This document shows, piece after piece, positions 1-64,000 of a stretch of 64,000 nucleotides of DNA (within the stretch, counting starts at the first letter, position 1; every line of letters begins with the position of its first letter). Source of the stretch: an uncultured Bradyrhizobium sp. (GTDB lineage Bacteria > Pseudomonadota > Alphaproteobacteria > Rhizobiales > Xanthobacteraceae); NCBI RefSeq assembly GCF_947648125.1, contig NZ_CANSMR010000001.1:1-64000 (forward strand), given 5' to 3'. A program made the translations under genes and the position numbers. Below the pieces are notes generated by a model. The model was not told the DNA's origin. It was given only the letters and a program-made list of their open reading frames with translations, and ran no database searches.

Positions 1-1
1 C

Positions 2-1069
2 GGCAAGGTTGAAGGCTGCTCGCTTCAGGGTTTCGAGGACGCGACCGGTCTGAAGCTGATTGATGCCAACGGCATCAAGGATGAACTGCCGCCGATCACC
101 ACCTTCCTCAACCGGCTGTTGGCGCTCACCATTGACCTGCAGAACGTGTTGTTTGCAGCGTTCGAGCAACTGCTCTCCGCTCGCATCGAAGGCGCGATCG
201 CGTCCGGCACCTACGATGCCGGCCTGGAGACGCTGCTCGCCGAGAGCTTCGTCGTGGCTGACCGGCGCGTCATCTACACCCATCCCGGGACTGGCGCGGA
301 GACACGGCTGCTGACCATCATCGAACGGCGGCGCAACCGGCCCGTGACGCTGGACGAGGCGCTCGATCGGCTCTCGGATTCGTGCGCCGTCCCGCTGGTC
401 AACGAGCGCTCGGGCCGGGCCGCCGTTCAGGTGCCGGCGCCGAGCTTCATGCTCGATGACGGTGAGATCGAACGGCGCGTGCGGCTGATCCGGCCGATGG
501 AACATAACAGCCTTCCGTTGAAGATGATGACGGAAAGCCACTGGGCGGAAGCCGACCGCGAACGCTTCGGCACGGCCTGGCAGGCCGAGCTCGCCGAAGT
601 CCCCGAGTTCACCGATAGCACCATCCATATGGTCGCGGGGTTGCTCCTGCCGATCTGGAAGCGGCTGCCGGACGAGTCGACGCGGGTCTACCGGCTTCAG
701 ACCGATGCCAGAGAAAGAGTCATTGGTCGCAAGGTTTCGGCCACCTGGGTGGCGAACGTCCTTGCGGCCGACGCGCCCAAGCTGGCGTCGGACGCGGCCT
801 TTGCCGCTCTGATGGAGGGGCGAACTGTTCTCGACCTCTCCGAAGGCCTCCAGCTCCGCCGCGTCCGGGTCATGGGCGCGTACCGCATCGAACTGTCGGG
901 CTTCACCGACACCATGCGCGATCGCCTCAGGACGTATGGCCTCTTCAGCGAGATCATCTCCTGGAAGCTGCGGATGTTCGTGCCCACTGACGAGGGCGGC
1001 GTCGAAGTCCTGGCGAAGGTGCTCGAGCACTATCGAATCGAACGCATCGCCGAACGGGAGGCCGCGTGA
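2..1069 (+). CDS. Strawberry-notch-family helicase, C-terminal part (5' end outside window)
   Basis: The frame is open from base 2, so the gene begins left of the window; 355 residues are visible. The sequence resembles the C-terminal part of the large strawberry-notch-like NTP hydrolases found on rhizobial ICEs, beyond the helicase motor motifs, which would lie upstream. The stop codon overlaps the start of the toprim gene (TGATG), so the two are probably translationally coupled. A helicase-like protein next to a toprim protein and DUF2493/DUF736 genes is a standard ICE or plasmid maintenance arrangement. The family call rests on recognised sequence character and context rather than on a catalytic motif in view. 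The biochemical role of the bacterial homologues is not established. Confidence 0.7.
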   Translation, partial: GKVEGCSLQGFEDATGLKLIDANGIKDELPPITTFLNRLLALTIDLQNVLFAAFEQLLSARIEGAIASGTYDAGLETLLAESFVVADRRVIYTHPGTGAETRLLTIIERRRNRPVTLDEALDRLSDSCAVPLVNERSGRAAVQVPAPSFMLDDGEIERRVRLIRPMEHNSLPLKMMTESHWAEADRERFGTAWQAELAEVPEFTDSTIHMVAGLLLPIWKRLPDESTRVYRLQTDARERVIGRKVSATWVANVLAADAPKLASDAAFAALMEGRTVLDLSEGLQLRRVRVMGAYRIELSGFTDTMRDRLRTYGLFSEIISWKLRMFVPTDEGGVEVLAKVLEHYRIERIAEREAA

Positions 1070-2130
1070 TGCGCCGCGACGCCTCCGAACTAGCGCATCG
1101 CCTCGCGCGCGAGGCCGAGGCGGTGTGCCGTTACTATCTTTCCAATGGAAAGCGCAAGGGGCGGTATTGGCTGGTTGGTGATGTCCATAATACTCCAGGC
1201 CGCTCGTTGTTCGTGCGGCTCCAAGATTCCCCTAAGGGCCCCGCTGGCAAGTTCACCGACGCCGCGACCGGCCAGCATGGCGATCTCCTGGACATCATTC
1301 GGCATAGCCTCGGGCTTCGTGACTTCCGCGAGGTCGCCGAGGAGGCGAGGCGGTTTCTCAAGCTCCCTCGTACTGAACCGGAACACGCCTCTAGGCCTAG
1401 TCGTCTCGCAGCAACGGTCGGCTCGCAAGAAGCCGCAAGACGGCTGTTTGCGATCTCGGGTCCGATTAAGGACACCATCGTTGAGACTTACTTGCAGCGT
1501 CGAGGAATAGCCGACGTTCATCATGGTGGCAGCTTGCGCTTCCACCCTCGCTGCTACTATCGCCCAGATGAGCACCTGCCAACCGAAACCTGGCCGGCAA
1601 TGATCGCCTGTGTCACCGACCTCGATGGCAGAATCACCGGCGTGCACCGGACCTGGCTCGATCCGGACGGTTTTGATCGGATTCGGCTTGGCAAGGCTCC
1701 GATCGATACGCCGCGACGAGCCATGGGTGACCTGCTCGGCAACGCAGTTCGTTTCGGGGCAGCGGACGACGACGTGCTCGTTGCCGGCGAAGGCATCGAG
1801 ACCATGCTGTCGCTACGCTGTCTCCTTCCAACTTTGCCGATGGCCGCTGCACTATCGGCCAATCACCTCGCAGCCATGGCACTATCGTCGAGTTTGCGCC
1901 GGCTCTATATCGCTCGCGACGCCGATGCCGCTGGGGACGCGGTGCAAGCTGTCCTGTTGCAACGCGCAGGATCCGTCGGCATCGAAGCGGTCCCGTTATC
2001 GCCTCGGCTAGGCGACTTCAACGAGGATCTGCACGTCTTCGGCCTCGATGCTCTTCGGGCAACGCTACGGATTCAGCTGGTACCGGAGGACGTCTCCCGC
2101 TTTCTGTTCTTGCCGGCTACTGTCGTATAG
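1069..2130 (+). CDS. Toprim domain-containing protein (ICE primase-like)
   Basis: The product has 353 residues. Toprim-type metal-binding motifs are visible: the GEGIE glutamate motif near residues 240-244 and a DADAAGD motif near residues 284-290. The N-terminal part (roughly residues 15-100) has the character of the DUF7146/CHC2-like region that precedes toprim in mobile-element primases. I chose ATG 1069, which overlaps the upstream stop (TGATG); a GTG three bases earlier is less likely. It probably acts in replication or priming of the transferred element after conjugation. That role is inferred from the family and from its place next to the helicase-like gene. Confidence 0.82.
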   Translation: MRRDASELAHRLAREAEAVCRYYLSNGKRKGRYWLVGDVHNTPGRSLFVRLQDSPKGPAGKFTDAATGQHGDLLDIIRHSLGLRDFREVAEEARRFLKLPRTEPEHASRPSRLAATVGSQEAARRLFAISGPIKDTIVETYLQRRGIADVHHGGSLRFHPRCYYRPDEHLPTETWPAMIACVTDLDGRITGVHRTWLDPDGFDRIRLGKAPIDTPRRAMGDLLGNAVRFGAADDDVLVAGEGIETMLSLRCLLPTLPMAAALSANHLAAMALSSSLRRLYIARDADAAGDAVQAVLLQRAGSVGIEAVPLSPRLGDFNEDLHVFGLDALRATLRIQLVPEDVSRFLFLPATVV

Positions 2131-2230
2131 TCGCGCTTAGCTTCGATCGATGTCGACAGTTCGATCCCGGTGGGTCCAAAGCCGGAGAGGCGCGACCACG
2201 GCCTTCTAGAGGGCGATCGGACGGCAGGCG

Positions 2231-2441
2231 CCTCGGGCTGGCAATGGCTGAGGTGCGGCTATTTTCCGCCGGCCCTACGGGCCTTTGCATCGCGAAGCAA
2301 AATAGCCGCCCCACAGCCATCCTCCGCTGGCGCTGCGGCCCTCCGCGTTGCTCCGGGTGCCGGCCCGTCCCGCCCGCCGTCTGAGTGATCGCCACGAAGG
2401 CCGCGATGGGCGCGGCCGATCCGGCAAAAGGACCACATCCC
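2231..2441 (+). promoter_or_regulatory. Structured leader A upstream of the DUF2493 gene
   Basis: This is a 210-base leader with a perfect 11-bp inverted repeat (2255-2265 with 2299-2309) enclosing a smaller GC stem (2271-2275 with 2279-2283). It is followed by the motif GCTGCGGCCC (2332-2341) and a 23-base segment (2387-2409) that ends 32 bases before the DUF2493 ATG. The same order of parts, with a different stem sequence but conserved architecture, occurs before the DUF736 gene. The likely function is a cis-acting RNA or DNA element controlling these ICE genes. The function is inferred; the repeat itself is seen directly. Confidence 0.5.
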
Positions 2442-3371
2442 ATGACCGATCACGACGACATCGAACCGCCGCACGGCGCATCTCCGACCGACCTCGTCCT
2501 CAATGAATTGCAGCTCTTTGGCTACCGTCCCTTCGACGACCAGCCCGATCCGAGACCGCTGCCCGAAGGTAAGATGATCGCTGGCGCAATCGCCGACATC
2601 TTCGACGCACTGGTCGCCACACTGGACGATACCCGGCTCGAACCGGACCTTCCGGACCTGCTCTGGTCGACGGTCAACCTCTTCCATCGCGCCGCAGACC
2701 GAATTAGTCGTCAGCTCGACGACAACGAACAGGCTCAGCGCAAAAGCCAGCGCGAGCAGAACGGCTCGGAAGTGCGATCAGTCGAACTCGAGCGCCTGAC
2801 GGCGGAAGGAATCACATTAATCGAACGCCGCAATTGCCTGGAGCTCTTCCGCGACCAGGCGGTCGAACGCTTTGAAGTCCATACGGGTTCATCCTGGCGC
2901 CCCCGATCGGGATCACTTGTCAACCACCGCACGCTGACAGCCGCAATGATCGACTCCCGGGACTTCATCGCAGCCAAGCGCCGCGCAGAAACCGAGGTCA
3001 TGTTGCCGGCGGGACCGAAGATCGCACTCACCGGCGGTCTCGGCTTCAATGATCATCACCTGATCTGGGATCGCCTCGACAAGGTTCACGCCAAGCACCC
3101 CGACATGGTCCTCATCCATGGCGGTTCGCCAAAAGGCGCCGAGCTGATCGCCTCCAAATGGGCTGTTAACCGCAAGGTACCACAGATCGCATTCAAGCCG
3201 AACTGGACGAAGCACACGAGGGCCGCTCCGTTCAAACGCAACGATGCGATGCTTGAGCTACTGCCGATCGGCGTCATGGTCTTCCTTCCAGGCACCGGCA
3301 TCCAGCATAACTTGAGCGACAAGGCTAAGAAGCTCGGCATCCCCGTCTGGACGTTCGGCGACGGCGCGTAA
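2442..3371 (+). CDS. DUF2493 domain-containing protein
   Basis: The product has 309 residues. The C-terminal half holds the DUF2493 Rossmann-like (SLOG-type) fold: a beta-strand and glycine loop ALTGGLGF near residue 195, then an HGGSPKGAE nucleotide-binding-like loop about 40 residues later. The N-terminal half is polar and probably helical. I preferred ATG 2442 over the in-frame GTG at 2385 because the protein then begins as family members do, and because the upstream stretch belongs to a repeated leader. It is common on rhizobial ICEs between the toprim and DUF736 genes. The SLOG fold suggests nucleotide-ligand binding or processing, but no function is established. Confidence 0.82.
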   Translation: MTDHDDIEPPHGASPTDLVLNELQLFGYRPFDDQPDPRPLPEGKMIAGAIADIFDALVATLDDTRLEPDLPDLLWSTVNLFHRAADRISRQLDDNEQAQRKSQREQNGSEVRSVELERLTAEGITLIERRNCLELFRDQAVERFEVHTGSSWRPRSGSLVNHRTLTAAMIDSRDFIAAKRRAETEVMLPAGPKIALTGGLGFNDHHLIWDRLDKVHAKHPDMVLIHGGSPKGAELIASKWAVNRKVPQIAFKPNWTKHTRAAPFKRNDAMLELLPIGVMVFLPGTGIQHNLSDKAKKLGIPVWTFGDGA

Positions 3372-3398
3372 GCGCCGTCCTACCGCTCTTCACGCCAC

Positions 3399-3432
3399 CG
3401 AGGTGGAGTTGCATCGCCGCAACTCCGCCTCG
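3399..3432 (+). terminator. Hairpin after the DUF2493 gene
   Basis: A 14-bp stem (3399-3412 with 3419-3432) containing one G-U pair and a 6-base loop is followed by TTT. It lies 28 bases after the DUF2493 stop. It is plausible as an intrinsic terminator, although the T-run is short. Confidence 0.5.
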
Positions 3433-3512
3433 TTTCGCTACCATATTCGGAACTGCGCCGTGGTGGTGGTGGAAGGCGTGACCGTTACACCTATGCACAT
3501 GGAGCCACCACC

Positions 3513-3995
3513 ATGCTCGCCCTCGGACTTCTCCTCAACATCGCTGGCATCGGCATCTTCTGCTGGCTGATCTTCGCGCTGGCAGTGTACGCTTTGCCAT
3601 TCTTTGTGGCGATAAATGCCGGCATGTTGGCCTTGCACACTGGCGCTGGCGTGCTCGGCGCGTTGATTGTTGCCGCCGCCGCCAGCGGCGTGACGCTAGC
3701 AATCGCCCAAATCGCGTTCGCAATGACACGATCCCTAGTCTTGCGTGCCGTCATCGCGGCCGTGTTCGCTCTGCCGGCTACATTTGCTGGCTATTATGTC
3801 GTCCTTGCGATGGCACAAATCGGAGTGCCCTCGCTTGTTTGGCGGGAGGTCTTCGCTTGCCTCGGCGCGGTCTTCGTCGGCGGCACAGCATGGACGCGGT
3901 TGACCATCTTCACGGAGCCCCGACCGGTCGAACCCCGCAGGGCGATTGGCGACGGCCCTCAACCTGTTCTCGCGGCCGCGACACGCGAAGGATAA
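3513..3995 (+). CDS. Small multi-pass membrane protein, function unknown
   Basis: The product has 160 residues and is strongly hydrophobic. Probable membrane segments lie near residues 3-35, 43-70, 73-95 and 103-125, followed by a polar tail rich in Arg, Pro and Ala. A GGAG ribosome-binding site (3501-3504) precedes ATG 3513. It sits alone between DUF2493 and DUF736, in the ICE core. I do not recognise the family. The composition and start signal support a real gene, but no catalytic motif is visible. Confidence 0.6.
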   Translation: MLALGLLLNIAGIGIFCWLIFALAVYALPFFVAINAGMLALHTGAGVLGALIVAAAASGVTLAIAQIAFAMTRSLVLRAVIAAVFALPATFAGYYVVLAMAQIGVPSLVWREVFACLGAVFVGGTAWTRLTIFTEPRPVEPRRAIGDGPQPVLAAATREG

Positions 3996-4350
3996 ATCTT
4001 CCCACTCTCGGTATCGAACAGGTTTGAGTAGATCAGCGCGCAGGGTGTTCGGGACCTGAGCGAAGGAACGTTGTTGTCTCCTCAGAGCACCTGCACGGGC
4101 TGGACGTTAGTCCGGCTCCGCATCAGGGTGGAACGACGCTTCTCCCGGAGGTCTCTCCGGGCAGCGATGCCGCTATTTCCCGCATTCTGTTTCTTTCTCT
4201 ACGTCCAACCGTTCCAACCCCTTGTACGGCACAACGGAGATTAGCCACCTCTTCTCCCGAGATTGCGTTTCAGCACGCGACGCACCGGGCCTCTGTGATG
4301 GCTCGATCTGGCCGAAGACCGGCTGCGCCTCGATCGTCTGAGCCGCAACG
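3996..4350. other. Intergenic stretch without a recognised gene
   Basis: There are about 355 bases with no convincing coding frame. A compact 7-bp hairpin (4144-4150 with 4155-4161, loop GTCT) is present without a T-run. Beyond this I see nothing until the second structured leader begins. Confidence 0.5.
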
Positions 4351-4532
4351 CTATTGCAGCGACTTTCTTCCCCTGGGCTTCGCCCATTCCTCGCGAGGCA
4401 AGAAAGTCGCTGCGACAGCGTCCTTCGCTGCGCTGCGGCCCTTCGGGTGCGTCGCCGATCGTCCTCGACCTTGCAGATCGCCATCGAGGCCGCGGTGGTC
4501 GCGGGCTCGAAACACAAACAGGAGAAGAGACA
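4351..4532 (+). promoter_or_regulatory. Structured leader B upstream of the DUF736 gene
   Basis: A perfect 14-bp inverted repeat (4356-4369 with 4400-4413) encloses a 5-bp stem (4374-4378 with 4382-4386) and a CCTCGCGAGG palindrome. It is followed by GCTGCGGCCC (4431-4440 plus one base) and a 23-base segment (4476-4498) that matches leader A at 19 of 23 positions. That segment lies 34 bases before the DUF736 ATG, against 32 in leader A. A purine-rich ribosome-binding site (AGGAGAAGAG) follows. The stem sequence differs from leader A while pairing is kept, which suggests that the structure matters. Confidence 0.5.
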
Positions 4533-4853
4533 ATGGCTACCATCGGTCAGTTCAAGAAGATCGGCAACGATTTCCAGGGCGAAATCATCACTCTCAGCCT
4601 GCAGGCCAAAGGCGTCCGCATCGTCGCCGAGACCAATCCCTCAAACGACAAGGCCCCGAGCCACCGCATTTTTGTGGGCCGGGCTGAGATCGGTGCCGCC
4701 TGGTCGAAGCGCTCCGAGGAAGGTCGCGACTACCTCTCGCTCAAACTCGATGACCCCTCCTTCAACGCGCCGATCTACGCAAACCTGTTCGATGACGAGG
4801 GTGGCGACGGCTACACCCTGCTGTGGTCGCGGCCGCGCAAGAACGGCGAGTAA
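4533..4853 (+). CDS. DUF736 domain-containing protein
   Basis: This 106-residue protein matches the DUF736 family along its whole length. It has the opening MATIGQF, an internal IGAAW segment, and a C-terminus ending just after a LLWSR motif. DUF736 proteins are small, soluble and very common on alphaproteobacterial plasmids and ICEs; no biochemical function is established. A strong AGGAG site precedes the ATG, and an intrinsic terminator follows at once, so it is probably transcribed alone. The preceding structured leader suggests RNA-level or repressor control. Confidence 0.9.
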
Positions 4854-4866
4854 GGCTCGCTCCGTC

Positions 4867-4897
4867 AAGCCCCGCCCAGTCAATCCGGGCGGGGCTT
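4867..4897 (+). terminator. Intrinsic terminator after DUF736
   Basis: A perfect 11-bp GC-rich stem (4867-4877 with 4887-4897) with a 9-base loop is followed by TTCCTT. It starts 13 bases after the DUF736 stop. Confidence 0.75.
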
Positions 4898-5026
4898 CCT
4901 TCGTGCCCAGAGCCGGTGAGACGAAAGGCGCCGCAAGGGCTCGCCGAGGCGCAGGCCTGAATTTTCGAATAGCCCAGTGGAGCTTCATCGGGTTGGGGGC
5001 GAAGTCTTCGCAGTCCGCTTGCGAGA

Positions 5027-5254
5027 CTAGCTACGAGCCTTGGATGTTTTTTCGTCGAGCAAATCCACTGGCCGAACCTCCAGCGCCTGAGCCGTTTCCC
5101 AGATTGTAAGCAGGGTGGCATTTTGCAGCCCTCGCTCCATGCTGCTGATAAAGGCCCGATCGACACCCATTCGCTCGGCGACAGCTTCTTGACTCAGCCC
5201 CAAGGCCAAGCGGAATTTGCGCGCGTTTGCTCCAAAGACCTTGCGAATGTCCAT
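5027..5254 (-). CDS. XRE-family repressor, QseC-like
   Basis: This is a 75-residue Cro/CI-type helix-turn-helix protein. The LGLSQEAVAERMGVD segment (about residues 18-32) carries the first helices, and the following SSMERG segment is the usual end of the recognition helix in this family. I chose ATG 5254; an in-frame TTG at 5272 would add six residues. It is divergent from a DUF2285 gene at 5464. The same arrangement, qseC opposite qseM, controls ICEMlSym(R7A) transfer in Mesorhizobium, where QseC represses the antiactivator gene qseM. The family call is firm; equivalence to QseC is inferred from position and from the neighbouring DUF2285 and two-part activator genes. Confidence 0.78.
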   Translation of the reverse strand: MDIRKVFGANARKFRLALGLSQEAVAERMGVDRAFISSMERGLQNATLLTIWETAQALEVRPVDLLDEKTSKARS

Positions 5255-5463
5255 CCGCAGGATAGGAGGCAATCGCGTATTTCAATGCTACGTGCTATAA
5301 TACGCGGGGACGAGCCGCCGCTTAGCATCGCCAGAAGTGTTCCAACGATTCTTTGATCTCTGGAGCGCACAAAAACCTGTAGACCGCTTGACCCAGTGGG
5401 TACGACAATAGCTCAGGTGCAGCTAGGGTTCTCCAAAGCTTCTCGACCAATAGGAGTTCTTGC
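5255..5463. promoter_or_regulatory. Divergent control region of the repressor and antiactivator genes
   Basis: It contains a 7-bp inverted repeat CGCGTAT (5274-5280) / ATACGCG (5300-5306), two direct TGCTA copies (5286-5290, 5293-5297) and an inverted copy TAGCA (5323-5327). A TATAAT hexamer lies at 5296-5301. These are candidate binding sites for the XRE protein and a promoter element. GGAG at 5453-5456 is the ribosome-binding site of the downstream GTG-started gene. Assignment to particular operators is inference. Confidence 0.45.
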
Positions 5464-5742
5464 GTGCCACCGCTTGATCCCCAAGTTGCGGATCTGGCTC
5501 CTGATGAGCCGACGCTGACGCCGTATGACCAGCAACACGCGGTCACCTATGTGCGTCTCCTCGACGCCGAAAAAGACAACGCCGATTGGCGAGAAGTGGC
5601 GCGTATCGTTCTTCACGTTGATCCTGACGCGGATCACGCTCGCGCCCATCGTTGCTACGAGAGCCATTTGGCGCGAGCGAAGTGGGCGGCGCGCCACGGT
5701 TATCGCCAGCTTCTCAGCCGTGGTTGGCCCAAGGCCGAATGA
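5464..5742 (+). CDS. DUF2285 antiactivator-like protein, QseM-like
   Basis: The 92-residue protein consists almost entirely of one DUF2285-type domain: a DWREVARIVL helix, then an RAHRCYESHLARAKW segment and a closing GYRQLL. DUF2285 is a variant helix-turn-helix domain. In Mesorhizobium the single-domain protein QseM binds and blocks the activators TraR and FseA, keeping the ICE quiet. Start GTG 5464 follows GGAG with a 7-base gap. Its divergence from an XRE gene and its place just before the two-part activator support the QseM-like call. The actual partner proteins are not shown by the sequence, and no traR homologue is in the window. Confidence 0.72.
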   Translation: MPPLDPQVADLAPDEPTLTPYDQQHAVTYVRLLDAEKDNADWREVARIVLHVDPDADHARAHRCYESHLARAKWAARHGYRQLLSRGWPKAE

Positions 5743-5892
5743 AGATTGTTTGAAGAAAACGTGACGATCCCTTGAAGCCCAATCAAAAACGCAAATAAGG
5801 CCATTGGCTTCACCGAATGCTGCAACCAGAAATGGTCACATTTATCAGGCTGCAATTCGCCATCGTTTGTGCAGTGCAGTGGGGAAGTCGCT

Positions 5893-6087
5893 ATGTCAGC
5901 TGTTGATTGGAGATCAGAGCAAGATTACGCAAACTTCGGAATGGCAGAAGGTGCCGACGTTGCTTGGGAATGGCTCCGCCGCGACAGCGAATACGAGCGA
6001 GATTTCAAGAATCTGACAGCCGCTGCGCAATCGAATGGGGCGCCTCACTCATTCCGACATAAATGGGGGTTGTCTTTTCGCGGCTGA
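5893..6087 (+). CDS. FseA-like activator, upstream ORF (DUF6499 half)
   Basis: This 64-residue ORF has the N-terminal character of ICE regulators: a VDWRS start, then DVAWEWLRRDSEYERDF. ATG 5893 follows GGGGA (5880-5884). It ends at TGA 6085-6087, exactly where related longer proteins continue without a break. The continuation is encoded one base later in the +1 frame. In ICEMlSym(R7A) the equivalent pair msi172/msi171 is joined by +1 programmed ribosomal frameshifting to make the excision activator FseA. Alone, this half lacks the DUF2285 domain and probably cannot activate. Confidence 0.7.
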   Translation: MSAVDWRSEQDYANFGMAEGADVAWEWLRRDSEYERDFKNLTAAAQSNGAPHSFRHKWGLSFRG

Positions 6088-6667
6088 TCCTGAACAGGCG
6101 TTCGACCGGCAATCGATATTCTGGGCACCTGAAGCCCTCTCGACCGTCTTGTCGCTCCGTCAATTCGGCGCGGCCAGCGATGGTGGGCAATATGCCCTTG
6201 ATTGGACCAGCCTTGCCGCTGGCGAATTTCGCCGGGGGCCAGATGGTTGGCATGGAGTTGTAGCGCTGGCAGGCGCAAGCCACCGGCTTTATCTGCCAGC
6301 AATACCCCCCAAAGGGGTCCCGCTTTCGATCGAATTGCCACTCGACGCCAATTCCGACATCCGTCTGCAGGCGGCGCACCGGTTTTGGTGCGCGATCGAC
6401 GGCCGCCGTCTCGGCCCGTCTCCTCTTGCGCTCTCTCCCCAACGTCGCCGGCGCTTCGTCTTGATGATGCGAGCCCTCGATGCCTGGTTAGCGGGACATA
6501 GTTATCGTGAAATCGCAGAGGGGTTGTTCGGCAGGGAGCGCGTTCGTGGCCGCTCCTGGAAGGACCATGATCTTCGCAGCTTGACCATCCGCCTGGTCAA
6601 GAACGGCATCGCTCTGATGCGCGGCGGGTACCGCGCGCTGCTGCGTCCCACATCCCGGAAGAAATAG
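6035..6667 (+). CDS. FseA-like activator, downstream ORF (DUF2285 half, +1 frame)
   Basis: The continuous protein sense begins at codon 6080 (AADPEQAF), not at the internal ATG 6035, whose first residues are merely the other frame of the upstream ORF. A +1 shift at TTT-C would give a 257-residue fusion (62 + 195). The C-terminal roughly 100 residues match DUF2285: a Leu-Asp-Ala-rich helix, YREIAEGLFG, then DLRSLTIRLVKNG and a closing GGYRALL. The expected role is transcriptional activation of the rdfS-type operon that starts 133 bases downstream. No good independent ribosome-binding site precedes ATG 6035, which favours production by frameshifting. Confidence 0.72.
   Translation: MGRLTHSDINGGCLFAADPEQAFDRQSIFWAPEALSTVLSLRQFGAASDGGQYALDWTSLAAGEFRRGPDGWHGVVALAGASHRLYLPAIPPKGVPLSIELPLDANSDIRLQAAHRFWCAIDGRRLGPSPLALSPQRRRRFVLMMRALDAWLAGHSYREIAEGLFGRERVRGRSWKDHDLRSLTIRLVKNGIALMRGGYRALLRPTSRKK
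6073..6087 (+). other. Candidate +1 programmed frameshift site
   Basis: The zero-frame codons are TCT TTT CGC GGC TGA. If tRNA-Phe slips from TTT (6076-6078) to TTC (6077-6079), the next codon is GCG (6080) in the +1 frame and the activator reads on without loss of homology. TTC is the better match for the usual GAA anticodon. The stop codon lies two codons after the shift point. Confidence 0.6.
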
Positions 6668-6745
6668 CCCCACCTTCAGGGGTGTCGAAAATAGACCCCC
6701 TCATCTTCGGCATCCCCCTTCGAGGCCCTTCTCCGTCATTGTCGC

Positions 6746-6773
6746 CGCCAGCGCGCCACGGACCTCGCTGGCG
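6746..6773. promoter_or_regulatory. Inverted repeat before the excisionase gene
   Basis: A perfect 8-bp inverted repeat CGCCAGCG / CGCTGGCG has a 12-base spacer and is centred about 40 bases before the excisionase ATG. It is a candidate activator site or a leader hairpin; the sequence alone does not tell which. Confidence 0.35.
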
Positions 6774-6799
6774 CTCCACACGGCAACGGAGATTGTCAG

Positions 6800-7078
6800 A
6801 TGTCCGATGCGAGCCTCGCTACATCGCCACGATACCTGCGGACTGCCGAGGCAGCCCGATACTTAAGCCTTTCACCCCGCACTCTCGAAAAGCACCGAAC
6901 TTACGGCACCGGTCCCGCTTACCGGAAAATCGGTGGCCGCGTGATCTACGCCGTTGCCGACCTGAATGCATGGGCAGACGTCGGTACCAGAACGTCAACC
7001 AGCGATCCGGGCACTGGCACCGTGCTGCCGGCAAAACGGCACGCTCCCATCCCTTATGCGGGAAAAGAGCGGCGCTGA
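6800..7078 (+). CDS. Excisionase / recombination directionality factor, RdfS-like
   Basis: This 92-residue protein has an AlpA/MerR-type winged helix-turn-helix at residues 12-60: YLRTAEAARYL, then SPRTLEKHR, and the wing IGGRVIYAVADLNAW. Such proteins bend DNA at the att site and turn the integrase toward excision. GGAG at 6787-6790 precedes ATG 6800. In ICEMlSym(R7A) the homologue RdfS heads an operon switched on by FseA. The order here, activator then rdfS-like then DUF2840, TraF and relaxase genes, is the same. The matching integrase is not in the window. Confidence 0.8.
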   Translation: MSDASLATSPRYLRTAEAARYLSLSPRTLEKHRTYGTGPAYRKIGGRVIYAVADLNAWADVGTRTSTSDPGTGTVLPAKRHAPIPYAGKERR

Positions 7079-7132
7079 CCGATGAAGAGAGATGTTCACA
7101 ATCCTCAAAGCCATTCGACCAAAGAGGTCGTC

Positions 7133-7597
7133 GTGAGCGATCTCACGACAGTCGAACTCCTGTGGCTCGAAAAGCGCATCGAAAACCGCATTCGATTTGG
7201 TCGTTCCGTTTCGGAGAAACTCGTCGACCGCAATCGACGCGTCCTGTCGTTCGCTCCCGGCAGCATCTTCGCCTTCGTGCGTTGGACATCCAACGACTTT
7301 GGGACGGTTCTGTCGCGCATCGATATCCTGCGCGCAGCGTCGCCGGGACAGCGCTATTCGACGGTGCCCTGGATCAAGCCCGGCGGTGAGAGCCTGTTGC
7401 GGCTATCCGGCTGGCCGAAGGTCGAACGGGTGCTGCAATTGATCGATGCTGTCGAGGCGCTCGACATCGATCCTGCCGACGTAGCACCCGACTATTGGCA
7501 CCACGCGCATAACCGGTTGTCGGTCAACGAAATACCCCGGCCATACACCCGGTCCCGGCACCAGGCCTGGCTCCATCGGCGGAGGATAACCTCATGA
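7133..7597 (+). CDS. DUF2840 domain-containing protein
   Basis: The product has 154 residues from GTG 7133, which follows AGAGG and gives the usual family opening (SDLTTVELLWLE). An in-frame ATG at 7082 would add 17 residues but has no ribosome-binding site. DUF2840 landmarks are the IENRIRFGR segment, the SFAPGS turn and FVRWTSND. It is always found next to traF on rhizobial and sphingomonad conjugative elements. Its stop overlaps the traF ATG. Its function is unknown; by location it is part of the excision and transfer operon. Confidence 0.82.
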   Translation: MSDLTTVELLWLEKRIENRIRFGRSVSEKLVDRNRRVLSFAPGSIFAFVRWTSNDFGTVLSRIDILRAASPGQRYSTVPWIKPGGESLLRLSGWPKVERVLQLIDAVEALDIDPADVAPDYWHHAHNRLSVNEIPRPYTRSRHQAWLHRRRITS

Positions 7598-8103
7598 CAG
7601 CTCGGTGTGCGACGGTTTTCACAACATTCGCGGCAACCGTTCTTCTCCTTTCGACGATCGGGAGAGCGCCACCACGCTACATATGGAATGCATCGAACAG
7701 CGTTCCAATTGGCCTTTACCGCCTTCAGCCGATGACGACGTTGGTCGTTACCGAACTTGTCGCGATTCAGCCACCTGCTCTCCTTGCTGCATTCCTTGAT
7801 CTCAATGGTTATCTGCCGATCGGTGTCCCCATGCTCAAGCGCGTGCTGGCACTCCCCGGACAGAAGGTTTGCCGAAACCGCCTGACGATCGCCGTCGACG
7901 GCGTCGAGGTCGGCCAGGCGCGGGAACGCGACGGGAGAGGCCGTCCGCTTCCGGCTTGGAACGGATGCCGCGTCATTGCTGATGGCGACATCTTTGTCAT
8001 GAACTGGCAGTCAACCGACTCGCTCGACAGTCGGTACTTTGGACCGGTACCCACATCCGCGGTGATCGGCAGGGCAGTACCAGTTTGGACTGACGAGGAG
8101 TGA
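7594..8103 (+). CDS. traF: Conjugal transfer signal peptidase TraF (S26 family)
   Basis: The 169-residue protein has an N-terminal membrane anchor (about residues 8-23). The S26 serine-protease pair is visible: the nucleophile Ser36 in SVPIG, and Lys82 in PMLKRVLALPG. The C-terminus has the GD-IFVMN and DSRYFGPVP motifs of TraF/LepB proteins. In RP4-type systems TraF processes the TrbC pilin into its cyclic form, so it should act with the trbC gene 15 kb downstream. It overlaps DUF2840 by four bases. Confidence 0.88.
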   Translation: MTARCATVFTTFAATVLLLSTIGRAPPRYIWNASNSVPIGLYRLQPMTTLVVTELVAIQPPALLAAFLDLNGYLPIGVPMLKRVLALPGQKVCRNRLTIAVDGVEVGQARERDGRGRPLPAWNGCRVIADGDIFVMNWQSTDSLDSRYFGPVPTSAVIGRAVPVWTDEE

Positions 8104-8105
8104 TC

Positions 8106-8858
8106 ATGCACAGCATTCCCGCTCCCTCAGTCGATTGCAGGTCCTCAGAACTGCGTCCGGCCTTTCCTTGCCGGCCATGCCCAACGACCAAAAAGCGCTC
8201 GCCAGGCCGGCAAAGGAAAAGTCATTTCCGTGCGCCGGCGGACCTGATTGCATGGCGCGCGTCGCTCGGACTCAGTGCCCGCCTCATCGTGGTGATCACG
8301 CATTTCATGTGCTTGATTGCGGCATCGACGTTCTTCGAATCGAGGGTGAGCGCACAGAGCCCTGTACGTCCTCCATCCATCGACCGCTTTGCCAACTTCA
8401 TCGCGGAAGCTTCCGCTCGCTTTGCCGTGCCGGCGAGCTGGATCAGTGCCATCATACAAATTGAAAGCGCGGGCGACGAGCATGCGATCTCGCCTCGTGG
8501 CGCAATGGGCTTGATGCAGCTCATGCCCGGCACGTGGGTCGAGCTCAGCGTTCGCTATGGGCTCGGTCTCGACCCGTTTGATCCGCGAGGCAACATATTG
8601 GCGGGCACGGCTTATCTCAGGGAGATGCACGACCGTTTCGGCTCGGCAGGCTTTCTTGCGGCCTACCATGCAGGTCCGTGGCGATATGAACAGCACCTCG
8701 TAACAGGAAAGCCGCTTCCATCCGAAACTACGGCCTACGTCGCGGCGGTCACACCATTGCTGGACAGCGAGCAGGGTGAACACGCCGCAGTTGACGGCAG
8801 GCGTGCACTTCCTTGGCGGGAGGCTCCGCTGTTTGTTGAGCGGGCGGGCGCACCGTGA
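8106..8858 (+). CDS. Conjugation-associated lytic transglycosylase (SLT domain)
   Basis: The 250-residue protein has an N-terminal hydrophobic segment after a basic leader. The soluble lytic transglycosylase domain lies at about residues 95-215, with catalytic Glu near residue 120 in IQIESAG. The motifs GLMQLMP and the later AYHAGP, which takes the place of the usual AYNAGP, also fit the family. It opens peptidoglycan for the mating channel. GAGGAG (8095-8100), inside the end of traF, precedes ATG 8106. Its stop overlaps the GTG of the next ORF. Confidence 0.85.
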   Translation: MHSIPAPSVDCRSSELRPAFPCRPCPTTKKRSPGRQRKSHFRAPADLIAWRASLGLSARLIVVITHFMCLIAASTFFESRVSAQSPVRPPSIDRFANFIAEASARFAVPASWISAIIQIESAGDEHAISPRGAMGLMQLMPGTWVELSVRYGLGLDPFDPRGNILAGTAYLREMHDRFGSAGFLAAYHAGPWRYEQHLVTGKPLPSETTAYVAAVTPLLDSEQGEHAAVDGRRALPWREAPLFVERAGAP

Positions 8859-9454
8859 CGGACATTCGGTTTGCATTCGAAAGGCTGCAACACGATCATG
8901 ACGCTAAGACCTTCGGGTTTGCCACTGAAGGACCCTCGCTCACGCGGCAAGAGTTCGCTGAGGAGTGCGATATTAACGTGCTGATGGCATACGGGCGATG
9001 CCTTCGGCCCGCGCTCTACTCGTCGCTTCGCTCCTCACCGAGCCACCCTACGGGTGTCTCGGCCCTTCGGGTAACGATCGCTATCGCAAACGCTCGCTTC
9101 GCTCGCAAACAGTGGGGGCTTCGCAAGTCAACTGCCAAGTCTCGGCGGCTCTTTCGCAATGAATCGGCCACCAGCCGACGTGTTCGGGCAAGCGCTATTG
9201 GAGGATCCACCGCAATGGGCCGAACTGCATGTTGTCGCAAATCGCCGCGAGTACCGAGAGTCTATTGGCTTGGAAGTTGGGCCCTGGGAACGAGCGACCG
9301 AGGAGGGCAGGATAAAGCACGCAAGGTGCGTGCGGTCGGTCGGGGTAGGAAACAGCAGCAAACTCCAACGACATGGCCGACATTGCGCCACATCCGGCAC
9401 AACTTCCATTTCCTTGCAACGCGTCACAGTTGCTGGGCTTTCCACACCCTATGA
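8855..9454 (+). CDS. Hypothetical ORF with a microvirus scaffold-like N-terminus; downstream part doubtful
   Basis: GTG 8855 overlaps the transglycosylase stop. The first 47 residues look like real protein, and the segment SLTRQEFAEECDINVLM resembles the conserved start of gokushovirus-type internal scaffolding protein (VP3). From about base 8995 the reading runs through a GC-rich, hairpin-containing stretch and becomes Arg/Ser-rich with no family sense, so the intact gene may end or be broken there. A second patch of plausible protein sense lies in another frame at 9159-9290. It could be a conserved ICE protein disrupted by the structured element, or a phage-derived remnant. I do not assign a function. 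Confidence 0.4.
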   Translation: MTDIRFAFERLQHDHDAKTFGFATEGPSLTRQEFAEECDINVLMAYGRCLRPALYSSLRSSPSHPTGVSALRVTIAIANARFARKQWGLRKSTAKSRRLFRNESATSRRVRASAIGGSTAMGRTACCRKSPRVPRVYWLGSWALGTSDRGGQDKARKVRAVGRGRKQQQTPTTWPTLRHIRHNFHFLATRHSCWAFHTL

Positions 9455-9461
9455 GGCCACG

Positions 9462-11189
9462 ATGACCGGTAACGACGATTTTCGCGTCCGTCCTGGCCGC
9501 ATTCGCTCGACCCATTCGCCGCGATCGAAATCCTTTCTGGCGCAGGCGCTCAAAGCCACGCAAAAGGCCGGCGGCTTCCCGCGTGGCGGCCCGAGGCGTG
9601 GCAGCACGTTTGGGCGTGGCCGCGCGGCGAGCCTTGCGGCTTCGCGGTTCCTCAACAACAGCGCCCGAGGCGCCATCGTCAAGGCGCGGGTGGTGCGGCG
9701 GATGCGTTCGCCAGGCGCGCTCCGAGCTCACATCGGATATCTCCAGCGAGAAGGGGTGACCCGGGATGGGGAGCGCGGCAAATTGTTCGATGCCGCAGGA
9801 GATGAGGCCGACGGCCGTGCCTTTGCGGAGCGGTGCGAGGGTGACCGGCATCATTTTCGGTTCATCGTCTCGCCCGATGATGCTTCAGAGCTGCAGAGCT
9901 TGCGCAGCTTCACCCGCGAACTGATGGATCAGGCCTCCCGCGATCTGGGCACCCGACTCGACTGGGTCGCCATCGACCATTGGAATACCGAGCACCCCCA
10001 TATCCACATCCTCGTGAGGGGCCGCGCCGATGATGGAAAGGACCTCGTCATCAGCCGCGATTATATCTCGACGGGCCTGCGCGCCCGCGCCGGCGATCTC
10101 GTGACTCTCGAGCTCGGTCCGCGCTCGGAGCTCGAGATCCGCAAAGGGCTCGAGGCGGACATGGTGGCCGAACGCTGGACGCGGCTCGACCGGGTGCTCG
10201 CCAGGCAAGCGGGTGGGGCGGATGGGATGATCGATCTCCGGCCAGACCGGGATGCCCCACGCGATCCGTTGCATGAGATCCGGATCGGGCGGATGCGGAC
10301 GCTCGAGCGCCTGGGCCTGGCCGAGCCTGCCGGGCCTGCGCGGTGGGTGCTGGCGCCTGACGCAGAGCAGCGTCTGCGCGCGCTGGGGGAGCGTGGCGAT
10401 ATCATCAAGCGGTTGCACAAGACCCTTACCAAGGATGGCGCGGCACGCGCAGCAACATCCTGGGCGCTGGAAGGCGAAAGCCACGGCGAACCCGTGATCG
10501 GGCGCCTTATTGCCCGCGGCCTCGATGATGAGCTAAGGAGCACGGCCTTTGCCATTGTCGACGGGATCGATGGGCGCGTCCATCATCTCAAACTCCCAGA
10601 CATCGATGCGGTTGGCGACGGGCCGATCGGCGGCATCGTGGAGCTGCGGCGCTTTGAGGACGCCAGGGGCCGACAGCGGATCGCGCTTGCCGTCCGCTCA
10701 GATCTCAATCTTGATCAGCAGGTGGCAGCGGAAGGGGCGACCTGGCTTGACCGGCGCTTGGTCGCGCGTGAAGGCACCGATCTCTCGCGCGCCGGTTTCG
10801 GTAGCGAAGTCCGTGCCGCGCTCGACCGACGTATCGACACGCTGATTGAGCAAGGGCTCGCTCGCCGGGATGGCGATAAGGTCACACTCGGCCGTAACCT
10901 CATTGGGACCTTGCGTAACCGCGAACTCGACAGTGTGGGCCGGCGCTTGGCCGCCGAGACGGGGTTGACCTATCTCCCCGCTGAGGCAGGAGACTCCGTT
11001 GCGGGAATCTACAGCCGAAGGCTGTCACTTTCCTCGGGCCGCTTTGCAATGATCGACAATGGCCTCGGCTTTCAGCTCGTGCCCTGGTTACCTTCGCTAG
11101 AGCGTGAACTCGGCAGACAGGTGAACGGCATTGCCGGTCCCGGCGGCGTGGATTGGAATTTCGCCCGCAAGCGCGAGCTGTCGCTCTGA
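9462..11189 (+). CDS. rlxS: Relaxase, RlxS-like (DUF3363 type)
   Basis: This 575-residue relaxase carries the metal-binding histidine cluster EHPHIHILVRG near residues 177-187, and the upstream IDHWN typical of the family. The C-terminal two-thirds corresponds to DUF3363. It nicks oriT and covalently carries the transferred strand. I chose ATG 9462, preceded by GAGG (9453-9456); the frame is open further upstream but without protein sense. The Arg/Gly/Ser-rich N-terminus (residues 1-80) is usual for this family. It is followed by the coupling protein gene, as expected. The oriT itself was not identified. Confidence 0.85.
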   Translation: MTGNDDFRVRPGRIRSTHSPRSKSFLAQALKATQKAGGFPRGGPRRGSTFGRGRAASLAASRFLNNSARGAIVKARVVRRMRSPGALRAHIGYLQREGVTRDGERGKLFDAAGDEADGRAFAERCEGDRHHFRFIVSPDDASELQSLRSFTRELMDQASRDLGTRLDWVAIDHWNTEHPHIHILVRGRADDGKDLVISRDYISTGLRARAGDLVTLELGPRSELEIRKGLEADMVAERWTRLDRVLARQAGGADGMIDLRPDRDAPRDPLHEIRIGRMRTLERLGLAEPAGPARWVLAPDAEQRLRALGERGDIIKRLHKTLTKDGAARAATSWALEGESHGEPVIGRLIARGLDDELRSTAFAIVDGIDGRVHHLKLPDIDAVGDGPIGGIVELRRFEDARGRQRIALAVRSDLNLDQQVAAEGATWLDRRLVAREGTDLSRAGFGSEVRAALDRRIDTLIEQGLARRDGDKVTLGRNLIGTLRNRELDSVGRRLAAETGLTYLPAEAGDSVAGIYSRRLSLSSGRFAMIDNGLGFQLVPWLPSLERELGRQVNGIAGPGGVDWNFARKRELSL

Positions 11190-11280
11190 ACCGCCGATTT
11201 CTGCGCCATCGTGCGCGATACTGCGACGCCGGTTGGATTGCTCTTGCATGGGGGCGGCGGTGGTGCGCATTGCGTCTGCC

Positions 11281-13257
11281 ATGTCCGCGACCCGCATCTT
11301 GTGGGGGCAACTGCTCCTCGCCTCGTTGGCTGTGCTCGGCTTCCTTTGGGCAGCGACCGAATGGACGGCCTGGCGTCTGGCCTACCAGCCACAGCTCGGG
11401 CCCGCCTGGTTCATGATCTGGCATTGGCCGATCTATCAGCCGCTCGCATTTTTCATCTGGTGGTTCAAGTTCGATGCCTATGCGCCCGGTATCTTCATGC
11501 AGGGCGCCTGCATCGCCGCAAGTGGCGGGATCGCAGCCATGGTCATTGCCATGGTCCTCTCGATCTGGCGGGCGAGGGAAGCGCAGCATGTGACAACATA
11601 CGGCTCGGCCCGCTGGGCGGATGCCCGGGAGGTTCGGCGTGCGGGGCTCCTTGGACCCGACGGCGTCGTGCTTGGTCGTTTTGGCGGCCGCTATCTGCGG
11701 CATAACGGCCCCGAACATGTGCTGTGCTTTGCGCCAACGCGCTCGGGCAAGGGCGTCGGACTTGTCATCCCGACACTGCTGACGTGGCCGAGCTCCACCA
11801 TTGTCCACGACATCAAGGGTGAGAATTTCCAGTTGACCTCGGGTTTTCGCGCCCGCTTTGGGACCGTGCTGCTGTTTGATCCGACCAACCCTGCAAGCGC
11901 CGCCTACAATCCGTTGCTCGAGATCCGCAAGGGCGACTCCGAGGTGCGGGACGCACAGAATATCGCCGATATCCTCGTCGACCCCGAAGGGGCGCTCGAG
12001 CGCCGCAATCATTGGGAGAAAACCAGCCATTCGCTGCTGGTCGGCGCGATTCTCCATGTCCTCTACGCGGAAGCGGACAAAACGCTCGCCGGCGTCGCCA
12101 ATTTTCTGTCTGACCCCTCTCGCGGAATCGATGCGACGCTCAATGCGATGCTGGCGACCCGGCATCTCGCGGATCGCGTTCATCCAGTGGTCGCTTCAGC
12201 TGCACGGGAACTCCTCAACAAAAGCGAAAATGAACGGTCCGGAGTGCTGTCGACCACGATGAGCTTCTTAGGGCTCTATCGCGATCCCGTCGTCGCTACG
12301 GTCACCGGCCGATGTGATTGGCGAATTGCTGATCTTGTGGACAGGCCCGACCCCGTCTCGTTGTACCTGGTGGTGCCGCCATCTGATATCGCCCGCACGA
12401 AACCGCTCATGCGCCTCGTGCTCAACCAGATTGGGCGGCGTCTGACCGAAAGCCTCAATACCAGCCGGAATCGGCAGCAGCTGCTCCTCATGCTTGACGA
12501 GTTCGCAGCCCTCGGCCGGCTCGACTTCTTTGAGAGCCAGCTCGCTTTTATGGCAGGTTACGGCATCCGCAGCTTTTTGATCACTCAAAGCCTGAACCAA
12601 CTCGAACGCGCCTATGGGCCAAACCACGCGATCCTCGACAATTGCCATATCCGGATTGCGTTTTCGACCAATGATGAGCGCACCGCCAAGCGGGTGTCGG
12701 ACGCGCTCGGCACCGCGACCGAGATGCGGGCCATGAAGAATTACGCCGGACATCGCCTCTCGCCCTGGCTCGGTCACTTGATGGTAAGCCGCCAGGAGAC
12801 TTCCCGTCCGCTACTCACATCAGGAGAAGTCATGCAGCTCTCACCGAGCGAGGAGATCGTGATGATCTCGGGTGTGCATCCTGTGCGCGCCCGCAAGGTT
12901 CGATATTACGAGGATCCCCAATTCCAGCGCCGAATCCTAAAACCCTCGCTCACGGTTTCCGGCAGCTTTGCCACCCAACCCGACGACTGGTCGACCCGCA
13001 CGCCCATTCCGCCCTCGCAAGAGCTACTAGCAGTGCTGAAACCCAAAGCGCGCGATCCGAATGGTGGTCATCGCCGCGAGCCCGAACTGCCGCAACCCGA
13101 CGAACTCGTGATCACTTCGCCACGTGCAGAAACCGAATTCGACGCCCATCCGGATGACGGTGATGCTGATGCCGTGCAGGCGCGAGTCTTGAACGGCTCG
13201 ATGCAGGGTCTGGCACGCGCTGTCAGCCTCGACCCTGACGACAAGATGGGCCTGTAA
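11281..13257 (+). CDS. traG: VirD4/TraG-type coupling protein
   Basis: The 658-residue type IV coupling ATPase has two N-terminal membrane segments (about residues 8-28 and 75-100). Walker A is APTRSGKG near residue 151 and Walker B is LLMLDEF near residue 402. The ending QLSPSEE-IVMISG and a basic-acidic tail are usual. It recruits the relaxase-DNA complex to the mating pore. ATG 11281 gives the usual family start (MSATRILWGQ); ATG 11248 is an alternative. It belongs with trbB-trbI, which are separated from it here by 8 kb of cargo. Confidence 0.9.
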   Translation: MSATRILWGQLLLASLAVLGFLWAATEWTAWRLAYQPQLGPAWFMIWHWPIYQPLAFFIWWFKFDAYAPGIFMQGACIAASGGIAAMVIAMVLSIWRAREAQHVTTYGSARWADAREVRRAGLLGPDGVVLGRFGGRYLRHNGPEHVLCFAPTRSGKGVGLVIPTLLTWPSSTIVHDIKGENFQLTSGFRARFGTVLLFDPTNPASAAYNPLLEIRKGDSEVRDAQNIADILVDPEGALERRNHWEKTSHSLLVGAILHVLYAEADKTLAGVANFLSDPSRGIDATLNAMLATRHLADRVHPVVASAARELLNKSENERSGVLSTTMSFLGLYRDPVVATVTGRCDWRIADLVDRPDPVSLYLVVPPSDIARTKPLMRLVLNQIGRRLTESLNTSRNRQQLLLMLDEFAALGRLDFFESQLAFMAGYGIRSFLITQSLNQLERAYGPNHAILDNCHIRIAFSTNDERTAKRVSDALGTATEMRAMKNYAGHRLSPWLGHLMVSRQETSRPLLTSGEVMQLSPSEEIVMISGVHPVRARKVRYYEDPQFQRRILKPSLTVSGSFATQPDDWSTRTPIPPSQELLAVLKPKARDPNGGHRREPELPQPDELVITSPRAETEFDAHPDDGDADAVQARVLNGSMQGLARAVSLDPDDKMGL

Positions 13258-13266
13258 GCGCGCGAG

Positions 13267-13716
13267 ATGAAAAAGGCTCAGCTCAGCATTTACCTCGATC
13301 CAGAGATTTTCGCGGGCCTGGAGGCTTACGCTACACGTCAGGGCAAACCCAAGTCGCTGGTTGCGGAGGCCGCGATTGCCTCTTTCCTTTCTCCAGACGA
13401 TTCCGATCGGCGCGAGGCTGCGATCGCCAAGCGGCTGGACCGGATCGTGCGCGTGCTCGAGCGGCTCGAACGCAATGACAGTGTGACTCTCGAGACAATC
13501 GCTTTGTTCATCCGTTTCTGGCTCACGTCAACCCCGGCACTGCCGGAGCAGTCGAGCCCTGCAGCGCGTGCGAAGGGTGCCGAACGCTATGATCGCTTTA
13601 TCGAAGCACTCGGCCGGCGCCTCTCCAGTGGATCGACGGTTCTCAGAGAAGTCAGTATCGAATCGCCTGAAATCGCGAACGCGGCGCAAGTCAAAAGTCA
13701 GGCCGGCTCTTCCTGA
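13267..13716 (+). CDS. CopG-type ribbon-helix-helix protein
   Basis: The 149-residue protein has an N-terminal ribbon-helix-helix domain (AQLSIYLDPEIFAGLEAYA, then SLVAEAAIASFL, about residues 4-45). A coiled segment (AKRLDRIVRVLERLERN) follows, and then a C-terminal segment typical of the CopG proteins that sit between traG and trbB. It starts nine bases after the traG stop. It probably autoregulates the tra or trb genes or assists relaxosome formation. A paralogue with the same two-part layout forms the N-terminus of the next gene. Confidence 0.82.
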   Translation: MKKAQLSIYLDPEIFAGLEAYATRQGKPKSLVAEAAIASFLSPDDSDRREAAIAKRLDRIVRVLERLERNDSVTLETIALFIRFWLTSTPALPEQSSPAARAKGAERYDRFIEALGRRLSSGSTVLREVSIESPEIANAAQVKSQAGSS

Positions 13717-14050
13717 GGATGATGCTGTTCCGTCTTGAATCAAAGCAGCGCGTCCAGAAAGCCTCACTCGTGAAGGCGATTGCGTACCGATTGTGAGAAG
13801 CGATCTTTCTTCCGGCTCTTTAGATCGTAGCTAACAACCCGCCAAACAGATCTTGCCTTCTGATGCTCAGTGCCGACCTTCGTGATTCCGCATCTCCTTT
13901 CTTTTCCTACGCCAGAGCATGATCGGCAGTGTTGCTTTGTTGAAGCCAAGCTCGGCCTGCTCTTTCTGTAATTCCCATCAGATTAGTTCACCTCATCAAT
14001 CGTATCGCGAAGCAGTGGTTCGATCGTGGGGCGTTGGGGAATGTCAGAAG
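13717..14050. other. Intergenic stretch after the CopG gene
   Basis: There are about 330 bases of lower GC content with no recognised gene. A short frame on the minus strand (13764-13949) has no family resemblance that I can see. The stretch could carry the promoter of the following fusion gene, but no clear hexamers stand out. Confidence 0.4.
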
Positions 14051-16087
14051 ATGCAACAACTCGCCGAACTGGATGCGCAAGCTGATCGCGTTGACGTTCG
14101 ACCCGCGCGCAAGCGTAAAACCTCCGTTCGTCGCAAAGTAACTGTTCGGCTTAGCGAAGGTGTCTGCGGTCGGCTCGACGTCGCAGCCGACCGACCGGGC
14201 GTCGGCAAGAGCATGCTCGTGGAAGCCGCCCTTGAGGATTTTCTTACACCCGCACCGTCGGTCGAAGCTCTGCTGCGCGAGCGTCTTGACGATATGCACA
14301 CCAGATTCGACCGTCTTGAGCACGACATGCGGATGATAGCCGAGACAGTCGCGCTACACGCTCGATATCAGTTAGCCGTGACACCGCCGGTTTCGCAAGC
14401 GCGGCAAGAAGAGGCGATCCGCCTTGGCGACGAGCGCTTTAAAGTTTTGGCGGAACAGGTCGATCGCCGAGTTCGACAGTGTCGGCCTCTCATGCAGGAG
14501 ACCATCGACAGTCTCTATTCCCAAGGCCATGGACGAGCGGAGCAAGTAACAGGCGAGCAAGCCACGCAGGTTTCGGAGCCGCAACACAACGGTCAGAAAG
14601 CTGCTTCTGAATGCTTCGATATCACCCAGGACCTAAGCCCTGCAGAAGGGGGTAGCAATTCGCGCGCTCACGAACATGGCGTCTCGAGCAACTTGCAGCA
14701 AAACCCACGGCCGGCACCGCCAGATTGCGATCCGAAATTGAGGGGCGAATTGGATGCCTCAAGAGAATCCTCACTTCCGAAATGGCGCCTGATCCTCTCA
14801 GTTTTTCTGCCCTTTGCCGCAGGCTATTACCTTGCCTACCTGTTTCGGACGATCAACGCGGCGATCTCGCCGGCATTGGCATCTGATTTCGAGCTCGATG
14901 CCGCGCAGACCGGGCTGCTCGCGTCGATCTACTTCCTGGTCTTCGGGTTGACCCAGATTCCCATAGGGGTGCTTCTAGATCGTCTAGGGCCGCGTCGGGT
15001 CCAAGGTGTGTTGCTGGTCTTTGCGGCTGGCGGCGCCACGCTGTTCGGTAACGCGTCGAGCTTTCCAGAGCTTCTTGTTGCGCGCGCCATGATTGGACTT
15101 GGCGTTGCCGGCTCGCTAATGGCCGGGCTCAAGTCCATTGTCACTTGGTTTCCGAGAGAGCGTGTTGCGCTCGCCAACGGCTGGATGATCATGTTGGGAT
15201 CGCTCGGCGCGGTCACAGCGACAGCGCCAGTCGATTGGTTGCTGAATTACGTTGGTTGGCGCAGCCTCTTTGAAATCTTGACGATCGGTACCTTTGCGGT
15301 GAGCGGGCTTATTTACCTGGTCGTTCCGGAGCGCGTCGTCGACTCACAGATCGGCACCTCCGCTCAAAAGCCACTTACGTTGTGGTCTATTTATTCAGAT
15401 CCTCGCTTCCTGAGAGTCGCCCCGCTCTCAGCGGCCTCTATTGGCTCGGCTTGGGCGTTGCAGTCATTATGGGCTTCGGCCTGGCTTACGGATGTGGAAG
15501 GACTCGACGGGCAGAGCCGGGTCACTCAAATGTTCCTTATGGCCGTTGGTCTAAGTCTCGGAGCCCTCCTCCTTGGGGCCATGGCTGATCGCCTGCGCAA
15601 ACTCAATATAAGAACCGAAGTCCTGTTGGCCGGCGTGGGAGCGCTGTTCATCGTGGCCGAACTCGCCCTGGTTTTGCGCATTCATCTGCCTTCGTTTCTG
15701 CCTTGGTCCACCGTGTCCCTGGCCGGCGCCGCAACTGTCCTAAGCTTCGCGGTTGTAGCGGATTACTTCCCCAGGGAATTCGCCGCGCGCGCCAACGGCG
15801 CCCTGAACCTCTTGCACTTCGGCTGGGCGTTCACGATTCAATACGGCATCGGGCTCGTGGTCGGGCAATGGCCGTCTCAAGACGGGCATTATCCGGTCGT
15901 GGCCTATCAGGCCGCATTCGGTCTTTGCGTTGCGCTTCAGGCGGCCGCGCTGGTGTGGTTTGCGGTGCCATGGATCCGAACCCTCGGCAGAAATGTCTTC
16001 GGTGAACCTTCCGGAAGCCTTGCCGGATCCGGCGGCTCTTACATTGACGGGCCCATCCTTGAGGCGGGTGCCGGAGGCGATTGGTAA
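14051..16087 (+). CDS. Ribbon-helix-helix protein fused in frame to an MFS transporter
   Basis: One frame of 678 residues joins two unrelated parts. Residues about 29-160 form a CopG-type RHH domain plus coiled segment (VTVRLSEGVCGRL, then SMLVEAALEDFL), paralogous to the preceding gene. Residues about 160-240 are a polar linker. From about residue 245 on there are twelve probable membrane helices of a major facilitator, with the motif DRLGPRR after helix 2. A TTG at 14750, preceded by GAGGGG, could start the transporter separately. ATG 14051 is my choice for the fused start; the frame is open to 13919. The transported substrate is unknown. The fusion probably arose when cargo was inserted next to the second CopG gene. 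Confidence 0.65.
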   Translation: MQQLAELDAQADRVDVRPARKRKTSVRRKVTVRLSEGVCGRLDVAADRPGVGKSMLVEAALEDFLTPAPSVEALLRERLDDMHTRFDRLEHDMRMIAETVALHARYQLAVTPPVSQARQEEAIRLGDERFKVLAEQVDRRVRQCRPLMQETIDSLYSQGHGRAEQVTGEQATQVSEPQHNGQKAASECFDITQDLSPAEGGSNSRAHEHGVSSNLQQNPRPAPPDCDPKLRGELDASRESSLPKWRLILSVFLPFAAGYYLAYLFRTINAAISPALASDFELDAAQTGLLASIYFLVFGLTQIPIGVLLDRLGPRRVQGVLLVFAAGGATLFGNASSFPELLVARAMIGLGVAGSLMAGLKSIVTWFPRERVALANGWMIMLGSLGAVTATAPVDWLLNYVGWRSLFEILTIGTFAVSGLIYLVVPERVVDSQIGTSAQKPLTLWSIYSDPRFLRVAPLSAASIGSAWALQSLWASAWLTDVEGLDGQSRVTQMFLMAVGLSLGALLLGAMADRLRKLNIRTEVLLAGVGALFIVAELALVLRIHLPSFLPWSTVSLAGAATVLSFAVVADYFPREFAARANGALNLLHFGWAFTIQYGIGLVVGQWPSQDGHYPVVAYQAAFGLCVALQAAALVWFAVPWIRTLGRNVFGEPSGSLAGSGGSYIDGPILEAGAGGDW

Positions 16088-16276
16088 GCAGATCGTCACC
16101 TCGTAGAAGCCGTCCCCCCTCGTAGCCGACGCTAAGCAGCCGAAAACGGACCTATTATGCTCACCTTGAGTTTTGTCGCTCATGACCCCAAGCGGTCATA
16201 ATTATGCGTTGCGCATTCACTCCCTTCTTGGTTTCCTTCCAAGTGCAAAATTTCATTGCCGGAATGGTCCAAGCTC

Positions 16277-16759
16277 ATGAAGCGAATACTGATCGCGGCG
16301 CTTCTGGTTTTGCAGCCGGTTGGCGCACGTGCTGAAACCCCCGAAGAGTGGGTTGCTCTTGGAGCGCGTGTGCATGGCGCGTTTGGTGCGTTCATTCCGC
16401 TTGGCATCAGGATCGGCCTTGATGCGGTCGCGCATCTTGACGCGAAACCGCGTGAATTAACCGTTACCTACTACGACAGCGATAAATCGCCGTGTGCGTG
16501 CTTCGCTGATGGCGTCGCAATCGCGACCTTTGCGTCCGTTGGCCAACGCACTTTGATGATCGCGCCGGAAAGAGCGCCAGAGGGCGCGGCGGCTGTCATC
16601 GTCATTCGCCCACGTCAAGGTGGCGCAGGTTTGAAATACACGATCCCGCTGTCGGCGCTCGCAAAGTTAGGCCCGATGAACAAGGACCTCGATCCGCGCG
16701 GGCGTTACGACGCCGTGATGGCAGCCGATGGACTGTATCAGGTAGAACCTACACCCTAG
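16277..16759 (+). CDS. FmdE-like secreted protein (formylmethanofuran dehydrogenase subunit E family)
   Basis: The 160-residue protein has a signal peptide (residues 1-18; MKRILIAALLVLQPVGARA). The mature part resembles the FmdE family: VHGAFGAFIPLGIRIGLDA (a variant of the HGH-PF motif, with His retained but the second His replaced by Ala), then SPCACFADGV with two cysteines in a CxC arrangement. FmdE-like domains bind metal in several unrelated contexts. No methanofuran pathway is present, so the name is only a family label. ATG 16277 gives a clean signal peptide. Confidence 0.6.
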   Translation: MKRILIAALLVLQPVGARAETPEEWVALGARVHGAFGAFIPLGIRIGLDAVAHLDAKPRELTVTYYDSDKSPCACFADGVAIATFASVGQRTLMIAPERAPEGAAAVIVIRPRQGGAGLKYTIPLSALAKLGPMNKDLDPRGRYDAVMAADGLYQVEPTP

Positions 16760-16792
16760 AGCAATGCGACCACCCGCCCTACGTCGCCTTAT

Positions 16793-17019
16793 GGCCGATA
16801 TTGTTGCAAAAGTCTTTTTGCGAGGTGGGACTCAAATTCTCCGGCCCGTGAGTGCAGCGATTGAATAATGATGTGGGGGACCACGTCGCCGAGCGCCAAA
16901 CCAACGGACGATTCTGGTAGCGCGCCTGAAGCTCTATTGATCGGCGATTGTTGCTTGTTTCGTTCTTTGGCGGAAAATTAGGCGCTGTGCGTTTTGGGAC
17001 TTTTGCAACAATATCGGCC
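16793..17019. mobile_element. 227-bp MITE with perfect 22-bp terminal inverted repeats
   Basis: Bases 16793-16814 and 16998-17019 are exact reverse complements (starting GGCCGATATTGTTGC). The interior has no intact transposase. The tips resemble the GTTGCAAA-type ends of several IS families. No clear target duplication is visible at the flanks. It is probably a non-autonomous element moved by a related IS elsewhere in the genome. Confidence 0.7.
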
Positions 17020-17142
17020 CAGACCCGACATGCCGGGCATCGCCAAAAATGCCGCTTACGGTTGATCTCCGTCAAAGCCGAATAGCGACATCCAAAATAG
17101 ACCTCTGTGGTTCCTCAGCCCTCGAGATGATGGAGCCGCATC

Positions 17143-18645
17143 GTGAGAGTACTGCTGTCGGTTTTTTCAACGCTGTCCATGTTGGCGCTTTGCACCCTTG
17201 CGGCAAATGCCCAGCAATACAAATACCAAACACCAATGCCGCCGGGCGTCGCTACGCCAGACAAAGTCGAAACACCAATCGGCACCTTAAACCTATCCAA
17301 TGGCTACCCTGATAAGGGGACTATCCAGAAAATCTATGACAACCTCGATGCATCCCGCGCACTTCAAGCCTATCTTTTGGCTCTTCCCATTGTGAACCAA
17401 GCGGGCATGCGGGATACGCTGCGCAAATACGGCCCGGATAACCAGACGGACGTCATTTGGGAAAACCTTGTCGACGCGCGGACCGTGGAGCTGACGGCGA
17501 ACGATAACACTGTTTACAGCTTCATTTGGCTTGATACGCACAAGGGACCACTGGTCGTAGAAATTCCGCCCAAGGTCCTAGGGGGCATCGATGACTTTTG
17601 GTATCGCTGGGTGGCTGATGTCGGCATCACAGGCGCAGATCGCGGAAGGGGCGGAAAATATCTAATACTGCCGCCGGGGTATAAGGACGCGATCCCGGAG
17701 GGCTATTTCGTCGTGCGGCCGAGCACCTACGGAAACTGGATGCCGTTCCGATCTTTTCTTGTCGACGGGTCGCCCGCGCCGGGGGTCGAGTCAGTCAAAA
17801 AGAACCTGAAAATTTATCAGCTTGCGGACGCGGCCAATCCACCACCCGTAAAATTCGTCAATGCATCCGGTATCCCGTCGAACTTCGTCTTCCCAAGCGA
17901 TTACTCGTTTTGGAGTCTACTCAATGAGGTAATTCAAGAAGAGCCGAGCGAGGGAAGCGACCCGACAACGCTGGGGCTGTTTGCATCGATAGGCATTGCC
18001 AAGGGCAAGCCGTTTAATCCCGATGCCCGGATGAAGAAGATTTTGGAGGACGCGGCGAATATCGGTGCTGTAACAGCACGCACGATCGCGTTCGAGATTC
18101 GTGGTGAAGACGCCTACTTCTATCCAAACAGTTCGTGGCGACTACCGTTCTTCGGAGGATACAAATTTGAAACTGCGCCGGGGGTCAGCAACTTAGATGG
18201 AGCAGCCTTCTTCTATTTCTTCGCCACGGGCGTGACGCCTGCGATGGAAGCGAAAATGGTGGGTGAAGGCTCTCAATACCCATGGGCTTCCCATGACTCC
18301 AAGGGTAACCCGTTCGATGGTGGCAAGACCTATAAACTGCACCTGCCTCCGAACATTCCAGTCAAGGATTTCTGGTCGGTCATCGTCTACGACCTCCAGA
18401 CGCGCTCGATGGTGCAAACTGATCAACAGTCCCCAAGTGTGAGCAGTCAGAACAAAGCGCTCAAGGTCAATGCAGACGGCTCCGTCGATGTCTATTTTGG
18501 ACCAAAAGCTCCGGCCGGCTTTGAAAACAATTGGGTGCAAACAATTCCCGGCAAGGGCTGGTTTATGATTCTTCGCCTCTATGGCCCGCTGGAGCCCTGG
18601 TTCGATAAAACATGGCGCCCCGGAGAAATCGAGCAACAAGGCTAA
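17143..18645 (+). CDS. DUF1254/DUF1214 domain-containing secreted protein
   Basis: The 500-residue protein has a signal peptide (about residues 1-23, ending ANA). The N-terminal domain matches DUF1254 (NLDASRALQAYLLALPIVN, with PLVVEIPP further on). The C-terminal domain matches DUF1214 (PWASHDSKGNPFDGGKTY, then FWSVIVYD and the ending GPLEPWFDKTWRPGEIE). These proteins are widespread, periplasmic and of unknown biochemical role. GTG 17143 follows GGAG (17132-17135). A strong terminator follows. It is the last gene before the IS91 element and lacks any conjugation role that I know of. Confidence 0.85.
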   Translation: MRVLLSVFSTLSMLALCTLAANAQQYKYQTPMPPGVATPDKVETPIGTLNLSNGYPDKGTIQKIYDNLDASRALQAYLLALPIVNQAGMRDTLRKYGPDNQTDVIWENLVDARTVELTANDNTVYSFIWLDTHKGPLVVEIPPKVLGGIDDFWYRWVADVGITGADRGRGGKYLILPPGYKDAIPEGYFVVRPSTYGNWMPFRSFLVDGSPAPGVESVKKNLKIYQLADAANPPPVKFVNASGIPSNFVFPSDYSFWSLLNEVIQEEPSEGSDPTTLGLFASIGIAKGKPFNPDARMKKILEDAANIGAVTARTIAFEIRGEDAYFYPNSSWRLPFFGGYKFETAPGVSNLDGAAFFYFFATGVTPAMEAKMVGEGSQYPWASHDSKGNPFDGGKTYKLHLPPNIPVKDFWSVIVYDLQTRSMVQTDQQSPSVSSQNKALKVNADGSVDVYFGPKAPAGFENNWVQTIPGKGWFMILRLYGPLEPWFDKTWRPGEIEQQG

Positions 18646-18663
18646 TCTGTGCTGGCAAATTGG

Positions 18664-18693
18664 AAAACCCCGGCTTAGGCCGGGGCTTTTGTT
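18664..18693 (+). terminator. Intrinsic terminator after the DUF1254 gene
   Basis: A 7-bp GC stem (18668-18674 with 18679-18685) with a TTAG loop is preceded by AAAA and followed by CTTTTGTT. It lies about 20 bases after the stop and could also work from the other strand. Confidence 0.8.
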
Positions 18694-19056
18694 GTGCGTG
18701 CAGGATGTCCGCTGGTGTGAAGGGTTTCGGATGCCGGCCGCTTGAGGGACGGCGCCGCGAGTTCGGCGGCCGGCGTCCGAAAGCCTCCAAGGGAGGAAAC
18801 CGCGCTTGAGGGAACGTACGGCGGTGCCGCAGGCGCTATGGGGATTTGAGCGCCGCGGGCGAACTGGCTGATTTGGATCGAGCCGATGCGACGAGTTGGT
18901 CGACGGTGAAGCGGCTGACGCATGAGCAGCGGGTGGCATCGAACTCCATAACTTGCCCGACGATTTGCGACGGCTGGCGGATAGCTGGGCGCGCTCTGCC
19001 GTGGCCGGTCGAGATCCAGCGAGCGTAACGACCAGATTTGCAGGACGGTGACGCGG

Positions 19057-20256
19057 TCATGAGGTGTCGATCCTGATGCGGTTCGTTGGAGCTGTCGGGC
19101 GGTGGCGTGGTGTTGCACCGCGCGCGAACACCTCGATGACGATCATGCGGCCGCCGCAGCATGGACAACTCGACTTGTTGGGTTCGACGGCAGCACTGGT
19201 GGGCTGACCTTCAGGCTTTGCAGCGGCGAGCAGCTCGCGGGCGCGGGCGATGTTGCCGGCGCAAGCGCCTTTGGCGAACAGGCCGTAGTGGCGGATGCGG
19301 TGCAGGCCGCGTGGCAGCACGTGGATGAGGAAGCGGCGGATGAACTCGAAGGTCTCGAGCCTCATCTGCTTGTAGCGATCGCGGCCTTCGATGCGATAGT
19401 CCTTCCACTTGAAGGTAACGCCCCGCTCGTCGCAGGCGATCAGGCGACTGTTGGCGATGGCGACGCGGTGGGTGTAACGCGACAGATAGGCCAGCACCGC
19501 CTCAGGTCCGCCGAACGGCCGCTTGGCGTAGACGACCCATTCGGCGTTGCGCAGCGGTGCGAGATAAGCCGCGAAGGATTGCGCATCGGCGAGATGAGCG
19601 TGATCACTGAAGAAGCTCAGGCGACCGGCCTGGTAGGCGGCGACGAGCCTCTCCAGGAACAGTCGCCGGAACAGGCGGGAGAGCACGCGCACCGGGAGAA
19701 AGAAGCCCGGCCGGCAAGACACCCAGCGCTGGCCGTCGGGCGAGATGCCGCCGCCCGGCACGATCATGTGCACATGCGGGTGGTGGGTCATGGCCGAGCC
19801 CCAGGTGTGCAGCACGGAGGTGATGCCGATCCTGGCCCCCAGATGCTTGGGATCGGCGGCGATCGTCAGCATGGTCTCGGCCGAGACCTTGAACAAAAGA
19901 TCATAGACGACGGCCTTGTTCTGGTAGGCGATGTCGGCGATGGCCGCCGGCAGCGTGAACACGACGTGATAGTACGGCACCGGCAGCAACTCGGCCTCGC
20001 GATCGGCAAGCCAGTCCTTCGCGGCGGCGCTTTGGCACTTCGGACAGTGCCGGTTGCGGCAGGAGTTGTAGGCGATCGTGGTATAGGCGCAGTCCGCGCA
20101 GCGCGCGACATGGCCGCCAAGCGCCGCCGTGCGGCAACGCTCGATCGCCGACATCACCTTGAGCTGGTCGAGGCTGACATGGCCGGCATGGGCTTTGCGC
20201 CATGCCGGGCCATGGTCGCGGAAGATATCCGCAACCTCCAGAGCCGGGCGCGACAC
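19057..20256 (-). CDS. IS91-family transposase
   Basis: This 399-residue protein appears full length. The N-terminus holds a zinc-binding cysteine cluster (CADCAYTTIAYNSCRNRHC, then PKCQ). The HUH motif HPHVHM lies near residue 158, and the downstream YLSRYTHRVAI supplies candidate catalytic tyrosines. A second Cys pair (SCPCCGG) lies near the C-terminus. It nicks and transfers the element by rolling-circle transposition. It is preceded by the broken recombinase gene, with ten bases between them. Confidence 0.9.
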   Translation of the reverse strand: MSRPALEVADIFRDHGPAWRKAHAGHVSLDQLKVMSAIERCRTAALGGHVARCADCAYTTIAYNSCRNRHCPKCQSAAAKDWLADREAELLPVPYYHVVFTLPAAIADIAYQNKAVVYDLLFKVSAETMLTIAADPKHLGARIGITSVLHTWGSAMTHHPHVHMIVPGGGISPDGQRWVSCRPGFFLPVRVLSRLFRRLFLERLVAAYQAGRLSFFSDHAHLADAQSFAAYLAPLRNAEWVVYAKRPFGGPEAVLAYLSRYTHRVAIANSRLIACDERGVTFKWKDYRIEGRDRYKQMRLETFEFIRRFLIHVLPRGLHRIRHYGLFAKGACAGNIARARELLAAAKPEGQPTSAAVEPNKSSCPCCGGRMIVIEVFARGATPRHRPTAPTNRIRIDTS

Positions 20257-20266
20257 CGTCCTGGCG

Positions 20267-21140
20267 TCAGCCGGGTGGCCGGACCTCCTTGAGCTTGAGT
20301 GCGATGTGCTCCAGCGGGCTCATGACCTCGCTGATCGTCTTGGTGGCGACGCGGGTATAGAGCGCGGTGGTGTCGAGCTTGGCGTGACCGAGCAGCACCT
20401 GGATGACGCGGACGTCGATGTTCTGCTCCAAGAGGTGGGTGGCGAAGCTGTGCCGCAAGGTGTGCAGCGAGACACGCTTGTTGATCTCCGCCATCTGGGC
20501 CGCGGCATGGCAGGCGCGATTGAGCTGGCGCGTGGTCATCGGTTGGGCCGGATCGCGGCCGGGAAAGAGCCAGCCCTGCGGCCGCGCCGCCCGCCACCAG
20601 GTCCGCAGCAGGTCGAGCAGGTGCGGCGACAGCATCACGTTGCGGTCCTTGCCGCCCTTGCCCGCTCGACGCGGATGATCATGCGCGTGCTGTCGATGTC
20701 GGCGATCTTGAGCGAGACGACCTCTGTGGCGCGCAGGCCGGCGCCAAGGCCACGCTCAGCGCGGCCTTGTACTTGAGCCCCGGCGCGGCATCGAGCAGCC
20801 GCGCCACTTCCTCAACGCTGAGGACCACCGGCAGCTTGCGGGGCTCGTGGATGACATGGGTGTGCTCGACGATCTCGTGGCGCCGCAGCGTGACGCGGAA
20901 AAAGAACCGCAACGTCGAGACGGTCTGGTTGATGGTCGGCACGCCGACCCCGCTTGCCGCCAGATGTAGCTGGTAGCGGCGCACGTCCTCGAAGCTCGCC
21001 GTGTCGGGCGATCGCCCGAGAAACGCCGCGAAGTTCTTGACCCTTTGCACGTAGTCATGTTGGGTCTTCGGGGCCAACTTGCGGATCGTCATGTCTTCGA
21101 TCATGCGCCGGCGCAACGGGCTCATTGCCTCGTCGGTCAT
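20267..21140 (-). pseudogene. Tyrosine recombinase of the IS91 element, broken by two frameshifts
   Basis: The first 135 or so residues (from 21140) are a normal SAM-like and core-binding domain. Homology then shifts frame twice: a base is missing near 20746, where a TAT-GGC pair is expected and TTGGC is found, and another near 20665, where GAG-CGG-GGC is expected. The last frame (20638 down to 20267) carries the catalytic HTLRHSFATHL motif and the tyrosine region TTALYTRV. The intact gene would encode about 290 residues. The two single-base losses separate the core-binding and catalytic halves, so it is probably inactive. Confidence 0.75.
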
Positions 21141-21180
21141 GGGGATGCTCCTGTCTTGGGTGGAGGTTGTTGCAACCCCT

Positions 21181-21614
21181 CATCTCAAGACAGGACGCCC
21201 CTTGGCGCTATCGGATTGGCCGCGCTGCTTGCCGCAGCGGCCTACCGCGCGAGCGGTTTAGTCCTCTGGCCCTTCTGCGAAGTTCGGCGACGTCTGCAAT
21301 TGCGCCGCTATGAGGTGAACAGCCGACATCACACGTGGCTGTTCCCAAAGCCCATTCTGGTTACGTAGCTCATTAGCGAAGCTGCTTCTCCGAAGAGGTT
21401 CTAACGAGAGCCTCGGAAGGCTTGTGGTCATCGCGAATCTCCTGTTGAAGATCACAATTCGGAATGCGCTTGGAACAACTATTTTCATGACCTTTCTTTT
21501 TATACGCCAAGCCACTAACCCGACAATTGCCTTGTTGCGCTAACTCACTTCCTGCCTTTTCTAATCATCCCCATCTGAGGCCGCTCGGGACAGCCTCATT
21601 CGTTGGGGACGACG
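21181..21614. other. Intergenic stretch before trbB
   Basis: There are about 430 bases between the IS91 element and trbB. I see no gene. The segment 21470-21510 is AT-rich (TTGGAA, later TATACG, but spaced too widely for a standard promoter). GGGG at 21605-21608 is the likely ribosome-binding site of trbB. Confidence 0.45.
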
Positions 21615-22583
21615 GTGGTACACTATTCCATTCAATCGGAAGCGATTTCGCGTGGTGCGCGCATGCTGCGCACAGCGTTTGGTGCTGCTATCGCACGCTT
21701 TCTCGAAGATCCGACCGTCGTCGAGGTCATGCTCAACCCTGACGGTCGATTGTGGATCGACCGGCTGTCGAGCGGTTTGGCAGATAGCGGAGAAATGGTG
21801 CCTCCTGCGGATGGCGAGCGCATTGTCCGATTGGTTGCCCACCATGTCGGTGCCGAAGTCCACGCAGCCAGCCCGCGTGTTTCGGCCGAGTTGCCCGAGA
21901 CGGGAGAGCGTTTCGAGGGACTATTGCCGCCGGTAGTCGCAGCTCCCGTGTTCGCGATCCGAAAGCCTGCGGTCGCGGTGTTCACGCTGAATGACTACGT
22001 CGCTGCAGGCGTTATGACCTCGGGGCAAGCCGTTGCTCTGAAATGCGCGGTCGAAGCGCGCAAGAACATTCTTGTTGCTGGCGGCACATCAAGCGGCAAG
22101 ACGACGCTAACCAACGCATTACTCGCCGAAGTCGCCAAGACTTCGGATCGAGTTGTTCTCATCGAAGACACCAGAGAGCTGCAATGCAAGGCACCGAATC
22201 TTGTGGCGCTGCGCACGAAAGACGGCGTGATCTCGTTATCGGACCTCGTCCGTTCATCGCTGCGCCTTCGGCCCGATCGCATTCCGATCGGGGAGGTACG
22301 CGGCCCAGAGGCCCTCGATCTGCTCAAAGCCTGGGGCACGGGTCATCCCGGGGGAATCGGTACCATCCATGCGGGCACCACGCTCGGAGCTTTGCGCCGG
22401 CTTGAGCAGCTCATCCAGGAAGCTGTTGTCACGGTCCCGCGCGCCCTCATCGCCGAAACCATCGACGTCATCGCCGTCCTTTCCGGTCGCGGCGCCGATC
22501 GCCGCCTGGCCGAACTTGCCAGCGTCACTGGGCTCGCTCCCTCCGGCGACTACAGCCTGACAGCAATAGGGGACAATTCATGA
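21615..22583 (+). CDS. trbB: Mating-pore ATPase TrbB (VirB11 family)
   Basis: The 322-residue hexameric secretion ATPase has Walker [10 protein letters not shown] near residue 156, then the Asp-box region LIEDTRELQ. The later [15 protein letters not shown] and [11 protein letters not shown] are motifs of the family. GTG 21615 is chosen because GGGG lies 6 bases before it; a TTG at 21603 is in frame. It powers pilus and channel assembly together with TrbE. It overlaps trbC by four bases. Confidence 0.9.
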
Positions 22584-22906
22584 GCGTTATTTCTTCCTTC
22601 GAGCGTCGGGTGGTTTCGACGAGTCTGTTGGTGACCTCCTGCTTCGACGTCAATCCAGCTTTGGCTGCCGGCTCCAACATGCCCTGGGAGCAACCGCTCA
22701 ATCAGATCCTGCAATCGGTCGAAGGTCCCGTCGCCAAGATCATAGCTGTCATCATCATCATCACCACCGGGCTATCGCTCGCGTTCGGCGATACGTCAGG
22801 CGGATTCCGTAGACTGATCCAGATCGTGTTCGGCCTTTCGATAGCCTTTGCGGCTTCGAGCTTCTTTCTGTCGTTCTTCTCCTTCGGCGGCGGAGTGGTG
22901 ATCTGA
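22580..22906 (+). CDS. trbC: Conjugative pilin TrbC (VirB2 family)
   Basis: The 108-residue propilin has a long leader with a cleavage region around residues 28-31 (ALAAGS). Two hydrophobic segments (about residues 50-70 and 80-103) are separated by the polar turn DTSGGFRR. In RP4 the protein is trimmed and cyclised by TraF, which is encoded in this window. It overlaps trbD by one base. Confidence 0.87.
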   Translation: MSVISSFERRVVSTSLLVTSCFDVNPALAAGSNMPWEQPLNQILQSVEGPVAKIIAVIIIITTGLSLAFGDTSGGFRRLIQIVFGLSIAFAASSFFLSFFSFGGGVVI

Positions 22907-23169
22907 TGGGCAGTGAGATCCCGGGTTTCGAGACCCCCGTCCATCGCGCACTGACCGAGCCGATCCTCATGGGCGGTGCGCCACGCTCCATCGCCATTAT
23001 CAACGGAACGCTCGCAGCTGCGCTGGGCATCGGTCTGCGCCTCTGGGTCGCGGGCCTCCTGCTTTGGTTCATCGGCCACATGGCCGCCGTCTGGGCGGCC
23101 AAGCGCGACCCTGACTTCGTCGAGGTCGTACGTAGACACCTTCGTATCCCCGGTCATCTCAACCCGTGA
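22906..23169 (+). CDS. trbD: Mating-pore protein TrbD (VirB3 family)
   Basis: This small inner-membrane protein of 87 residues begins with the family segment GFETPVHRALTEPILMGGAPR. One hydrophobic hairpin covers about residues 25-62, and the ending DPDFVEVVRRHLRIP is typical. VirB3-type proteins work directly with the TrbE/VirB4 ATPase, whose gene follows at once. Confidence 0.87.
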   Translation: MGSEIPGFETPVHRALTEPILMGGAPRSIAIINGTLAAALGIGLRLWVAGLLLWFIGHMAAVWAAKRDPDFVEVVRRHLRIPGHLNP

Positions 23170-23177
23170 GCTCCCTC

Positions 23178-25619
23178 ATGATGAACCTCGCCGAATACCG
23201 CCGTTCCAATACCCGCCTCGCCGATTTTCTGCCCTGGGCTGCTCTCGTTGACGAAGGCATCGTCCTTAACAAGGATGGGTCGTTCCAGCGAACGGCGAAA
23301 TTTCGGGGACCGGACCTCGATAGCGCCGTTCCGGCAGAGCTGGTTGCTGTTGCTGGTCGGTTAAACAACGCACTGCGCCGGCTTGAATCCGGCTGGGCCA
23401 TTTTTGTCGAGGGGCAACGTCATTCGGCAGGAGCCTATCCGCCCAATACGTTTCCAGATGCCGCGTCCGCGCTGGTCGACGCAGAGCGAAGGGCACAGTT
23501 CGAAGAAGCCGGCGCGCATTACGAATCGAGCTATTTCCTGACATTCCTCTATCTCCCGCCGGCCGAGGGCACCGCGAGAGCGGAACGGTTGCTTTATGAG
23601 GGTAGCAACCGGACTGGGGACGCCGATGCGCGCGAGATTCTCCGCGGCTTCATCGACCGGACCGATCGCGTGCTGCACCTCATTGAAGGCTTCATGCCCG
23701 AGTGCGCCTGGCTCGATGACGAAGCAACGCTGACCTACCTGCACTCTACGGTCTCGACCAAGCGGCATCGCGTCAGGGTGCCCGAGATCCCGATGTACCT
23801 CGACGCGCTGCTCTCCGATCAGCCGCTAACCGGTGGTCTCGAGCCCGCACTCGGCTCAGCGCATCTCCGCGTTTTGACTATTGTGGGTTTCCCGACGGCG
23901 ACGACGCCCGGGATTCTCGACGACCTGAACCGTCTTGCCTTTGCCTACCGCTGGTCGACCCGCGCGATCATGCTGGACAAGCTAGAGGCGACCAAACTTC
24001 TGACCAGGATCAGACGGCAATGGTTCGCCAAGCGCAAATCGGTGGCTGCGATCCTCAAGGAGGTCATGACCAACGAAGCTTCAGCGCTTCTTGATACCGA
24101 TGCCCACAATAAGGCCATCGATGCCGACGCGGCGCTCCAGGAGCTGGGTTCGGATCAAATCGGAGAGACCTTCGTTACCGCCACGGTTGTGGTCTGGGAC
24201 GACGATGCTGCCACCGCCGATGAAAAGCTCCGTCTCGTGGAAAAGGTGATCCAGGGTCGGGATTTCACCTGCATGGTCGAGACGGTCAATGCGGTTGAAG
24301 CCTGGCTCGGCAGCCTGCCGGGGCATGTTTATGCCAACGTTCGGCAGCCCCCGATCTCGACGCTGAATCTTGCGCACATGATTCCGCTGTCGGCGGTATG
24401 GGCTGGCGAGGCGAGGGACCATCATTTCAAGGCGCCGCCATTATTCCTGGCTAAGACGGAGGGATCCACTCCATTCCGCTTCTCCCTTCACGTTGGCGAC
24501 GTCGGACACACACTTATAGTCGGACCGACCGGCGCCGGCAAATCTGTGTTGCTGGCGCTGATGGCGCTGCAGTTTCGCCGCTACGGCGAATCTCAGATTT
24601 TTGCGTTCGATTTTGGTTGTTCGGTACGGGCTGCAACCGTCGCCATGGGTGGCGATTGGCATGACATCGGTGGCGTGCTCTCGGGCGAATCCGCGGAGTT
24701 CGTTGAACTTCAGCCGTTTGCCGCGATCGATGACTTGTCTGAGCGTGCTTGGGCAGCAGAGTGGGTGACCGCGATCCTCGGTCGTGAAAGGGTCGAGGTC
24801 ACGCCGGAAGTCAAGGATCATCTTTGGTCGGCACTGACTTCGCTGGCTTCGGCGCCGATCCAAGAACGGACCTTGACGGGTCTTTGCGCCCTTCTTCAGT
24901 CGAACGTGTTGAAGCGTGCTCTCCAGCCGTATTGTCTTGGGGGCCCGTATGGTCGGCTTCTTGACGCGGAGTTCGAGCGCCTTGGCGAAGCCTCAGTCCA
25001 GGTCTTTGAGACCGACGGGTTGATCGGCACCGCAGTCGCGCCGGCTGTCCTTTCCTATCTGTTCCACCGCATTGAAGGACGGCTCAATGGCCGACCAACT
25101 TTGCTCATCATCGATGAAGGCTGGCTTGCGCTTGATAATCAAGAGTTTGCCGGCCAGCTGCGTGAGTGGCTGAAAACCCTTCGCAAGAAGAATGCCTCAG
25201 TCATCTTCGCTACCCAATCGCTCGCGGATATCGACGGCTCGGCGATCGCGCCGGCAATCATCGAGAGCTGTCCGACTCGAATCTTGCTCCCGAACGACCG
25301 CGCCATCGAACCACAGATCATGGCGATTTACCGGCGCTTTGGTTTGAACGACCGCCAGATCGAGATCCTGGCTCGGGCCACACCGAAGCGCGACTACTAC
25401 TGCCAGTCGCGTCGCGGCAATCGACTGTTCGAGCTCGGCCTTGGCGAGGTCGCGCTCGCCTTCACCGCGACGTCCTCCAAGGCCGACCAACTCCTGATCG
25501 AACAGGTCATTATTGATCATGGCCGCGACGGTTTCGTGTCCGGCTGGCTGAAGGCCCGCGATATCGCTTGGGCGACAGATCTCATCCCGCATCTCTCCGA
25601 ATTGGAGGCATCCAAATGA
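23178..25619 (+). CDS. trbE: Mating-pore ATPase TrbE (VirB4 family)
   Basis: The 813-residue protein has Walker A VGPTGAGKSVL near residue 449 and Walker B LLIIDEGWLAL near residue 642. The later ATQSLADIDGS and the C-terminal RDYYCQS region are typical of VirB4 ATPases. ATG 23178 yields the usual MMNLAEYR opening; a GTG at 23166 is possible but has little support. It energises substrate transfer and pilus biogenesis. Its stop overlaps the trbJ start (ATGA). Confidence 0.92.
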   Translation: MMNLAEYRRSNTRLADFLPWAALVDEGIVLNKDGSFQRTAKFRGPDLDSAVPAELVAVAGRLNNALRRLESGWAIFVEGQRHSAGAYPPNTFPDAASALVDAERRAQFEEAGAHYESSYFLTFLYLPPAEGTARAERLLYEGSNRTGDADAREILRGFIDRTDRVLHLIEGFMPECAWLDDEATLTYLHSTVSTKRHRVRVPEIPMYLDALLSDQPLTGGLEPALGSAHLRVLTIVGFPTATTPGILDDLNRLAFAYRWSTRAIMLDKLEATKLLTRIRRQWFAKRKSVAAILKEVMTNEASALLDTDAHNKAIDADAALQELGSDQIGETFVTATVVVWDDDAATADEKLRLVEKVIQGRDFTCMVETVNAVEAWLGSLPGHVYANVRQPPISTLNLAHMIPLSAVWAGEARDHHFKAPPLFLAKTEGSTPFRFSLHVGDVGHTLIVGPTGAGKSVLLALMALQFRRYGESQIFAFDFGCSVRAATVAMGGDWHDIGGVLSGESAEFVELQPFAAIDDLSERAWAAEWVTAILGRERVEVTPEVKDHLWSALTSLASAPIQERTLTGLCALLQSNVLKRALQPYCLGGPYGRLLDAEFERLGEASVQVFETDGLIGTAVAPAVLSYLFHRIEGRLNGRPTLLIIDEGWLALDNQEFAGQLREWLKTLRKKNASVIFATQSLADIDGSAIAPAIIESCPTRILLPNDRAIEPQIMAIYRRFGLNDRQIEILARATPKRDYYCQSRRGNRLFELGLGEVALAFTATSSKADQLLIEQVIIDHGRDGFVSGWLKARDIAWATDLIPHLSELEASK

Positions 25620-26350
25620 ACTGCCTCCGCCGTCTTGCCTCCGCCAGCATCATCGCGCTCACCCTCGCTACTAGCATGCGGCCTGCGTCGGCGCAGTTGA
25701 TCGTCTTCGATCCCAACAACTATGCGCAGAACGTGCTGACCGCCGCTCGAGCTTTGCAGCAGATCAACAACCAGATCGTATCTCTGCAAAATCAGGCGCA
25801 GATGCTGATCAACCAGACCAGGAATCTGGCTACGCTACCATTTTCCTCGTTATTGCAACTGGAGCAGTCGATCAAGCGAACGCAACAGCTTCTCGCCCAG
25901 GCTCAGCGCATCGCCTACGACATCCAGCAGATCGATCGTGCATTCTCGACGACCTATGGACCGGCATCAGCGGGTGTTTCGGACCAGGCGTTAATCGCCA
26001 ACGCGCAAAGCCGTTGGCAGAATGCACTTGCCAGCCTCCAGGATGCCATGCGGACGCAGGCCACGGTCGTCGGCAACCTCGACACCAACCGCATCCAGAT
26101 GTCCGCCCTTGTCACCTCGAGCCAGGGGGCGACCGGTGCGTTGCAGGCAACCCAGGCCGGCAATCAGCTCCTGGCGCTGCAGGCTCAGCAACTTGCGGAT
26201 CTTACTGCGGTCGTCGCAGCTCACGGGCGAGCGCAGAATCTAGAGTCCGCGCAGCGTGCGGCCGCTCAGGACCAGGGCAGAGAGCAACTGCGCCGCTTCC
26301 TGACTCAGGGCGCCGGTTATCAACCCACAACCGTGCAGATGTTTCACTGA
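25616..26350 (+). CDS. trbJ: Mating-pore protein TrbJ (VirB5 family)
   Basis: The 244-residue periplasmic protein has a signal peptide (residues 1-26, ending PASA). The mature part is a Gln-rich, mostly helical coiled region (NYAQNVLTAARALQQINNQ), as in P-type TrbJ. It is probably a minor pilus-tip component. The frame is open further upstream, but ATG 25616 overlaps the trbE stop and gives the correct signal peptide. Confidence 0.88.
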   Translation: MNCLRRLASASIIALTLATSMRPASAQLIVFDPNNYAQNVLTAARALQQINNQIVSLQNQAQMLINQTRNLATLPFSSLLQLEQSIKRTQQLLAQAQRIAYDIQQIDRAFSTTYGPASAGVSDQALIANAQSRWQNALASLQDAMRTQATVVGNLDTNRIQMSALVTSSQGATGALQATQAGNQLLALQAQQLADLTAVVAAHGRAQNLESAQRAAAQDQGREQLRRFLTQGAGYQPTTVQMFH

Positions 26351-26724
26351 TGAACACGAAAACAATCAAACGACTCCTTACCTTGGCGGCCGCGGTGCTC
26401 ATTGTCCTCGAGGTTGCTGCCTGTGCGATTCGGCTGCGTGGTGACGAGGCGCAGACAAACGCGCCGGCGTCCGCCGACGTGACATCCGATCCGTTGACGG
26501 CGAAGCTCGCGGAGTGCCGCTCAGTAACGTATGAGCAGAAAGACGCTCTGTCCGAGTGCCGAAAGGCCTGGGCTGAGAAGCGCCGGCAGTTTCTTGGGCA
26601 AAAAGCGCCAGCAGCGTCCGATACTGGGGCCGCCCATGCGGGCTCCTCATTGTTTGCTGCGCCCAAGGACGAGAGCCGGCTGCCATCTGGCTACCCTTCG
26701 ATCCAGCAGACCGGGAAGGAGTGA
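26350..26724 (+). CDS. Entry-exclusion-type lipoprotein TrbK-alt
   Basis: The 124-residue protein has a short basic start, a hydrophobic segment (about residues 9-23) and a lipobox-like VAAC with Cys25. The rest is a small polar domain with a second Cys pair separated by about 13 residues (AECRS, SECRKAW). Family members in this position are called TrbK-alt and are proposed to act in entry exclusion. The start codon overlaps the trbJ stop (TGATG). Confidence 0.75.
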   Translation: MNTKTIKRLLTLAAAVLIVLEVAACAIRLRGDEAQTNAPASADVTSDPLTAKLAECRSVTYEQKDALSECRKAWAEKRRQFLGQKAPAASDTGAAHAGSSLFAAPKDESRLPSGYPSIQQTGKE

Positions 26725-26727
26725 CCG

Positions 26728-27933
26728 ATGGTCGGCACCGGAATCATTGATCAGTTCCTGGAGACGTTTACCCGGTACATCGATTCTGGGTTTGGGCTAC
26801 TCAGAGGCGAAGTCGGATATCTCGCCACCACGCTGGCTGCTATCGACATCACGCTAGCCGGCCTGTTCTGGTCATGGGGTGCCGACGAGGAGATTCTGGC
26901 TCGGCTCGTCAAGAAGACGCTATTTGTCGGGGTCTTCGCTTTCCTCATCGGCAACTGGAACAGCCTTGCCCGCATCATCTTCGAGAGCTTCGCTGGCTTG
27001 GGTCTGAAAGCCTCAGGGACCGGCCTTTCCTCGGCCGATTTCTTGAGGCCGGGAAGGATTGCCCAAGTCGGGCTTGATGCGGGGCGACCGATCCTCGATT
27101 CCATCTCGGGCCTGATGGGCTATGTCAGCTTTTTCGAAAACTTCATCCAGATCTCGGTTCTGCTGTTTGCCTGGATCGTAGTGCTGCTGGCCTTCTTTAT
27201 TCTAGCCATCCAGCTCTTCATTACGCTCATCGAGTTCAAGCTGACGACGCTCGCGGGCTTCGTGCTGATCCCGTTCGCCCTGTTCGGCAAGACCGCGTTT
27301 GCCGCCGAGCGCGTCCTCGGCAACGTAATCTCCTCCGGCGTGAAGGTTCTGGTGCTGGCCGTCATCGTCGGCATTGGCTCGACACTATTTGCACAATTCA
27401 CGGCCGGCTTTGGCGGCAATCAGCCCACGATCGATAACGCCATGGCGCTTGTGCTTGGGGCGCTTTCTCTTCTCGGCCTCGGCATCTTTGGGCCAGGCAT
27501 TGCCAACGGCATCGTGTCGGGTGGACCGCAACTCGGTGCCGGCGCCGCGGTCGGGACAGGCCTGGCGGCAGGGGGCGCCATCGTCGCTGGCGCTGGTCTC
27601 GCGGCTGGCGGTGCGGGGCTGGCAGGTGGCGCGCTTCTTGCCGGTGCCCGCGGCGCAGCCACGGCAGCGACAGGAGCGGCAAGTGCTTACCGAGCGGGGG
27701 GCTTGGGTGGTGTCGCCAGCGCAGGCGGTTCGGCGATCGTCAGCCCGCTACGGCGTATGGCTGCCGGGTTCGGTGGCGGTTCGTCAACAACGGACGCCGC
27801 GCCGGCTTGGGCACGCCGCATGAAGCGCGCGCAGGCCGTGAACCAGGGTGTGTCCGCTGCTACCCACGCCGTCCGCAGCGGCGACAGTGCCGGTGGTGGA
27901 GCCTCGGTCGATCTGTCCGAGGGAGGGCACTGA
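26728..27933 (+). CDS. trbL: Mating-pore membrane protein TrbL (VirB6 family)
   Basis: The 401-residue polytopic inner-membrane protein has five to six probable helices between residues 25 and 265. A long Gly/Ala-rich low-complexity tail follows (about residues 265-380), as is usual in TrbL. It forms part of the channel through the inner membrane. Its stop overlaps the trbF ATG. Confidence 0.9.
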   Translation: MVGTGIIDQFLETFTRYIDSGFGLLRGEVGYLATTLAAIDITLAGLFWSWGADEEILARLVKKTLFVGVFAFLIGNWNSLARIIFESFAGLGLKASGTGLSSADFLRPGRIAQVGLDAGRPILDSISGLMGYVSFFENFIQISVLLFAWIVVLLAFFILAIQLFITLIEFKLTTLAGFVLIPFALFGKTAFAAERVLGNVISSGVKVLVLAVIVGIGSTLFAQFTAGFGGNQPTIDNAMALVLGALSLLGLGIFGPGIANGIVSGGPQLGAGAAVGTGLAAGGAIVAGAGLAAGGAGLAGGALLAGARGAATAATGAASAYRAGGLGGVASAGGSAIVSPLRRMAAGFGGGSSTTDAAPAWARRMKRAQAVNQGVSAATHAVRSGDSAGGGASVDLSEGGH

Positions 27934-28613
27934 TGTTCAAAAGACCATCCGTGCATTATGGCCGCACGCCACAGCCCGTGACGCCCTACCAGAAGGCAGC
28001 GCAGGTTTGGGACGACCGTATCGGTTCCGCACGCGTCCAGGCCAGGAATTGGCGGCTGATGGCGTTCGGATGTCTGTTGCTGTCCGGCGGACTCGCTGCA
28101 GGCCTCGTTTGGCAGTCTACCCAGGGCACCATCACACCGTGGGTGGTGCAAGTGGACCATCTCGGTCAGGCCCAGGCAGTTGCCCCAGCGAGTCCCTTCT
28201 ATCAGCCGACCGATCCGCAGATCGCATTTCATCTCGCGCGCTTCATCGAAGATGTTCGAGGCCTGCCTGCCGACGCCATCGTCCTGCGACAGAACTGGCT
28301 CCGCGCCTACGATTTCACGACCGATCGCGGGGCGGCGGCACTGAATGACTACGCGCGCACCAACGACCCCTTTGCCAAGCTCGGCAACACACAGGTTGCG
28401 GTCAACATCTCCAGCGTCATCCGTGCTTCACCGGAAAGCTTCCGAGTTGCATGGACAGAGCGCCGATATGACAGCGGTCAGCTCGCCGCGACCGAACGCT
28501 GGACCGCGATCCTCTCTATCGTCGTCGAAACCCCGCGCGAGGCTGACCGCCTGCGCAAGAACCCGCTAGGCGTATACGTCAACGCCATCAACTGGTCGAA
28601 GGAGCTCGGGTAA
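27933..28613 (+). CDS. trbF: Mating-pore protein TrbF (VirB8 family)
   Basis: The 226-residue protein has a short cytoplasmic start with the family motif TPYQKAAQVWDDRIG, one membrane segment (about residues 41-63) and a periplasmic NTF2-like domain. It links inner-membrane and periplasmic parts of the channel. The frame is open upstream, but ATG 27933 overlapping the trbL stop is clearly the start. Confidence 0.9.
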   Translation: MFKRPSVHYGRTPQPVTPYQKAAQVWDDRIGSARVQARNWRLMAFGCLLLSGGLAAGLVWQSTQGTITPWVVQVDHLGQAQAVAPASPFYQPTDPQIAFHLARFIEDVRGLPADAIVLRQNWLRAYDFTTDRGAAALNDYARTNDPFAKLGNTQVAVNISSVIRASPESFRVAWTERRYDSGQLAATERWTAILSIVVETPREADRLRKNPLGVYVNAINWSKELG

Positions 28614-29578
28614 TGAGAACCTTTGCACCGAGATCGGCTAGCCTGAAACGTGTAGCCTTACTCATTGCGCTCGCGCTCTCGAGCTGCACGACCTTCAAAC
28701 CACCGCAGATCAATTATGACGACGACGTACCACCGTCTCCTGATCTGCCGATGCCCGCAGACGATCATGCGCAGCCATTGCATGTTCCTCCATCCTGGAC
28801 TCCTGCTCGTGGCGGCAAGAAGGGTGAAGCAGAGGCAAAGGACCCGGCCGATCGCATCGAAATCGCAAACGATGTCGCGCGGGTCCAGCCACGGCGCGCG
28901 GGGTATTTCAATGCCGCGCAGATTTTTCCCTACAGCCCCGGCGCGCTCTATCAGATCTATGCCTCGCCAGGACAGATTACGGACATCGCGCTCGAACCGG
29001 GTGAGCAGCTGATCGGTTCAGGGCCGCTGGCCGTTGGCGACACCGTGCGTTGGATCGTCGGTGATACCGAAAGCGGAAACGGAGACACCCGGCGCGTCCA
29101 CATCATGGTGAAGCCGACAAGGCCCGCGATCGAGACGAACCTTGTCGTCAACACCGATCGACGAACCTACCTGATCGAACTCCGCTCTCGCGAGAAGCCA
29201 TATATGCCGTCGGTCGCCTGGTTTTACCCGGAAGACCGATCCAGCCACTCCAAGGCTTTGCCACTAATGCCGGTCATCCCGGAGATGTATCAGCGCCGCT
29301 ACCGTTACGTCATTGAAGGCGACAATCCGCCGTGGCGGCCAGTCAATGCGTACGATGACGGCCGCAAGGTCTATATCGAATTCTCGTCAGGGATCGGGCA
29401 GGGCGAAATGCCGCCGCTGTTCGTCATCGGACAGGACGGTAAGTCCGAACTCGTCAACTATCGCGTCTACAGGAATGTCCTGATTGCCGACCGCCTGTTC
29501 GCGGCAGCCGAGTTGCGGCTCGGCGGTGAAAAGCAGCAGAGAGTCCGAATTGTCAGAAGCGACGGGAGCCGATTGTGA
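28613..29578 (+). CDS. trbG: Mating-pore protein TrbG (VirB9 family)
   Basis: The 321-residue outer-core protein has a lipoprotein-like leader with Cys at about residue 24 (ALSSCTT) and a Pro-rich stretch at residues 40-60. A beta-rich VirB9 domain follows, with the motifs IFPYSPGALYQIYASPGQ and TDRRTYLIELRS. With TrbI it forms the outer-membrane core. The stop overlaps the GTG of trbI. Confidence 0.9.
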   Translation: MRTFAPRSASLKRVALLIALALSSCTTFKPPQINYDDDVPPSPDLPMPADDHAQPLHVPPSWTPARGGKKGEAEAKDPADRIEIANDVARVQPRRAGYFNAAQIFPYSPGALYQIYASPGQITDIALEPGEQLIGSGPLAVGDTVRWIVGDTESGNGDTRRVHIMVKPTRPAIETNLVVNTDRRTYLIELRSREKPYMPSVAWFYPEDRSSHSKALPLMPVIPEMYQRRYRYVIEGDNPPWRPVNAYDDGRKVYIEFSSGIGQGEMPPLFVIGQDGKSELVNYRVYRNVLIADRLFAAAELRLGGEKQQRVRIVRSDGSRL

Positions 29579-30774
29579 CGGACAATGGCCCAAACGGAAA
29601 CGTTGGTCCTGCACCCGAACCAAGGCATTCGTCTGCGAATAGCCCGCAGGCCTTGCGTCTGGGTGCCGAGCGCCCGAGGACCACGCGGCTTTCTCGAAAA
29701 GTTCTTGCCGGCGGCACTGCTCTGGCCTTGCTGCTTATCTCTGGCGCCGTGATTTGGGCACTGCGCAGTAATCAGCCGCGCAATTCAGCGCCGAACGAAC
29801 TCTACTCGACCGATCACCACAACGTCGCCGATCAGCTTGCAAGCTTGCCGAAAGATTATGCGGGAATACCCCACGACGTGCCGCGACTCGAACCGCCTCT
29901 GCCCGGTGATCTCGGCCGTCCCATCGTTGCGGCACAAAGCTCAGCGCCCAGCTCGCTCGTCATTGACGCCGAACAGCAACGCGTCAATCAGGAAACGGAG
30001 GCCGCACGCACAAGCAAAGTGTTTGCAAACACCAATGTCCGCCCGTCGCCCGCTCCGGCACCATCCAGTGAGACGCCTTCAAACGCAACAACGTCCTCCG
30101 ATGAGGCATTTTCTCAAAATGGCCAGGACCGAAAACTCGCCTTCGTCAACGCGCCCGCTGATCGGCGGACGACAAGCCCCGACCGACTGCTGAGGCCAGC
30201 ATCGCCCTTTGTTGTTCAGGCGGGGACGATCATTCCCGCTGCCCTTATCACGGGAATCCGGTCTGACTTGCCGGGGCAGGTCACGGCGCAAGTGACAGAA
30301 AATGTCTACGACACTCCGACCGGGCGAGCCCGGCTGATTCCGCAGGGGGCGCGATTGATCGGGACCTACGATAGCCAGGTCGCCTTCGGACAATCACGCG
30401 TGCTCCTGGTCTGGACGCGACTCATCATGCCTAACGGTCGCTCGATCGTGCTCGAAAGACAACCGGGAGCTGACGTCGCGGGATACTCCGGTCTAGAAGA
30501 CGAGCTCGACAATCATTGGAAAGAGTTGCTTGGAGCCGCCGCGTTGTCGACGTTGCTTGGGGTGGGTTCGGAGTTGGGGTCAGGCGCAGACAATGGATCC
30601 AACACAGCGGTTCTTCAGGCGCTGCGTTTAGGGGCCGCCAATTCTCTCAATCAGACCGGACAGCAAGTGGTTCGCCGGAATCTCAACATCCAGCCAACGT
30701 TGACGATCCGTCCGGGATTTCCCGTGAGAGTGATAGTGAACCGCGATCTCGTGCTCGAACCTTATGGGGGATGA
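29575..30774 (+). CDS. trbI: Mating-pore protein TrbI (VirB10 family)
   Basis: The 399-residue protein starts at GTG 29575, overlapping trbG. It has one membrane segment (about residues 43-62), a Pro/Ser-rich spacer, and the C-terminal VirB10 domain. The domain shows GTIIPAALITGIRSDLPGQ, then RLIPQGARLIGTYDS, and the helical antenna region. It bridges inner and outer membranes. Confidence 0.9.
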   Translation: MTDNGPNGNVGPAPEPRHSSANSPQALRLGAERPRTTRLSRKVLAGGTALALLLISGAVIWALRSNQPRNSAPNELYSTDHHNVADQLASLPKDYAGIPHDVPRLEPPLPGDLGRPIVAAQSSAPSSLVIDAEQQRVNQETEAARTSKVFANTNVRPSPAPAPSSETPSNATTSSDEAFSQNGQDRKLAFVNAPADRRTTSPDRLLRPASPFVVQAGTIIPAALITGIRSDLPGQVTAQVTENVYDTPTGRARLIPQGARLIGTYDSQVAFGQSRVLLVWTRLIMPNGRSIVLERQPGADVAGYSGLEDELDNHWKELLGAAALSTLLGVGSELGSGADNGSNTAVLQALRLGAANSLNQTGQQVVRRNLNIQPTLTIRPGFPVRVIVNRDLVLEPYGG

Positions 30775-30778
30775 AGAA

Positions 30779-31021
30779 ATGGCAAAGCTTAGATTGAGCG
30801 ATCTCAACAACGACAAACCGGTCAAGGTCACCGTTGAATTACCAGCAACCGTTCATCGGGACCTCATCGTTTACGCCGAGATCCTCGCGCGCGAAAGCAA
30901 TCAGCCGATCAATGATCCAGTCAAGCTGATTGCACCAATGTTGGCTCGGTTCATGGCAACGGATCGAACTTTTGCAAAGGCCCGCCGCACGCGCCAACTT
31001 CTCAAGCAAGGTGACGGGTAA
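30779..31021 (+). CDS. DUF2274 domain-containing protein
   Basis: The 80-residue protein follows trbI by four bases, which is its fixed place in rhizobial and sphingomonad trb operons. DUF2274 features are LRLSDLNNDKPVKV and the VELPATVHRDL segment, which looks like an RHH-type strand-helix. It may bind DNA and regulate the operon, but no function is established. ATG 30779 was chosen over 30764 because it matches family starts and has a GGGGATGAAG ribosome-binding region. Confidence 0.82.
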   Translation: MAKLRLSDLNNDKPVKVTVELPATVHRDLIVYAEILARESNQPINDPVKLIAPMLARFMATDRTFAKARRTRQLLKQGDG

Positions 31022-31149
31022 CGTTCGGAGAGCAGTGTAAGGAGAGCTTCCAAGGCGGAGTTTTCACTATCGCCTTGCCAACAAGCTGAATAGCCCAACA
31101 CGCTCGGCCAGTTCCGTCACGCAATTCTCGGTACACTAGGCCCGAAAAA

Positions 31150-31563
31150 TTGGCGTCAATGTCTGATTCCAGAATAAGGCTGATGCCGACCTTCATTGTG
31201 ACGCCTTCGCCGCCGCTGACCTCGTCAATTGCCTTTATGCAGGCGCGCGAATTCCAGATTTGCGAGGGCGATACCACGCTGGTTGCACTGAGCGGATTCA
31301 TTACCGACTACCTGCGTCGCGATGGGGCTGTCGGGAAAAACATCATCGTTTGCGAGAACTTCTATTGGGATTTGAACGACAGGGCCCGCACGTGGTACGG
31401 ACGCACCGAGGACAATATCTCGCGCATGTTCCCAGCTGCACCGATACCGGTCCGGGCGATTCTGTTGAATCTGGACACGCCTTTCAGCATGGGCCGGAAC
31501 AGACCGTTACGGTGGCTTGCCCGCTTGGTCTTTCGCGCCCTCCTTTGCGAGCCAATTCTCTAG
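31150..31563 (+). pseudogene. Remnant resembling a branched-chain-amino-acid-type ABC substrate-binding protein
   Basis: Between the trb operon and the catabolic genes one frame reads QAREFQI, then TLVALSGFITD and IVCENFYWDLNDRARTW. This resembles the middle of periplasmic ligand-binding proteins of the Peripla_BP_6 type (Bradyrhizobium-like ENFYWDLND motif). No signal peptide or complete domain exists, and the end of the frame runs into the ligase gene on the other strand. It is probably a truncated leftover at a recombination junction. The family call is from pattern memory and is moderate. Confidence 0.4.
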
Positions 31564-33060
31564 AACATGGCGCTGAATTTTCCCGCTGGTGGAGCGCGGA
31601 AATTCCTCAAACCGGACGATGCGAAACTCTCGGGGAACCTTGTACCCAGCAAGCTCGGCCCGACAAATCTGCTTCAACTCTTCCTCGGTCGGCTCGTCGC
31701 CATGGACAGAGACGAAGGCCACAGGGCTTTCGCCCCAACGTGCGTCATGCGCCTTGACAACGGCAGCGTCCGACACCCGCGGATGCGCAAGCAAAACACG
31801 CTCGATCTCGGCAGGATAGACGTTCTCGCCACCTGTCTTGATGAGATATTTCGCGCGATCAACGAAATCGACCGTGCCGTCGGGGTTGCGGCGGAACAGA
31901 TCGCCCATATGGAACAGGCCGTCACGGAAATCGTTCCGGTTCGTCTCCTCCGCCTCCCAGTAGCCGGAAAACAGTGTCGGTCCGCGCACCGCCACCTCGC
32001 CCGGTGTACCGTCCGGCACCTCTCTGCCCTCCGGATCGACCAGGCGCACCTCGCAGAATGCGCTCAGTCGCTTGGACAGCCGCTCGGGCACGACCCCCGG
32101 TGGAATCAGACATGCCGTCGCTGGCGGTAGCCCGGTTTCTGTGGCTCCGAAGGAGTTCAGATAGGGCGCATTCAGAAGGCTGGTCAGCTCCGCAATCTGA
32201 TGCGGCGGGACCAGATCAGCCATGGCCCCGACGACCCGGACGCCCTTGATCGGCACCGGGTTGGCACGTCGCTCGGCGATGAATACCTCGATGGCGCCCG
32301 GCATCATGACCAACCATCCGACCAGGTGGCGTGACAATGCGGCATTGATTTCGCGTGGTTGCAACCCATCGATCATCACGACGGTGCCGCCGCGCAGAAG
32401 CGTCGCCAGCGCGTGATCGGTCGAGGCCATGTGAAACATGGGCGCCCAAGCGATGAAGGCGTCCGCCGGATCGAGCGCGAGCTGCGCGGCAAAGACCAAG
32501 GTGCGCGCGATATGGGCGCGGTGAGAGATCAATGCTCCCTTGGGCAGCCCAGTGGTGCCCGAGGTATAGAGGATCGTAAGACCAGCTTCGGGCTCCTGCA
32601 CCAATGTGCCGGTGCGCCGATCCGGCGCGGCCGCGGTGATCGCCTCTTCCCAATCTGCGCCGATCTCCAGAATAGGAAGGTCGGAGACGGCCTCGAATGA
32701 GGCTCGAAGTTCTGGTTCCACCACGCCGAGTCTCGGCGAAACCAGTTCGATGCAGTGTTTTAATTCAGGCGCGGCAAGTCGCCAGTTCAGGCAGGCCACG
32801 ATGGCGCCGATCCCTGCGGCAGCAAGCTGGAGTTCGACATATTCGGCCCGGTTGTGCGACAGGATCGCAATTCGGTCGCCCGGCTCGACCCCCCGCTGCA
32901 AGAGCGCGGCGGCCAGACGGTCCACCCGTTCGAGGAGCATACGGTAGGTCCAGCTCTTGCCCGCCCATTCGATCGCCAGCTTATCGCTCCGCGCCAGGGC
33001 ACGGCCGCGAAACAGGGCGTAGAGGTCAGACCAGCCCGCGCGCGCGACGTCAGGAATCAT
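31507..33060 (-). CDS. Acyl-CoA ligase (AMP-forming, long-chain/aryl type)
   Basis: The 517-residue ANL-family ligase has the AMP-binding P-loop YTSGTTGLPKG, the A5-type NSFGATETG, GYWEAEETN and MGDLFRR, and the C-terminal RAKYLIKTGGENVYPAEIE. The last catalytic lysine region is STSGKIQR. It activates a carboxylic acid to its CoA thioester using ATP. ATG 33060 follows GGAAAGGGG. It is the second gene of a leftward unit with the dienoyl-CoA-reductase-like gene. The substrate is unknown; neighbours suggest a branched or cyclic acid. Confidence 0.85.
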   Translation of the reverse strand: MIPDVARAGWSDLYALFRGRALARSDKLAIEWAGKSWTYRMLLERVDRLAAALLQRGVEPGDRIAILSHNRAEYVELQLAAAGIGAIVACLNWRLAAPELKHCIELVSPRLGVVEPELRASFEAVSDLPILEIGADWEEAITAAAPDRRTGTLVQEPEAGLTILYTSGTTGLPKGALISHRAHIARTLVFAAQLALDPADAFIAWAPMFHMASTDHALATLLRGGTVVMIDGLQPREINAALSRHLVGWLVMMPGAIEVFIAERRANPVPIKGVRVVGAMADLVPPHQIAELTSLLNAPYLNSFGATETGLPPATACLIPPGVVPERLSKRLSAFCEVRLVDPEGREVPDGTPGEVAVRGPTLFSGYWEAEETNRNDFRDGLFHMGDLFRRNPDGTVDFVDRAKYLIKTGGENVYPAEIERVLLAHPRVSDAAVVKAHDARWGESPVAFVSVHGDEPTEEELKQICRAELAGYKVPREFRIVRFEEFPRSTSGKIQRHVLENWLAKEGAKDQAGKPP

Positions 33061-33075
33061 GGCACCCCTTTCCAA

Positions 33076-35115
33076 TCACAACGACTGCGCCAGCCTGTGG
33101 CCTTCATTGATCGCTCGCAAGGCATCGAGTTCCGCCGCCTCGGCTGCACCGCCGATGATCGAGGTGGGAATACCTCGGACCACAAGCGCCTCATACAGCG
33201 CCCGCTCAGGTTCCTGTCCGGTACACAGAACAATCGTGTCGGCGGCGATGACTCTTGTCTTGCCGTTCGAAGTGACGTGGAGCCCCTCGTCGTCGATCCG
33301 CTCATAAATCACACCCGCCAAGATCTCCACCCCGTGTTTGCGCAATGCGTTGCGCAGGATCCAACCGGTCGAAACACCAAGCCCCTGTCCCGGCTTGCTC
33401 GTCTTGCGTTGAAGCATCACCACTCTCCGTTTTGCCGGCATGTTGGCCAGCGGATCACCCGCCAGCGCGCCGACGCTCCTGAACTGTCCGTCCACGCCCC
33501 ATGTTTGGAAAAAAGCCGCAACCTCGTTGGTCTTGGCTGCAGGGGTCACGAGAAATTCCGCTACGTCATGGCCGATGCCACCCGCGCCCATGATGGCCAC
33601 GTACTGTCCTGCTTCGCGTTCGCCGGTGAGGATCTCGGCATAAGTCACAACGTTGGGATGGTCTATGCCCGGTAGGTCAGGGATGCGCGGAGTCACCCCG
33701 GTGGCGATCACCACATGGTCGTATCCGGTTAAGTCGTCCAGGCTCGCGCGTTGGCCCAGCCGTAGGCTGACGCCGTGCTTGTTCATCTGACCGGTATAGT
33801 AGCGCAGGGTTTCGTCGAACTCGTTCTTGCCCGGGACCGCGCGGGCCAGGTTGAGCTGTCCTCCCAGGCAGTCTTTGGCCTCGAAAAGCGTGACCGTGTG
33901 GCCAAGCCGTGCGGCCTCGACCGCGGTGGCCATACCCGCTGCCCCACCCCCGACGATCGCCACGTTCTTCGGGGACACACTTCTTGTGTCGCGGAATTCC
34001 ATCTCGCGACCGGCGCGCGGATTGACAAGGCAACTTGCGGGACGGTCCGAGAAGATGAAATCCAGACACGCCTGATTACAGGCGATACAGGTGTTAATTT
34101 CATCGGCCCGACCCTCGCGCACTTTGCGTACGAAATGCGGGTCGGCAAGAAAAGGCCGGGCCATGGACACCAAGTCGGCATCGCCCGAGGCCAGAATGTC
34201 CTCTGCAATTTCCGGGGTATTGATCCGGTTTGACGCCACCACCGGGATCGACACTGCCGCCTTCACATTCGCCGCCGCCTTCCGCCAGGCGCCACGCGGT
34301 ACCGGATAGGCGATCGTCGGCACGCGCGCCTCGTGCCAGCCGATCCCGGTGTTCAGTATGTCGGCGCCGGCGGCCTCGATCTTGCGAGCCAGCGCAGCGA
34401 TCTCCTCGACGGGCGCGCCGCCCTCGACAAGATCGGCCGCCGAAATCCGATAGATGATCAGGAAATCCGGGCCGCAGCGGCCGCGCACCGCGCGCACGAT
34501 TTCCACCGGGAAGCGGTGCCGGTTGTCGGCGCTGCCGCCCCAGCCGTCTTCGCGCTTGTTGGTATGGGTGACGGCGAATTCGTTGATCAGATAGCCTTCA
34601 GACCCCATTACTTCGACACCATCGAAACCGGCGACCTGCGCGTTGAGCGCTGCCTGGGCGAAATCGTCGATGGTGCGCCGAATATCCTCCTCACTCATTT
34701 CGCGCGGGGAAAACCGGTTGATCGGCGCCCGGATCGCCGAGGGAGCCACGCATTCCTCGATCTTGGCATAGCGTCCCGCATGCAGAAGCTGCGCGCAGAT
34801 CAGGCTACCTTCGGCATGAACCGCATCGCAGATCGGGCGAAGCTTCAGCGCCTTGACCGCATCGTCGAGCCGCGGCCCTTCGTAATCGAGCATCCCCTCC
34901 CGATTGGGAGAGAAGCCGCCGGTGACGATCACCGCCGCCTCCCCGCGGGCCCGTTCGGCATAGAAGGCAGCTTGCCGGGCGACGCCGTCCGGTTCGGCTT
35001 CCAGCCTCGTGTGCATCGACCCCATGATGACGCGGTTACGCAGCCTGTGTCGTCCGGCGGTGATGGAAGACAGCAGATTTGCGTAAGCGGGGCTGCCGGA
35101 ATTCTTATCGAACAT
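33076..35115 (-). CDS. 2,4-dienoyl-CoA-reductase-like flavoenzyme (FadH/old yellow enzyme family)
   Basis: The 679-residue protein has an N-terminal TIM-barrel of the old-yellow-enzyme type (residues about 10-340, with QLLHAGRY and FDGVEVMGSEGYL). An iron-sulfur cysteine set follows (CIACNQAC then C about 12 residues on). A C-terminal FAD/NAD domain carries the dinucleotide motif VAIVGGGAAGMA. This layout is that of 2,4-dienoyl-CoA reductase and related enoate reductases. It would reduce a conjugated double bond of an acyl-CoA. It is divergent from the acyl-CoA dehydrogenase, with a palindrome between them. Confidence 0.85.
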   Translation of the reverse strand: MFDKNSGSPAYANLLSSITAGRHRLRNRVIMGSMHTRLEAEPDGVARQAAFYAERARGEAAVIVTGGFSPNREGMLDYEGPRLDDAVKALKLRPICDAVHAEGSLICAQLLHAGRYAKIEECVAPSAIRAPINRFSPREMSEEDIRRTIDDFAQAALNAQVAGFDGVEVMGSEGYLINEFAVTHTNKREDGWGGSADNRHRFPVEIVRAVRGRCGPDFLIIYRISAADLVEGGAPVEEIAALARKIEAAGADILNTGIGWHEARVPTIAYPVPRGAWRKAAANVKAAVSIPVVASNRINTPEIAEDILASGDADLVSMARPFLADPHFVRKVREGRADEINTCIACNQACLDFIFSDRPASCLVNPRAGREMEFRDTRSVSPKNVAIVGGGAAGMATAVEAARLGHTVTLFEAKDCLGGQLNLARAVPGKNEFDETLRYYTGQMNKHGVSLRLGQRASLDDLTGYDHVVIATGVTPRIPDLPGIDHPNVVTYAEILTGEREAGQYVAIMGAGGIGHDVAEFLVTPAAKTNEVAAFFQTWGVDGQFRSVGALAGDPLANMPAKRRVVMLQRKTSKPGQGLGVSTGWILRNALRKHGVEILAGVIYERIDDEGLHVTSNGKTRVIAADTIVLCTGQEPERALYEALVVRGIPTSIIGGAAEAAELDALRAINEGHRLAQSL

Positions 35116-35155
35116 GGTTCCTCCCGTTGTTCTTCCAGCTCGGTCTTGCCAAGCA

Positions 35156-35171
35156 TTCTAACATTTGTTAG
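35156..35171. promoter_or_regulatory. Operator-like palindrome between divergent catabolic genes
   Basis: TTCTAACATTTGTTAG contains 6-bp arms CTAACA / TGTTAG around a TT centre. It lies between the divergent starts at 35115 and 35213. A near-identical site occurs at 48471-48488. The form suits a TetR-family repressor; no tetR gene is in the window. Confidence 0.5.
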
Positions 35172-35212
35172 GTTTTTGAAAAGCAAGATTTAAAGTGCGG
35201 GAGGACCAGCAC

Positions 35213-36394
35213 GTGCAGTTTCAACCGACCGAAGACCAGCAGGCATTCCGAGAGACAGCGCAGCGTTTCGCGCGTGAGAAACTGCTCGAAAGCTATCAGA
35301 AACGAGCCGCCGAACACGTGATGGATCGCGCGCTGGTCAAGGAGATGGGGTCACTTGGGCTGATCGGCGCCGATCTGCCCGAGAAGTTCGGCGGGTTGGG
35401 CGAAAGCTCGGTCACGGCTGGATTGATCGTCGAGGAAATCGCGCGGGCCGACTTTAACGTCAGCTACATCCAGCTTCTGGGGTCGCTGATGGGCGGCATG
35501 GTCGCGAAACACGCATCGCCCGAAATCGCCAAGGAATGGATGGCCCGTGTCACGGCGGGTGAGGCGGTGATCGGGCTGGGATTGACCGAGCCGCGCGGCG
35601 GATCGGACGCGGCGAATCTGCAACTCAGGGCCACCAAATCCGGCAATGGCTGGCGGCTGAACGGCGAGAAGACCTCGATGAGCTTCGCCGCGCAGGCCGA
35701 TGCGGCAGTCGTCTTTGCCCGCACCGGTGATCCTGAGGGCGGCTCGCGCGGGGTGAGCGCATTTTTTGTGGATCTCAATGAAAAGGGCATCAAGCGAACC
35801 CATTTCAACGATATCGGTACCAAGCCCGTGGGGCGCGGTTCGGTTTTTTTCGACGACGTCTTTATCCCCTCGCAATGCCTGATGGCCGAGCAGGATCGCG
35901 CCTTCGGCACGATCATGGCGGGCTTCGACTATTCCAGAGCCCTGATCGGGCTGCAATGTCTAGGCGCGGCGCAGGCCTCGGTGGACGAAACCTGGGCTTA
36001 TGTCCAAGAACGTGAGGCCTTCGGCGCGCCGCTGGCGCAGTATCAGGGCGTCAGCTTCCCGCTGGCCGAAGCCGAAACGCAGCTCACCATGATGCGTCAG
36101 CTTTGCTACTACACGCTCGATCTGCGCGACCGTGGCCTGCCGCACACCAAGGAGGCGGCGATGTGCAAGTGGTACGTGCCGAAGACCGCTTGCGAGATCA
36201 TCCATCAGTGCCTGATCCTGCACGGCCATTATGGCTACACCACAGACCTGCCTCACCATCAGCGCTACAACGACGTTCTGGGCCTGCAAATCGGCGACGG
36301 TACTGCGCAAATCCAGAAGCTCGTCATCGCCCGCGAAAAGGTCGGCCGCATCGCGCTGCAATACGACAAAAAGGGGAAGGGAGGTTCGAAATGA
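35213..36394 (+). CDS. Acyl-CoA dehydrogenase
   Basis: The 393-residue flavoprotein has the usual three domains: an N-terminal helical part, a middle part with GLGLTEPRGGSDAANL and NGEKTSMSF, and a C-terminal part with LILHGHYGYTTDLPHHQRYNDV. The segment after the last motif reads IGDGTAQIQK, so the standard YEGT glutamate of short-chain dehydrogenases is replaced. The sequence has the look of dehydrogenases annotated for cyclohexanecarboxyl-CoA, but this is not proof. GTG 35213 follows GGGAGGA at a 7-base distance. The stop overlaps the crotonase start (ATGA). Confidence 0.85.
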   Translation: MQFQPTEDQQAFRETAQRFAREKLLESYQKRAAEHVMDRALVKEMGSLGLIGADLPEKFGGLGESSVTAGLIVEEIARADFNVSYIQLLGSLMGGMVAKHASPEIAKEWMARVTAGEAVIGLGLTEPRGGSDAANLQLRATKSGNGWRLNGEKTSMSFAAQADAAVVFARTGDPEGGSRGVSAFFVDLNEKGIKRTHFNDIGTKPVGRGSVFFDDVFIPSQCLMAEQDRAFGTIMAGFDYSRALIGLQCLGAAQASVDETWAYVQEREAFGAPLAQYQGVSFPLAEAETQLTMMRQLCYYTLDLRDRGLPHTKEAAMCKWYVPKTACEIIHQCLILHGHYGYTTDLPHHQRYNDVLGLQIGDGTAQIQKLVIAREKVGRIALQYDKKGKGGSK

Positions 36395-37170
36395 GCGATC
36401 CCGTCAATGTCAGCGTCGAGGGCAGCGTCGGCATTATCGAGCTTGCCCGCCCCGAGAAGTCCAACTGCCTGTCGCTAAAGGCGCATGAGTGTATCTCCAG
36501 GGCCCGCGAAAGGTTTGAGGCTGACCGCAACGTTCGCTCGATCCTGATCTGCGCGCAGGGAAAGCACTTCTGCACTGGCGCCGATCTGACCGAGGTGAAA
36601 AGCAAGCTGATGGACGCGCGCGCGCTGGACTATTTCATCGCCTTTGGCATGGAAGGGTTTCGCAAGCTGGAACAGAGCCGTCTCCCCGTGATCGTCGCGG
36701 TGCAGGGCCTTTGCCTGGCCGGTGGGCTCGAGCTGATGCTGTCCTGCGATGTCTGTTTCGCCGCGGAAAGCGCTCAGTTCGGCGACCAGCACGCGCAGTT
36801 CGGGCTGATTCCCGGCTGGGGTGGCAGCCAGCGGCTTACCCGGCTGATGGGCCTGCGCCGGGCGCTCGACCTGATGTTCTCGGCCCGCTGGCTGAATGCG
36901 GACGAGGCAAAGGAGGCTGGACTGGTGAACTACATCGTGCCGGATGAAGAGCTGCGCCAGGCGGCGCTGGCCTATTGCCAGAAGATCGCCACGCGCTCGC
37001 GTCCCGGCATTGCCGAGATGAAACGTCTGGCGCGCGAGGGTGCCGACATGGCGACCGACCAGCAGATGCGGCTGGAGCGCGACGCTGCCGTGCGCGCGCT
37101 GCCCAGCGTGGATGTAACGGAAGGCCTAAATGCGTTCGAAAATCGGCGCACGCCGGCCTTCAAAGCCTAA
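36391..37170 (+). CDS. Crotonase-family enoyl-CoA hydratase/isomerase
   Basis: The 259-residue crotonase has the oxyanion-hole segments HFCTGADLTE and GLCLAGGLELM. The first catalytic Glu is kept (AGGLEL), but the second, in the family motif F-QPE, is replaced: the segment reads QFGDQHAQFG. Its activity may therefore be isomerase, hydrolase or a modified hydratase rather than standard hydration. It lies between two acyl-CoA dehydrogenase genes in one operon. Confidence 0.82.
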   Translation: MSDPVNVSVEGSVGIIELARPEKSNCLSLKAHECISRARERFEADRNVRSILICAQGKHFCTGADLTEVKSKLMDARALDYFIAFGMEGFRKLEQSRLPVIVAVQGLCLAGGLELMLSCDVCFAAESAQFGDQHAQFGLIPGWGGSQRLTRLMGLRRALDLMFSARWLNADEAKEAGLVNYIVPDEELRQAALAYCQKIATRSRPGIAEMKRLAREGADMATDQQMRLERDAAVRALPSVDVTEGLNAFENRRTPAFKA

Positions 37171-37184
37171 CAATGGGTGCGGGA

Positions 37185-38345
37185 ATGGATTTCAAGCTGA
37201 ACGACGAGCAGCGCCAGATCTACGAATATGGTGGGCAGCTCGCGCAGAAATTCGACAATGCCTATTGGCTGGATCATGCTCGTCGCCACGCCTTCCCCAA
37301 GGAGATGTTCCAGCAGATCGCCAAGGACGGCTTCCTAGGCACAATGGTGCCCCAGGAATATGGCGGCGCCGGCCTCGGTATGATGGAAATGGCGCTGTTC
37401 ATGGAGGGCACCGCCAATCACGGCATTCCGCTTCTGATGATGGTGGTGGGCCCGACTATGTCGCTGGCCCATATCGCGCATCACGGGACAGATTTCCACA
37501 AGAAGGATCTGCTGCCGGCCGCCTGCCGCGGCGAGATTCAGTTCTGCTTCGCAATCACCGAACCGGGGGCGGGATCGAACACGATCAAGGCCACCACGCT
37601 GGCCAAGCGGAAGGGCAACCGCTTTGCGCTGTCAGGGGAAAAAACCTTCATCACCGGAGCGGATGTCTCGGATTATTGTCTCGTGGTTGCCCGCACCCAG
37701 CCGCATACTGAAATCAAGCGCAAGACCGACGGGTTCACGCTGTTCGTCGTGGATCTGAAGAAAAAAGGCGTCGAAATGCAGCGGGTGAAGGTCTCGATCC
37801 CGCTCCCGGAAGAACAATGGACACTGTTCTTCAATGAGGTGGATCTCGGCCCCGAGGACATCGTCGGCGAGGTAGACCAGGGGTTTTCGATCCTGTTCGA
37901 CTCTCTCAACCCCGAGCGCATCATCCTGGCGGCCCTTTGCTGCGGGATTGGCCGGTTCGCCTTAGGGAAGGCCGTGGCCTATGCTTCCGAGCGCAACGTC
38001 TTCGGCCAGCCGATCGGCGCGCATCAAGGCGTGCAGCATCCGATGGCCAAAGCTCATACAGCGGTCGAGATGGCGAGCCTGATGACCCGCCGCGCAGCCT
38101 GGGAATTCGATAACAAGCTTCCCGCCGGCGCTTCATCGAACATGGCGAAATATGCCGCCGCCGAGGCCGGGATCGAAGCCGTGGACGCCGCCCTTCAGGC
38201 GCATGGCGGGTCGGGTTTTACGGAAGATACCGGACTCTACGAGCTTTATCCTCTGGTCCGCCTGCTGCGCACCGCCCCGGTAAATCGTGAACTGTGCCTC
38301 AGCTTCATCGGCGAGAAGGTCATGGGTTTACCGCGGTCCTACTGA
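37185..38345 (+). CDS. Acyl-CoA dehydrogenase
   Basis: The 386-residue protein starts with the typical MDFKLNDEQR. It has FAITEPGAGSN and GEKTFITGADVSDY in the flavin region, NPERIILAA in the helix-G region, and HGGSGFTED near the C-terminus. The region where medium-chain enzymes carry the YEGT glutamate reads RTAPVNRE instead. The ending SFIGEKVMGLPRSY is shared with the dehydrogenase at 58485, so both belong to one subfamily. ATG 37173 is an alternative start. Confidence 0.85.
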   Translation: MDFKLNDEQRQIYEYGGQLAQKFDNAYWLDHARRHAFPKEMFQQIAKDGFLGTMVPQEYGGAGLGMMEMALFMEGTANHGIPLLMMVVGPTMSLAHIAHHGTDFHKKDLLPAACRGEIQFCFAITEPGAGSNTIKATTLAKRKGNRFALSGEKTFITGADVSDYCLVVARTQPHTEIKRKTDGFTLFVVDLKKKGVEMQRVKVSIPLPEEQWTLFFNEVDLGPEDIVGEVDQGFSILFDSLNPERIILAALCCGIGRFALGKAVAYASERNVFGQPIGAHQGVQHPMAKAHTAVEMASLMTRRAAWEFDNKLPAGASSNMAKYAAAEAGIEAVDAALQAHGGSGFTEDTGLYELYPLVRLLRTAPVNRELCLSFIGEKVMGLPRSY

Positions 38346-38371
38346 GCCAGCAACCGGAGAGGGAGAACGTC

Positions 38372-39763
38372 ATGGAGTTCGGAATGCGGTTTCGCCGCGC
38401 CGATGCCGGAATGAAAGTGAATGCCCGTTTCTGGCATGATGTCGAGGGAATGCCGCTCGACGAAGTACGAAAGATACAGGAACGGAAGCTGGTGGAGCAG
38501 ATGGCCTATCTCAAGGCCAACTCGTCCTTCTACCAGGATAAATTCGCCGAGGCTGGCGTCGAATTCGATGAAATTCGCACCATTGAGGATCTGCAAAAGC
38601 TTCCCTTTACTTACAAGACCGAGATTCGAGAAAGCCTGTCGGCCGAGCCACCTTTCGGTCGCCATCGCGCCGCGCCCGTGGCCGACATCACCCAGATGCA
38701 AGCCTCGTCAGGTACGACCGGCAGCCCATCTTACGTAGCGCTAACAGAATCCGATGCCGAGATGTGGCACGAGATGAGCGCTCGATGCTTCTTCGCCAAC
38801 GGCGTGCGGCCCGGCGACATGGTGCTTCACGCTTTCTCGCTCGCCAAGGGTTTTGTCGGCGGCATCCCGTTGATGCAGGGACTGCAATATATGGGCGCCA
38901 TAGACGTGCCCATCGGGGCCGATGGCGGCGTCGACCGGCTCTTGCGCGCCTGTGCCGACATACGCCCGCGCTGCATTGCCGGAGCGCCGAATTTCGTGAT
39001 CCACTTAGCCGAAAAGGCCGAAGAGATGCTGGGCGCCCCAGCGAGCAGACTGGGCGTGGAACGAGTCGTCGTCGGCGGCGAGCCGGGCGGCGGGATTCCG
39101 GCGATCCGCACCAAAATCGAAAAACTGTGGGGTGCGAAATGCACCGAAATGCTCGGCGGCACTGATCTGGGCGTGACCTACTGGGCCGAATGCGACGAGC
39201 AGTCGGGTATGCACATGGTCAACATGGATTACATCATCACCGAGCTGCTTCACCCCGATACAGGTGAGATCCTTGCCTGGGAGGACGGCGCCAAGGGTGA
39301 GATGATCTATACCGCACTCGGTCGTCGCGCGAGCCCGCTGGTGCGGTTTCGGTCTGGCGATTTCATCGAAGTGCTCGGCACGACCTGCTCCTGCGGCCGG
39401 ACGGGCCCGAAGATCCGCTGCACCGGGCGCACCGACGACATGCTGATCGTGCGTGGGGCCAACGTCTTCCCCTCGGCGATCAACAGCGTTGTCAATGAGA
39501 TGGTGCCAGAAACGAACGGCGTGATGCGTGTGGTGGCCGATTTCGAGGGCCACACCACGCAGGAGCCGCTGAAAATCATCGTCGAGCGCGGCCCCGCTCG
39601 CAAGCCCGAGGGCGATCCGACTCTCAAGAAGAAGATCGAGCAGCGCATGCGCGACGCTTTGGTCTTCAAGGCCGATGTCCGGATCGTCGATCCCGACACC
39701 TTCGAAAAGCCGGGCGCGGCCAAGGTGGCCTTCGTGTTGAGAAAGTACCCCGACCTGCCATGA
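38372..39763 (+). CDS. PaaK-like acyl/aryl-CoA ligase
   Basis: The 463-residue ligase belongs to the phenylacetate-CoA ligase branch of the ANL family. Its P-loop is MQASSGTTGSPSYV, the mid motif is AKCTEMLGGTDLG, and the C-terminal linker is GRTDDMLIVRGANVFPSAI. PaaK-type enzymes act on aryl-acetic, benzoic and related acids. ATG 38372 follows GGAGAGGGAGAA. The stop overlaps the carboxylase gene. Two ligases in the same cluster suggest that two acids, or an acid formed mid-pathway, need activation. Confidence 0.82.
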   Translation: MEFGMRFRRADAGMKVNARFWHDVEGMPLDEVRKIQERKLVEQMAYLKANSSFYQDKFAEAGVEFDEIRTIEDLQKLPFTYKTEIRESLSAEPPFGRHRAAPVADITQMQASSGTTGSPSYVALTESDAEMWHEMSARCFFANGVRPGDMVLHAFSLAKGFVGGIPLMQGLQYMGAIDVPIGADGGVDRLLRACADIRPRCIAGAPNFVIHLAEKAEEMLGAPASRLGVERVVVGGEPGGGIPAIRTKIEKLWGAKCTEMLGGTDLGVTYWAECDEQSGMHMVNMDYIITELLHPDTGEILAWEDGAKGEMIYTALGRRASPLVRFRSGDFIEVLGTTCSCGRTGPKIRCTGRTDDMLIVRGANVFPSAINSVVNEMVPETNGVMRVVADFEGHTTQEPLKIIVERGPARKPEGDPTLKKKIEQRMRDALVFKADVRIVDPDTFEKPGAAKVAFVLRKYPDLP

Positions 39764-41367
39764 CAAAGCTGAAATCCCTAATCAACACCGGCTCGGAAAA
39801 CTTCCGGGCGAACGATGCGCATTACCGCGCCAAGGTCGCGGAGCTGCACGCGCTGCGGCGCAGGCAGCGCGTCGGCGGGCCGGAAAGCGCACGGGAACGC
39901 CATGTGAAGAAGGGCAAGATCCTGCCGCGCGAACGTGTCGAGCGGTTGATCGACCCGGGCATGCCGTTTCTAGAGCTCGGCGAACTGGCCGGCCTCGACA
40001 AATATGACGGCGTGCCGCCCGGCGCGGGGATCATCACCGGCATCGGCGTGATCGAGGGTCGCCACTGCATGATCATCGCCAACGACGCCACCGTGAAGGG
40101 CGGCACGTATTTTGGCATGACCTGCCGAAAGCACGTGCGTGCCCAGCGGATCGCCTGGGCCAATCGCCTGCCGGTGGTGACATTGGTCGATTCCGGGGGC
40201 GCGTTTCTGCCTGATCAGAAGAACATCTTCCCCGACGAAGGCCAGTTCGGCTCGATATTTCACAACCAAGTCGGGATGTCAGGCGACGGCGTACCGCAGA
40301 TCGCCGTGGTCATGGGACCCTGCACCGCCGGCGGCGCCTATATCCCGGCGCTTTGCGACGAGGTGGTCATCGTGCGCGGCCAAGGCTTTATGTATCTTGG
40401 CGGGCCGGAACTCACCTTCGCCGCAACTGGCGAGAAGGTCGACAACGAGACCCTTGGTGGCGCCAAGATGCACTGCTCGGTCTCGGGCGTGACCGACCAT
40501 CTGGCCGAGGACGACGCCCACGCGCTCGCCATCACGCGAGAGATCGTCAAGCACCTGGGCGAGAAGGCCTCCCCGTGCAAGACGCCGGCGCCGCCGCGCC
40601 CACCGGCCTACCCGGTGGAAGAGATCCACGGCATCCTCAGCCGTGATCCTAAAGTACCAACTGAGAACCGCGAGATCGTCGCGCGGCTAGTCGACGGCAG
40701 CGAGTTTCATGAGTTCAAGCCGCTCTACGGCGACACTTTGATGACCGGCTGGGGCCGCATTCACGGGCATGAGGCGGGGATCCTCGCCAATACCGGCGTG
40801 CTGTTCGTCGAAGCGGCGCTGAAGGCCACGCATTTCATCAATCTCTGCGTGCAGCGCGACATCCCGCTGCTGTTCCTGGCTGATGTCAATGGCTTCATGG
40901 TGGGCCGCGAGGTGGAGCAGATGGGCATCGCCAAGGCGGGCGCGAAGATGATCACCGCCATGTCCTCCGCTCGGGTGCCAAAATTCACCATCATCACCGG
41001 CGGTTCGTATGGAGCCGGATACCTGGCTATGCTGGGCCGCCCCTTCGAGCCTGACGCGATGTTTGCCTGGCCAACGGGTCGTGCCGCTATCATGGGTCCC
41101 GAACAGGCAGCGAGCGTGTTGGCCCAGGTGCGTGCCCAGATCAACGAGCGCGAGGGCAGGACCTGGACGAGGGAGGAGGAAGAAGCCTTCAAGGCGCCGA
41201 TCCGAAAGGAGTACGAGGATTTCCAGGGCGCCTACAATTTCGCGTCGAACCTCTGGATCGATAGCGTGATCGAACCAGCAGAGACGCGCGAGGTGATGGC
41301 GCTGATGCTCGACATCACGTCACGACGGCCGAAGATTGAAACCCATTTCGGCGTGTTTCGGATGTGA
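39760..41367 (+). CDS. Acyl-CoA carboxylase, carboxyltransferase (beta) subunit
   Basis: The 535-residue subunit has the two crotonase-like lobes of biotin-dependent carboxyltransferases (GPCTAGGAYIPAL in the first, GGSYGAGYLAMLGRPFEPD in the second). The overall character is nearest to methylcrotonyl-CoA and geranyl-CoA carboxylase subunits, which carboxylate a gamma-methyl on a 2-enoyl-CoA. It is next to the biotin subunit and an HMG-CoA-lyase-like gene, as in the liu and atu operons. The exact acyl substrate cannot be read from the sequence. Confidence 0.87.
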   Translation: MTKLKSLINTGSENFRANDAHYRAKVAELHALRRRQRVGGPESARERHVKKGKILPRERVERLIDPGMPFLELGELAGLDKYDGVPPGAGIITGIGVIEGRHCMIIANDATVKGGTYFGMTCRKHVRAQRIAWANRLPVVTLVDSGGAFLPDQKNIFPDEGQFGSIFHNQVGMSGDGVPQIAVVMGPCTAGGAYIPALCDEVVIVRGQGFMYLGGPELTFAATGEKVDNETLGGAKMHCSVSGVTDHLAEDDAHALAITREIVKHLGEKASPCKTPAPPRPPAYPVEEIHGILSRDPKVPTENREIVARLVDGSEFHEFKPLYGDTLMTGWGRIHGHEAGILANTGVLFVEAALKATHFINLCVQRDIPLLFLADVNGFMVGREVEQMGIAKAGAKMITAMSSARVPKFTIITGGSYGAGYLAMLGRPFEPDAMFAWPTGRAAIMGPEQAASVLAQVRAQINEREGRTWTREEEEAFKAPIRKEYEDFQGAYNFASNLWIDSVIEPAETREVMALMLDITSRRPKIETHFGVFRM

Positions 41368-41377
41368 GGCGGCCGTA

Positions 41378-43393
41378 GTGAAGATCAAGAAGCTTCTCAT
41401 CGCCAATCGCGGCGAAATCGCCTGCCGGATCGCCCGTACCGCGCGGAGCTGCGGCGTCATCCCCGTCGGGGTCCATTCCGAAGCCGATGCCAACGCGCTC
41501 CACGTGCGCGAGATCGGCCGCTCGATCTGCATCGGCGGCGGGCCGGCATCGGAAAGCTACCTGCGCATCGACGCTGTGCTGGCCGCGGCGAAGGCCGCCG
41601 GGGCAGACGCCGTCCATCCCGGCTACGGCTTCCTCGCCGAGAACCCCGAATTCGCCCGCGCGGTCGAGGCCGCCGGCATGATCTTCATCGGGCCCACGCC
41701 GGAAACCCTGGAACGCTTTGGCGACAAGGCCAGCGCCAAGCATACCGCCATCGCGGCCAGCGTGCCGGTGATCTCGGGCGCCGCGGGCGCCCTGTCCGAT
41801 CCCGATAAGATCGCCGCCGAAGTGCGCCGGATGGGGCTGCCCGTGCTGCTCAAGGCCGTGGGCGGCGGCGGCGGACGCGGGCAGCGGCTCGTGATCGACG
41901 AGAAGACCCTGGCCGCTGACATTGAGGGAGCGCTGCGCGAGGCGAAGTCCACCTTCGGTTCGGAAGGTCTCCTGCTGGAACGGTTCCTGCCTGAGGCCCG
42001 CCATGTAGAGGTGCAGATCGCCGGCGACGGCAAGGGCCATGTCGTGCATCTGTTCGAGCGCGACTGCACGCTCCAGCGCCGTCACCAGAAGGTGATCGAG
42101 GAGGCGCCCGCATGGGGCCTTCCCCGCGAGCTTCTCGACGCGATCGCCCGTGACGCGGTGCGCCTTGGCGAGACGCTCGACTACCGCGGCCTGGGCACGG
42201 TGGAGTTCCTGGTGGCGGGCGAGGAATACTTCTTCCTCGAGGTGAACCCGCGCATCCAGGTCGAACACCCCGTGACTGAGGCGATCACCGGGCTCGACCT
42301 CGTGGCGCTGCACCTGCGCATCGCCGAAGGCGCGGGGCTCGGTCTGACCCAGGACGACCTGTCGATCGACGGCCACGCCATCGAGGCGCGCCTCTACGCC
42401 GAAGACCCAGCGATGCACTTCGCTCCGTCCACCGGCTCGCTGACCACTCTGAGCCTGCCCGACGGTCTTCGCATCGACAGCGGCGTCGAGGCAGGCGATG
42501 CCGTCACCCCCTATTATGATCCGATGATCGCCAAGCTGATCATCCACGCGCCCGACCGCGAGACGGCACTGGCGCGGCTTGCGCAGGCGCTGGATCACGT
42601 CGCGGTCGAAGGCGTCGAGACCAACCGCGCCTTCCTCGCCGCGCTAGCCCGCAACGCCGATTTCGAGCGAATGAACGTCCACACCCGCTGGATCGATGAG
42701 CGGCTGGACGATCTGACCGCGCCGACGGAAGTGCCGGGCACCCGGCTCTGGAAGGCCATGGCAGCCGTGCTTTTCGTCACCCGTGGACGCGGCGACGGCG
42801 CCGCCGAACCGTGGTCAAACCGCGACATCTTCACCAACTGGCGGCTCGGCCTTGGCGGCGACGCGATGGAGGCGGGCCCGCGCGTGATGCTGACCGACGC
42901 AGCGGGAAACCGTGAGGAGCTCTGCGTCGGCCGGGTCCGCTCCGGCGACACCTACACGGTTTACGGCAGCGACGGTGCCGCCCTCACTTTCTCCTGCCGT
43001 GAGATCGCGCCGGGCCGGTGGCGCGTTGCGCAGGGCAACACGGTAAGCGTGGTAACGGCGTGCCTGCATGGCGGGATGATCGAGATCGACACCGCGCCGG
43101 GCCGACTTGTCTTCCGCCCGACCCCGCCGCTGGCCTTTGCCGGTGCCGACGCGGTCGCGGACCGGGCTGTGTTCGCGCCACTGACCGGCATGATCGTCGA
43201 CGTCAAAGTGTCCGAAGGCGACGCGATAGCGGAAGGCGATGTCGTAGCGGTCCTGGAGTCGATGAAGCTCGAGATCTCCATCAAGGCGTCTGCCTCCGGC
43301 ATCGCCGCGAATATTGCGGTCTCCAAAGGCATGATGGTGGATCGCGGCCAGACGATTGCCGAGATCATCGAACCTGAATTGGAACACGCATGA
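41378..43393 (+). CDS. Acyl-CoA carboxylase, biotin-carrying (alpha) subunit
   Basis: The 671-residue protein has a biotin carboxylase domain (LLIANRGEIACRI start; ATP-grasp loop KAVGGGGGRGQRLV; EHPVTEAITGLDLV). A middle linker domain follows, and then a C-terminal biotinyl domain with the attachment lysine in ESMKLE, where EAMKME is usual. GTG 41378 starts it 10 bases after the beta subunit stop. The stop overlaps the lyase gene. Together with the beta subunit it carboxylates an unsaturated acyl-CoA. Confidence 0.88.
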   Translation: MKIKKLLIANRGEIACRIARTARSCGVIPVGVHSEADANALHVREIGRSICIGGGPASESYLRIDAVLAAAKAAGADAVHPGYGFLAENPEFARAVEAAGMIFIGPTPETLERFGDKASAKHTAIAASVPVISGAAGALSDPDKIAAEVRRMGLPVLLKAVGGGGGRGQRLVIDEKTLAADIEGALREAKSTFGSEGLLLERFLPEARHVEVQIAGDGKGHVVHLFERDCTLQRRHQKVIEEAPAWGLPRELLDAIARDAVRLGETLDYRGLGTVEFLVAGEEYFFLEVNPRIQVEHPVTEAITGLDLVALHLRIAEGAGLGLTQDDLSIDGHAIEARLYAEDPAMHFAPSTGSLTTLSLPDGLRIDSGVEAGDAVTPYYDPMIAKLIIHAPDRETALARLAQALDHVAVEGVETNRAFLAALARNADFERMNVHTRWIDERLDDLTAPTEVPGTRLWKAMAAVLFVTRGRGDGAAEPWSNRDIFTNWRLGLGGDAMEAGPRVMLTDAAGNREELCVGRVRSGDTYTVYGSDGAALTFSCREIAPGRWRVAQGNTVSVVTACLHGGMIEIDTAPGRLVFRPTPPLAFAGADAVADRAVFAPLTGMIVDVKVSEGDAIAEGDVVAVLESMKLEISIKASASGIAANIAVSKGMMVDRGQTIAEIIEPELEHA

Positions 43394-44349
43394 CCGATTT
43401 TCCCAAGTTCGTAGAGTTTCGTGAAGAAGGCCCGCGCGAGGGCTTTCAGATCGAAAGCAAGATCTACCCGATCGAACAGCGGATCGAACTGATCGACATG
43501 CTCAGCGAGACGGGGCTGAAGCGCATCCAGGTGGGTAGCTTCGTCAGCCCCAGATACGTGCCGCAGATGGCTGATACGGGCGAGTTGTTCCAGCGCATCA
43601 AGCGCAAGCCGGGTGTGAAATACACCGCGCTCTGGCTGAACGAGAAGGGATTCCGCAAGGCACTTACCGCGCATGAGGTTGATATCGACCCGCGGCTCCT
43701 TTTCTATCCCTCCGAGGCCTTCGCGCAGTCCAACAACAACTGCTCTTCAGCGGAAATGCGCGAGCGACAGCGCGAGTGGGTGCGGCTGTACAAGCAGACC
43801 GGCTTCACTGTCGATGCCGCCTATGTGATGACCGCGTTTGGCTGCAATCTCGAAGGTCCTATCCCGCAAGAGCGGGTGCTGGAGGATTTCCGCTTCGTTC
43901 TGCATATCTGTGAAGAAGAGCAGATCCCGGTCCCGATTCTCGTAATCGCAGACACGATGGGTTGGGGCAACCCCGAAGTGGTGAAGCGCATGGTCGGCGC
44001 GCTGCGCGAGCTGGCGCCCGAGGCGCGGATAGGGATGCACATTCACGACACGCGCGGGCAGGGCATCGCGAATTTGCATGCCGCCCTAACCATGGGTGTG
44101 GACATGTTCGAAACCTCGGTGGCCGGGCTTGGGGGCTGCCCCTTTGCCGGCCACGGCCATGCCCGTGCGGCAGGCAATGTTTGCACAGAGGACGCGGTGT
44201 TCCTGTGTCAGGAGCTGGGCATCGAGACGGGCATCGACCTCGACAAGCTGGTCGACGCCGCGCTCAAGGCCGAAGAGATCATCGGTGCGCCTCTGATGGG
44301 CCGGGTGATGCATTCCGGCGGTCTCGACAAATTTCGCAAGTCGCAATGA
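43390..44349 (+). CDS. Hydroxymethylglutaryl-CoA-lyase-like enzyme
   Basis: The 319-residue TIM-barrel enzyme of the HMGL family has QVGSFVSPRYVPQMAD, the metal-binding HIHDTRGQG and the cysteine loop GLGGCPFA. Two deviations are visible. The usual PRDG near the N-terminus is PREG, so a metal/catalytic Asp is replaced by Glu. The cysteine loop carries a longer His-rich stretch (GHGHARAAGN). It probably cleaves a 3-hydroxy-3-methyl-type dicarboxyl-CoA to acetyl-CoA and a keto acid, or a related larger substrate. Confidence 0.82.
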   Translation: MTDFPKFVEFREEGPREGFQIESKIYPIEQRIELIDMLSETGLKRIQVGSFVSPRYVPQMADTGELFQRIKRKPGVKYTALWLNEKGFRKALTAHEVDIDPRLLFYPSEAFAQSNNNCSSAEMRERQREWVRLYKQTGFTVDAAYVMTAFGCNLEGPIPQERVLEDFRFVLHICEEEQIPVPILVIADTMGWGNPEVVKRMVGALRELAPEARIGMHIHDTRGQGIANLHAALTMGVDMFETSVAGLGGCPFAGHGHARAAGNVCTEDAVFLCQELGIETGIDLDKLVDAALKAEEIIGAPLMGRVMHSGGLDKFRKSQ

Positions 44350-44360
44350 GGAGGTCTGAT

Positions 44361-45275
44361 TTGGGAAAGGCGCTTGATGGAAAGGTGGTGCTGGTCACCG
44401 GCGCGGGGGGCGGGATCGGCCGCGACATCGCCCTGATGGCGGCGGCCGAAGGGGCGGCGGTCGTGGTCAACGATTTGGGTGCGTCACTGAAGGGTATCGG
44501 CCAGACTGTCACCGCCGCTCAAGCGGTCGTGGACGAAATCAAGGCCGCCGGCGGTCACGCCATCGCCGATGGTGGTAGCGTAACCGAGCCGGACCACGCC
44601 CGTGCCATGGTCGAGGCCGCCGTGAAGGAGTTCGGCCGCATCGACGCGGTGGTGAACAATGCGGGAATCTTGCGCGACGGCTATTTCCACAAGATGAGCT
44701 ACGAGGATTTCGACGCGGTGGTGAAGGTTCACCTTTACGGGGCGTTCAACACCTCGCGCGCCGCAGTCGACTACTTCGATCGAAAGGAAGGCGGGGCCCT
44801 GGTGCATATGACCTCGACCTCCGGCCTGATCGGCAACTACGCGCAGGCGAACTACGCCGCCGCCAAGCTGGGCATCGCGGCATTCTCGAAATCGGCCGCG
44901 TTGGACCTCAAGCGGTGGAACATTAGGTCGAACTGTATAGCGCCCTTCGCCTGGAGCCGGATGATCTCGTCGATCAAAACTGATACACCCGAACAGGAAG
45001 CTAGGGTCGAGAAAATAAAGAAGATGACGCCCGCGAAGGTCGCGCCGATGGCTTGCTACCTGATGAGCGACAGGGCCGCAGACGTCTCAGGCCAGATCTT
45101 CGCCGTGCGGATGAACGAAATCTTTCTCATGAGTCAGTCGCGTCCGCTACGCTCGGTTCATTCCGGCGATGGCTGGACGGCGGACGCGATCGCCGAGCGC
45201 GCCATTCCCGCGCTCAAGTCACACTTCACACCGCTTGAGGTCTCGGCGGACGTCTTTTCCTGGGATCCGGTCTGA
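44361..45275 (+). CDS. Short-chain dehydrogenase, (3R)-hydroxyacyl-CoA dehydrogenase-like
   Basis: The product has 304 residues. The NAD-binding motif TGAGGGIG, the NNAG motif and the catalytic triad region (STSG, then YAAAK) are intact. The C-terminal extension (about residues 225-304: SDRAADVSGQIFAVR, then FLMSQ) is typical of the dehydrogenase part of type-2 multifunctional enzymes. TTG 44361 is chosen because GAGGAGG lies 6 bases upstream; ATG 44346 overlaps the previous stop and is the alternative. It would oxidise a 3-hydroxyacyl-CoA. Confidence 0.83.
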   Translation: MGKALDGKVVLVTGAGGGIGRDIALMAAAEGAAVVVNDLGASLKGIGQTVTAAQAVVDEIKAAGGHAIADGGSVTEPDHARAMVEAAVKEFGRIDAVVNNAGILRDGYFHKMSYEDFDAVVKVHLYGAFNTSRAAVDYFDRKEGGALVHMTSTSGLIGNYAQANYAAAKLGIAAFSKSAALDLKRWNIRSNCIAPFAWSRMISSIKTDTPEQEARVEKIKKMTPAKVAPMACYLMSDRAADVSGQIFAVRMNEIFLMSQSRPLRSVHSGDGWTADAIAERAIPALKSHFTPLEVSADVFSWDPV

Positions 45276-46078
45276 TGAGCAAGCGCAAACAGAAAATTAC
45301 CTCGAATATCGGCTGGAGCACACCCGACAAGATTTGCGTGCGCGGACTGGACCTGCCCAACCAAATCCTGGGCCACATGAACCTCGGCGATCTGGCGTTT
45401 CTGCAGTTGACAGGCCGCAAGGCCACGCCCGAGGAAAGCCGCGTGTTCAACGCGATCGTCATCACGCTGGTTGAACATGGCATCACACCGTCCGCCCTGG
45501 CCGCACGCATGACCTATATGGGCGCGCCGGAATCGCTTCAGGCCGCCGTCGCGGCGGGGCTCTGCGGGCTGGGCACGGTGTTCGTCGGCTCAATGGAAGG
45601 CGCCTCAAAGATGCTGTATGAGGCGCTGCCGCAGGACAAGCTGGGGACCGGCGCCGATCTCGACGCCATTGCCGCCCAAACGGTCGAGGCGTTCCGATCC
45701 CGCAGGACAATCGTGCCGGGCCTGGGCCATCCGGTGCACAAGCCGGTCGATCCCCGCGCGCCGCGGCTGTTCCAGATCGCCGCCGAGAACGGCAAGTCGG
45801 GCGAATATGTCGCGCTAATCCAGAAGATCCAAGCCGTCGCGGAAAAGGCATCGGGCAAGATGCTGCCGATCAACGCCACCGGCGCGATCGGGGCGATCTG
45901 CTGCGAATTCGGCTTCCCATGGAAGATCGTGCGCGGCTTTGGCGTTATGGCGCGTGCGATCGGGCTGGTGGGCCATATCCTCGAGGAAAGCGAGAACCCG
46001 ATAGCCTATGAGATCTGGCAGCGCGCCGAAGAAGAGATCCTGGAGACCAGCGGCCCCGAAGCGCACAAGGCGATGTAA
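45275..46078 (+). CDS. Citryl-CoA-lyase-like protein (citrate synthase superfamily)
   Basis: The 267-residue protein corresponds to the citrate-synthase-fold lyase family. The two conserved histidines are present (VEHGITPSAL and GLGHPVHKPVDPR). The catalytic Asp region, usually IN-V/I-DGA, reads INATGA here, so the acid is missing. It could cleave a citryl-CoA-like thioester formed in the pathway, have another retro-Claisen role, or be altered in chemistry. It is the last gene of the rightward operon. Confidence 0.78.
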   Translation: MSKRKQKITSNIGWSTPDKICVRGLDLPNQILGHMNLGDLAFLQLTGRKATPEESRVFNAIVITLVEHGITPSALAARMTYMGAPESLQAAVAAGLCGLGTVFVGSMEGASKMLYEALPQDKLGTGADLDAIAAQTVEAFRSRRTIVPGLGHPVHKPVDPRAPRLFQIAAENGKSGEYVALIQKIQAVAEKASGKMLPINATGAIGAICCEFGFPWKIVRGFGVMARAIGLVGHILEESENPIAYEIWQRAEEEILETSGPEAHKAM

Positions 46079-46081
46079 CGG

Positions 46082-46417
46082 ATGCAGGCATCTCTCCCCG
46101 ACACGCATAACGATCTGCGCGCCGCGCCGCGGGCGCTCTGCGCACAGTTTGCGCCCGAATACCACCGCCAGCATGCCGGGCGTAAACCCCGACGGGGGAG
46201 TAGCGAACGAGTTATCGTCCACCATCGTCGACGGCATGGCAGCCTTTTCCGGCCGGAAAAGATACTGTTCGTCGACGATCTACCGCGAGCGCGTAAGATG
46301 AAGATCATGCGTCAGGTGCTGCGAGTGGTGTTCGAGAACCAGGATGCTTGCGACCTTTTCGCTCTCGCCAATCCCGAAGCAGCTGACAGGCTTCGCGAGA
46401 AACTTGGCAACGCGTGA
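46082..46417 (+). pseudogene. Scar of two catabolic gene fragments (acyl-CoA dehydrogenase start joined to CoA-ligase end)
   Basis: The first 31 residues (DLRAAPRALCAQFAPEYHRQ) resemble the start of an acyl-CoA dehydrogenase. After a short unmatched stretch, the last 60 residues (PEKILFVDDLPRARKMKIM, then LANPEAADRL) resemble the C-terminal end of an AMP-dependent acyl-CoA ligase. No domain is complete. The most likely origin is a deletion that fused the ends of two lost genes. It marks the border between the two catabolic regions. Confidence 0.5.
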
Positions 46418-46516
46418 TCGGTCGGAGGGGCTGGGCCCCGGCGGTGATGACGAAGAATGGCAGCTTCAGTCTGATCACGGACTTGGCGTCAGAAGAATGA
46501 TTGAGGGAGGCATAGG

Positions 46517-48136
<1,620 letters not shown>

Positions 48137-49148
48137 GTTCTCGGCTGATGCACGCTGCATAAAATGCCATCGACGGCGCGCGCGGACCCGCAGCGGATAT
48201 GTCGGCAAGAATTCCAGCAAAGGCCTACCGCCAACCATAACCGTTATTCGCCACACCGCTCACGATGATGGCCGGATCGTCATTGATCTCGTGCCAAATG
48301 CGGTGAGCTCAGTGTGGGTCTCAGCATCGACTGAAATTGTGGGTCTCCGGCGCATCGAATTCGAGCCAACAACCCGCTTGGAGAAAGCCTGCGGGACGCC
48401 GACGAGTGGCATAGTCGGCAAATTTCTTCTGCTTTCCGACGTACCATCGACGCGATCCGCTATGAATTAATTCGAACATGTGTTAGAAAGCCGACGTTGG
48501 GCGCTGCGAGTTCTTGGGTTATGGCCACCGTTGCAAACGAAGAGCCAAGGTTCGGGGAGTTTACCGTGGTGGGAAGACGCGAAAAGGCTCGGATAACGTT
48601 GGCGAGAGTCGTTCCCTCAGTTGAGCAGTTTCGCGCGAGCGCTGATGTATAACTTTTCGATCTCGATTAAGCGCAAGGATGCGGGTGCAGAAAACTACCG
48701 CGAAAGGCGTTTGTCTTGCGGCGCGACGATTGATCTTGTCTTTCCTTATCTTATCGCCGAGGTCACTGACTGGCCACGGGTTCCGCACGTCAACGGCGTT
48801 AGTCCGGCAAAGACAGATTTGGCGCCAGCAACCCAGTCTCCGATCGCGGTGAGCGGAATATCTACCAGCCTCGCTACGCAACGGAGCACATCTTGTGGCG
48901 CGAACAGACGAGCCCTCACGTCCTCACCAGATGCAAGGAACTCAACCAGACCGTCGCCGCGTGACGCATCGACGGCCTGCTCGATCTTGGCTCGCCGTCC
49001 TTCGATTTTTTTTCCGGCTCGTAGGCGGCACGTACAACGTGCGCCAGGTTTGCCAAGCGGCGCGACTGTCTAGCGCAACGCGGTTGTAGCGGTAGTGGAG
49101 CATGAGCAAGCAATCGAAAACTCAAATGCAAAACGGGGAGTGACGAAT
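48137..49148. other. 1-kb stretch without a convincing gene
   Basis: Several frames are open on both strands but none shows a recognisable family or a good start. On the minus strand around 48780-49050 one frame reads sensibly (VEFLASGEDVRARLF, then VLRCVARLVDIP), which could be a gene fragment that I do not recognise. An operator-like palindrome lies at 48471-48488. GGGGAG before 49149 is the ribosome-binding site of the next gene. Confidence 0.4.
48471..48488. promoter_or_regulatory. Second copy of the TTCtAACA-N2-TGTTAGAA-type operator
   Basis: TTCGAACATGTGTTAGAA has 8-bp arms with one mismatch and shares the AACA-N2-TGTTAG core with the site at 35156-35171. It lies 660 bases before the BadH-like gene, so part of the region it once controlled may be lost. 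Confidence 0.45.
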
Positions 49149-49943
49149 ATGGATCTCAATCTGAAGGGAAAATCGGTCGTCGTCACTGGCGGCGGCTCCA
49201 ACATCGGCCGGGCGATTGTGCTAGCGTTTGCGGCTGAGGGCGCCAACATCACAGTTGGCGATCTCGACCAGGCGCAGGCTGAAAAAGTTGCCGACCTTGC
49301 GCGGAAGAATGGCGCTGCGAGCGTTCAGGTAATCAGGACCGACGTGACCGATTTTGATCAGGTGAAGACTATGTTCAAGGCCGCGATTGACAAGCATGGC
49401 ACGGTTGATGTGCTGGTCAACAACGTTGGTTGGGATCAGTTGATGTTCTTCACTCAGACGACGCCCGAGTTCTGGCAGAAGATCATCCAGATCAATTATG
49501 TTGGCGTGCTTAACTGCACCAAATGTGCGCTCGATATCATGATTCCGAAGAGCACCGGCGCTATCGTGTCGATAAGTTCTGACGCAAGCCGATCGGGTGA
49601 GCCCCGTGAGGCGGTCTATGGTGGAGTTAAGGCTGCCGTCAATTCTTTCATGAAGACCATTGCCAAAGAGAACGGCCGCTATGGCATCCGCTGCAATGTC
49701 GTTTGTCCTGGCGTCACTGTTCCCGTGGCTACGGAAGAGGTTGGCGCCAATAGCATGTGGACAAAACCAGATTCAATGTTCACGGCGGAGCAATTCGAGA
49801 AAGTTGCCAAGGCGCTGCCGCTGCGCAAACTCGGTCGCCCGAATGATATTGCCAACGCCGTAGTGTTCCTGTCGTCCGCCGCCGCAGGTCACGTCACCGG
49901 CCAGGTCCTGTCGGTGTCAGGCGGATACACCATGATCGGCTGA
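49149..49943 (+). CDS. Short-chain dehydrogenase, BadH-like (2-hydroxycyclohexanecarboxyl-CoA dehydrogenase type)
   Basis: The 264-residue SDR has the cofactor motif TGGGSNIG. In place of the common NNAG it has NNVGWD, a feature close to the NNAGWD of BadH. Catalytic Ser and Tyr-Lys lie in SISSDASRSGEPREAVYGGVK; the ending is GQVLSVSGGYTM. It would oxidise a ring hydroxyl beta to the CoA thioester to a ketone, the substrate of the BadI-like hydrolase encoded next (40 bases downstream). ATG 49149 has GGGGAG upstream. Confidence 0.75.
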   Translation: MDLNLKGKSVVVTGGGSNIGRAIVLAFAAEGANITVGDLDQAQAEKVADLARKNGAASVQVIRTDVTDFDQVKTMFKAAIDKHGTVDVLVNNVGWDQLMFFTQTTPEFWQKIIQINYVGVLNCTKCALDIMIPKSTGAIVSISSDASRSGEPREAVYGGVKAAVNSFMKTIAKENGRYGIRCNVVCPGVTVPVATEEVGANSMWTKPDSMFTAEQFEKVAKALPLRKLGRPNDIANAVVFLSSAAAGHVTGQVLSVSGGYTMIG

Positions 49944-49983
49944 GTTCGGCTATCAATTCGTCAAAACAAAATGGAGTTCCATC

Positions 49984-50766
49984 GTGTCCGAAAAAGAGAT
50001 CATGTACGGCGTCAAGGACTACGTCGCCACCATCACAATCAACCGGCCAAAGACCCTCAATGCCTTTACCGGCGATAACATCGTAGAGATGGAGCGGTTG
50101 ATTCTCGAGGCAACCGCAGACAAGAAAGTTGGCGTCATCGTCCTCACCGGCTCCGGCGAGCGCGCGTTCTGCGTCGGCGGTGACGTCAACTGGGAGAAGG
50201 ACGCTGGTGGCAAGAGCGGGCTCGAAGGGTTGAAATTCAACTTCAACCGCCATATTGTCGAATGTCCAAAGCCCGTGATCGCGCGTGTTAACGGTTACGC
50301 GATTGGCGGCGGACATCACATCGCCTATTTCTGCGATTTCACCATCGCGGCAGAGCATGCGATTTTCGGCCAGAATGGCCCACGTGTTGGCTCTCCGGCG
50401 GGAGGCTACATCGTCTCGCACAGCGCCAATGTGCTCGGTCATAAGCGCGCGCGCGAACTCTGGATGCTGGCGCGACGCTACACTGCCAAACAAGCCCTCG
50501 ACTGGGGGCTAGCTAATTCCGTCGTTCCGATGGGCGAACTCGACGTCGAGGTTAGGAAATATTGCGACGAACTCCTAGCTTTAAGCCCCACTTGCCTGAA
50601 GATTCTCAAGCGCTCATTCTACTATCACATGGCGCCAATCATGGAGCGCGATATGGATGACCTCGTACGCGAGGTAGCACCTGCCTATTTCACGACACAA
50701 GAACAGCAGGAAGGCGCCAATGCGTTCCTCGAGAAACGCAGACCGGATTTCAGCGCGTTTCGCTAA
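49984..50766 (+). CDS. BadI-like 2-ketocyclohexanecarboxyl-CoA hydrolase (MenB branch of crotonases)
   Basis: The 260-residue crotonase has the marks of the MenB/BadI branch: FCVGGDVNW early, PKPVIARVNGYAIGGG, and FGQNGPRVGS where standard hydratases have F-QPE. BadI opens the ring of a 2-ketocyclohexane-CoA by a reverse Dieckmann reaction, giving pimeloyl-CoA. Length (260) and motif order match BadI. It follows a BadH-like gene, as in Rhodopseudomonas. A substituted ring substrate is equally possible. Confidence 0.77.
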   Translation: MSEKEIMYGVKDYVATITINRPKTLNAFTGDNIVEMERLILEATADKKVGVIVLTGSGERAFCVGGDVNWEKDAGGKSGLEGLKFNFNRHIVECPKPVIARVNGYAIGGGHHIAYFCDFTIAAEHAIFGQNGPRVGSPAGGYIVSHSANVLGHKRARELWMLARRYTAKQALDWGLANSVVPMGELDVEVRKYCDELLALSPTCLKILKRSFYYHMAPIMERDMDDLVREVAPAYFTTQEQQEGANAFLEKRRPDFSAFR

Positions 50767-50797
50767 AGCGATCTTGCCATAGTGTAAGGAGACTGCG

Positions 50798-51562
50798 ATG
50801 AGACTAGGCAGTGTCAACTATGAAACCAAAGGGAAGATCGCGATCCTTACGCTGGACGAACCGGGCAAGCTTAACGCGCTCAGCACAGGCATCCGTGAGG
50901 GTGTTCTCGATGGCCTGAAGAAAGTGGATGAAGACGACAATGTCCGCGTCGCCATCATCACCGGCAACGGGGACAAGGCATTTTGCGCTGGCGCCGATAT
51001 CAGCGGCTTCAACTTTGATCCTGACAAAGTACGAAAATTTATGATCGAGGCTTTAGGGGTATTAGCTGCGCCGGAGAATTGCCGCAAACCCGTGATTTCC
51101 GCCGTCAATGGTATTGCGTTCGGCGGTGGCTTTGAACTCGCGATCGCTTCGGACTTTATCATCGCATCTGATCGCGCACGCTTTGCGGTGCCAGAGATCA
51201 AGCTCGGACTACTGCCCGGTTTTGCGATTGTGCGTCTGCACGATATGATTGGCCGCGCCAAAGCAAAGGAGATGAGTATCCTCGGCGATCCAATCAGCGC
51301 GGATGAGGCATTCAGACTAGGCCTCGTACTACGTGTGGTTCCCCATGGTGATCTTCTCGCCGCCGCCCTGGAATTTGCCGAACGAATTGCATCGAAACCA
51401 AAGCTTGCGGTGCAGATGGCAAAATCGTTTTACAACCGCGGTCTCGGCGGCGATGAGATGCGGCACGCGATCGATGGCTTTCCATTTCTGTTCATGCATC
51501 GAGACGCACAGGAAGGTATCGGTGCCTTTCTCGAAAAGCGAGAGGCGAAGTTCGAGAGTTGA
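50798..51562 (+). CDS. Enoyl-CoA hydratase (BadK-like position)
   Basis: The 254-residue crotonase retains both catalytic glutamates (GGGFELA and FAVPEIKLGLLP) and should be an active hydratase. AAGGAG (50786-50791) precedes ATG 50798. By context it may hydrate a cyclohex-1-ene-1-carboxyl-CoA-type intermediate before the BadH-like step, the role of BadK. No alicyclic acyl-CoA dehydrogenase (AliB) lies beside it, but candidates are present elsewhere in the window. Confidence 0.8.
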   Translation: MRLGSVNYETKGKIAILTLDEPGKLNALSTGIREGVLDGLKKVDEDDNVRVAIITGNGDKAFCAGADISGFNFDPDKVRKFMIEALGVLAAPENCRKPVISAVNGIAFGGGFELAIASDFIIASDRARFAVPEIKLGLLPGFAIVRLHDMIGRAKAKEMSILGDPISADEAFRLGLVLRVVPHGDLLAAALEFAERIASKPKLAVQMAKSFYNRGLGGDEMRHAIDGFPFLFMHRDAQEGIGAFLEKREAKFES

Positions 51563-51862
51563 CCAAAAACCGCTCAGCCAAGTTGTCGAGGAGCCCGTTT
51601 TCGAAATGGAGCACTTTGCGGTAGGCGGCGTCATATCGACGAATCGATGATTCTCGAGGATTCTGCGCGCTGAACAGCGATGACGGGTCCGCAAGGAACA
51701 GAGCGCGCCCTGCGCGGCTTCGCTCTCGGAAGAAAGCCAACAGCCGAAAAGCCCTGTCGCAAAATTGTCGAGCCGAACCAATCTCTTACGCGAAATGCAG
51801 ATGGAAACTTCGGTTTAGGGTCGACTCAATCTGCGGTGAGTATCTCCACCAAGAAACTCGAA

Positions 51863-51979
51863 GATCGTCGCCGCTCGAACCGTGAAGCTGTTTGCCGCGC
51901 AATCGGCGAGGCGCTGCAGCTCTTCACGCCCGAGGAATGCGCCAACTACCTCGCAAACTCAGGGTATAGACGAACCTAA
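51863..51979 (+). pseudogene. Fragment of the C-terminus of an IS630-type transposase
   Basis: About 30 residues (EALQLFTPEECANYLANSGY) resemble the end of IS630-family transposases, which close with a similar LF-P-ECANY-x-AGY motif. Nothing else of the gene is recognisable upstream (51563-51862). It is a remnant of a lost insertion between the BadK-like gene and the IclR gene. Confidence 0.5.
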
Positions 51980-51991
51980 CTTCATCACGCT

Positions 51992-52729
51992 TTAGCCTGA
52001 CTTCGGACGGTGGTGCTCCACGAATTTCTTGAGGGTCGCGGCAATCTCGGGGGTTTTGTTTCCGATACGAAACTCTGGCCCCGCGACGACGACAGACAGA
52101 CGACGATCTCCGATCGGAAGTGGAATCGCGACACCTGCAAGATCGCGGCTGTAGTCTGAGAGGCTTTGACAATAGCCGCGATCCATCGAGGCACGTAGTT
52201 CGGACTCGACGGCTTCGATGCTGATGGGCGTCGACGGTCCATATTGCTTGAATTCGATCTTGCGATAAAGCGCGTCGCGCTCATCTTGAGAATACAGCAG
52301 CAGCAATGCCCGCCCGCTCGACGTGGCGTGAATCGGAATGCGATGACCTATCTGGGCGAAGTAGCGGATTGGCGCGTTCGATTCCACGACGTCGATGAAC
52401 ATCGCCATGGTGCCCGAGGGTGCGGCGATCGCCGCCGTTTCGCCGGTTTCAACCGAAAGGTCCGCAATCAGAGCGTGTGTCCAGGCAGGCAGGGGCTCGA
52501 CCTCCGACACTTGGCGAGCGACAGCGAGCCAGCGCGGGGTGGGGTAGTAGCCGGCACGCGGGCGCGGCTCGTAGAGGTAGCCCTTCTCCGTGAGGGTGGT
52601 CAGAAGATTGAAGGTGCTGGAACGTGGCCAGCCGAAATGGCTCGCCAACTCGGCCAGCGTCGCCGGCCGTTTCGTTCGTGCGAAATACTCAAGTATTTCC
52701 AGTACATTAGCGGCTTGTCGAACAATCAT
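51992..52729 (-). CDS. IclR-family transcriptional regulator
   Basis: The 245-residue protein has an N-terminal winged helix (VLEILEYFARTKRPATLAELASH, then FNLLTTLTEKGYL) and a C-terminal effector-binding domain (GETAAIAAPSGTMAMF, then HATSSGRALL). Such regulators often sense aromatic or acyl acids and control the adjacent catabolic genes. It lies between the ring-opening cluster and the leftward CitE-MaoC-CoA-transferase unit and could act on either. Confidence 0.87.
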   Translation of the reverse strand: MIVRQAANVLEILEYFARTKRPATLAELASHFGWPRSSTFNLLTTLTEKGYLYEPRPRAGYYPTPRWLAVARQVSEVEPLPAWTHALIADLSVETGETAAIAAPSGTMAMFIDVVESNAPIRYFAQIGHRIPIHATSSGRALLLLYSQDERDALYRKIEFKQYGPSTPISIEAVESELRASMDRGYCQSLSDYSRDLAGVAIPLPIGDRRLSVVVAGPEFRIGNKTPEIAATLKKFVEHHRPKSG

Positions 52730-52772
52730 TGGCCTTCCGCGATTGGCTGACCTGCTCAGCTACCGATATGAA

Positions 52773-53621
52773 TCACAGGCCAAGTACCTTCCTAGCAGCC
52801 CGGAGATGCGGCTTGTCGATCATTTTGCCGTCGAGACGCAAGGTGCCGAGATTCGGATTGCTGGCAAAGGCCGCCACGATCTTCTCGGCCCACGCGCGCT
52901 CGGCCGCGGTCGGCTCGAATGCGGCATTGACGACGTCGACATGCTTGGGATGGATCAGCGCCTTGGCGGAGAAGCCGTCGCGGCGCGCGATCCGGGTCTC
53001 CTGTTCGAGGCCGGCGAGATTGTCGATGTCGGTAAAAACGGTGTCGATTGCCGTCACCTCGGCGGCGGCTGCGGCGATCAGGCACATGTCGCGCGCCAGG
53101 CGATACGGACTGTGGAATACGCCGCCGCTGCCGTTTTCCGTCGCCCCAAGCGACGCGGCCAGATCCTCCGCGCCCCACATCAGGCCGGCGAGGCGAGGCG
53201 AGCAATTCTTGTAGGTGCCAAGGCCGAAGATCGAGCCGGCGGTTTCGGTTGCCACGCAGACGATGCGGGTCGAGCCGGCCGCGGAGCCGGCCGCTGCCTC
53301 GAAGGCATCGAGCCAGAGCGCGAGCTGCCGCACGTCGTCGCTGCCGGACGATTTCGGCAGCACGATGCCGTCGGGCACGCCAGGCATCACCGCGGCGAGA
53401 TCGGTCAAGGTCATGCCGGTGTCGAGCGCGTTGACGCGGACATAGAGCTGGTGCGGCCCGCGGCGGCCTTTCAGCATCGCCAGCGTCAGCTTGCGCGCTT
53501 CGTCCTTCTTATCCGCGACGACTGAGTCCTCAACGTCGATGATGAGCGCGTCGGCGTTGCCTTCGCTCGCCTTCTCGAACTTGCGCGGAGAATCACCCGG
53601 CACGAACAGCATGGAACGCAT
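52773..53621 (-). CDS. CitE-type CoA-ester lyase (HpcH/HpaI family)
   Basis: The 282-residue protein has the opening MRSMLFVPGDSP-KFEKA and the acidic DVEDSV. The metal-binding Glu is in ATETAG and the Asp in WGAEDLAASLGA. The family cleaves malyl-, citramalyl- or 3-hydroxy-acyl-CoA into acetyl-CoA or propionyl-CoA and an oxo acid. The start overlaps the stop of the MaoC gene (ATGA), so the two are coupled. With a hydratase and a CoA-transferase it resembles the itaconate and mesaconate routes (citramalyl-CoA lyase step). Confidence 0.83.
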   Translation of the reverse strand: MRSMLFVPGDSPRKFEKASEGNADALIIDVEDSVVADKKDEARKLTLAMLKGRRGPHQLYVRVNALDTGMTLTDLAAVMPGVPDGIVLPKSSGSDDVRQLALWLDAFEAAAGSAAGSTRIVCVATETAGSIFGLGTYKNCSPRLAGLMWGAEDLAASLGATENGSGGVFHSPYRLARDMCLIAAAAAEVTAIDTVFTDIDNLAGLEQETRIARRDGFSAKALIHPKHVDVVNAAFEPTAAERAWAEKIVAAFASNPNLGTLRLDGKMIDKPHLRAARKVLGL

Positions 53622-54073
53622 CAGACTGGCCTCTTGTGCATCATCGCCATGCGGCGGCACTTGCCCACGACCTCATCGTGCTGGTTGTAGGCGTGATGTT
53701 CGAACTCCACGATGCCCGCTTTGGGACGCGATTTGGATTCGCGCAAGGAGAGCACCTTGGTCGTTGCCCGCAGGGTGTCGCCATGGAAGACCGGCTTCGG
53801 AAACGTCACGTCGGTCATTCCGAGGTTGGCGACTGTGGTCCCCAGCGTCGTATCATAGACCGTCATGCCGATCATGATCCCCAGGGTGTAAAGACTGTTG
53901 AAAATGCGCTGACCGAATTCAGTCTTTGCCGAGAAATGTGCATCGATGTGCAGCGGCTGCGGATTGAGCGTCAGCAGGCTGAACATGGTGTTGTCCATCT
54001 CGGTCACGGTGCGGGTCAGGGCGTGCCTGAACTCCTGCCCGATGCTGAAATCCTCGAAATAAAGTCCGGCCAT
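53621..54073 (-). CDS. MaoC-family acyl-CoA hydratase
   Basis: The 150-residue single-hotdog protein starts MAGLYFEDFSIGQEF. The hydratase-type segment LNPQPLHIDAHFSAKTEF holds the catalytic His and Asp. The character resembles mesaconyl-CoA and itaconyl-CoA hydratases. It would add water to an unsaturated dicarboxyl-CoA to give the substrate of the CitE-type lyase. It lies 45 bases downstream of the CoA-transferase gene. Confidence 0.83.
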   Translation of the reverse strand: MAGLYFEDFSIGQEFRHALTRTVTEMDNTMFSLLTLNPQPLHIDAHFSAKTEFGQRIFNSLYTLGIMIGMTVYDTTLGTTVANLGMTDVTFPKPVFHGDTLRATTKVLSLRESKSRPKAGIVEFEHHAYNQHDEVVGKCRRMAMMHKRPV

Positions 54074-54118
54074 CGCGTTTCTCTCCCTGTGTTGTCTGAT
54101 TTCCCGCTTTGCCGCAAA

Positions 54119-55321
54119 TCAAGGCCGCGTCGCCAGGTGAACTGCTTTTTGTTGCACGAGCCGGTCGATCTCGTTGATTGAGAAGCCTGCATCAGCCAGG
54201 ATGTCACGTCCGTGTTCGCCCAGCGCCGGCGCCGGCCCCCGTGCTTCCGGCTGAGTTACGCTCCAGGTGGAGGGCACTCGCATCTGCCGGATCTGTCCTT
54301 CAACCGGATGTTCAACCGTCCTGAAAAAGCCGACTGCGTCGAGATGCGGGTCGTCGAGAATGGTCTCGAGCGTGTGCATCGGCATGACCGGGATGTCCGC
54401 GCGTTCCAGCAAATCGCGCCACTCGGCGGTGGTGCGCTCAAGAAAGATGTGACCGACCTCCTCGTAGATCTCGTCGATGCGCTTCAGTCGAGCCGCATGG
54501 CTCGCGAAGCGGGGATCGTTCAGGAGTTCCGGTCGGCCGATGCTCTCAAAGAAGCTGCGCCATTGCTTGTCGTTGTAGATCAGCGCGCAGATATGTCCGT
54601 CACGGGTCTGGTACGGGCGTCGGTGTCGTGACAGCAGGCGCGAATAGCCGCCGCCATCGAGTGGCGGATCGTAGGTCAGTCCGCCCAGATGATCGATCAG
54701 CACGAATTCCGCCATCGATTCGAACATCGGCACGTCGATGCGCTGCCCTTGACCGGTGCGTTGCTGGTGCATCAGCCCGCCAAGAATGGCGTTTACAGCC
54801 ATGAGACCGACGATGCGATCGGCCATGGTGATGGGCACGTAGCGCGGTGTGCCGTCGCCGGCCGCCGCAGTCAGTGTGGGAACTGCGGATGCGCCTTGAA
54901 TGAGGTCGTCATAGGCGGGCTTCGAGGCATAGGGGCCCGATTGGCCATAGCCGAATACACCGACATAGACGATGGCGGGATTGATCGCCGCGAGTTCTTC
55001 ATATCCGAGCCCAAGCCGGGCCATTGCCTGTGGCCGCACGTTGTAGACGACCGCGTTCGCCTCTCGTGCAAGATGAAGCAGGGCGTTGCGTCCTTCCGGA
55101 TGCTTGAGATCGATGACGATGCTGCGCTTGCCGCGGTTGACGTTGAGAAACATGCCGCCCATGCCCGGCGTTCGGCCCGGGCCGATCTGCCGCACGATAT
55201 CGCCCTCGGGGCTTTCCACCTTGATGACGTTCGCACCCATGTCGGCGAGGATCTGGGTGGCATAGGGACCCATCAGGACAGAGGTGAGGTCGAGGATCGT
55301 CGTGCCGGAAAGCGGTCCCAT
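54119..55321 (-). CDS. CaiB/BaiF family (type III) CoA-transferase
   Basis: The 400-residue protein has the family opening GPLSGTTILDLTSVLMGPYAT, NRGKRSIVIDLK, and the YDDLIQGASA segment containing the expected catalytic Asp. It would move CoA from a donor such as succinyl-CoA to a carboxylic acid, the first step of the hydratase-lyase unit. It is the first gene of the leftward operon and divergent from the TRAP transporter genes across a 206-base control region. Confidence 0.85.
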   Translation of the reverse strand: MGPLSGTTILDLTSVLMGPYATQILADMGANVIKVESPEGDIVRQIGPGRTPGMGGMFLNVNRGKRSIVIDLKHPEGRNALLHLAREANAVVYNVRPQAMARLGLGYEELAAINPAIVYVGVFGYGQSGPYASKPAYDDLIQGASAVPTLTAAAGDGTPRYVPITMADRIVGLMAVNAILGGLMHQQRTGQGQRIDVPMFESMAEFVLIDHLGGLTYDPPLDGGGYSRLLSRHRRPYQTRDGHICALIYNDKQWRSFFESIGRPELLNDPRFASHAARLKRIDEIYEEVGHIFLERTTAEWRDLLERADIPVMPMHTLETILDDPHLDAVGFFRTVEHPVEGQIRQMRVPSTWSVTQPEARGPAPALGEHGRDILADAGFSINEIDRLVQQKAVHLATRP

Positions 55322-55339
55322 GGTCTCTTGGTCTCAAAG

Positions 55340-55458
55340 TTCACAGATATGTATCTATGGTTCACAAATGTAGCATGTCAATTCCTTGGCCCCAAACCCG
55401 TAAGCAAATTGACACAAAAATTCTCGTATTTGACATTTATATCCACATTTGTGTATTT
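55340..55458. promoter_or_regulatory. Divergent promoter and operator region (CoA-transferase / TRAP transporter)
   Basis: It contains AGATATGTATCT (5-bp arms; 55346-55357), TTCACAAATGTAGC (55361-55374) and CACATTTGTG (55444-55453). A rightward promoter is plausible: TTGACA at 55430-55435, with a weak -10 around 55453-55458, so the last palindrome covers the spacer. Similar sites recur at 63724-63737 and 63888-63903. The regulator is not identified. Confidence 0.5.
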
Positions 55459-55527
55459 GACCTGCCGAACAGGAGATGGCGATCACGCTGCGGCTATTCG
55501 GGAACGGGACGTCAGAGGGAGGCGCAA

Positions 55528-56580
55528 ATGAACAAAAAGAGCTTGGGCAAGAAGGGTTTGCGATCATCCGGGGCGCTTCTCGCGCTGCTGCTGACGAGCC
55601 TGCTGGCATCGGCCCCATCGCAGGCGCTGGAGCTGAAGGTCGCCGATTCCTTTCCTGCCGGCCACTATCTCGTCCGCCTGATGCTGAAGCCGTGGATGGA
55701 CGAGGTCACCAAGCGGACCAACGGCGCGGTGACCTTCACCTATTATCCGAACCAGCAGATCGGCAAAGCCGCCGACATGCTGCGGCTGACGCAGTCGGGC
55801 GTCGTCGACATCGGCTACATCGCTCCGTCCTATGTCTCCGACAAGATGCCGCTGTCGGAAGTCGCGCAATTGCCTGGTGCGTTCGAGACGAGCTGCCAGG
55901 GCACGCTCGCCTACTGGAAGGCGGCGCGCGAGGGACTGCTCTCCAGCCGCGAATATGCGCCCAACAAGATCAAGCTGCTGATGGAAGTGGTGCTGCCGCC
56001 CTATCAGGTGTGGACCGCCAAGCAGAAGGTCGAAACGCCGAAGGACCTGCAGGGATTGAAGCTGCGCACCACCGGCGGCGCGCAGGATCTCACGCTGCGC
56101 GCGCTCGGCGCGGTGCCGGTGCGCATGGCCGCACCCGACGCCTATGAGTCGCTCTCGCGAGGCACGATGGACGGGCTCTTGTTCCCGATGGAAAGCGTCG
56201 TGGCCTATGGCCTGGACAAGCTCGTGAAGCACGCGACCGAAGGCGTCAGCTTCGGCAGCTTCATCGTCGCCTATTCCATCAACCAGTCGGTCTGGGACAA
56301 GCTGCCGGAAGACGTGAAGAAGGCGATGGACGAGGCCTCCGAGGCGATTGAGCCGAAGGCTTGCGCTGACGTCGACAAGGAGCAGGACGCGACCAAGGCG
56401 CACCTGCAGCAGAGCGGCGTCTCCTTCGAGCCGCTGCCGGAGGCGACGCGCGCCGAGATCAAGGACAAGCTGAAGGGCGTTGGGCAGGAGTGGGCGGCCG
56501 GACACGACAGCCGCGGCAAGCAGGCTTCGGCTGCGCTGAAGGAGTTCGACGGCCTGCTCGCCGCCGGCGGCGCGAAGTAG
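55528..56580 (+). CDS. TRAP transporter substrate-binding protein (DctP type)
   Basis: The 350-residue protein has a signal peptide (about residues 1-33, ending SQA). The mature part fits DctP/TAXI-like solute binders (LKVADSFPAGHYL, then MDEVTKRTNGAVTF and YYPNQQIGKAADML). The conserved Arg of carboxylate-binding TRAP proteins is probably in KLRTTGG near residue 180. GGGAGG precedes ATG 55528. It delivers a carboxylic acid to the permease encoded by the next two genes. Confidence 0.88.
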   Translation: MNKKSLGKKGLRSSGALLALLLTSLLASAPSQALELKVADSFPAGHYLVRLMLKPWMDEVTKRTNGAVTFTYYPNQQIGKAADMLRLTQSGVVDIGYIAPSYVSDKMPLSEVAQLPGAFETSCQGTLAYWKAAREGLLSSREYAPNKIKLLMEVVLPPYQVWTAKQKVETPKDLQGLKLRTTGGAQDLTLRALGAVPVRMAAPDAYESLSRGTMDGLLFPMESVVAYGLDKLVKHATEGVSFGSFIVAYSINQSVWDKLPEDVKKAMDEASEAIEPKACADVDKEQDATKAHLQQSGVSFEPLPEATRAEIKDKLKGVGQEWAAGHDSRGKQASAALKEFDGLLAAGGAK

Positions 56581-56592
56581 GAGGCGTCCGAA

Positions 56593-57147
56593 GTGATCAA
56601 ACGGGCAGGAGATGCGCTTTCGGCGCTCGAGCGCGCGCTGACCGTGATCGCGGTGGTCTTTCTCTTCGTGATCATGGTGCTGGTGGTCGCCGACGTGTTC
56701 ATGCGCTACGCCCTGAATCGTCCGTTCTCCTTCACCTACGACCTGATCGGGCTCTATCTCTTGGCTGGTGTGTTTTTCTTCACCCTGTCGGATGCCTTGC
56801 GCGAGCACGCCCATGTCGGCGTCGACATCCTGCTGTCGCGCTTCTCGCTGGCGGGGCGGCGGCTGTCGGAGATCGTCACGGGGCTGGCCGGCCTGTTCGT
56901 CTTCATCCTGATCTGCAAGGTCGGTTTCGAGCGCGCGATGGAAAACTACGAGCAGCATGACGTGCTCGCGGGTGCGATCCCCTGGCCGACCTGGATTTCG
57001 GCTGCACTGGTGCCGTTCGGCTGTGGCGTACTGGTGCTGCGGCTGGCGCTGCAGCTCGTCGGCAATGTGCTCAGCCTCGTCACTGGGCGCGACTTTTATC
57101 CGCTGCCGCCCGTGACCGGCATCGGCGAAGCCCGAACGTTCGAGTAG
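56593..57147 (+). CDS. TRAP transporter small permease (DctQ type)
   Basis: The 184-residue protein has four probable membrane helices (about residues 15-37, 53-73, 92-113, 130-152). The motif DVFMRYALNRPFSF near residues 35-48 is typical of DctQ proteins. GTG 56593 follows GGAGGCG. It acts together with the DctM-type subunit, whose gene begins 7 bases downstream. Confidence 0.88.
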   Translation: MIKRAGDALSALERALTVIAVVFLFVIMVLVVADVFMRYALNRPFSFTYDLIGLYLLAGVFFFTLSDALREHAHVGVDILLSRFSLAGRRLSEIVTGLAGLFVFILICKVGFERAMENYEQHDVLAGAIPWPTWISAALVPFGCGVLVLRLALQLVGNVLSLVTGRDFYPLPPVTGIGEARTFE

Positions 57148-57153
57148 CGGCAG

Positions 57154-58443
57154 ATGACACCTCTTATCGTGCTTGCCCTGCTGTTCTGCCTGCTCGCCAT
57201 CGGTACCCCCGTCGGCTTTGCGATGGCCTTTTCCGGCTCGGTCGGCCTTGTGATGGTCGGCGGCTTCCCGACGCTGTTTGGCATCCTGCAGACCGCGCCG
57301 CTCTCGACGGTGTCGTCCTACGAGCTGATCACCATCCCGATGTTCCTGCTGATGGCGGATCTCGTGCTGCTCTCGGGCGTGGCGGACGATCTGTTCAAGA
57401 CGGCCTCCGCCTGGGTCGGCCGCATTCCCGGCGGACTCGGCATGGCCACCGCGCTCGCGGGCGCAGGCTTCGGCGCGATCTGCGGCACCTCGACAGCCTC
57501 CGCCGCGACGCTGTCCTCGACCAGCCTGCCCGCGATGATCCGCCAGGGCTACGAGCCGAAGATGGCGGCGGGCGTCGTCGCGATCTCCGGGACGCTGTCG
57601 ATGCTGCTACCGACCAGCGTTGCGCTGGTCATCTTCGGCCTGCTCGCGGAAGTCAACATCGGCAAGCTCCTGATCAGCGGCATCATCCCGGCGATCCTGG
57701 TGACGATCACGATCATGGCCACGATCTATTTCCTGGTCTGGCAGGATCCGTCGCGCGCGCCGGCGGCGAAGCCGGTGCCCTGGCGCGAGAAGTTCGCGCT
57801 GCTGTGGCAGGTCTCGCCGATGGTGGTGCTGTTCTCGATCGTCACAGGCACGATCTATCTCGGCGTCGCGACCCCGACGGAAGCCTCCGCCTTCGGCGCG
57901 TTCGGCGCCTTCCTGCTCGCGATCGTGAAGGGCAAGATCACGCCGTCCTCGCTGTACAGGACGCTGCTGCGGGCCTGCCACGGCACCTGCATGATCATCA
58001 TGATCCTGGTCGGCGCCTCCATCTTCGGCTATTTCTTCACGCTCACCCATGTCACGCAGGATCTCGTCGCCTGGATTGGTAGCTTGCCGACCTCGCGCTG
58101 GATGATCATCACGCTCATCCTCTGCGGTTACATCGTGCTCGGTTCCTTCATGGACCAGATCGCGATCCTGGTGCTGACGGTGCCGATCGTGCTGCCGCTG
58201 ATCAAGATGCTCGGCTTCGATCCGATCTGGTTCGGCGTCATCAAGATCGTCACCGCAGAGGTCGGCATGATCACCCCTCCGGTCGGGCTGAACTGCTTCA
58301 TCGTTGCGCGCTATGCCAAGCGGCCGGTGGCGGAGGTGTTTCACGGCACCTTCCCGCACTTCATCGCGCACCTGATCGCGATCGCGATCCTGGTGGCGTT
58401 TCCGAGCATCATTCTCTGGCTACCCTCGCAGATGGGCCGCTAA
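57154..58443 (+). CDS. TRAP transporter large permease (DctM type)
   Basis: The 429-residue polytopic protein has about twelve hydrophobic segments. Typical DctM features include GFAMAFSGSVGLVM at the N-terminus, CGTSTASAATLSS, and ATPTEASAFGAFGA in the middle. It imports the acid by sodium or proton symport. It is followed by an acyl-CoA dehydrogenase and a ligase that may use the imported acid. Confidence 0.9.
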   Translation: MTPLIVLALLFCLLAIGTPVGFAMAFSGSVGLVMVGGFPTLFGILQTAPLSTVSSYELITIPMFLLMADLVLLSGVADDLFKTASAWVGRIPGGLGMATALAGAGFGAICGTSTASAATLSSTSLPAMIRQGYEPKMAAGVVAISGTLSMLLPTSVALVIFGLLAEVNIGKLLISGIIPAILVTITIMATIYFLVWQDPSRAPAAKPVPWREKFALLWQVSPMVVLFSIVTGTIYLGVATPTEASAFGAFGAFLLAIVKGKITPSSLYRTLLRACHGTCMIIMILVGASIFGYFFTLTHVTQDLVAWIGSLPTSRWMIITLILCGYIVLGSFMDQIAILVLTVPIVLPLIKMLGFDPIWFGVIKIVTAEVGMITPPVGLNCFIVARYAKRPVAEVFHGTFPHFIAHLIAIAILVAFPSIILWLPSQMGR

Positions 58444-58484
58444 TCAAGCTTGAGCCGCCGCGGCTCCAACAAGGAGACAAAATC

Positions 58485-59651
58485 ATGGATTTCGCGCTTA
58501 CCGACCAGCAGGAATCGATCCGCGATGCCGTCGCAAAGATTTGCGAAGGCTTTGACGATGCCTACTGGCTGAACAAGGATCGCGAGGGCGGCTTCCCGCA
58601 CGATTTTCACAAAGCACTCGCGGACGCCGGCTGGCTCGGCATCTGCGTGCCGGAAGCCTATGGCGGCTCCGGCCTCGGCATCACCGAGGCCGCGATCATG
58701 ATGCGCACGATCGCGGAATCCGGCGCCGGCATGTCGGGCGCCTCCGCGGTGCACATCAACGTGTTCGGGCTCAACCCCGTCGTCGTGTTCGGCACCGAGG
58801 AGCAGCGCAAGCGCATGCTGCCGCCGATGGTCGAGGGTCGTGAAAAGGCCTGCTTTGCCGTCACCGAGCCCAACACCGGCCTCAACACCACGCAGTTGAA
58901 GACGCGCGCGGTCGCCAAGAACGACCGCTACATCGTCAACGGCCAGAAGGTGTGGATCTCGACCGCGCAGGTCGCGCACAAGATTCTCCTGCTCGCGCGC
59001 ACCACGCCGCTGGAGGAGGTGCGTTCGCCGACGCACGGATTGAGCCTGTTCTACACGGACTTCGACCGCACGCGAATCAAGGTCCATGAGATCGAGAAGA
59101 TGGGTCGCAAGATCGTCGATTCCAACGAGCTGTTCTTCGAGGATTTCGAGATCCCGATGGAGGACCGGATCGGCGAGGAGGGCCGCGGCTTTGAATATAT
59201 CCTCGAAGGCATGAATCCAGAGCGCATCCTGATTGCCGCGGAAGCGGTGGGGCTCGGGAAGCTCGCGCTGTCGCGCGCGACCGAATATGCCAAGACGCGT
59301 GTCGTGTTCAACCGTCCGATCGGCAAGAACCAGGGCATCCAGCATCCGCTCGCCGTGAATTGGGTCGAGCTCGAGGCTGCCTGGCTGATGGTGATGTCGG
59401 CCGCCTGGCAGTACGACAAGGGCATGCCCTGCGGTGCGGCGGCCAACGCTGCAAAATATCTCGCGGGCGAAGCCGGCTTCCAGGCCTGCGAGCAGGCGGT
59501 GATGACCCATGGCGGCTTCGGCTATGCCAAGGAGTTCCACGTCGAGCGCTATTTGCGCGAGATCCTGATCCCTCGCATCGCCCCGGTCAGCCCGCAGCTG
59601 GCGCTGAGCTTCATCGCGGAGAAGGTGCTCGGACTCGCGAAATCATACTAG
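58485..59651 (+). CDS. Acyl-CoA dehydrogenase
   Basis: The 388-residue flavoprotein has CFAVTEPNTGLNTTQ and NGQKVWISTAQ in the flavin domain, NPERILIAAEAVG in the helix-G region, and HGGFGYAKEFHVERYLRE near the C-terminus. The YEGT glutamate position reads RIAPVS, so any catalytic base must come from elsewhere, as in isovaleryl-CoA dehydrogenase, where it lies in the helix-G region. AAGGAG precedes ATG 58485. The C-terminal ending is shared with the enzyme at 37185. Confidence 0.86.
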   Translation: MDFALTDQQESIRDAVAKICEGFDDAYWLNKDREGGFPHDFHKALADAGWLGICVPEAYGGSGLGITEAAIMMRTIAESGAGMSGASAVHINVFGLNPVVVFGTEEQRKRMLPPMVEGREKACFAVTEPNTGLNTTQLKTRAVAKNDRYIVNGQKVWISTAQVAHKILLLARTTPLEEVRSPTHGLSLFYTDFDRTRIKVHEIEKMGRKIVDSNELFFEDFEIPMEDRIGEEGRGFEYILEGMNPERILIAAEAVGLGKLALSRATEYAKTRVVFNRPIGKNQGIQHPLAVNWVELEAAWLMVMSAAWQYDKGMPCGAAANAAKYLAGEAGFQACEQAVMTHGGFGYAKEFHVERYLREILIPRIAPVSPQLALSFIAEKVLGLAKSY

Positions 59652-59684
59652 GCCGCCGCGCGAAAGCTTCTGGGCCGAACCGAC

Positions 59685-61238
59685 ATGAACCTCGCTCACC
59701 ATCTGCTGCGTGCCGCCAAGGTCAATGCATCTGCGCCGTCGCTTCTCAAGGGCCTCGTGCCGGTCGCGGACTACGGCCGGCTTGCGGCCACGACTGCCTC
59801 CCTGGCCGCCGCGTTACGTCAACGCTTCAGCCTTGCGAGGGGCGATCGGGTCGCGTTGCTCATGAAGAACGTGCCCGACTATGTCGCTTGTCTCTATGCC
59901 TGCTGGCATGCCGGGCTGGTCGCGGTCCCCGTCAATGCCAAGCTGCATCCGCGCGAGGTCGCGTTCATTCTCGAGAATTCCGCTGCGGCCGTCGCGTTCG
60001 TGACGGAGGACATGGCCGGAGTTGCCTCGGACGCATTGGCGCTGAGCGCCACGAAGCCGCGTGTGGTGGAGATCGGCTCGGCCGAGTATCGCGGCCTGGA
60101 GAAGACCGAGGGCATCGGTGTCGCCGATGTCTCCGCCACGGACCCGGCCTGGATCTTCTACACCAGCGGCACCACGGGCCGGCCGAAGGGGGCTGTGCTC
60201 AGTCATCGCAATCTGCTTGCCATGGCGCTCAACTATCTCGCGGAGATCAATCCACTCGTGCCGGACGAAGCGCTGCTGCATGCTGCACCGATGTCGCACG
60301 GCTCCGGTCTCTATATGATCCCGCATGTGCTCGGGATGGGCGCGCAGATCATTCCGGAGAGCGGCCGCTTCGAGCCCGATGAGATCCTGGAGCTGACTGC
60401 CAGGCGGGGCGGCATTTCCTTCTTTGCGGCGCCGACCATGGTCCGGCGCCTGACCGTGGCGGCGGGAGCCGCAGGCACGCATGCGCCGGGGCTGAAGACC
60501 ATCATTTATGGCGGCGGTCCGATGTATGTCGCCGACTGCAAGGCAGCGCTCGATGTGTTCGGGCCCAAGCTTGCCCAGATCTACGGCCAGGGCGAGACGC
60601 CGATGACCATCACGTTTCTGCCCAAGCAAATGCATGTCGATGATGGCCATCCGCGCTACGAGGAGCGCTTGGCTTCCGTCGGCTTTGCGCAGAGCGTCGT
60701 TGAGGTCCGAACCGTGGATGACGCAGGAGCTGACGTGGCGCCCGGCATGATCGGTGAGATCATCGTGCGCGGGGATACTGTGATGTCGGGCTACTGGCAG
60801 AATCCTGACGCGACGAGGATCACTTTGCGGGACGGCTGGCTCTATACCGGCGATATGGGCTCCTTCGATGCGGATGGTTTTCTGACCCTGAAGGACCGCT
60901 CCAAGGATGTCATTATTTCCGGAGGTACGAATATCTATCCGCGCGAGGTGGAGGAGGTCCTGCTTCGGCACGAAGCTGTCGCCGAAGTGTCGGTGATCGG
61001 CCAACCGCATCCGGAATGGGGCGAGGAAGTCGTGGCCGTCGTCGTTCCTGTCGCCGGTAGGATGGTTAAGCGCGAAGAGCTGGACCGGATGTGCGGCGAA
61101 TGGATCGCCCGCTTCAAGCGGCCGAAGCACTATTTCGTCACGAGCGAATTACCAAAGAACAGCTACGGCAAGGTCGTGAAGACCCAGCTCCGTACTTTTC
61201 TGGGCGAGCGTTCGGGGCGACTGGCACCAATGGACTGA
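59685..61238 (+). CDS. Acyl-CoA ligase (AMP-forming)
   Basis: The 517-residue ANL ligase has the P-loop YTSGTTGRPKG, the motif IYGQGETPM, GYWQNPDAT, GDMGSFDADGF and the linker DRSKDVIISGGTNIYPREVE. The catalytic lysine region is KNSYGKVVK. It would activate the acid imported by the TRAP system. No strong ribosome-binding site is visible just before ATG 59685. It is followed by a CoA-hydrolase/transferase-like gene 16 bases downstream. Confidence 0.87.
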   Translation: MNLAHHLLRAAKVNASAPSLLKGLVPVADYGRLAATTASLAAALRQRFSLARGDRVALLMKNVPDYVACLYACWHAGLVAVPVNAKLHPREVAFILENSAAAVAFVTEDMAGVASDALALSATKPRVVEIGSAEYRGLEKTEGIGVADVSATDPAWIFYTSGTTGRPKGAVLSHRNLLAMALNYLAEINPLVPDEALLHAAPMSHGSGLYMIPHVLGMGAQIIPESGRFEPDEILELTARRGGISFFAAPTMVRRLTVAAGAAGTHAPGLKTIIYGGGPMYVADCKAALDVFGPKLAQIYGQGETPMTITFLPKQMHVDDGHPRYEERLASVGFAQSVVEVRTVDDAGADVAPGMIGEIIVRGDTVMSGYWQNPDATRITLRDGWLYTGDMGSFDADGFLTLKDRSKDVIISGGTNIYPREVEEVLLRHEAVAEVSVIGQPHPEWGEEVVAVVVPVAGRMVKREELDRMCGEWIARFKRPKHYFVTSELPKNSYGKVVKTQLRTFLGERSGRLAPMD

Positions 61239-61254
61239 GCTGTCGCAGACGCCC

Positions 61255-62499
61255 ATGCCCGACGACACGAGATCGATCGACTTTGGCGGCCTGATCCGGG
61301 AGGGGGATCTCGTGGTCTGTGGGCAAGCGACCGCGGAGCCGCGGACTCTCACCGAGGCACTGGTCGCGCAGGCGGACCGTTTGCCGCCGTACCGCATGCT
61401 CGTCGGCCCCGTATTCTCCGAGACCTTTTCTCTCGAAAGCATTTCGAAGATCTCGTTTCTGAGCTATGGCGTGATCGGCAATACGCGCAGGCTTGCCCGG
61501 GCCGGCAAGCTCGACGTGATCCCGAGCAGCTACAGCGCCTTCTGCGCCGATTTCGTTTGCGGAAGGCACCGCGCCGATGTGGTCCTTGTACAGCTCGCTC
61601 AATCCCGCGACGGGCGGCTCAGCGCGAGTCTGTCGAATGATTATGTGATCGACGCGGCGCGCAGCGCGCGTATGGTCATTGCGGAGATCAATCCGGCTGC
61701 GCCCTGGACGTACGGCGCCGAATGGCCCGAGGACGTGTCGATACACTTGCGCGTTGCCGCCCGCCGCCCGCCCGTTGAATTGCCGTCGACGCCGCTGGAT
61801 GATGTTTCGCGGCGTATAGCCGCGCGCGCGGCAAGCCTGATCGCCGATGGCAGCACGCTGCAGTTCGGGGTCGGCAAGATTCCGGATGCGATCCTGTCCT
61901 GCCTGTCGCATGCCCGCAATCTCGGCATCCATTCCGGCCTCATCAACGATGCAGTGGTCGATCTGATCGAGCGCGGCGCCGTCACCAATGCAGGCAAGGG
62001 CCGCGATACCGGCATCACCATAACCAATCAGCTCATCGGCACGCAGCGCCTCTACCGCTTCGCGCATGAAAACAAGGTGATCGCCGTCCGGCCGGCGTCC
62101 TACACCCACAGTCAGGACGTGCTGTCGAAGATCAACCGGTTGGTCGCGATCAACTCGGCATTGCAGGTCGGGCTCGACGGCAGCGTCAACTCCGAGACGT
62201 TGAGCGGCGTTGCCGTCGGCGCAATTGGCGGTCAGCTCGACTTCGTGCGCGGCGCCAACGCTTCACCTGGAGGCCGCGCCATCATCGCGCTGCCTGCGAC
62301 AGCGTCCGATGGCACGAGCCGCATCGTTGCGGTCGTAGAGACCGTGACGACGCCGCGCGCCGATGTCGATGCCGTCGTGACCGAATGGGGCGTGGCGGAA
62401 CTGCGCGGCTTGAGCCTCACCGAGCGCGCGCACCGGATGATCGCGATCGCCGCGCCCGAGCACCGTGAAGCACTTTCGAGGAAGGTTGAGGGACGTTGA
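61255..62499 (+). CDS. Acetyl-CoA hydrolase/transferase family protein with altered active site
   Basis: The 414-residue protein belongs to the acetyl-CoA hydrolase/4-hydroxybutyrate CoA-transferase family (LQFGVGKIPDAIL in the first half, GAIGGQLDFVRGA in the second). The conserved catalytic Glu, usually in a GIHTE motif, is missing: the sequence reads GIHSGLINDAVVDL. CoA-transferase chemistry through a glutamyl-CoA intermediate is therefore unlikely in the standard form. It could use another residue or have a different role. Its stop overlaps the next gene. Confidence 0.75.
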   Translation: MPDDTRSIDFGGLIREGDLVVCGQATAEPRTLTEALVAQADRLPPYRMLVGPVFSETFSLESISKISFLSYGVIGNTRRLARAGKLDVIPSSYSAFCADFVCGRHRADVVLVQLAQSRDGRLSASLSNDYVIDAARSARMVIAEINPAAPWTYGAEWPEDVSIHLRVAARRPPVELPSTPLDDVSRRIAARAASLIADGSTLQFGVGKIPDAILSCLSHARNLGIHSGLINDAVVDLIERGAVTNAGKGRDTGITITNQLIGTQRLYRFAHENKVIAVRPASYTHSQDVLSKINRLVAINSALQVGLDGSVNSETLSGVAVGAIGGQLDFVRGANASPGGRAIIALPATASDGTSRIVAVVETVTTPRADVDAVVTEWGVAELRGLSLTERAHRMIAIAAPEHREALSRKVEGR

Positions 62500-63680
62500 T
62501 GAACGATGTTGCTGAAGTCGGCGGCGAGGCGGACCGCCACGGGCCGTTGCAAGGCTTGCGGATCGTCGAGCTCGCAGGCATCGGTCCGGCGCCGATGGCT
62601 GCGATGCTGCTTGCCGATCTTGGCGCCGACATCATCCGCATCGATCGCCTCGAGCCAAGCAGGCTCGGTATCGCCAAACCCAAGCAGTTCGATGTGCTGG
62701 CGCGGGGGCGCCCGTCTGTGGCGGTCGACCTCAAGCATCCCGACGGCCTTGCATGCGTGCGCGACATCGTGCGCTGCGCCGACGGCCTGATCGAGGGCTT
62801 TCGCCCGGGCGTGATGGAACGGCTTGGCCTCGGTCCCCAGGACTGCTTCGACGTCAACCCGCGGCTGGTCTACGGACGCGTGACCGGCTGGGGCCAGACC
62901 GGTCCGCTCGCGCAAGCCGCCGGTCATGATCTGAACTACATCGCGCTGACCGGCGCGCTGCATGCAATCGGGCGCGCCGGTCAGCCGCCGACACCGCCCT
63001 TGAATCTGGTCGGGGATTTCGGCGGCGGCGGGCTCTACCTCGCGTTCGGCGTGGTTTGTGCCCTGATCGAATGTCAGCACTCCGGTCGCGGCCAAGTGGT
63101 CGACGCGGCTATGGTCGACGGCGCGGCAACGCTGATGAGCTCGATCTACGGCATGTTCGGTGCCGGCCTGCACGGCCCGGAGCGTGGCACCAACCTGCTC
63201 GACTCCGGCGCCCCGCACTACGAGGTCTATCGGTGCGCGGACGGCGAATACATCAGCATCGCTCCGATCGAGACAAAGTTCAGGGGTGAACTGTTCAGGC
63301 GCCTTGGTCTGGCTGAGACGGAAATTCCTGATCTCGACGACGTTGCGGCCTGGCCGGACTCGAAGAGAGTCTTCGCTGACATCTTCGCCCAGCGAACGCA
63401 GGAGGAATGGTGCGCTGTGCTGGAGGGCGCCGACGTCTGCTTCGCTCCCGTGCTGTCGGCGCTGCAGGCGCCCCACCATTTGCACAACCGCGCGCGCGGG
63501 ACCTTCGTCGAGATCGACGGCGTCGTGCAGCCGGCGCCGGGGCCGCGCTTTGGCCGTAGTGTTCCAGCGCGCCCGCGCAGCGCCCGAGAATGCACGATGG
63601 ATGCGACGAAACTCCTGGAAGCATGGGGTGTCGATCGGGCGAGGACGGCGCAGCTTCGCTCTGCCGGAATCGTGAAATAG
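62499..63680 (+). CDS. Alpha-methylacyl-CoA racemase-like protein (CaiB/BaiF superfamily)
   Basis: The 393-residue protein has the racemase-type segment AGHDLNYIALTGALHAIGR, in which the Asp of GHD-NY is catalytic in characterised racemases. VTGWGQTGP just before it and LNLVGDFGGGG just after it also fit. This favours a 2-methylacyl-CoA epimerase over a CoA-transferase. ATG 62499 overlaps the previous stop, with GAGGGA upstream. It suggests that the pathway handles 2-methyl-branched acyl-CoAs of both configurations. Confidence 0.78.
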   Translation: MNDVAEVGGEADRHGPLQGLRIVELAGIGPAPMAAMLLADLGADIIRIDRLEPSRLGIAKPKQFDVLARGRPSVAVDLKHPDGLACVRDIVRCADGLIEGFRPGVMERLGLGPQDCFDVNPRLVYGRVTGWGQTGPLAQAAGHDLNYIALTGALHAIGRAGQPPTPPLNLVGDFGGGGLYLAFGVVCALIECQHSGRGQVVDAAMVDGAATLMSSIYGMFGAGLHGPERGTNLLDSGAPHYEVYRCADGEYISIAPIETKFRGELFRRLGLAETEIPDLDDVAAWPDSKRVFADIFAQRTQEEWCAVLEGADVCFAPVLSALQAPHHLHNRARGTFVEIDGVVQPAPGPRFGRSVPARPRSARECTMDATKLLEAWGVDRARTAQLRSAGIVK

Positions 63681-63964
63681 CCGGCTGCGCTTAAGACGAA
63701 CTCAGTGTTTGCATTCCCTGTAGTTCACATATGTGAATAACAAAAGCAGAAAGTTGCTGGATCTGCAATGCACTCTGCCGTGCATTCATAGCTTATCGCT
63801 CTAATCTACCTGTGTCTTCTCATTCCTGGATGCCGGTTGGAAAAATGGCTTTGAATTATTTGTACATATTGACGAACTAAAATTGCACAGATATGTACAT
63901 CTGCGATCGGGGCTCGGCGAACGCACCGCCGGAGCAAGTGTAAGAACCGTCACGGGGAGGAGTT
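63681..63964. promoter_or_regulatory. Control region of the last gene, with palindromes
   Basis: AT-rich compared with its neighbours. It contains the perfect 14-bp palindrome TTCACATATGTGAA (63724-63737) and CAGATATGTACATCTG-type arms (63888-63903; CAGAT / ATCTG). Both resemble sites at 55340-55458. GGGGAGGAG (63955-63963) is the ribosome-binding site for the gene starting at 63965. Confidence 0.5.
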
Positions 63965-64000
63965 GTGTCGAAGGCCCATAAGGTGCTGACCGTCCGCGTC
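63965..64000 (+). CDS. Start of a gene cut by the window edge
   Basis: Twelve codons from GTG 63965 (MSKAHKVLTVRV) are visible, with a strong ribosome-binding site just before. Starts of this kind occur in oxygenase reductases of the PDR/VanB type, but twelve residues do not allow a call. Confidence 0.45.
   Translation, partial: MSKAHKVLTVRV

Follow-up and report, generated by a model that had tools for sequence, protein, structure and literature searches.

The question raised by this locus is how one activator could be produced from a gene whose two halves lie in different reading frames. In the stretch of 64,000 nucleotides of an uncultured Bradyrhizobium sp. analysed here (hereafter the window), an open reading frame coding for a DUF6499 domain runs into a stop codon, and sense resumes one base out of frame. 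The split activator is very probably, judging from sequence comparison, the fseA of an integrative and conjugative element in a Bradyrhizobium-type genome, and its product would be made by means of a +1 frameshift. Genes of this design form a known switch that restricts the movement of mobile DNA elements among soil bacteria, and the present copy is a typical one.

The first part of the gene (ORF1; 5893-6087, + strand, frame 0) begins with ATG 5893 and continues for 64 codons up to TGA 6085-6087, and its 64 amino acids make up the entire DUF6499 domain (PF20109, E 5.5e-17; 62.3 bits, with a cut-off of 23.8). The second part (ORF2; 6080-6667, + strand) is found in the +1 frame, where GCG at 6080 opens the sense and TAG 6665-6667 closes it after 195 codons, and it codes for a DUF2285/RovC-type DNA-binding domain, which matches PF10074 with an E of 1.9e-33 when ORF2 is taken from ATG 6035. 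A single +1 step at TTT-C (6076-6079) fuses the halves into 62 + 195 = 257 residues, i.e., an FseA-type activator, and three of the features that mark the members of this group are present in the gene: an N-terminal DUF6499, a C-terminal DUF2285 and a +1 relation with a conserved slip codon. The original prediction had placed the end of the DUF6499-like ORF at TGA 6085-6087, which is exact to the base, and it was also right that sense resumes at 6080 and that a slip from TTT to TTC restores 257 residues; its FseA-like reading is supported by the comparison, through PF20109 together with PF10074, the +1 relation and the slip codon.

A frame break of this type may also be accidental, resulting from the decay of the gene or from a miscalled base, in which case no full protein would exist. 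Additional breaks are indeed found in some relatives, given that L016, L175 and L213 retain the +1 slip site and have a further indel within ORF2, and that L037, which is 80% identical, has one close to the end of ORF2. However, the split falls on the identical codon in the five nearest orthologues (94-80% DNA identity), including the 94% identical orthologue, which comes from a one-contig genome, and the orthologues at 83, 83, 82, 80 and 72% identity are likewise split. The +1 relation recurs in 233 of 273 loci, the slip codon is invariant within the clade, and the dN/dS of ORF2 is 0.13-0.24 in comparisons with 14 relatives. The corresponding values for ORF1, which could be estimated for 12 of these 14 relatives, are 0.12-0.65, the highest being derived from just seven changes, and these ratios indicate that purifying selection is acting on ORF2 and also, where it can be estimated, on ORF1. 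Decay or a miscall is extremely improbable on this evidence, and the identical split of the 94-80% orthologues contradicts the doubts that accompanied the original prediction, namely a miscalled base or close homologues in a single frame.

The counts in the family come from a chosen, genus-heavy sample, composed of the best matches of each search and 140 hand-picked places, so that the share of split forms in it is not an estimate for nature. Before the removal of duplicates, the second domain was found solely in the +1 frame in 247 of the 288 domain hits. Once the repeats with an identical 500-base signature had been removed, 273 distinct DUF6499 loci were retained, with the second domain in the +1 frame in 233, in frame 0 in 29, in frame +2 in two, and absent in nine, and these last three groups (29, two and nine loci) were left out of the slip counts. 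The anchored counts further exclude three +1 loci that lack a Trp-Gly anchor (233 to 230) and, where indicated, two anchored loci with TTT one codon later (230 to 228). At the level of the genus, 196 of 265 genomes carry PF20109; the corresponding figures are 86 of 397 sampled genomes for the order, 25 of 385 for the class and 43 of 398 for the phylum, and the domain is absent from 14 of 14 control genomes. All six named loci that matched with ORF1 in the genome-contig search belong to Bradyrhizobium. The comparator stretch of M. loti NZP2037 (L298) has no split fseA site, and the DUF6499 gene of that record is located elsewhere.

The slip site itself (6076-6079, + strand) consists of the frame-0 codon TTT (6076-6078) and the following C (6079), so that the +1 frame reads TTC at 6077-6079. 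A Trp-Gly anchor precedes it in 230 of the 233 +1 loci, and TTT stands four codons past the Trp in 228 of these 230, against a background in which TTT represents only 479 of 1708 Phe codons (28%) elsewhere in the same genes. This excess persists after a crude thinning (<60% identity), with TTT in 96 of 98 loci, and the base that follows the slip TTT is C in 214 and T in 14 of the 230 anchored loci. Since a pyrimidine comes after TTT at this site, Phe is decoded in either frame, and this is the slip rule that the alignment supports. The same arrangement, TTT-CGC followed by reading in the +1 frame, is found in B. guangzhouense (L299), Bradyrhizobium sp. 62B (L301) and pMLb of M. japonicum MAFF 303099 (L300). 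The two anchored exceptions have TTT one codon later (L111, TTT-C; L277, TTT-T), and the three loci without an anchor read TTT-T (L064), TTT-C (L212) and TGT-C (L079), of which only the last is a true exception to the TTT rule. The comparison of homologues suggested with the original prediction therefore finds both the split and the slip codon conserved, in the five nearest orthologues and in the 228 of 230 anchored loci, respectively.

The in-frame homologues provide a complementary view of this site, given that 23 of 28 have the Trp-Gly anchor and that TTT is missing at the site in 22 of these 23. The exception is L007, which retains TTT-C and is back in one frame owing to an indel located a few codons past it; it is possible that this represents a recent escape from frameshifting, as slipping would now break the frame, or that it is an assembly error. 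An observation of another kind concerns public annotation, in which the halves in L299 (2580-3354) and L301 (1501-2272) are given as distinct DUF6499 and DUF2285 genes, with the start of the DUF2285 gene placed approximately 170 bases past the end of the DUF6499 gene. A second fseA is also found in the same genome as the window (G000:C1:631739-632480; L002, L072); it, too, is divided at TTT-C and meets a TGA two codons on, and it has its own QseM-like gene upstream.

Another way to account for two conserved halves is that ORF2 initiates by itself and that the halves assemble as subunits of two proteins. In the window, ATG 6035 could serve as such a start in the +1 frame, and some +1 start codon is found upstream of the slip in 92 of 228 loci; in Azorhizobium, the sections of PMC9601964 dealing with rihF1a and rihF1b argue that each half has its own start and stop codons, and conclude that there is no frameshift. 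In the remaining 136 of the 228 TTT loci, however, the +1 frame offers no ATG, GTG or TTG ahead of the slip, such starts are lacking in six of eight near orthologues compared (L034-L037, L039 and L040), and a counterpart of ATG 6035 exists in just two of the eight (L033 and L038). Those same sections of PMC9601964 also state that neither half alone restored transfer in Azorhizobium, which counts against this reading. Separate initiation is thus very unlikely, and translation of a single fused product by a +1 shift is the preferred reading.

The fused frame might also arise at the level of the transcript, if RNA polymerase slipped on a run of T and generated mRNAs with the frames already joined. 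The run in the window has four T (6075-6078), and it is reduced to just three where CGA precedes TTT-C (71 of 200 loci). Four T is short for slippage by RNA polymerase, and this explanation has next to no probability. A shift during translation could, on the other hand, be driven mainly by a slow (hungry) codon in the A site, rather than by the re-pairing of the P-site tRNA at TTT-Y, and it is consistent with this that the codon after TTT is a sense codon, rather than a stop, in nearly all of the loci, L277, with TGA after TTT, being an exception. The A-site codon is nevertheless CGC in 127 of 230 loci and CCC in 72, and the invariance is found at TTT rather than at the A-site codon. As CGC is the commonest Arg codon of the window (265 of 598 in 16 ORFs), it would hardly be a slow one, and a hungry codon as the main driver is unlikely, so that re-pairing on TTT-Y is retained as the preferred reading.

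Six bases ahead of the slip codon, the Trp-Gly codons form a sequence similar to a Shine-Dalgarno (SD) element, TGGGGG (6064-6069, + strand), which could assist the shift. The anchor Gly is coded by GGG in 140 of 230 loci, whereas the other Gly codons of these genes are GGG in 505 of 3676 cases, and the GGG state of the anchor changes at least 22 times on a tree obtained by a fast method, with a midpoint root used just for listing clades and no ancestral states drawn. Given that 88 of the 90 loci without GGG still carry TTT at the anchored codon, TGGGGG appears to be favoured, yet dispensable. No stimulatory RNA structure stands out over shuffled sequences in the four stretches around the site (z of 1.38, -0.05, 1.26 and -0.15), a promoter scan of positions 5000-7100 predicted none, and a terminator scan gave one hit, compared with 2.0 in shuffles.

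The frame-0 TGA (6085-6087, + strand), which would end unshifted translation, is formed by GCT|GAT of the +1 frame, and the original prediction had emphasised this stop, two codons downstream, as possibly limiting the dose of the activator. Exactly two codons past TTT, a frame-0 stop is found in 100 of 228 loci, a number that rises to 136 when any stop within ten codons is counted. When the loci with a short ORF2 are omitted, as in some of the counts (226 loci rather than 228), a stop occurs no more than two codons from the site in 44% and no more than ten in 59%, compared with just 6% and 21%, respectively, from points further along ORF2. As it is present in only 100 of the 228 TTT loci, the early stop is, on this comparison, no general part of the frameshift, and the emphasis does not hold for the family as a whole.

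For the clade of the window, on the other hand, the emphasis is reasonable. In the 23 sequences retained for this clade (<93% DNA identity), the third base is invariant in just three of 92 conserved degenerate columns, namely those of the slip Phe (TTT), of the Ala (GCT) located two codons on and of one other Phe. GCT is used by 21 of the 21 members with Ala at this place, where T creates the TGA, and it otherwise represents approximately 11% of the Ala codons in ORF2. When the set is narrowed to 18 sequences, the slip TTT and the GCT are again invariant, among six of 98 columns. Where Val, Ile or Cys occupies the stop-making place, no comparable preference for T was found. The family-wide preference is strong by count, but the tree attributes it to only a few changes (3 and 2), so that the within-clade test was relied on; the p-values computed for this preference and alongside the thinned slip count assume an independence that the loci do not have. 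It is probable from this pattern that the prompt UGA itself is selected in the clade of the window, although some other nucleotide-level signal at the GCT position may be responsible. A limited search, covering parts of the literature on these activators, found no analysis of this out-of-frame stop.

If the stop is selected, the short product may have some role of its own. One tentative and rather improbable extension is that the 64-residue DUF6499 peptide is itself a selected product, which may bind QseM and soak up the antiactivator, in such a way that one region would provide both an activator and a decoy. Msi172 of R7A reportedly binds QseM in two-hybrid tests. Among the loci L001-L157 for which 900 bases or more of upstream sequence are available, 94 of 121 split forms have a QseM-like gene in their flanks, compared with two of 10 in-frame forms. 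This contrast is confounded by phylogeny, the in-frame forms being distant, and by the QseM profile, which derives from matches to the QseM of the window; the tendency fits the decoy only as a lead.

The genes around the split activator are in keeping with such an element. A QseM-like antiactivator of 92 amino acids is encoded just upstream (5464-5742, + strand), with a lone DUF2285 domain (PF10074, E 2.2e-7) and a match over residues 7-86 to 7uqt, the "Quorum sensing master protein" (E 2.8e-15), and a QseM-like gene also precedes fseA in 34 of 36 other loci (L002 and L033-L067). Further upstream, on the opposite strand, there is a gene for a QseC-like XRE-family repressor of 81 amino acids (5027-5272, - strand; PF01381, E 2.4e-12), and a similar XRE gene, transcribed away from qseM, occurs in many of the relatives examined. 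Between qseM and fseA, a block of approximately 38 bases (5821-5858) shows strong conservation across 11 aligned orthologues, less so in the second fseA copy, and is possibly a promoter or operator. Downstream lie an rdfS-like HTH_17 excisionase gene, the expected target of FseA (6800-7078, + strand; PF12728, E 4.4e-10), which is found in the available flank of 17 of the 36 other loci (L002 and L033-L067), genes for DUF2840, a traF-like S26 peptidase and a lytic transglycosylase (7082-8858, + strand; PF11000, PF10502 and PF01464), and those of a DUF3363 relaxase and a TraG coupling protein (9159-13257, + strand; PF11843, E 4e-88, and PF02534, E 4.7e-100). The region that follows the trb genes (31507-63680) appears, from a by-eye reading of its ORFs, to carry cargo for the breakdown of acyl-CoA and of fatty or aromatic acids, including ligases, dehydrogenases, hydratases and a carboxylase.

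Upstream of rdfS there is an inverted repeat similar to the FseA box, GTCGAA-16 nt-TTCGGC (6684-6711, + strand), with arms at 6684-6689 and 6706-6711 and 16 bases between them, which is a candidate binding site some 89 bases ahead of the rdfS ATG. Thirteen aligned rdfS upstream regions, including that of the window, share a conserved block, in which the second arm, TTCGGC, is present in 12, and 6684-6711 is the only match to a strict box pattern on either strand of the 64 kb. A loose pattern follows 47 of 230 fseA genes, compared with 50 of 4600 mononucleotide shuffles, and the claim of a box is restricted here to the 13 aligned rdfS regions. No LuxR/LuxI family genes are found within the 64-kb window, which starts at the end of its contig, so that the element's left part falls outside it. 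LuxI and LuxR family genes are present on the same contig at 652-654 kb, approximately 20 kb past the second fseA, and further ones are found on the separate contigs C23, C44 and C45.

Given the anatomy, the conserved split, the slip codon, the clade-specific stop and the gene order, all of which are observed, the following sequence of events may be proposed. Ribosomes that start at ATG 5893 would make the DUF6499 domain, and a minority of them, with the peptidyl-tRNA-Phe on UUU (6076-6078), would move one base to UUC, where the GAA anticodon would exchange a wobble pair for a Watson-Crick pair. These shifted ribosomes would go on in the +1 frame to complete the 257-residue FseA, with WGLSFAADPEQAFDR as the predicted junction peptide of the fusion, while the unshifted ribosomes would decode CGC GGC and then meet UGA 6085. 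FseA may then bind the candidate box at 6684-6711 and turn on rdfS and the transfer genes, and QseM, encoded just upstream, would counter it. The tRNA event, its low frequency, the binding of the box and the action of QseM are proposed here by analogy with the published work on ICEMlSym(R7A).

A well-conserved Bradyrhizobium case is thereby added to the FseA family, together with simple rules, i.e., TTT plus a pyrimidine, a TGGGGG that is favoured and not required, and an early stop that is apparently selected in some clades only. The TTT-Y rules could allow annotation to rejoin genes that are now listed as two proteins, and they question the claim, as made in the sections of PMC9601964 referred to above, that Azorhizobium rihF1a/rihF1b function without frameshifting.

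The +1 shift and the upstream SD-like element of the window are both also found in prfB (RF2). In prfB, a stop codon occupies the A site during the slip, and three bases separate the SD from the slip codon. The window differs in having a sense codon in the A site and a spacing of six bases, and a stop-driven shift of the prfB type was rejected, as the A-site codon here is CGC and is a sense codon in nearly all of the loci. Among proteins of known structure, QseM (7uqt) shares a lone DUF2285 domain with the QseM-like protein of the window, and RovC (6xz5), with its DUF2285-type DNA-binding domain, is matched by the A4 alignment profile (E 1.5e-4) and is termed a distant relative in the relevant part of PMC10359603.

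The closest known system is FseA of ICEMlSym(R7A), encoded by msi172-msi171 of Mesorhizobium japonicum R7A, which, like the gene in the window, consists of overlapping DUF6499 and DUF2285 ORFs, joined in R7A by +1 PRF, with WGL coded by UGGGGG beside the site, a motif already remarked upon in the family (PMC10359603). R7A FseA activates rdfS through inverted hexamers 16 bp apart, the published box being two inverted hexamers separated by 15-16 bp, and the window has a similar repeat, albeit approximately 89 bases from the rdfS ATG, compared with 62-67 bases for the nearer arm in the published logo (PMC10359603). The fseA of R7A sits in the TraR-driven traI2-msi172-msi171 operon, as described in the pertinent part of PMC5882170, whereas in the window a codirectional qseM-like gene lies directly upstream and no traI/traR family gene is found within the 64 kb. 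The suggestion that this locus may be an independent example of a split activator does not hold, given that the site is homologous, family-wide and previously described as a conserved site of +1 PRF, with approximately 61% of 4709 FseA homologues on two ORFs according to the corresponding sections of PMC10359603. By comparison with what is described there, the gene in the window belongs by homology to the published family of FseA activators with a +1 frameshift.
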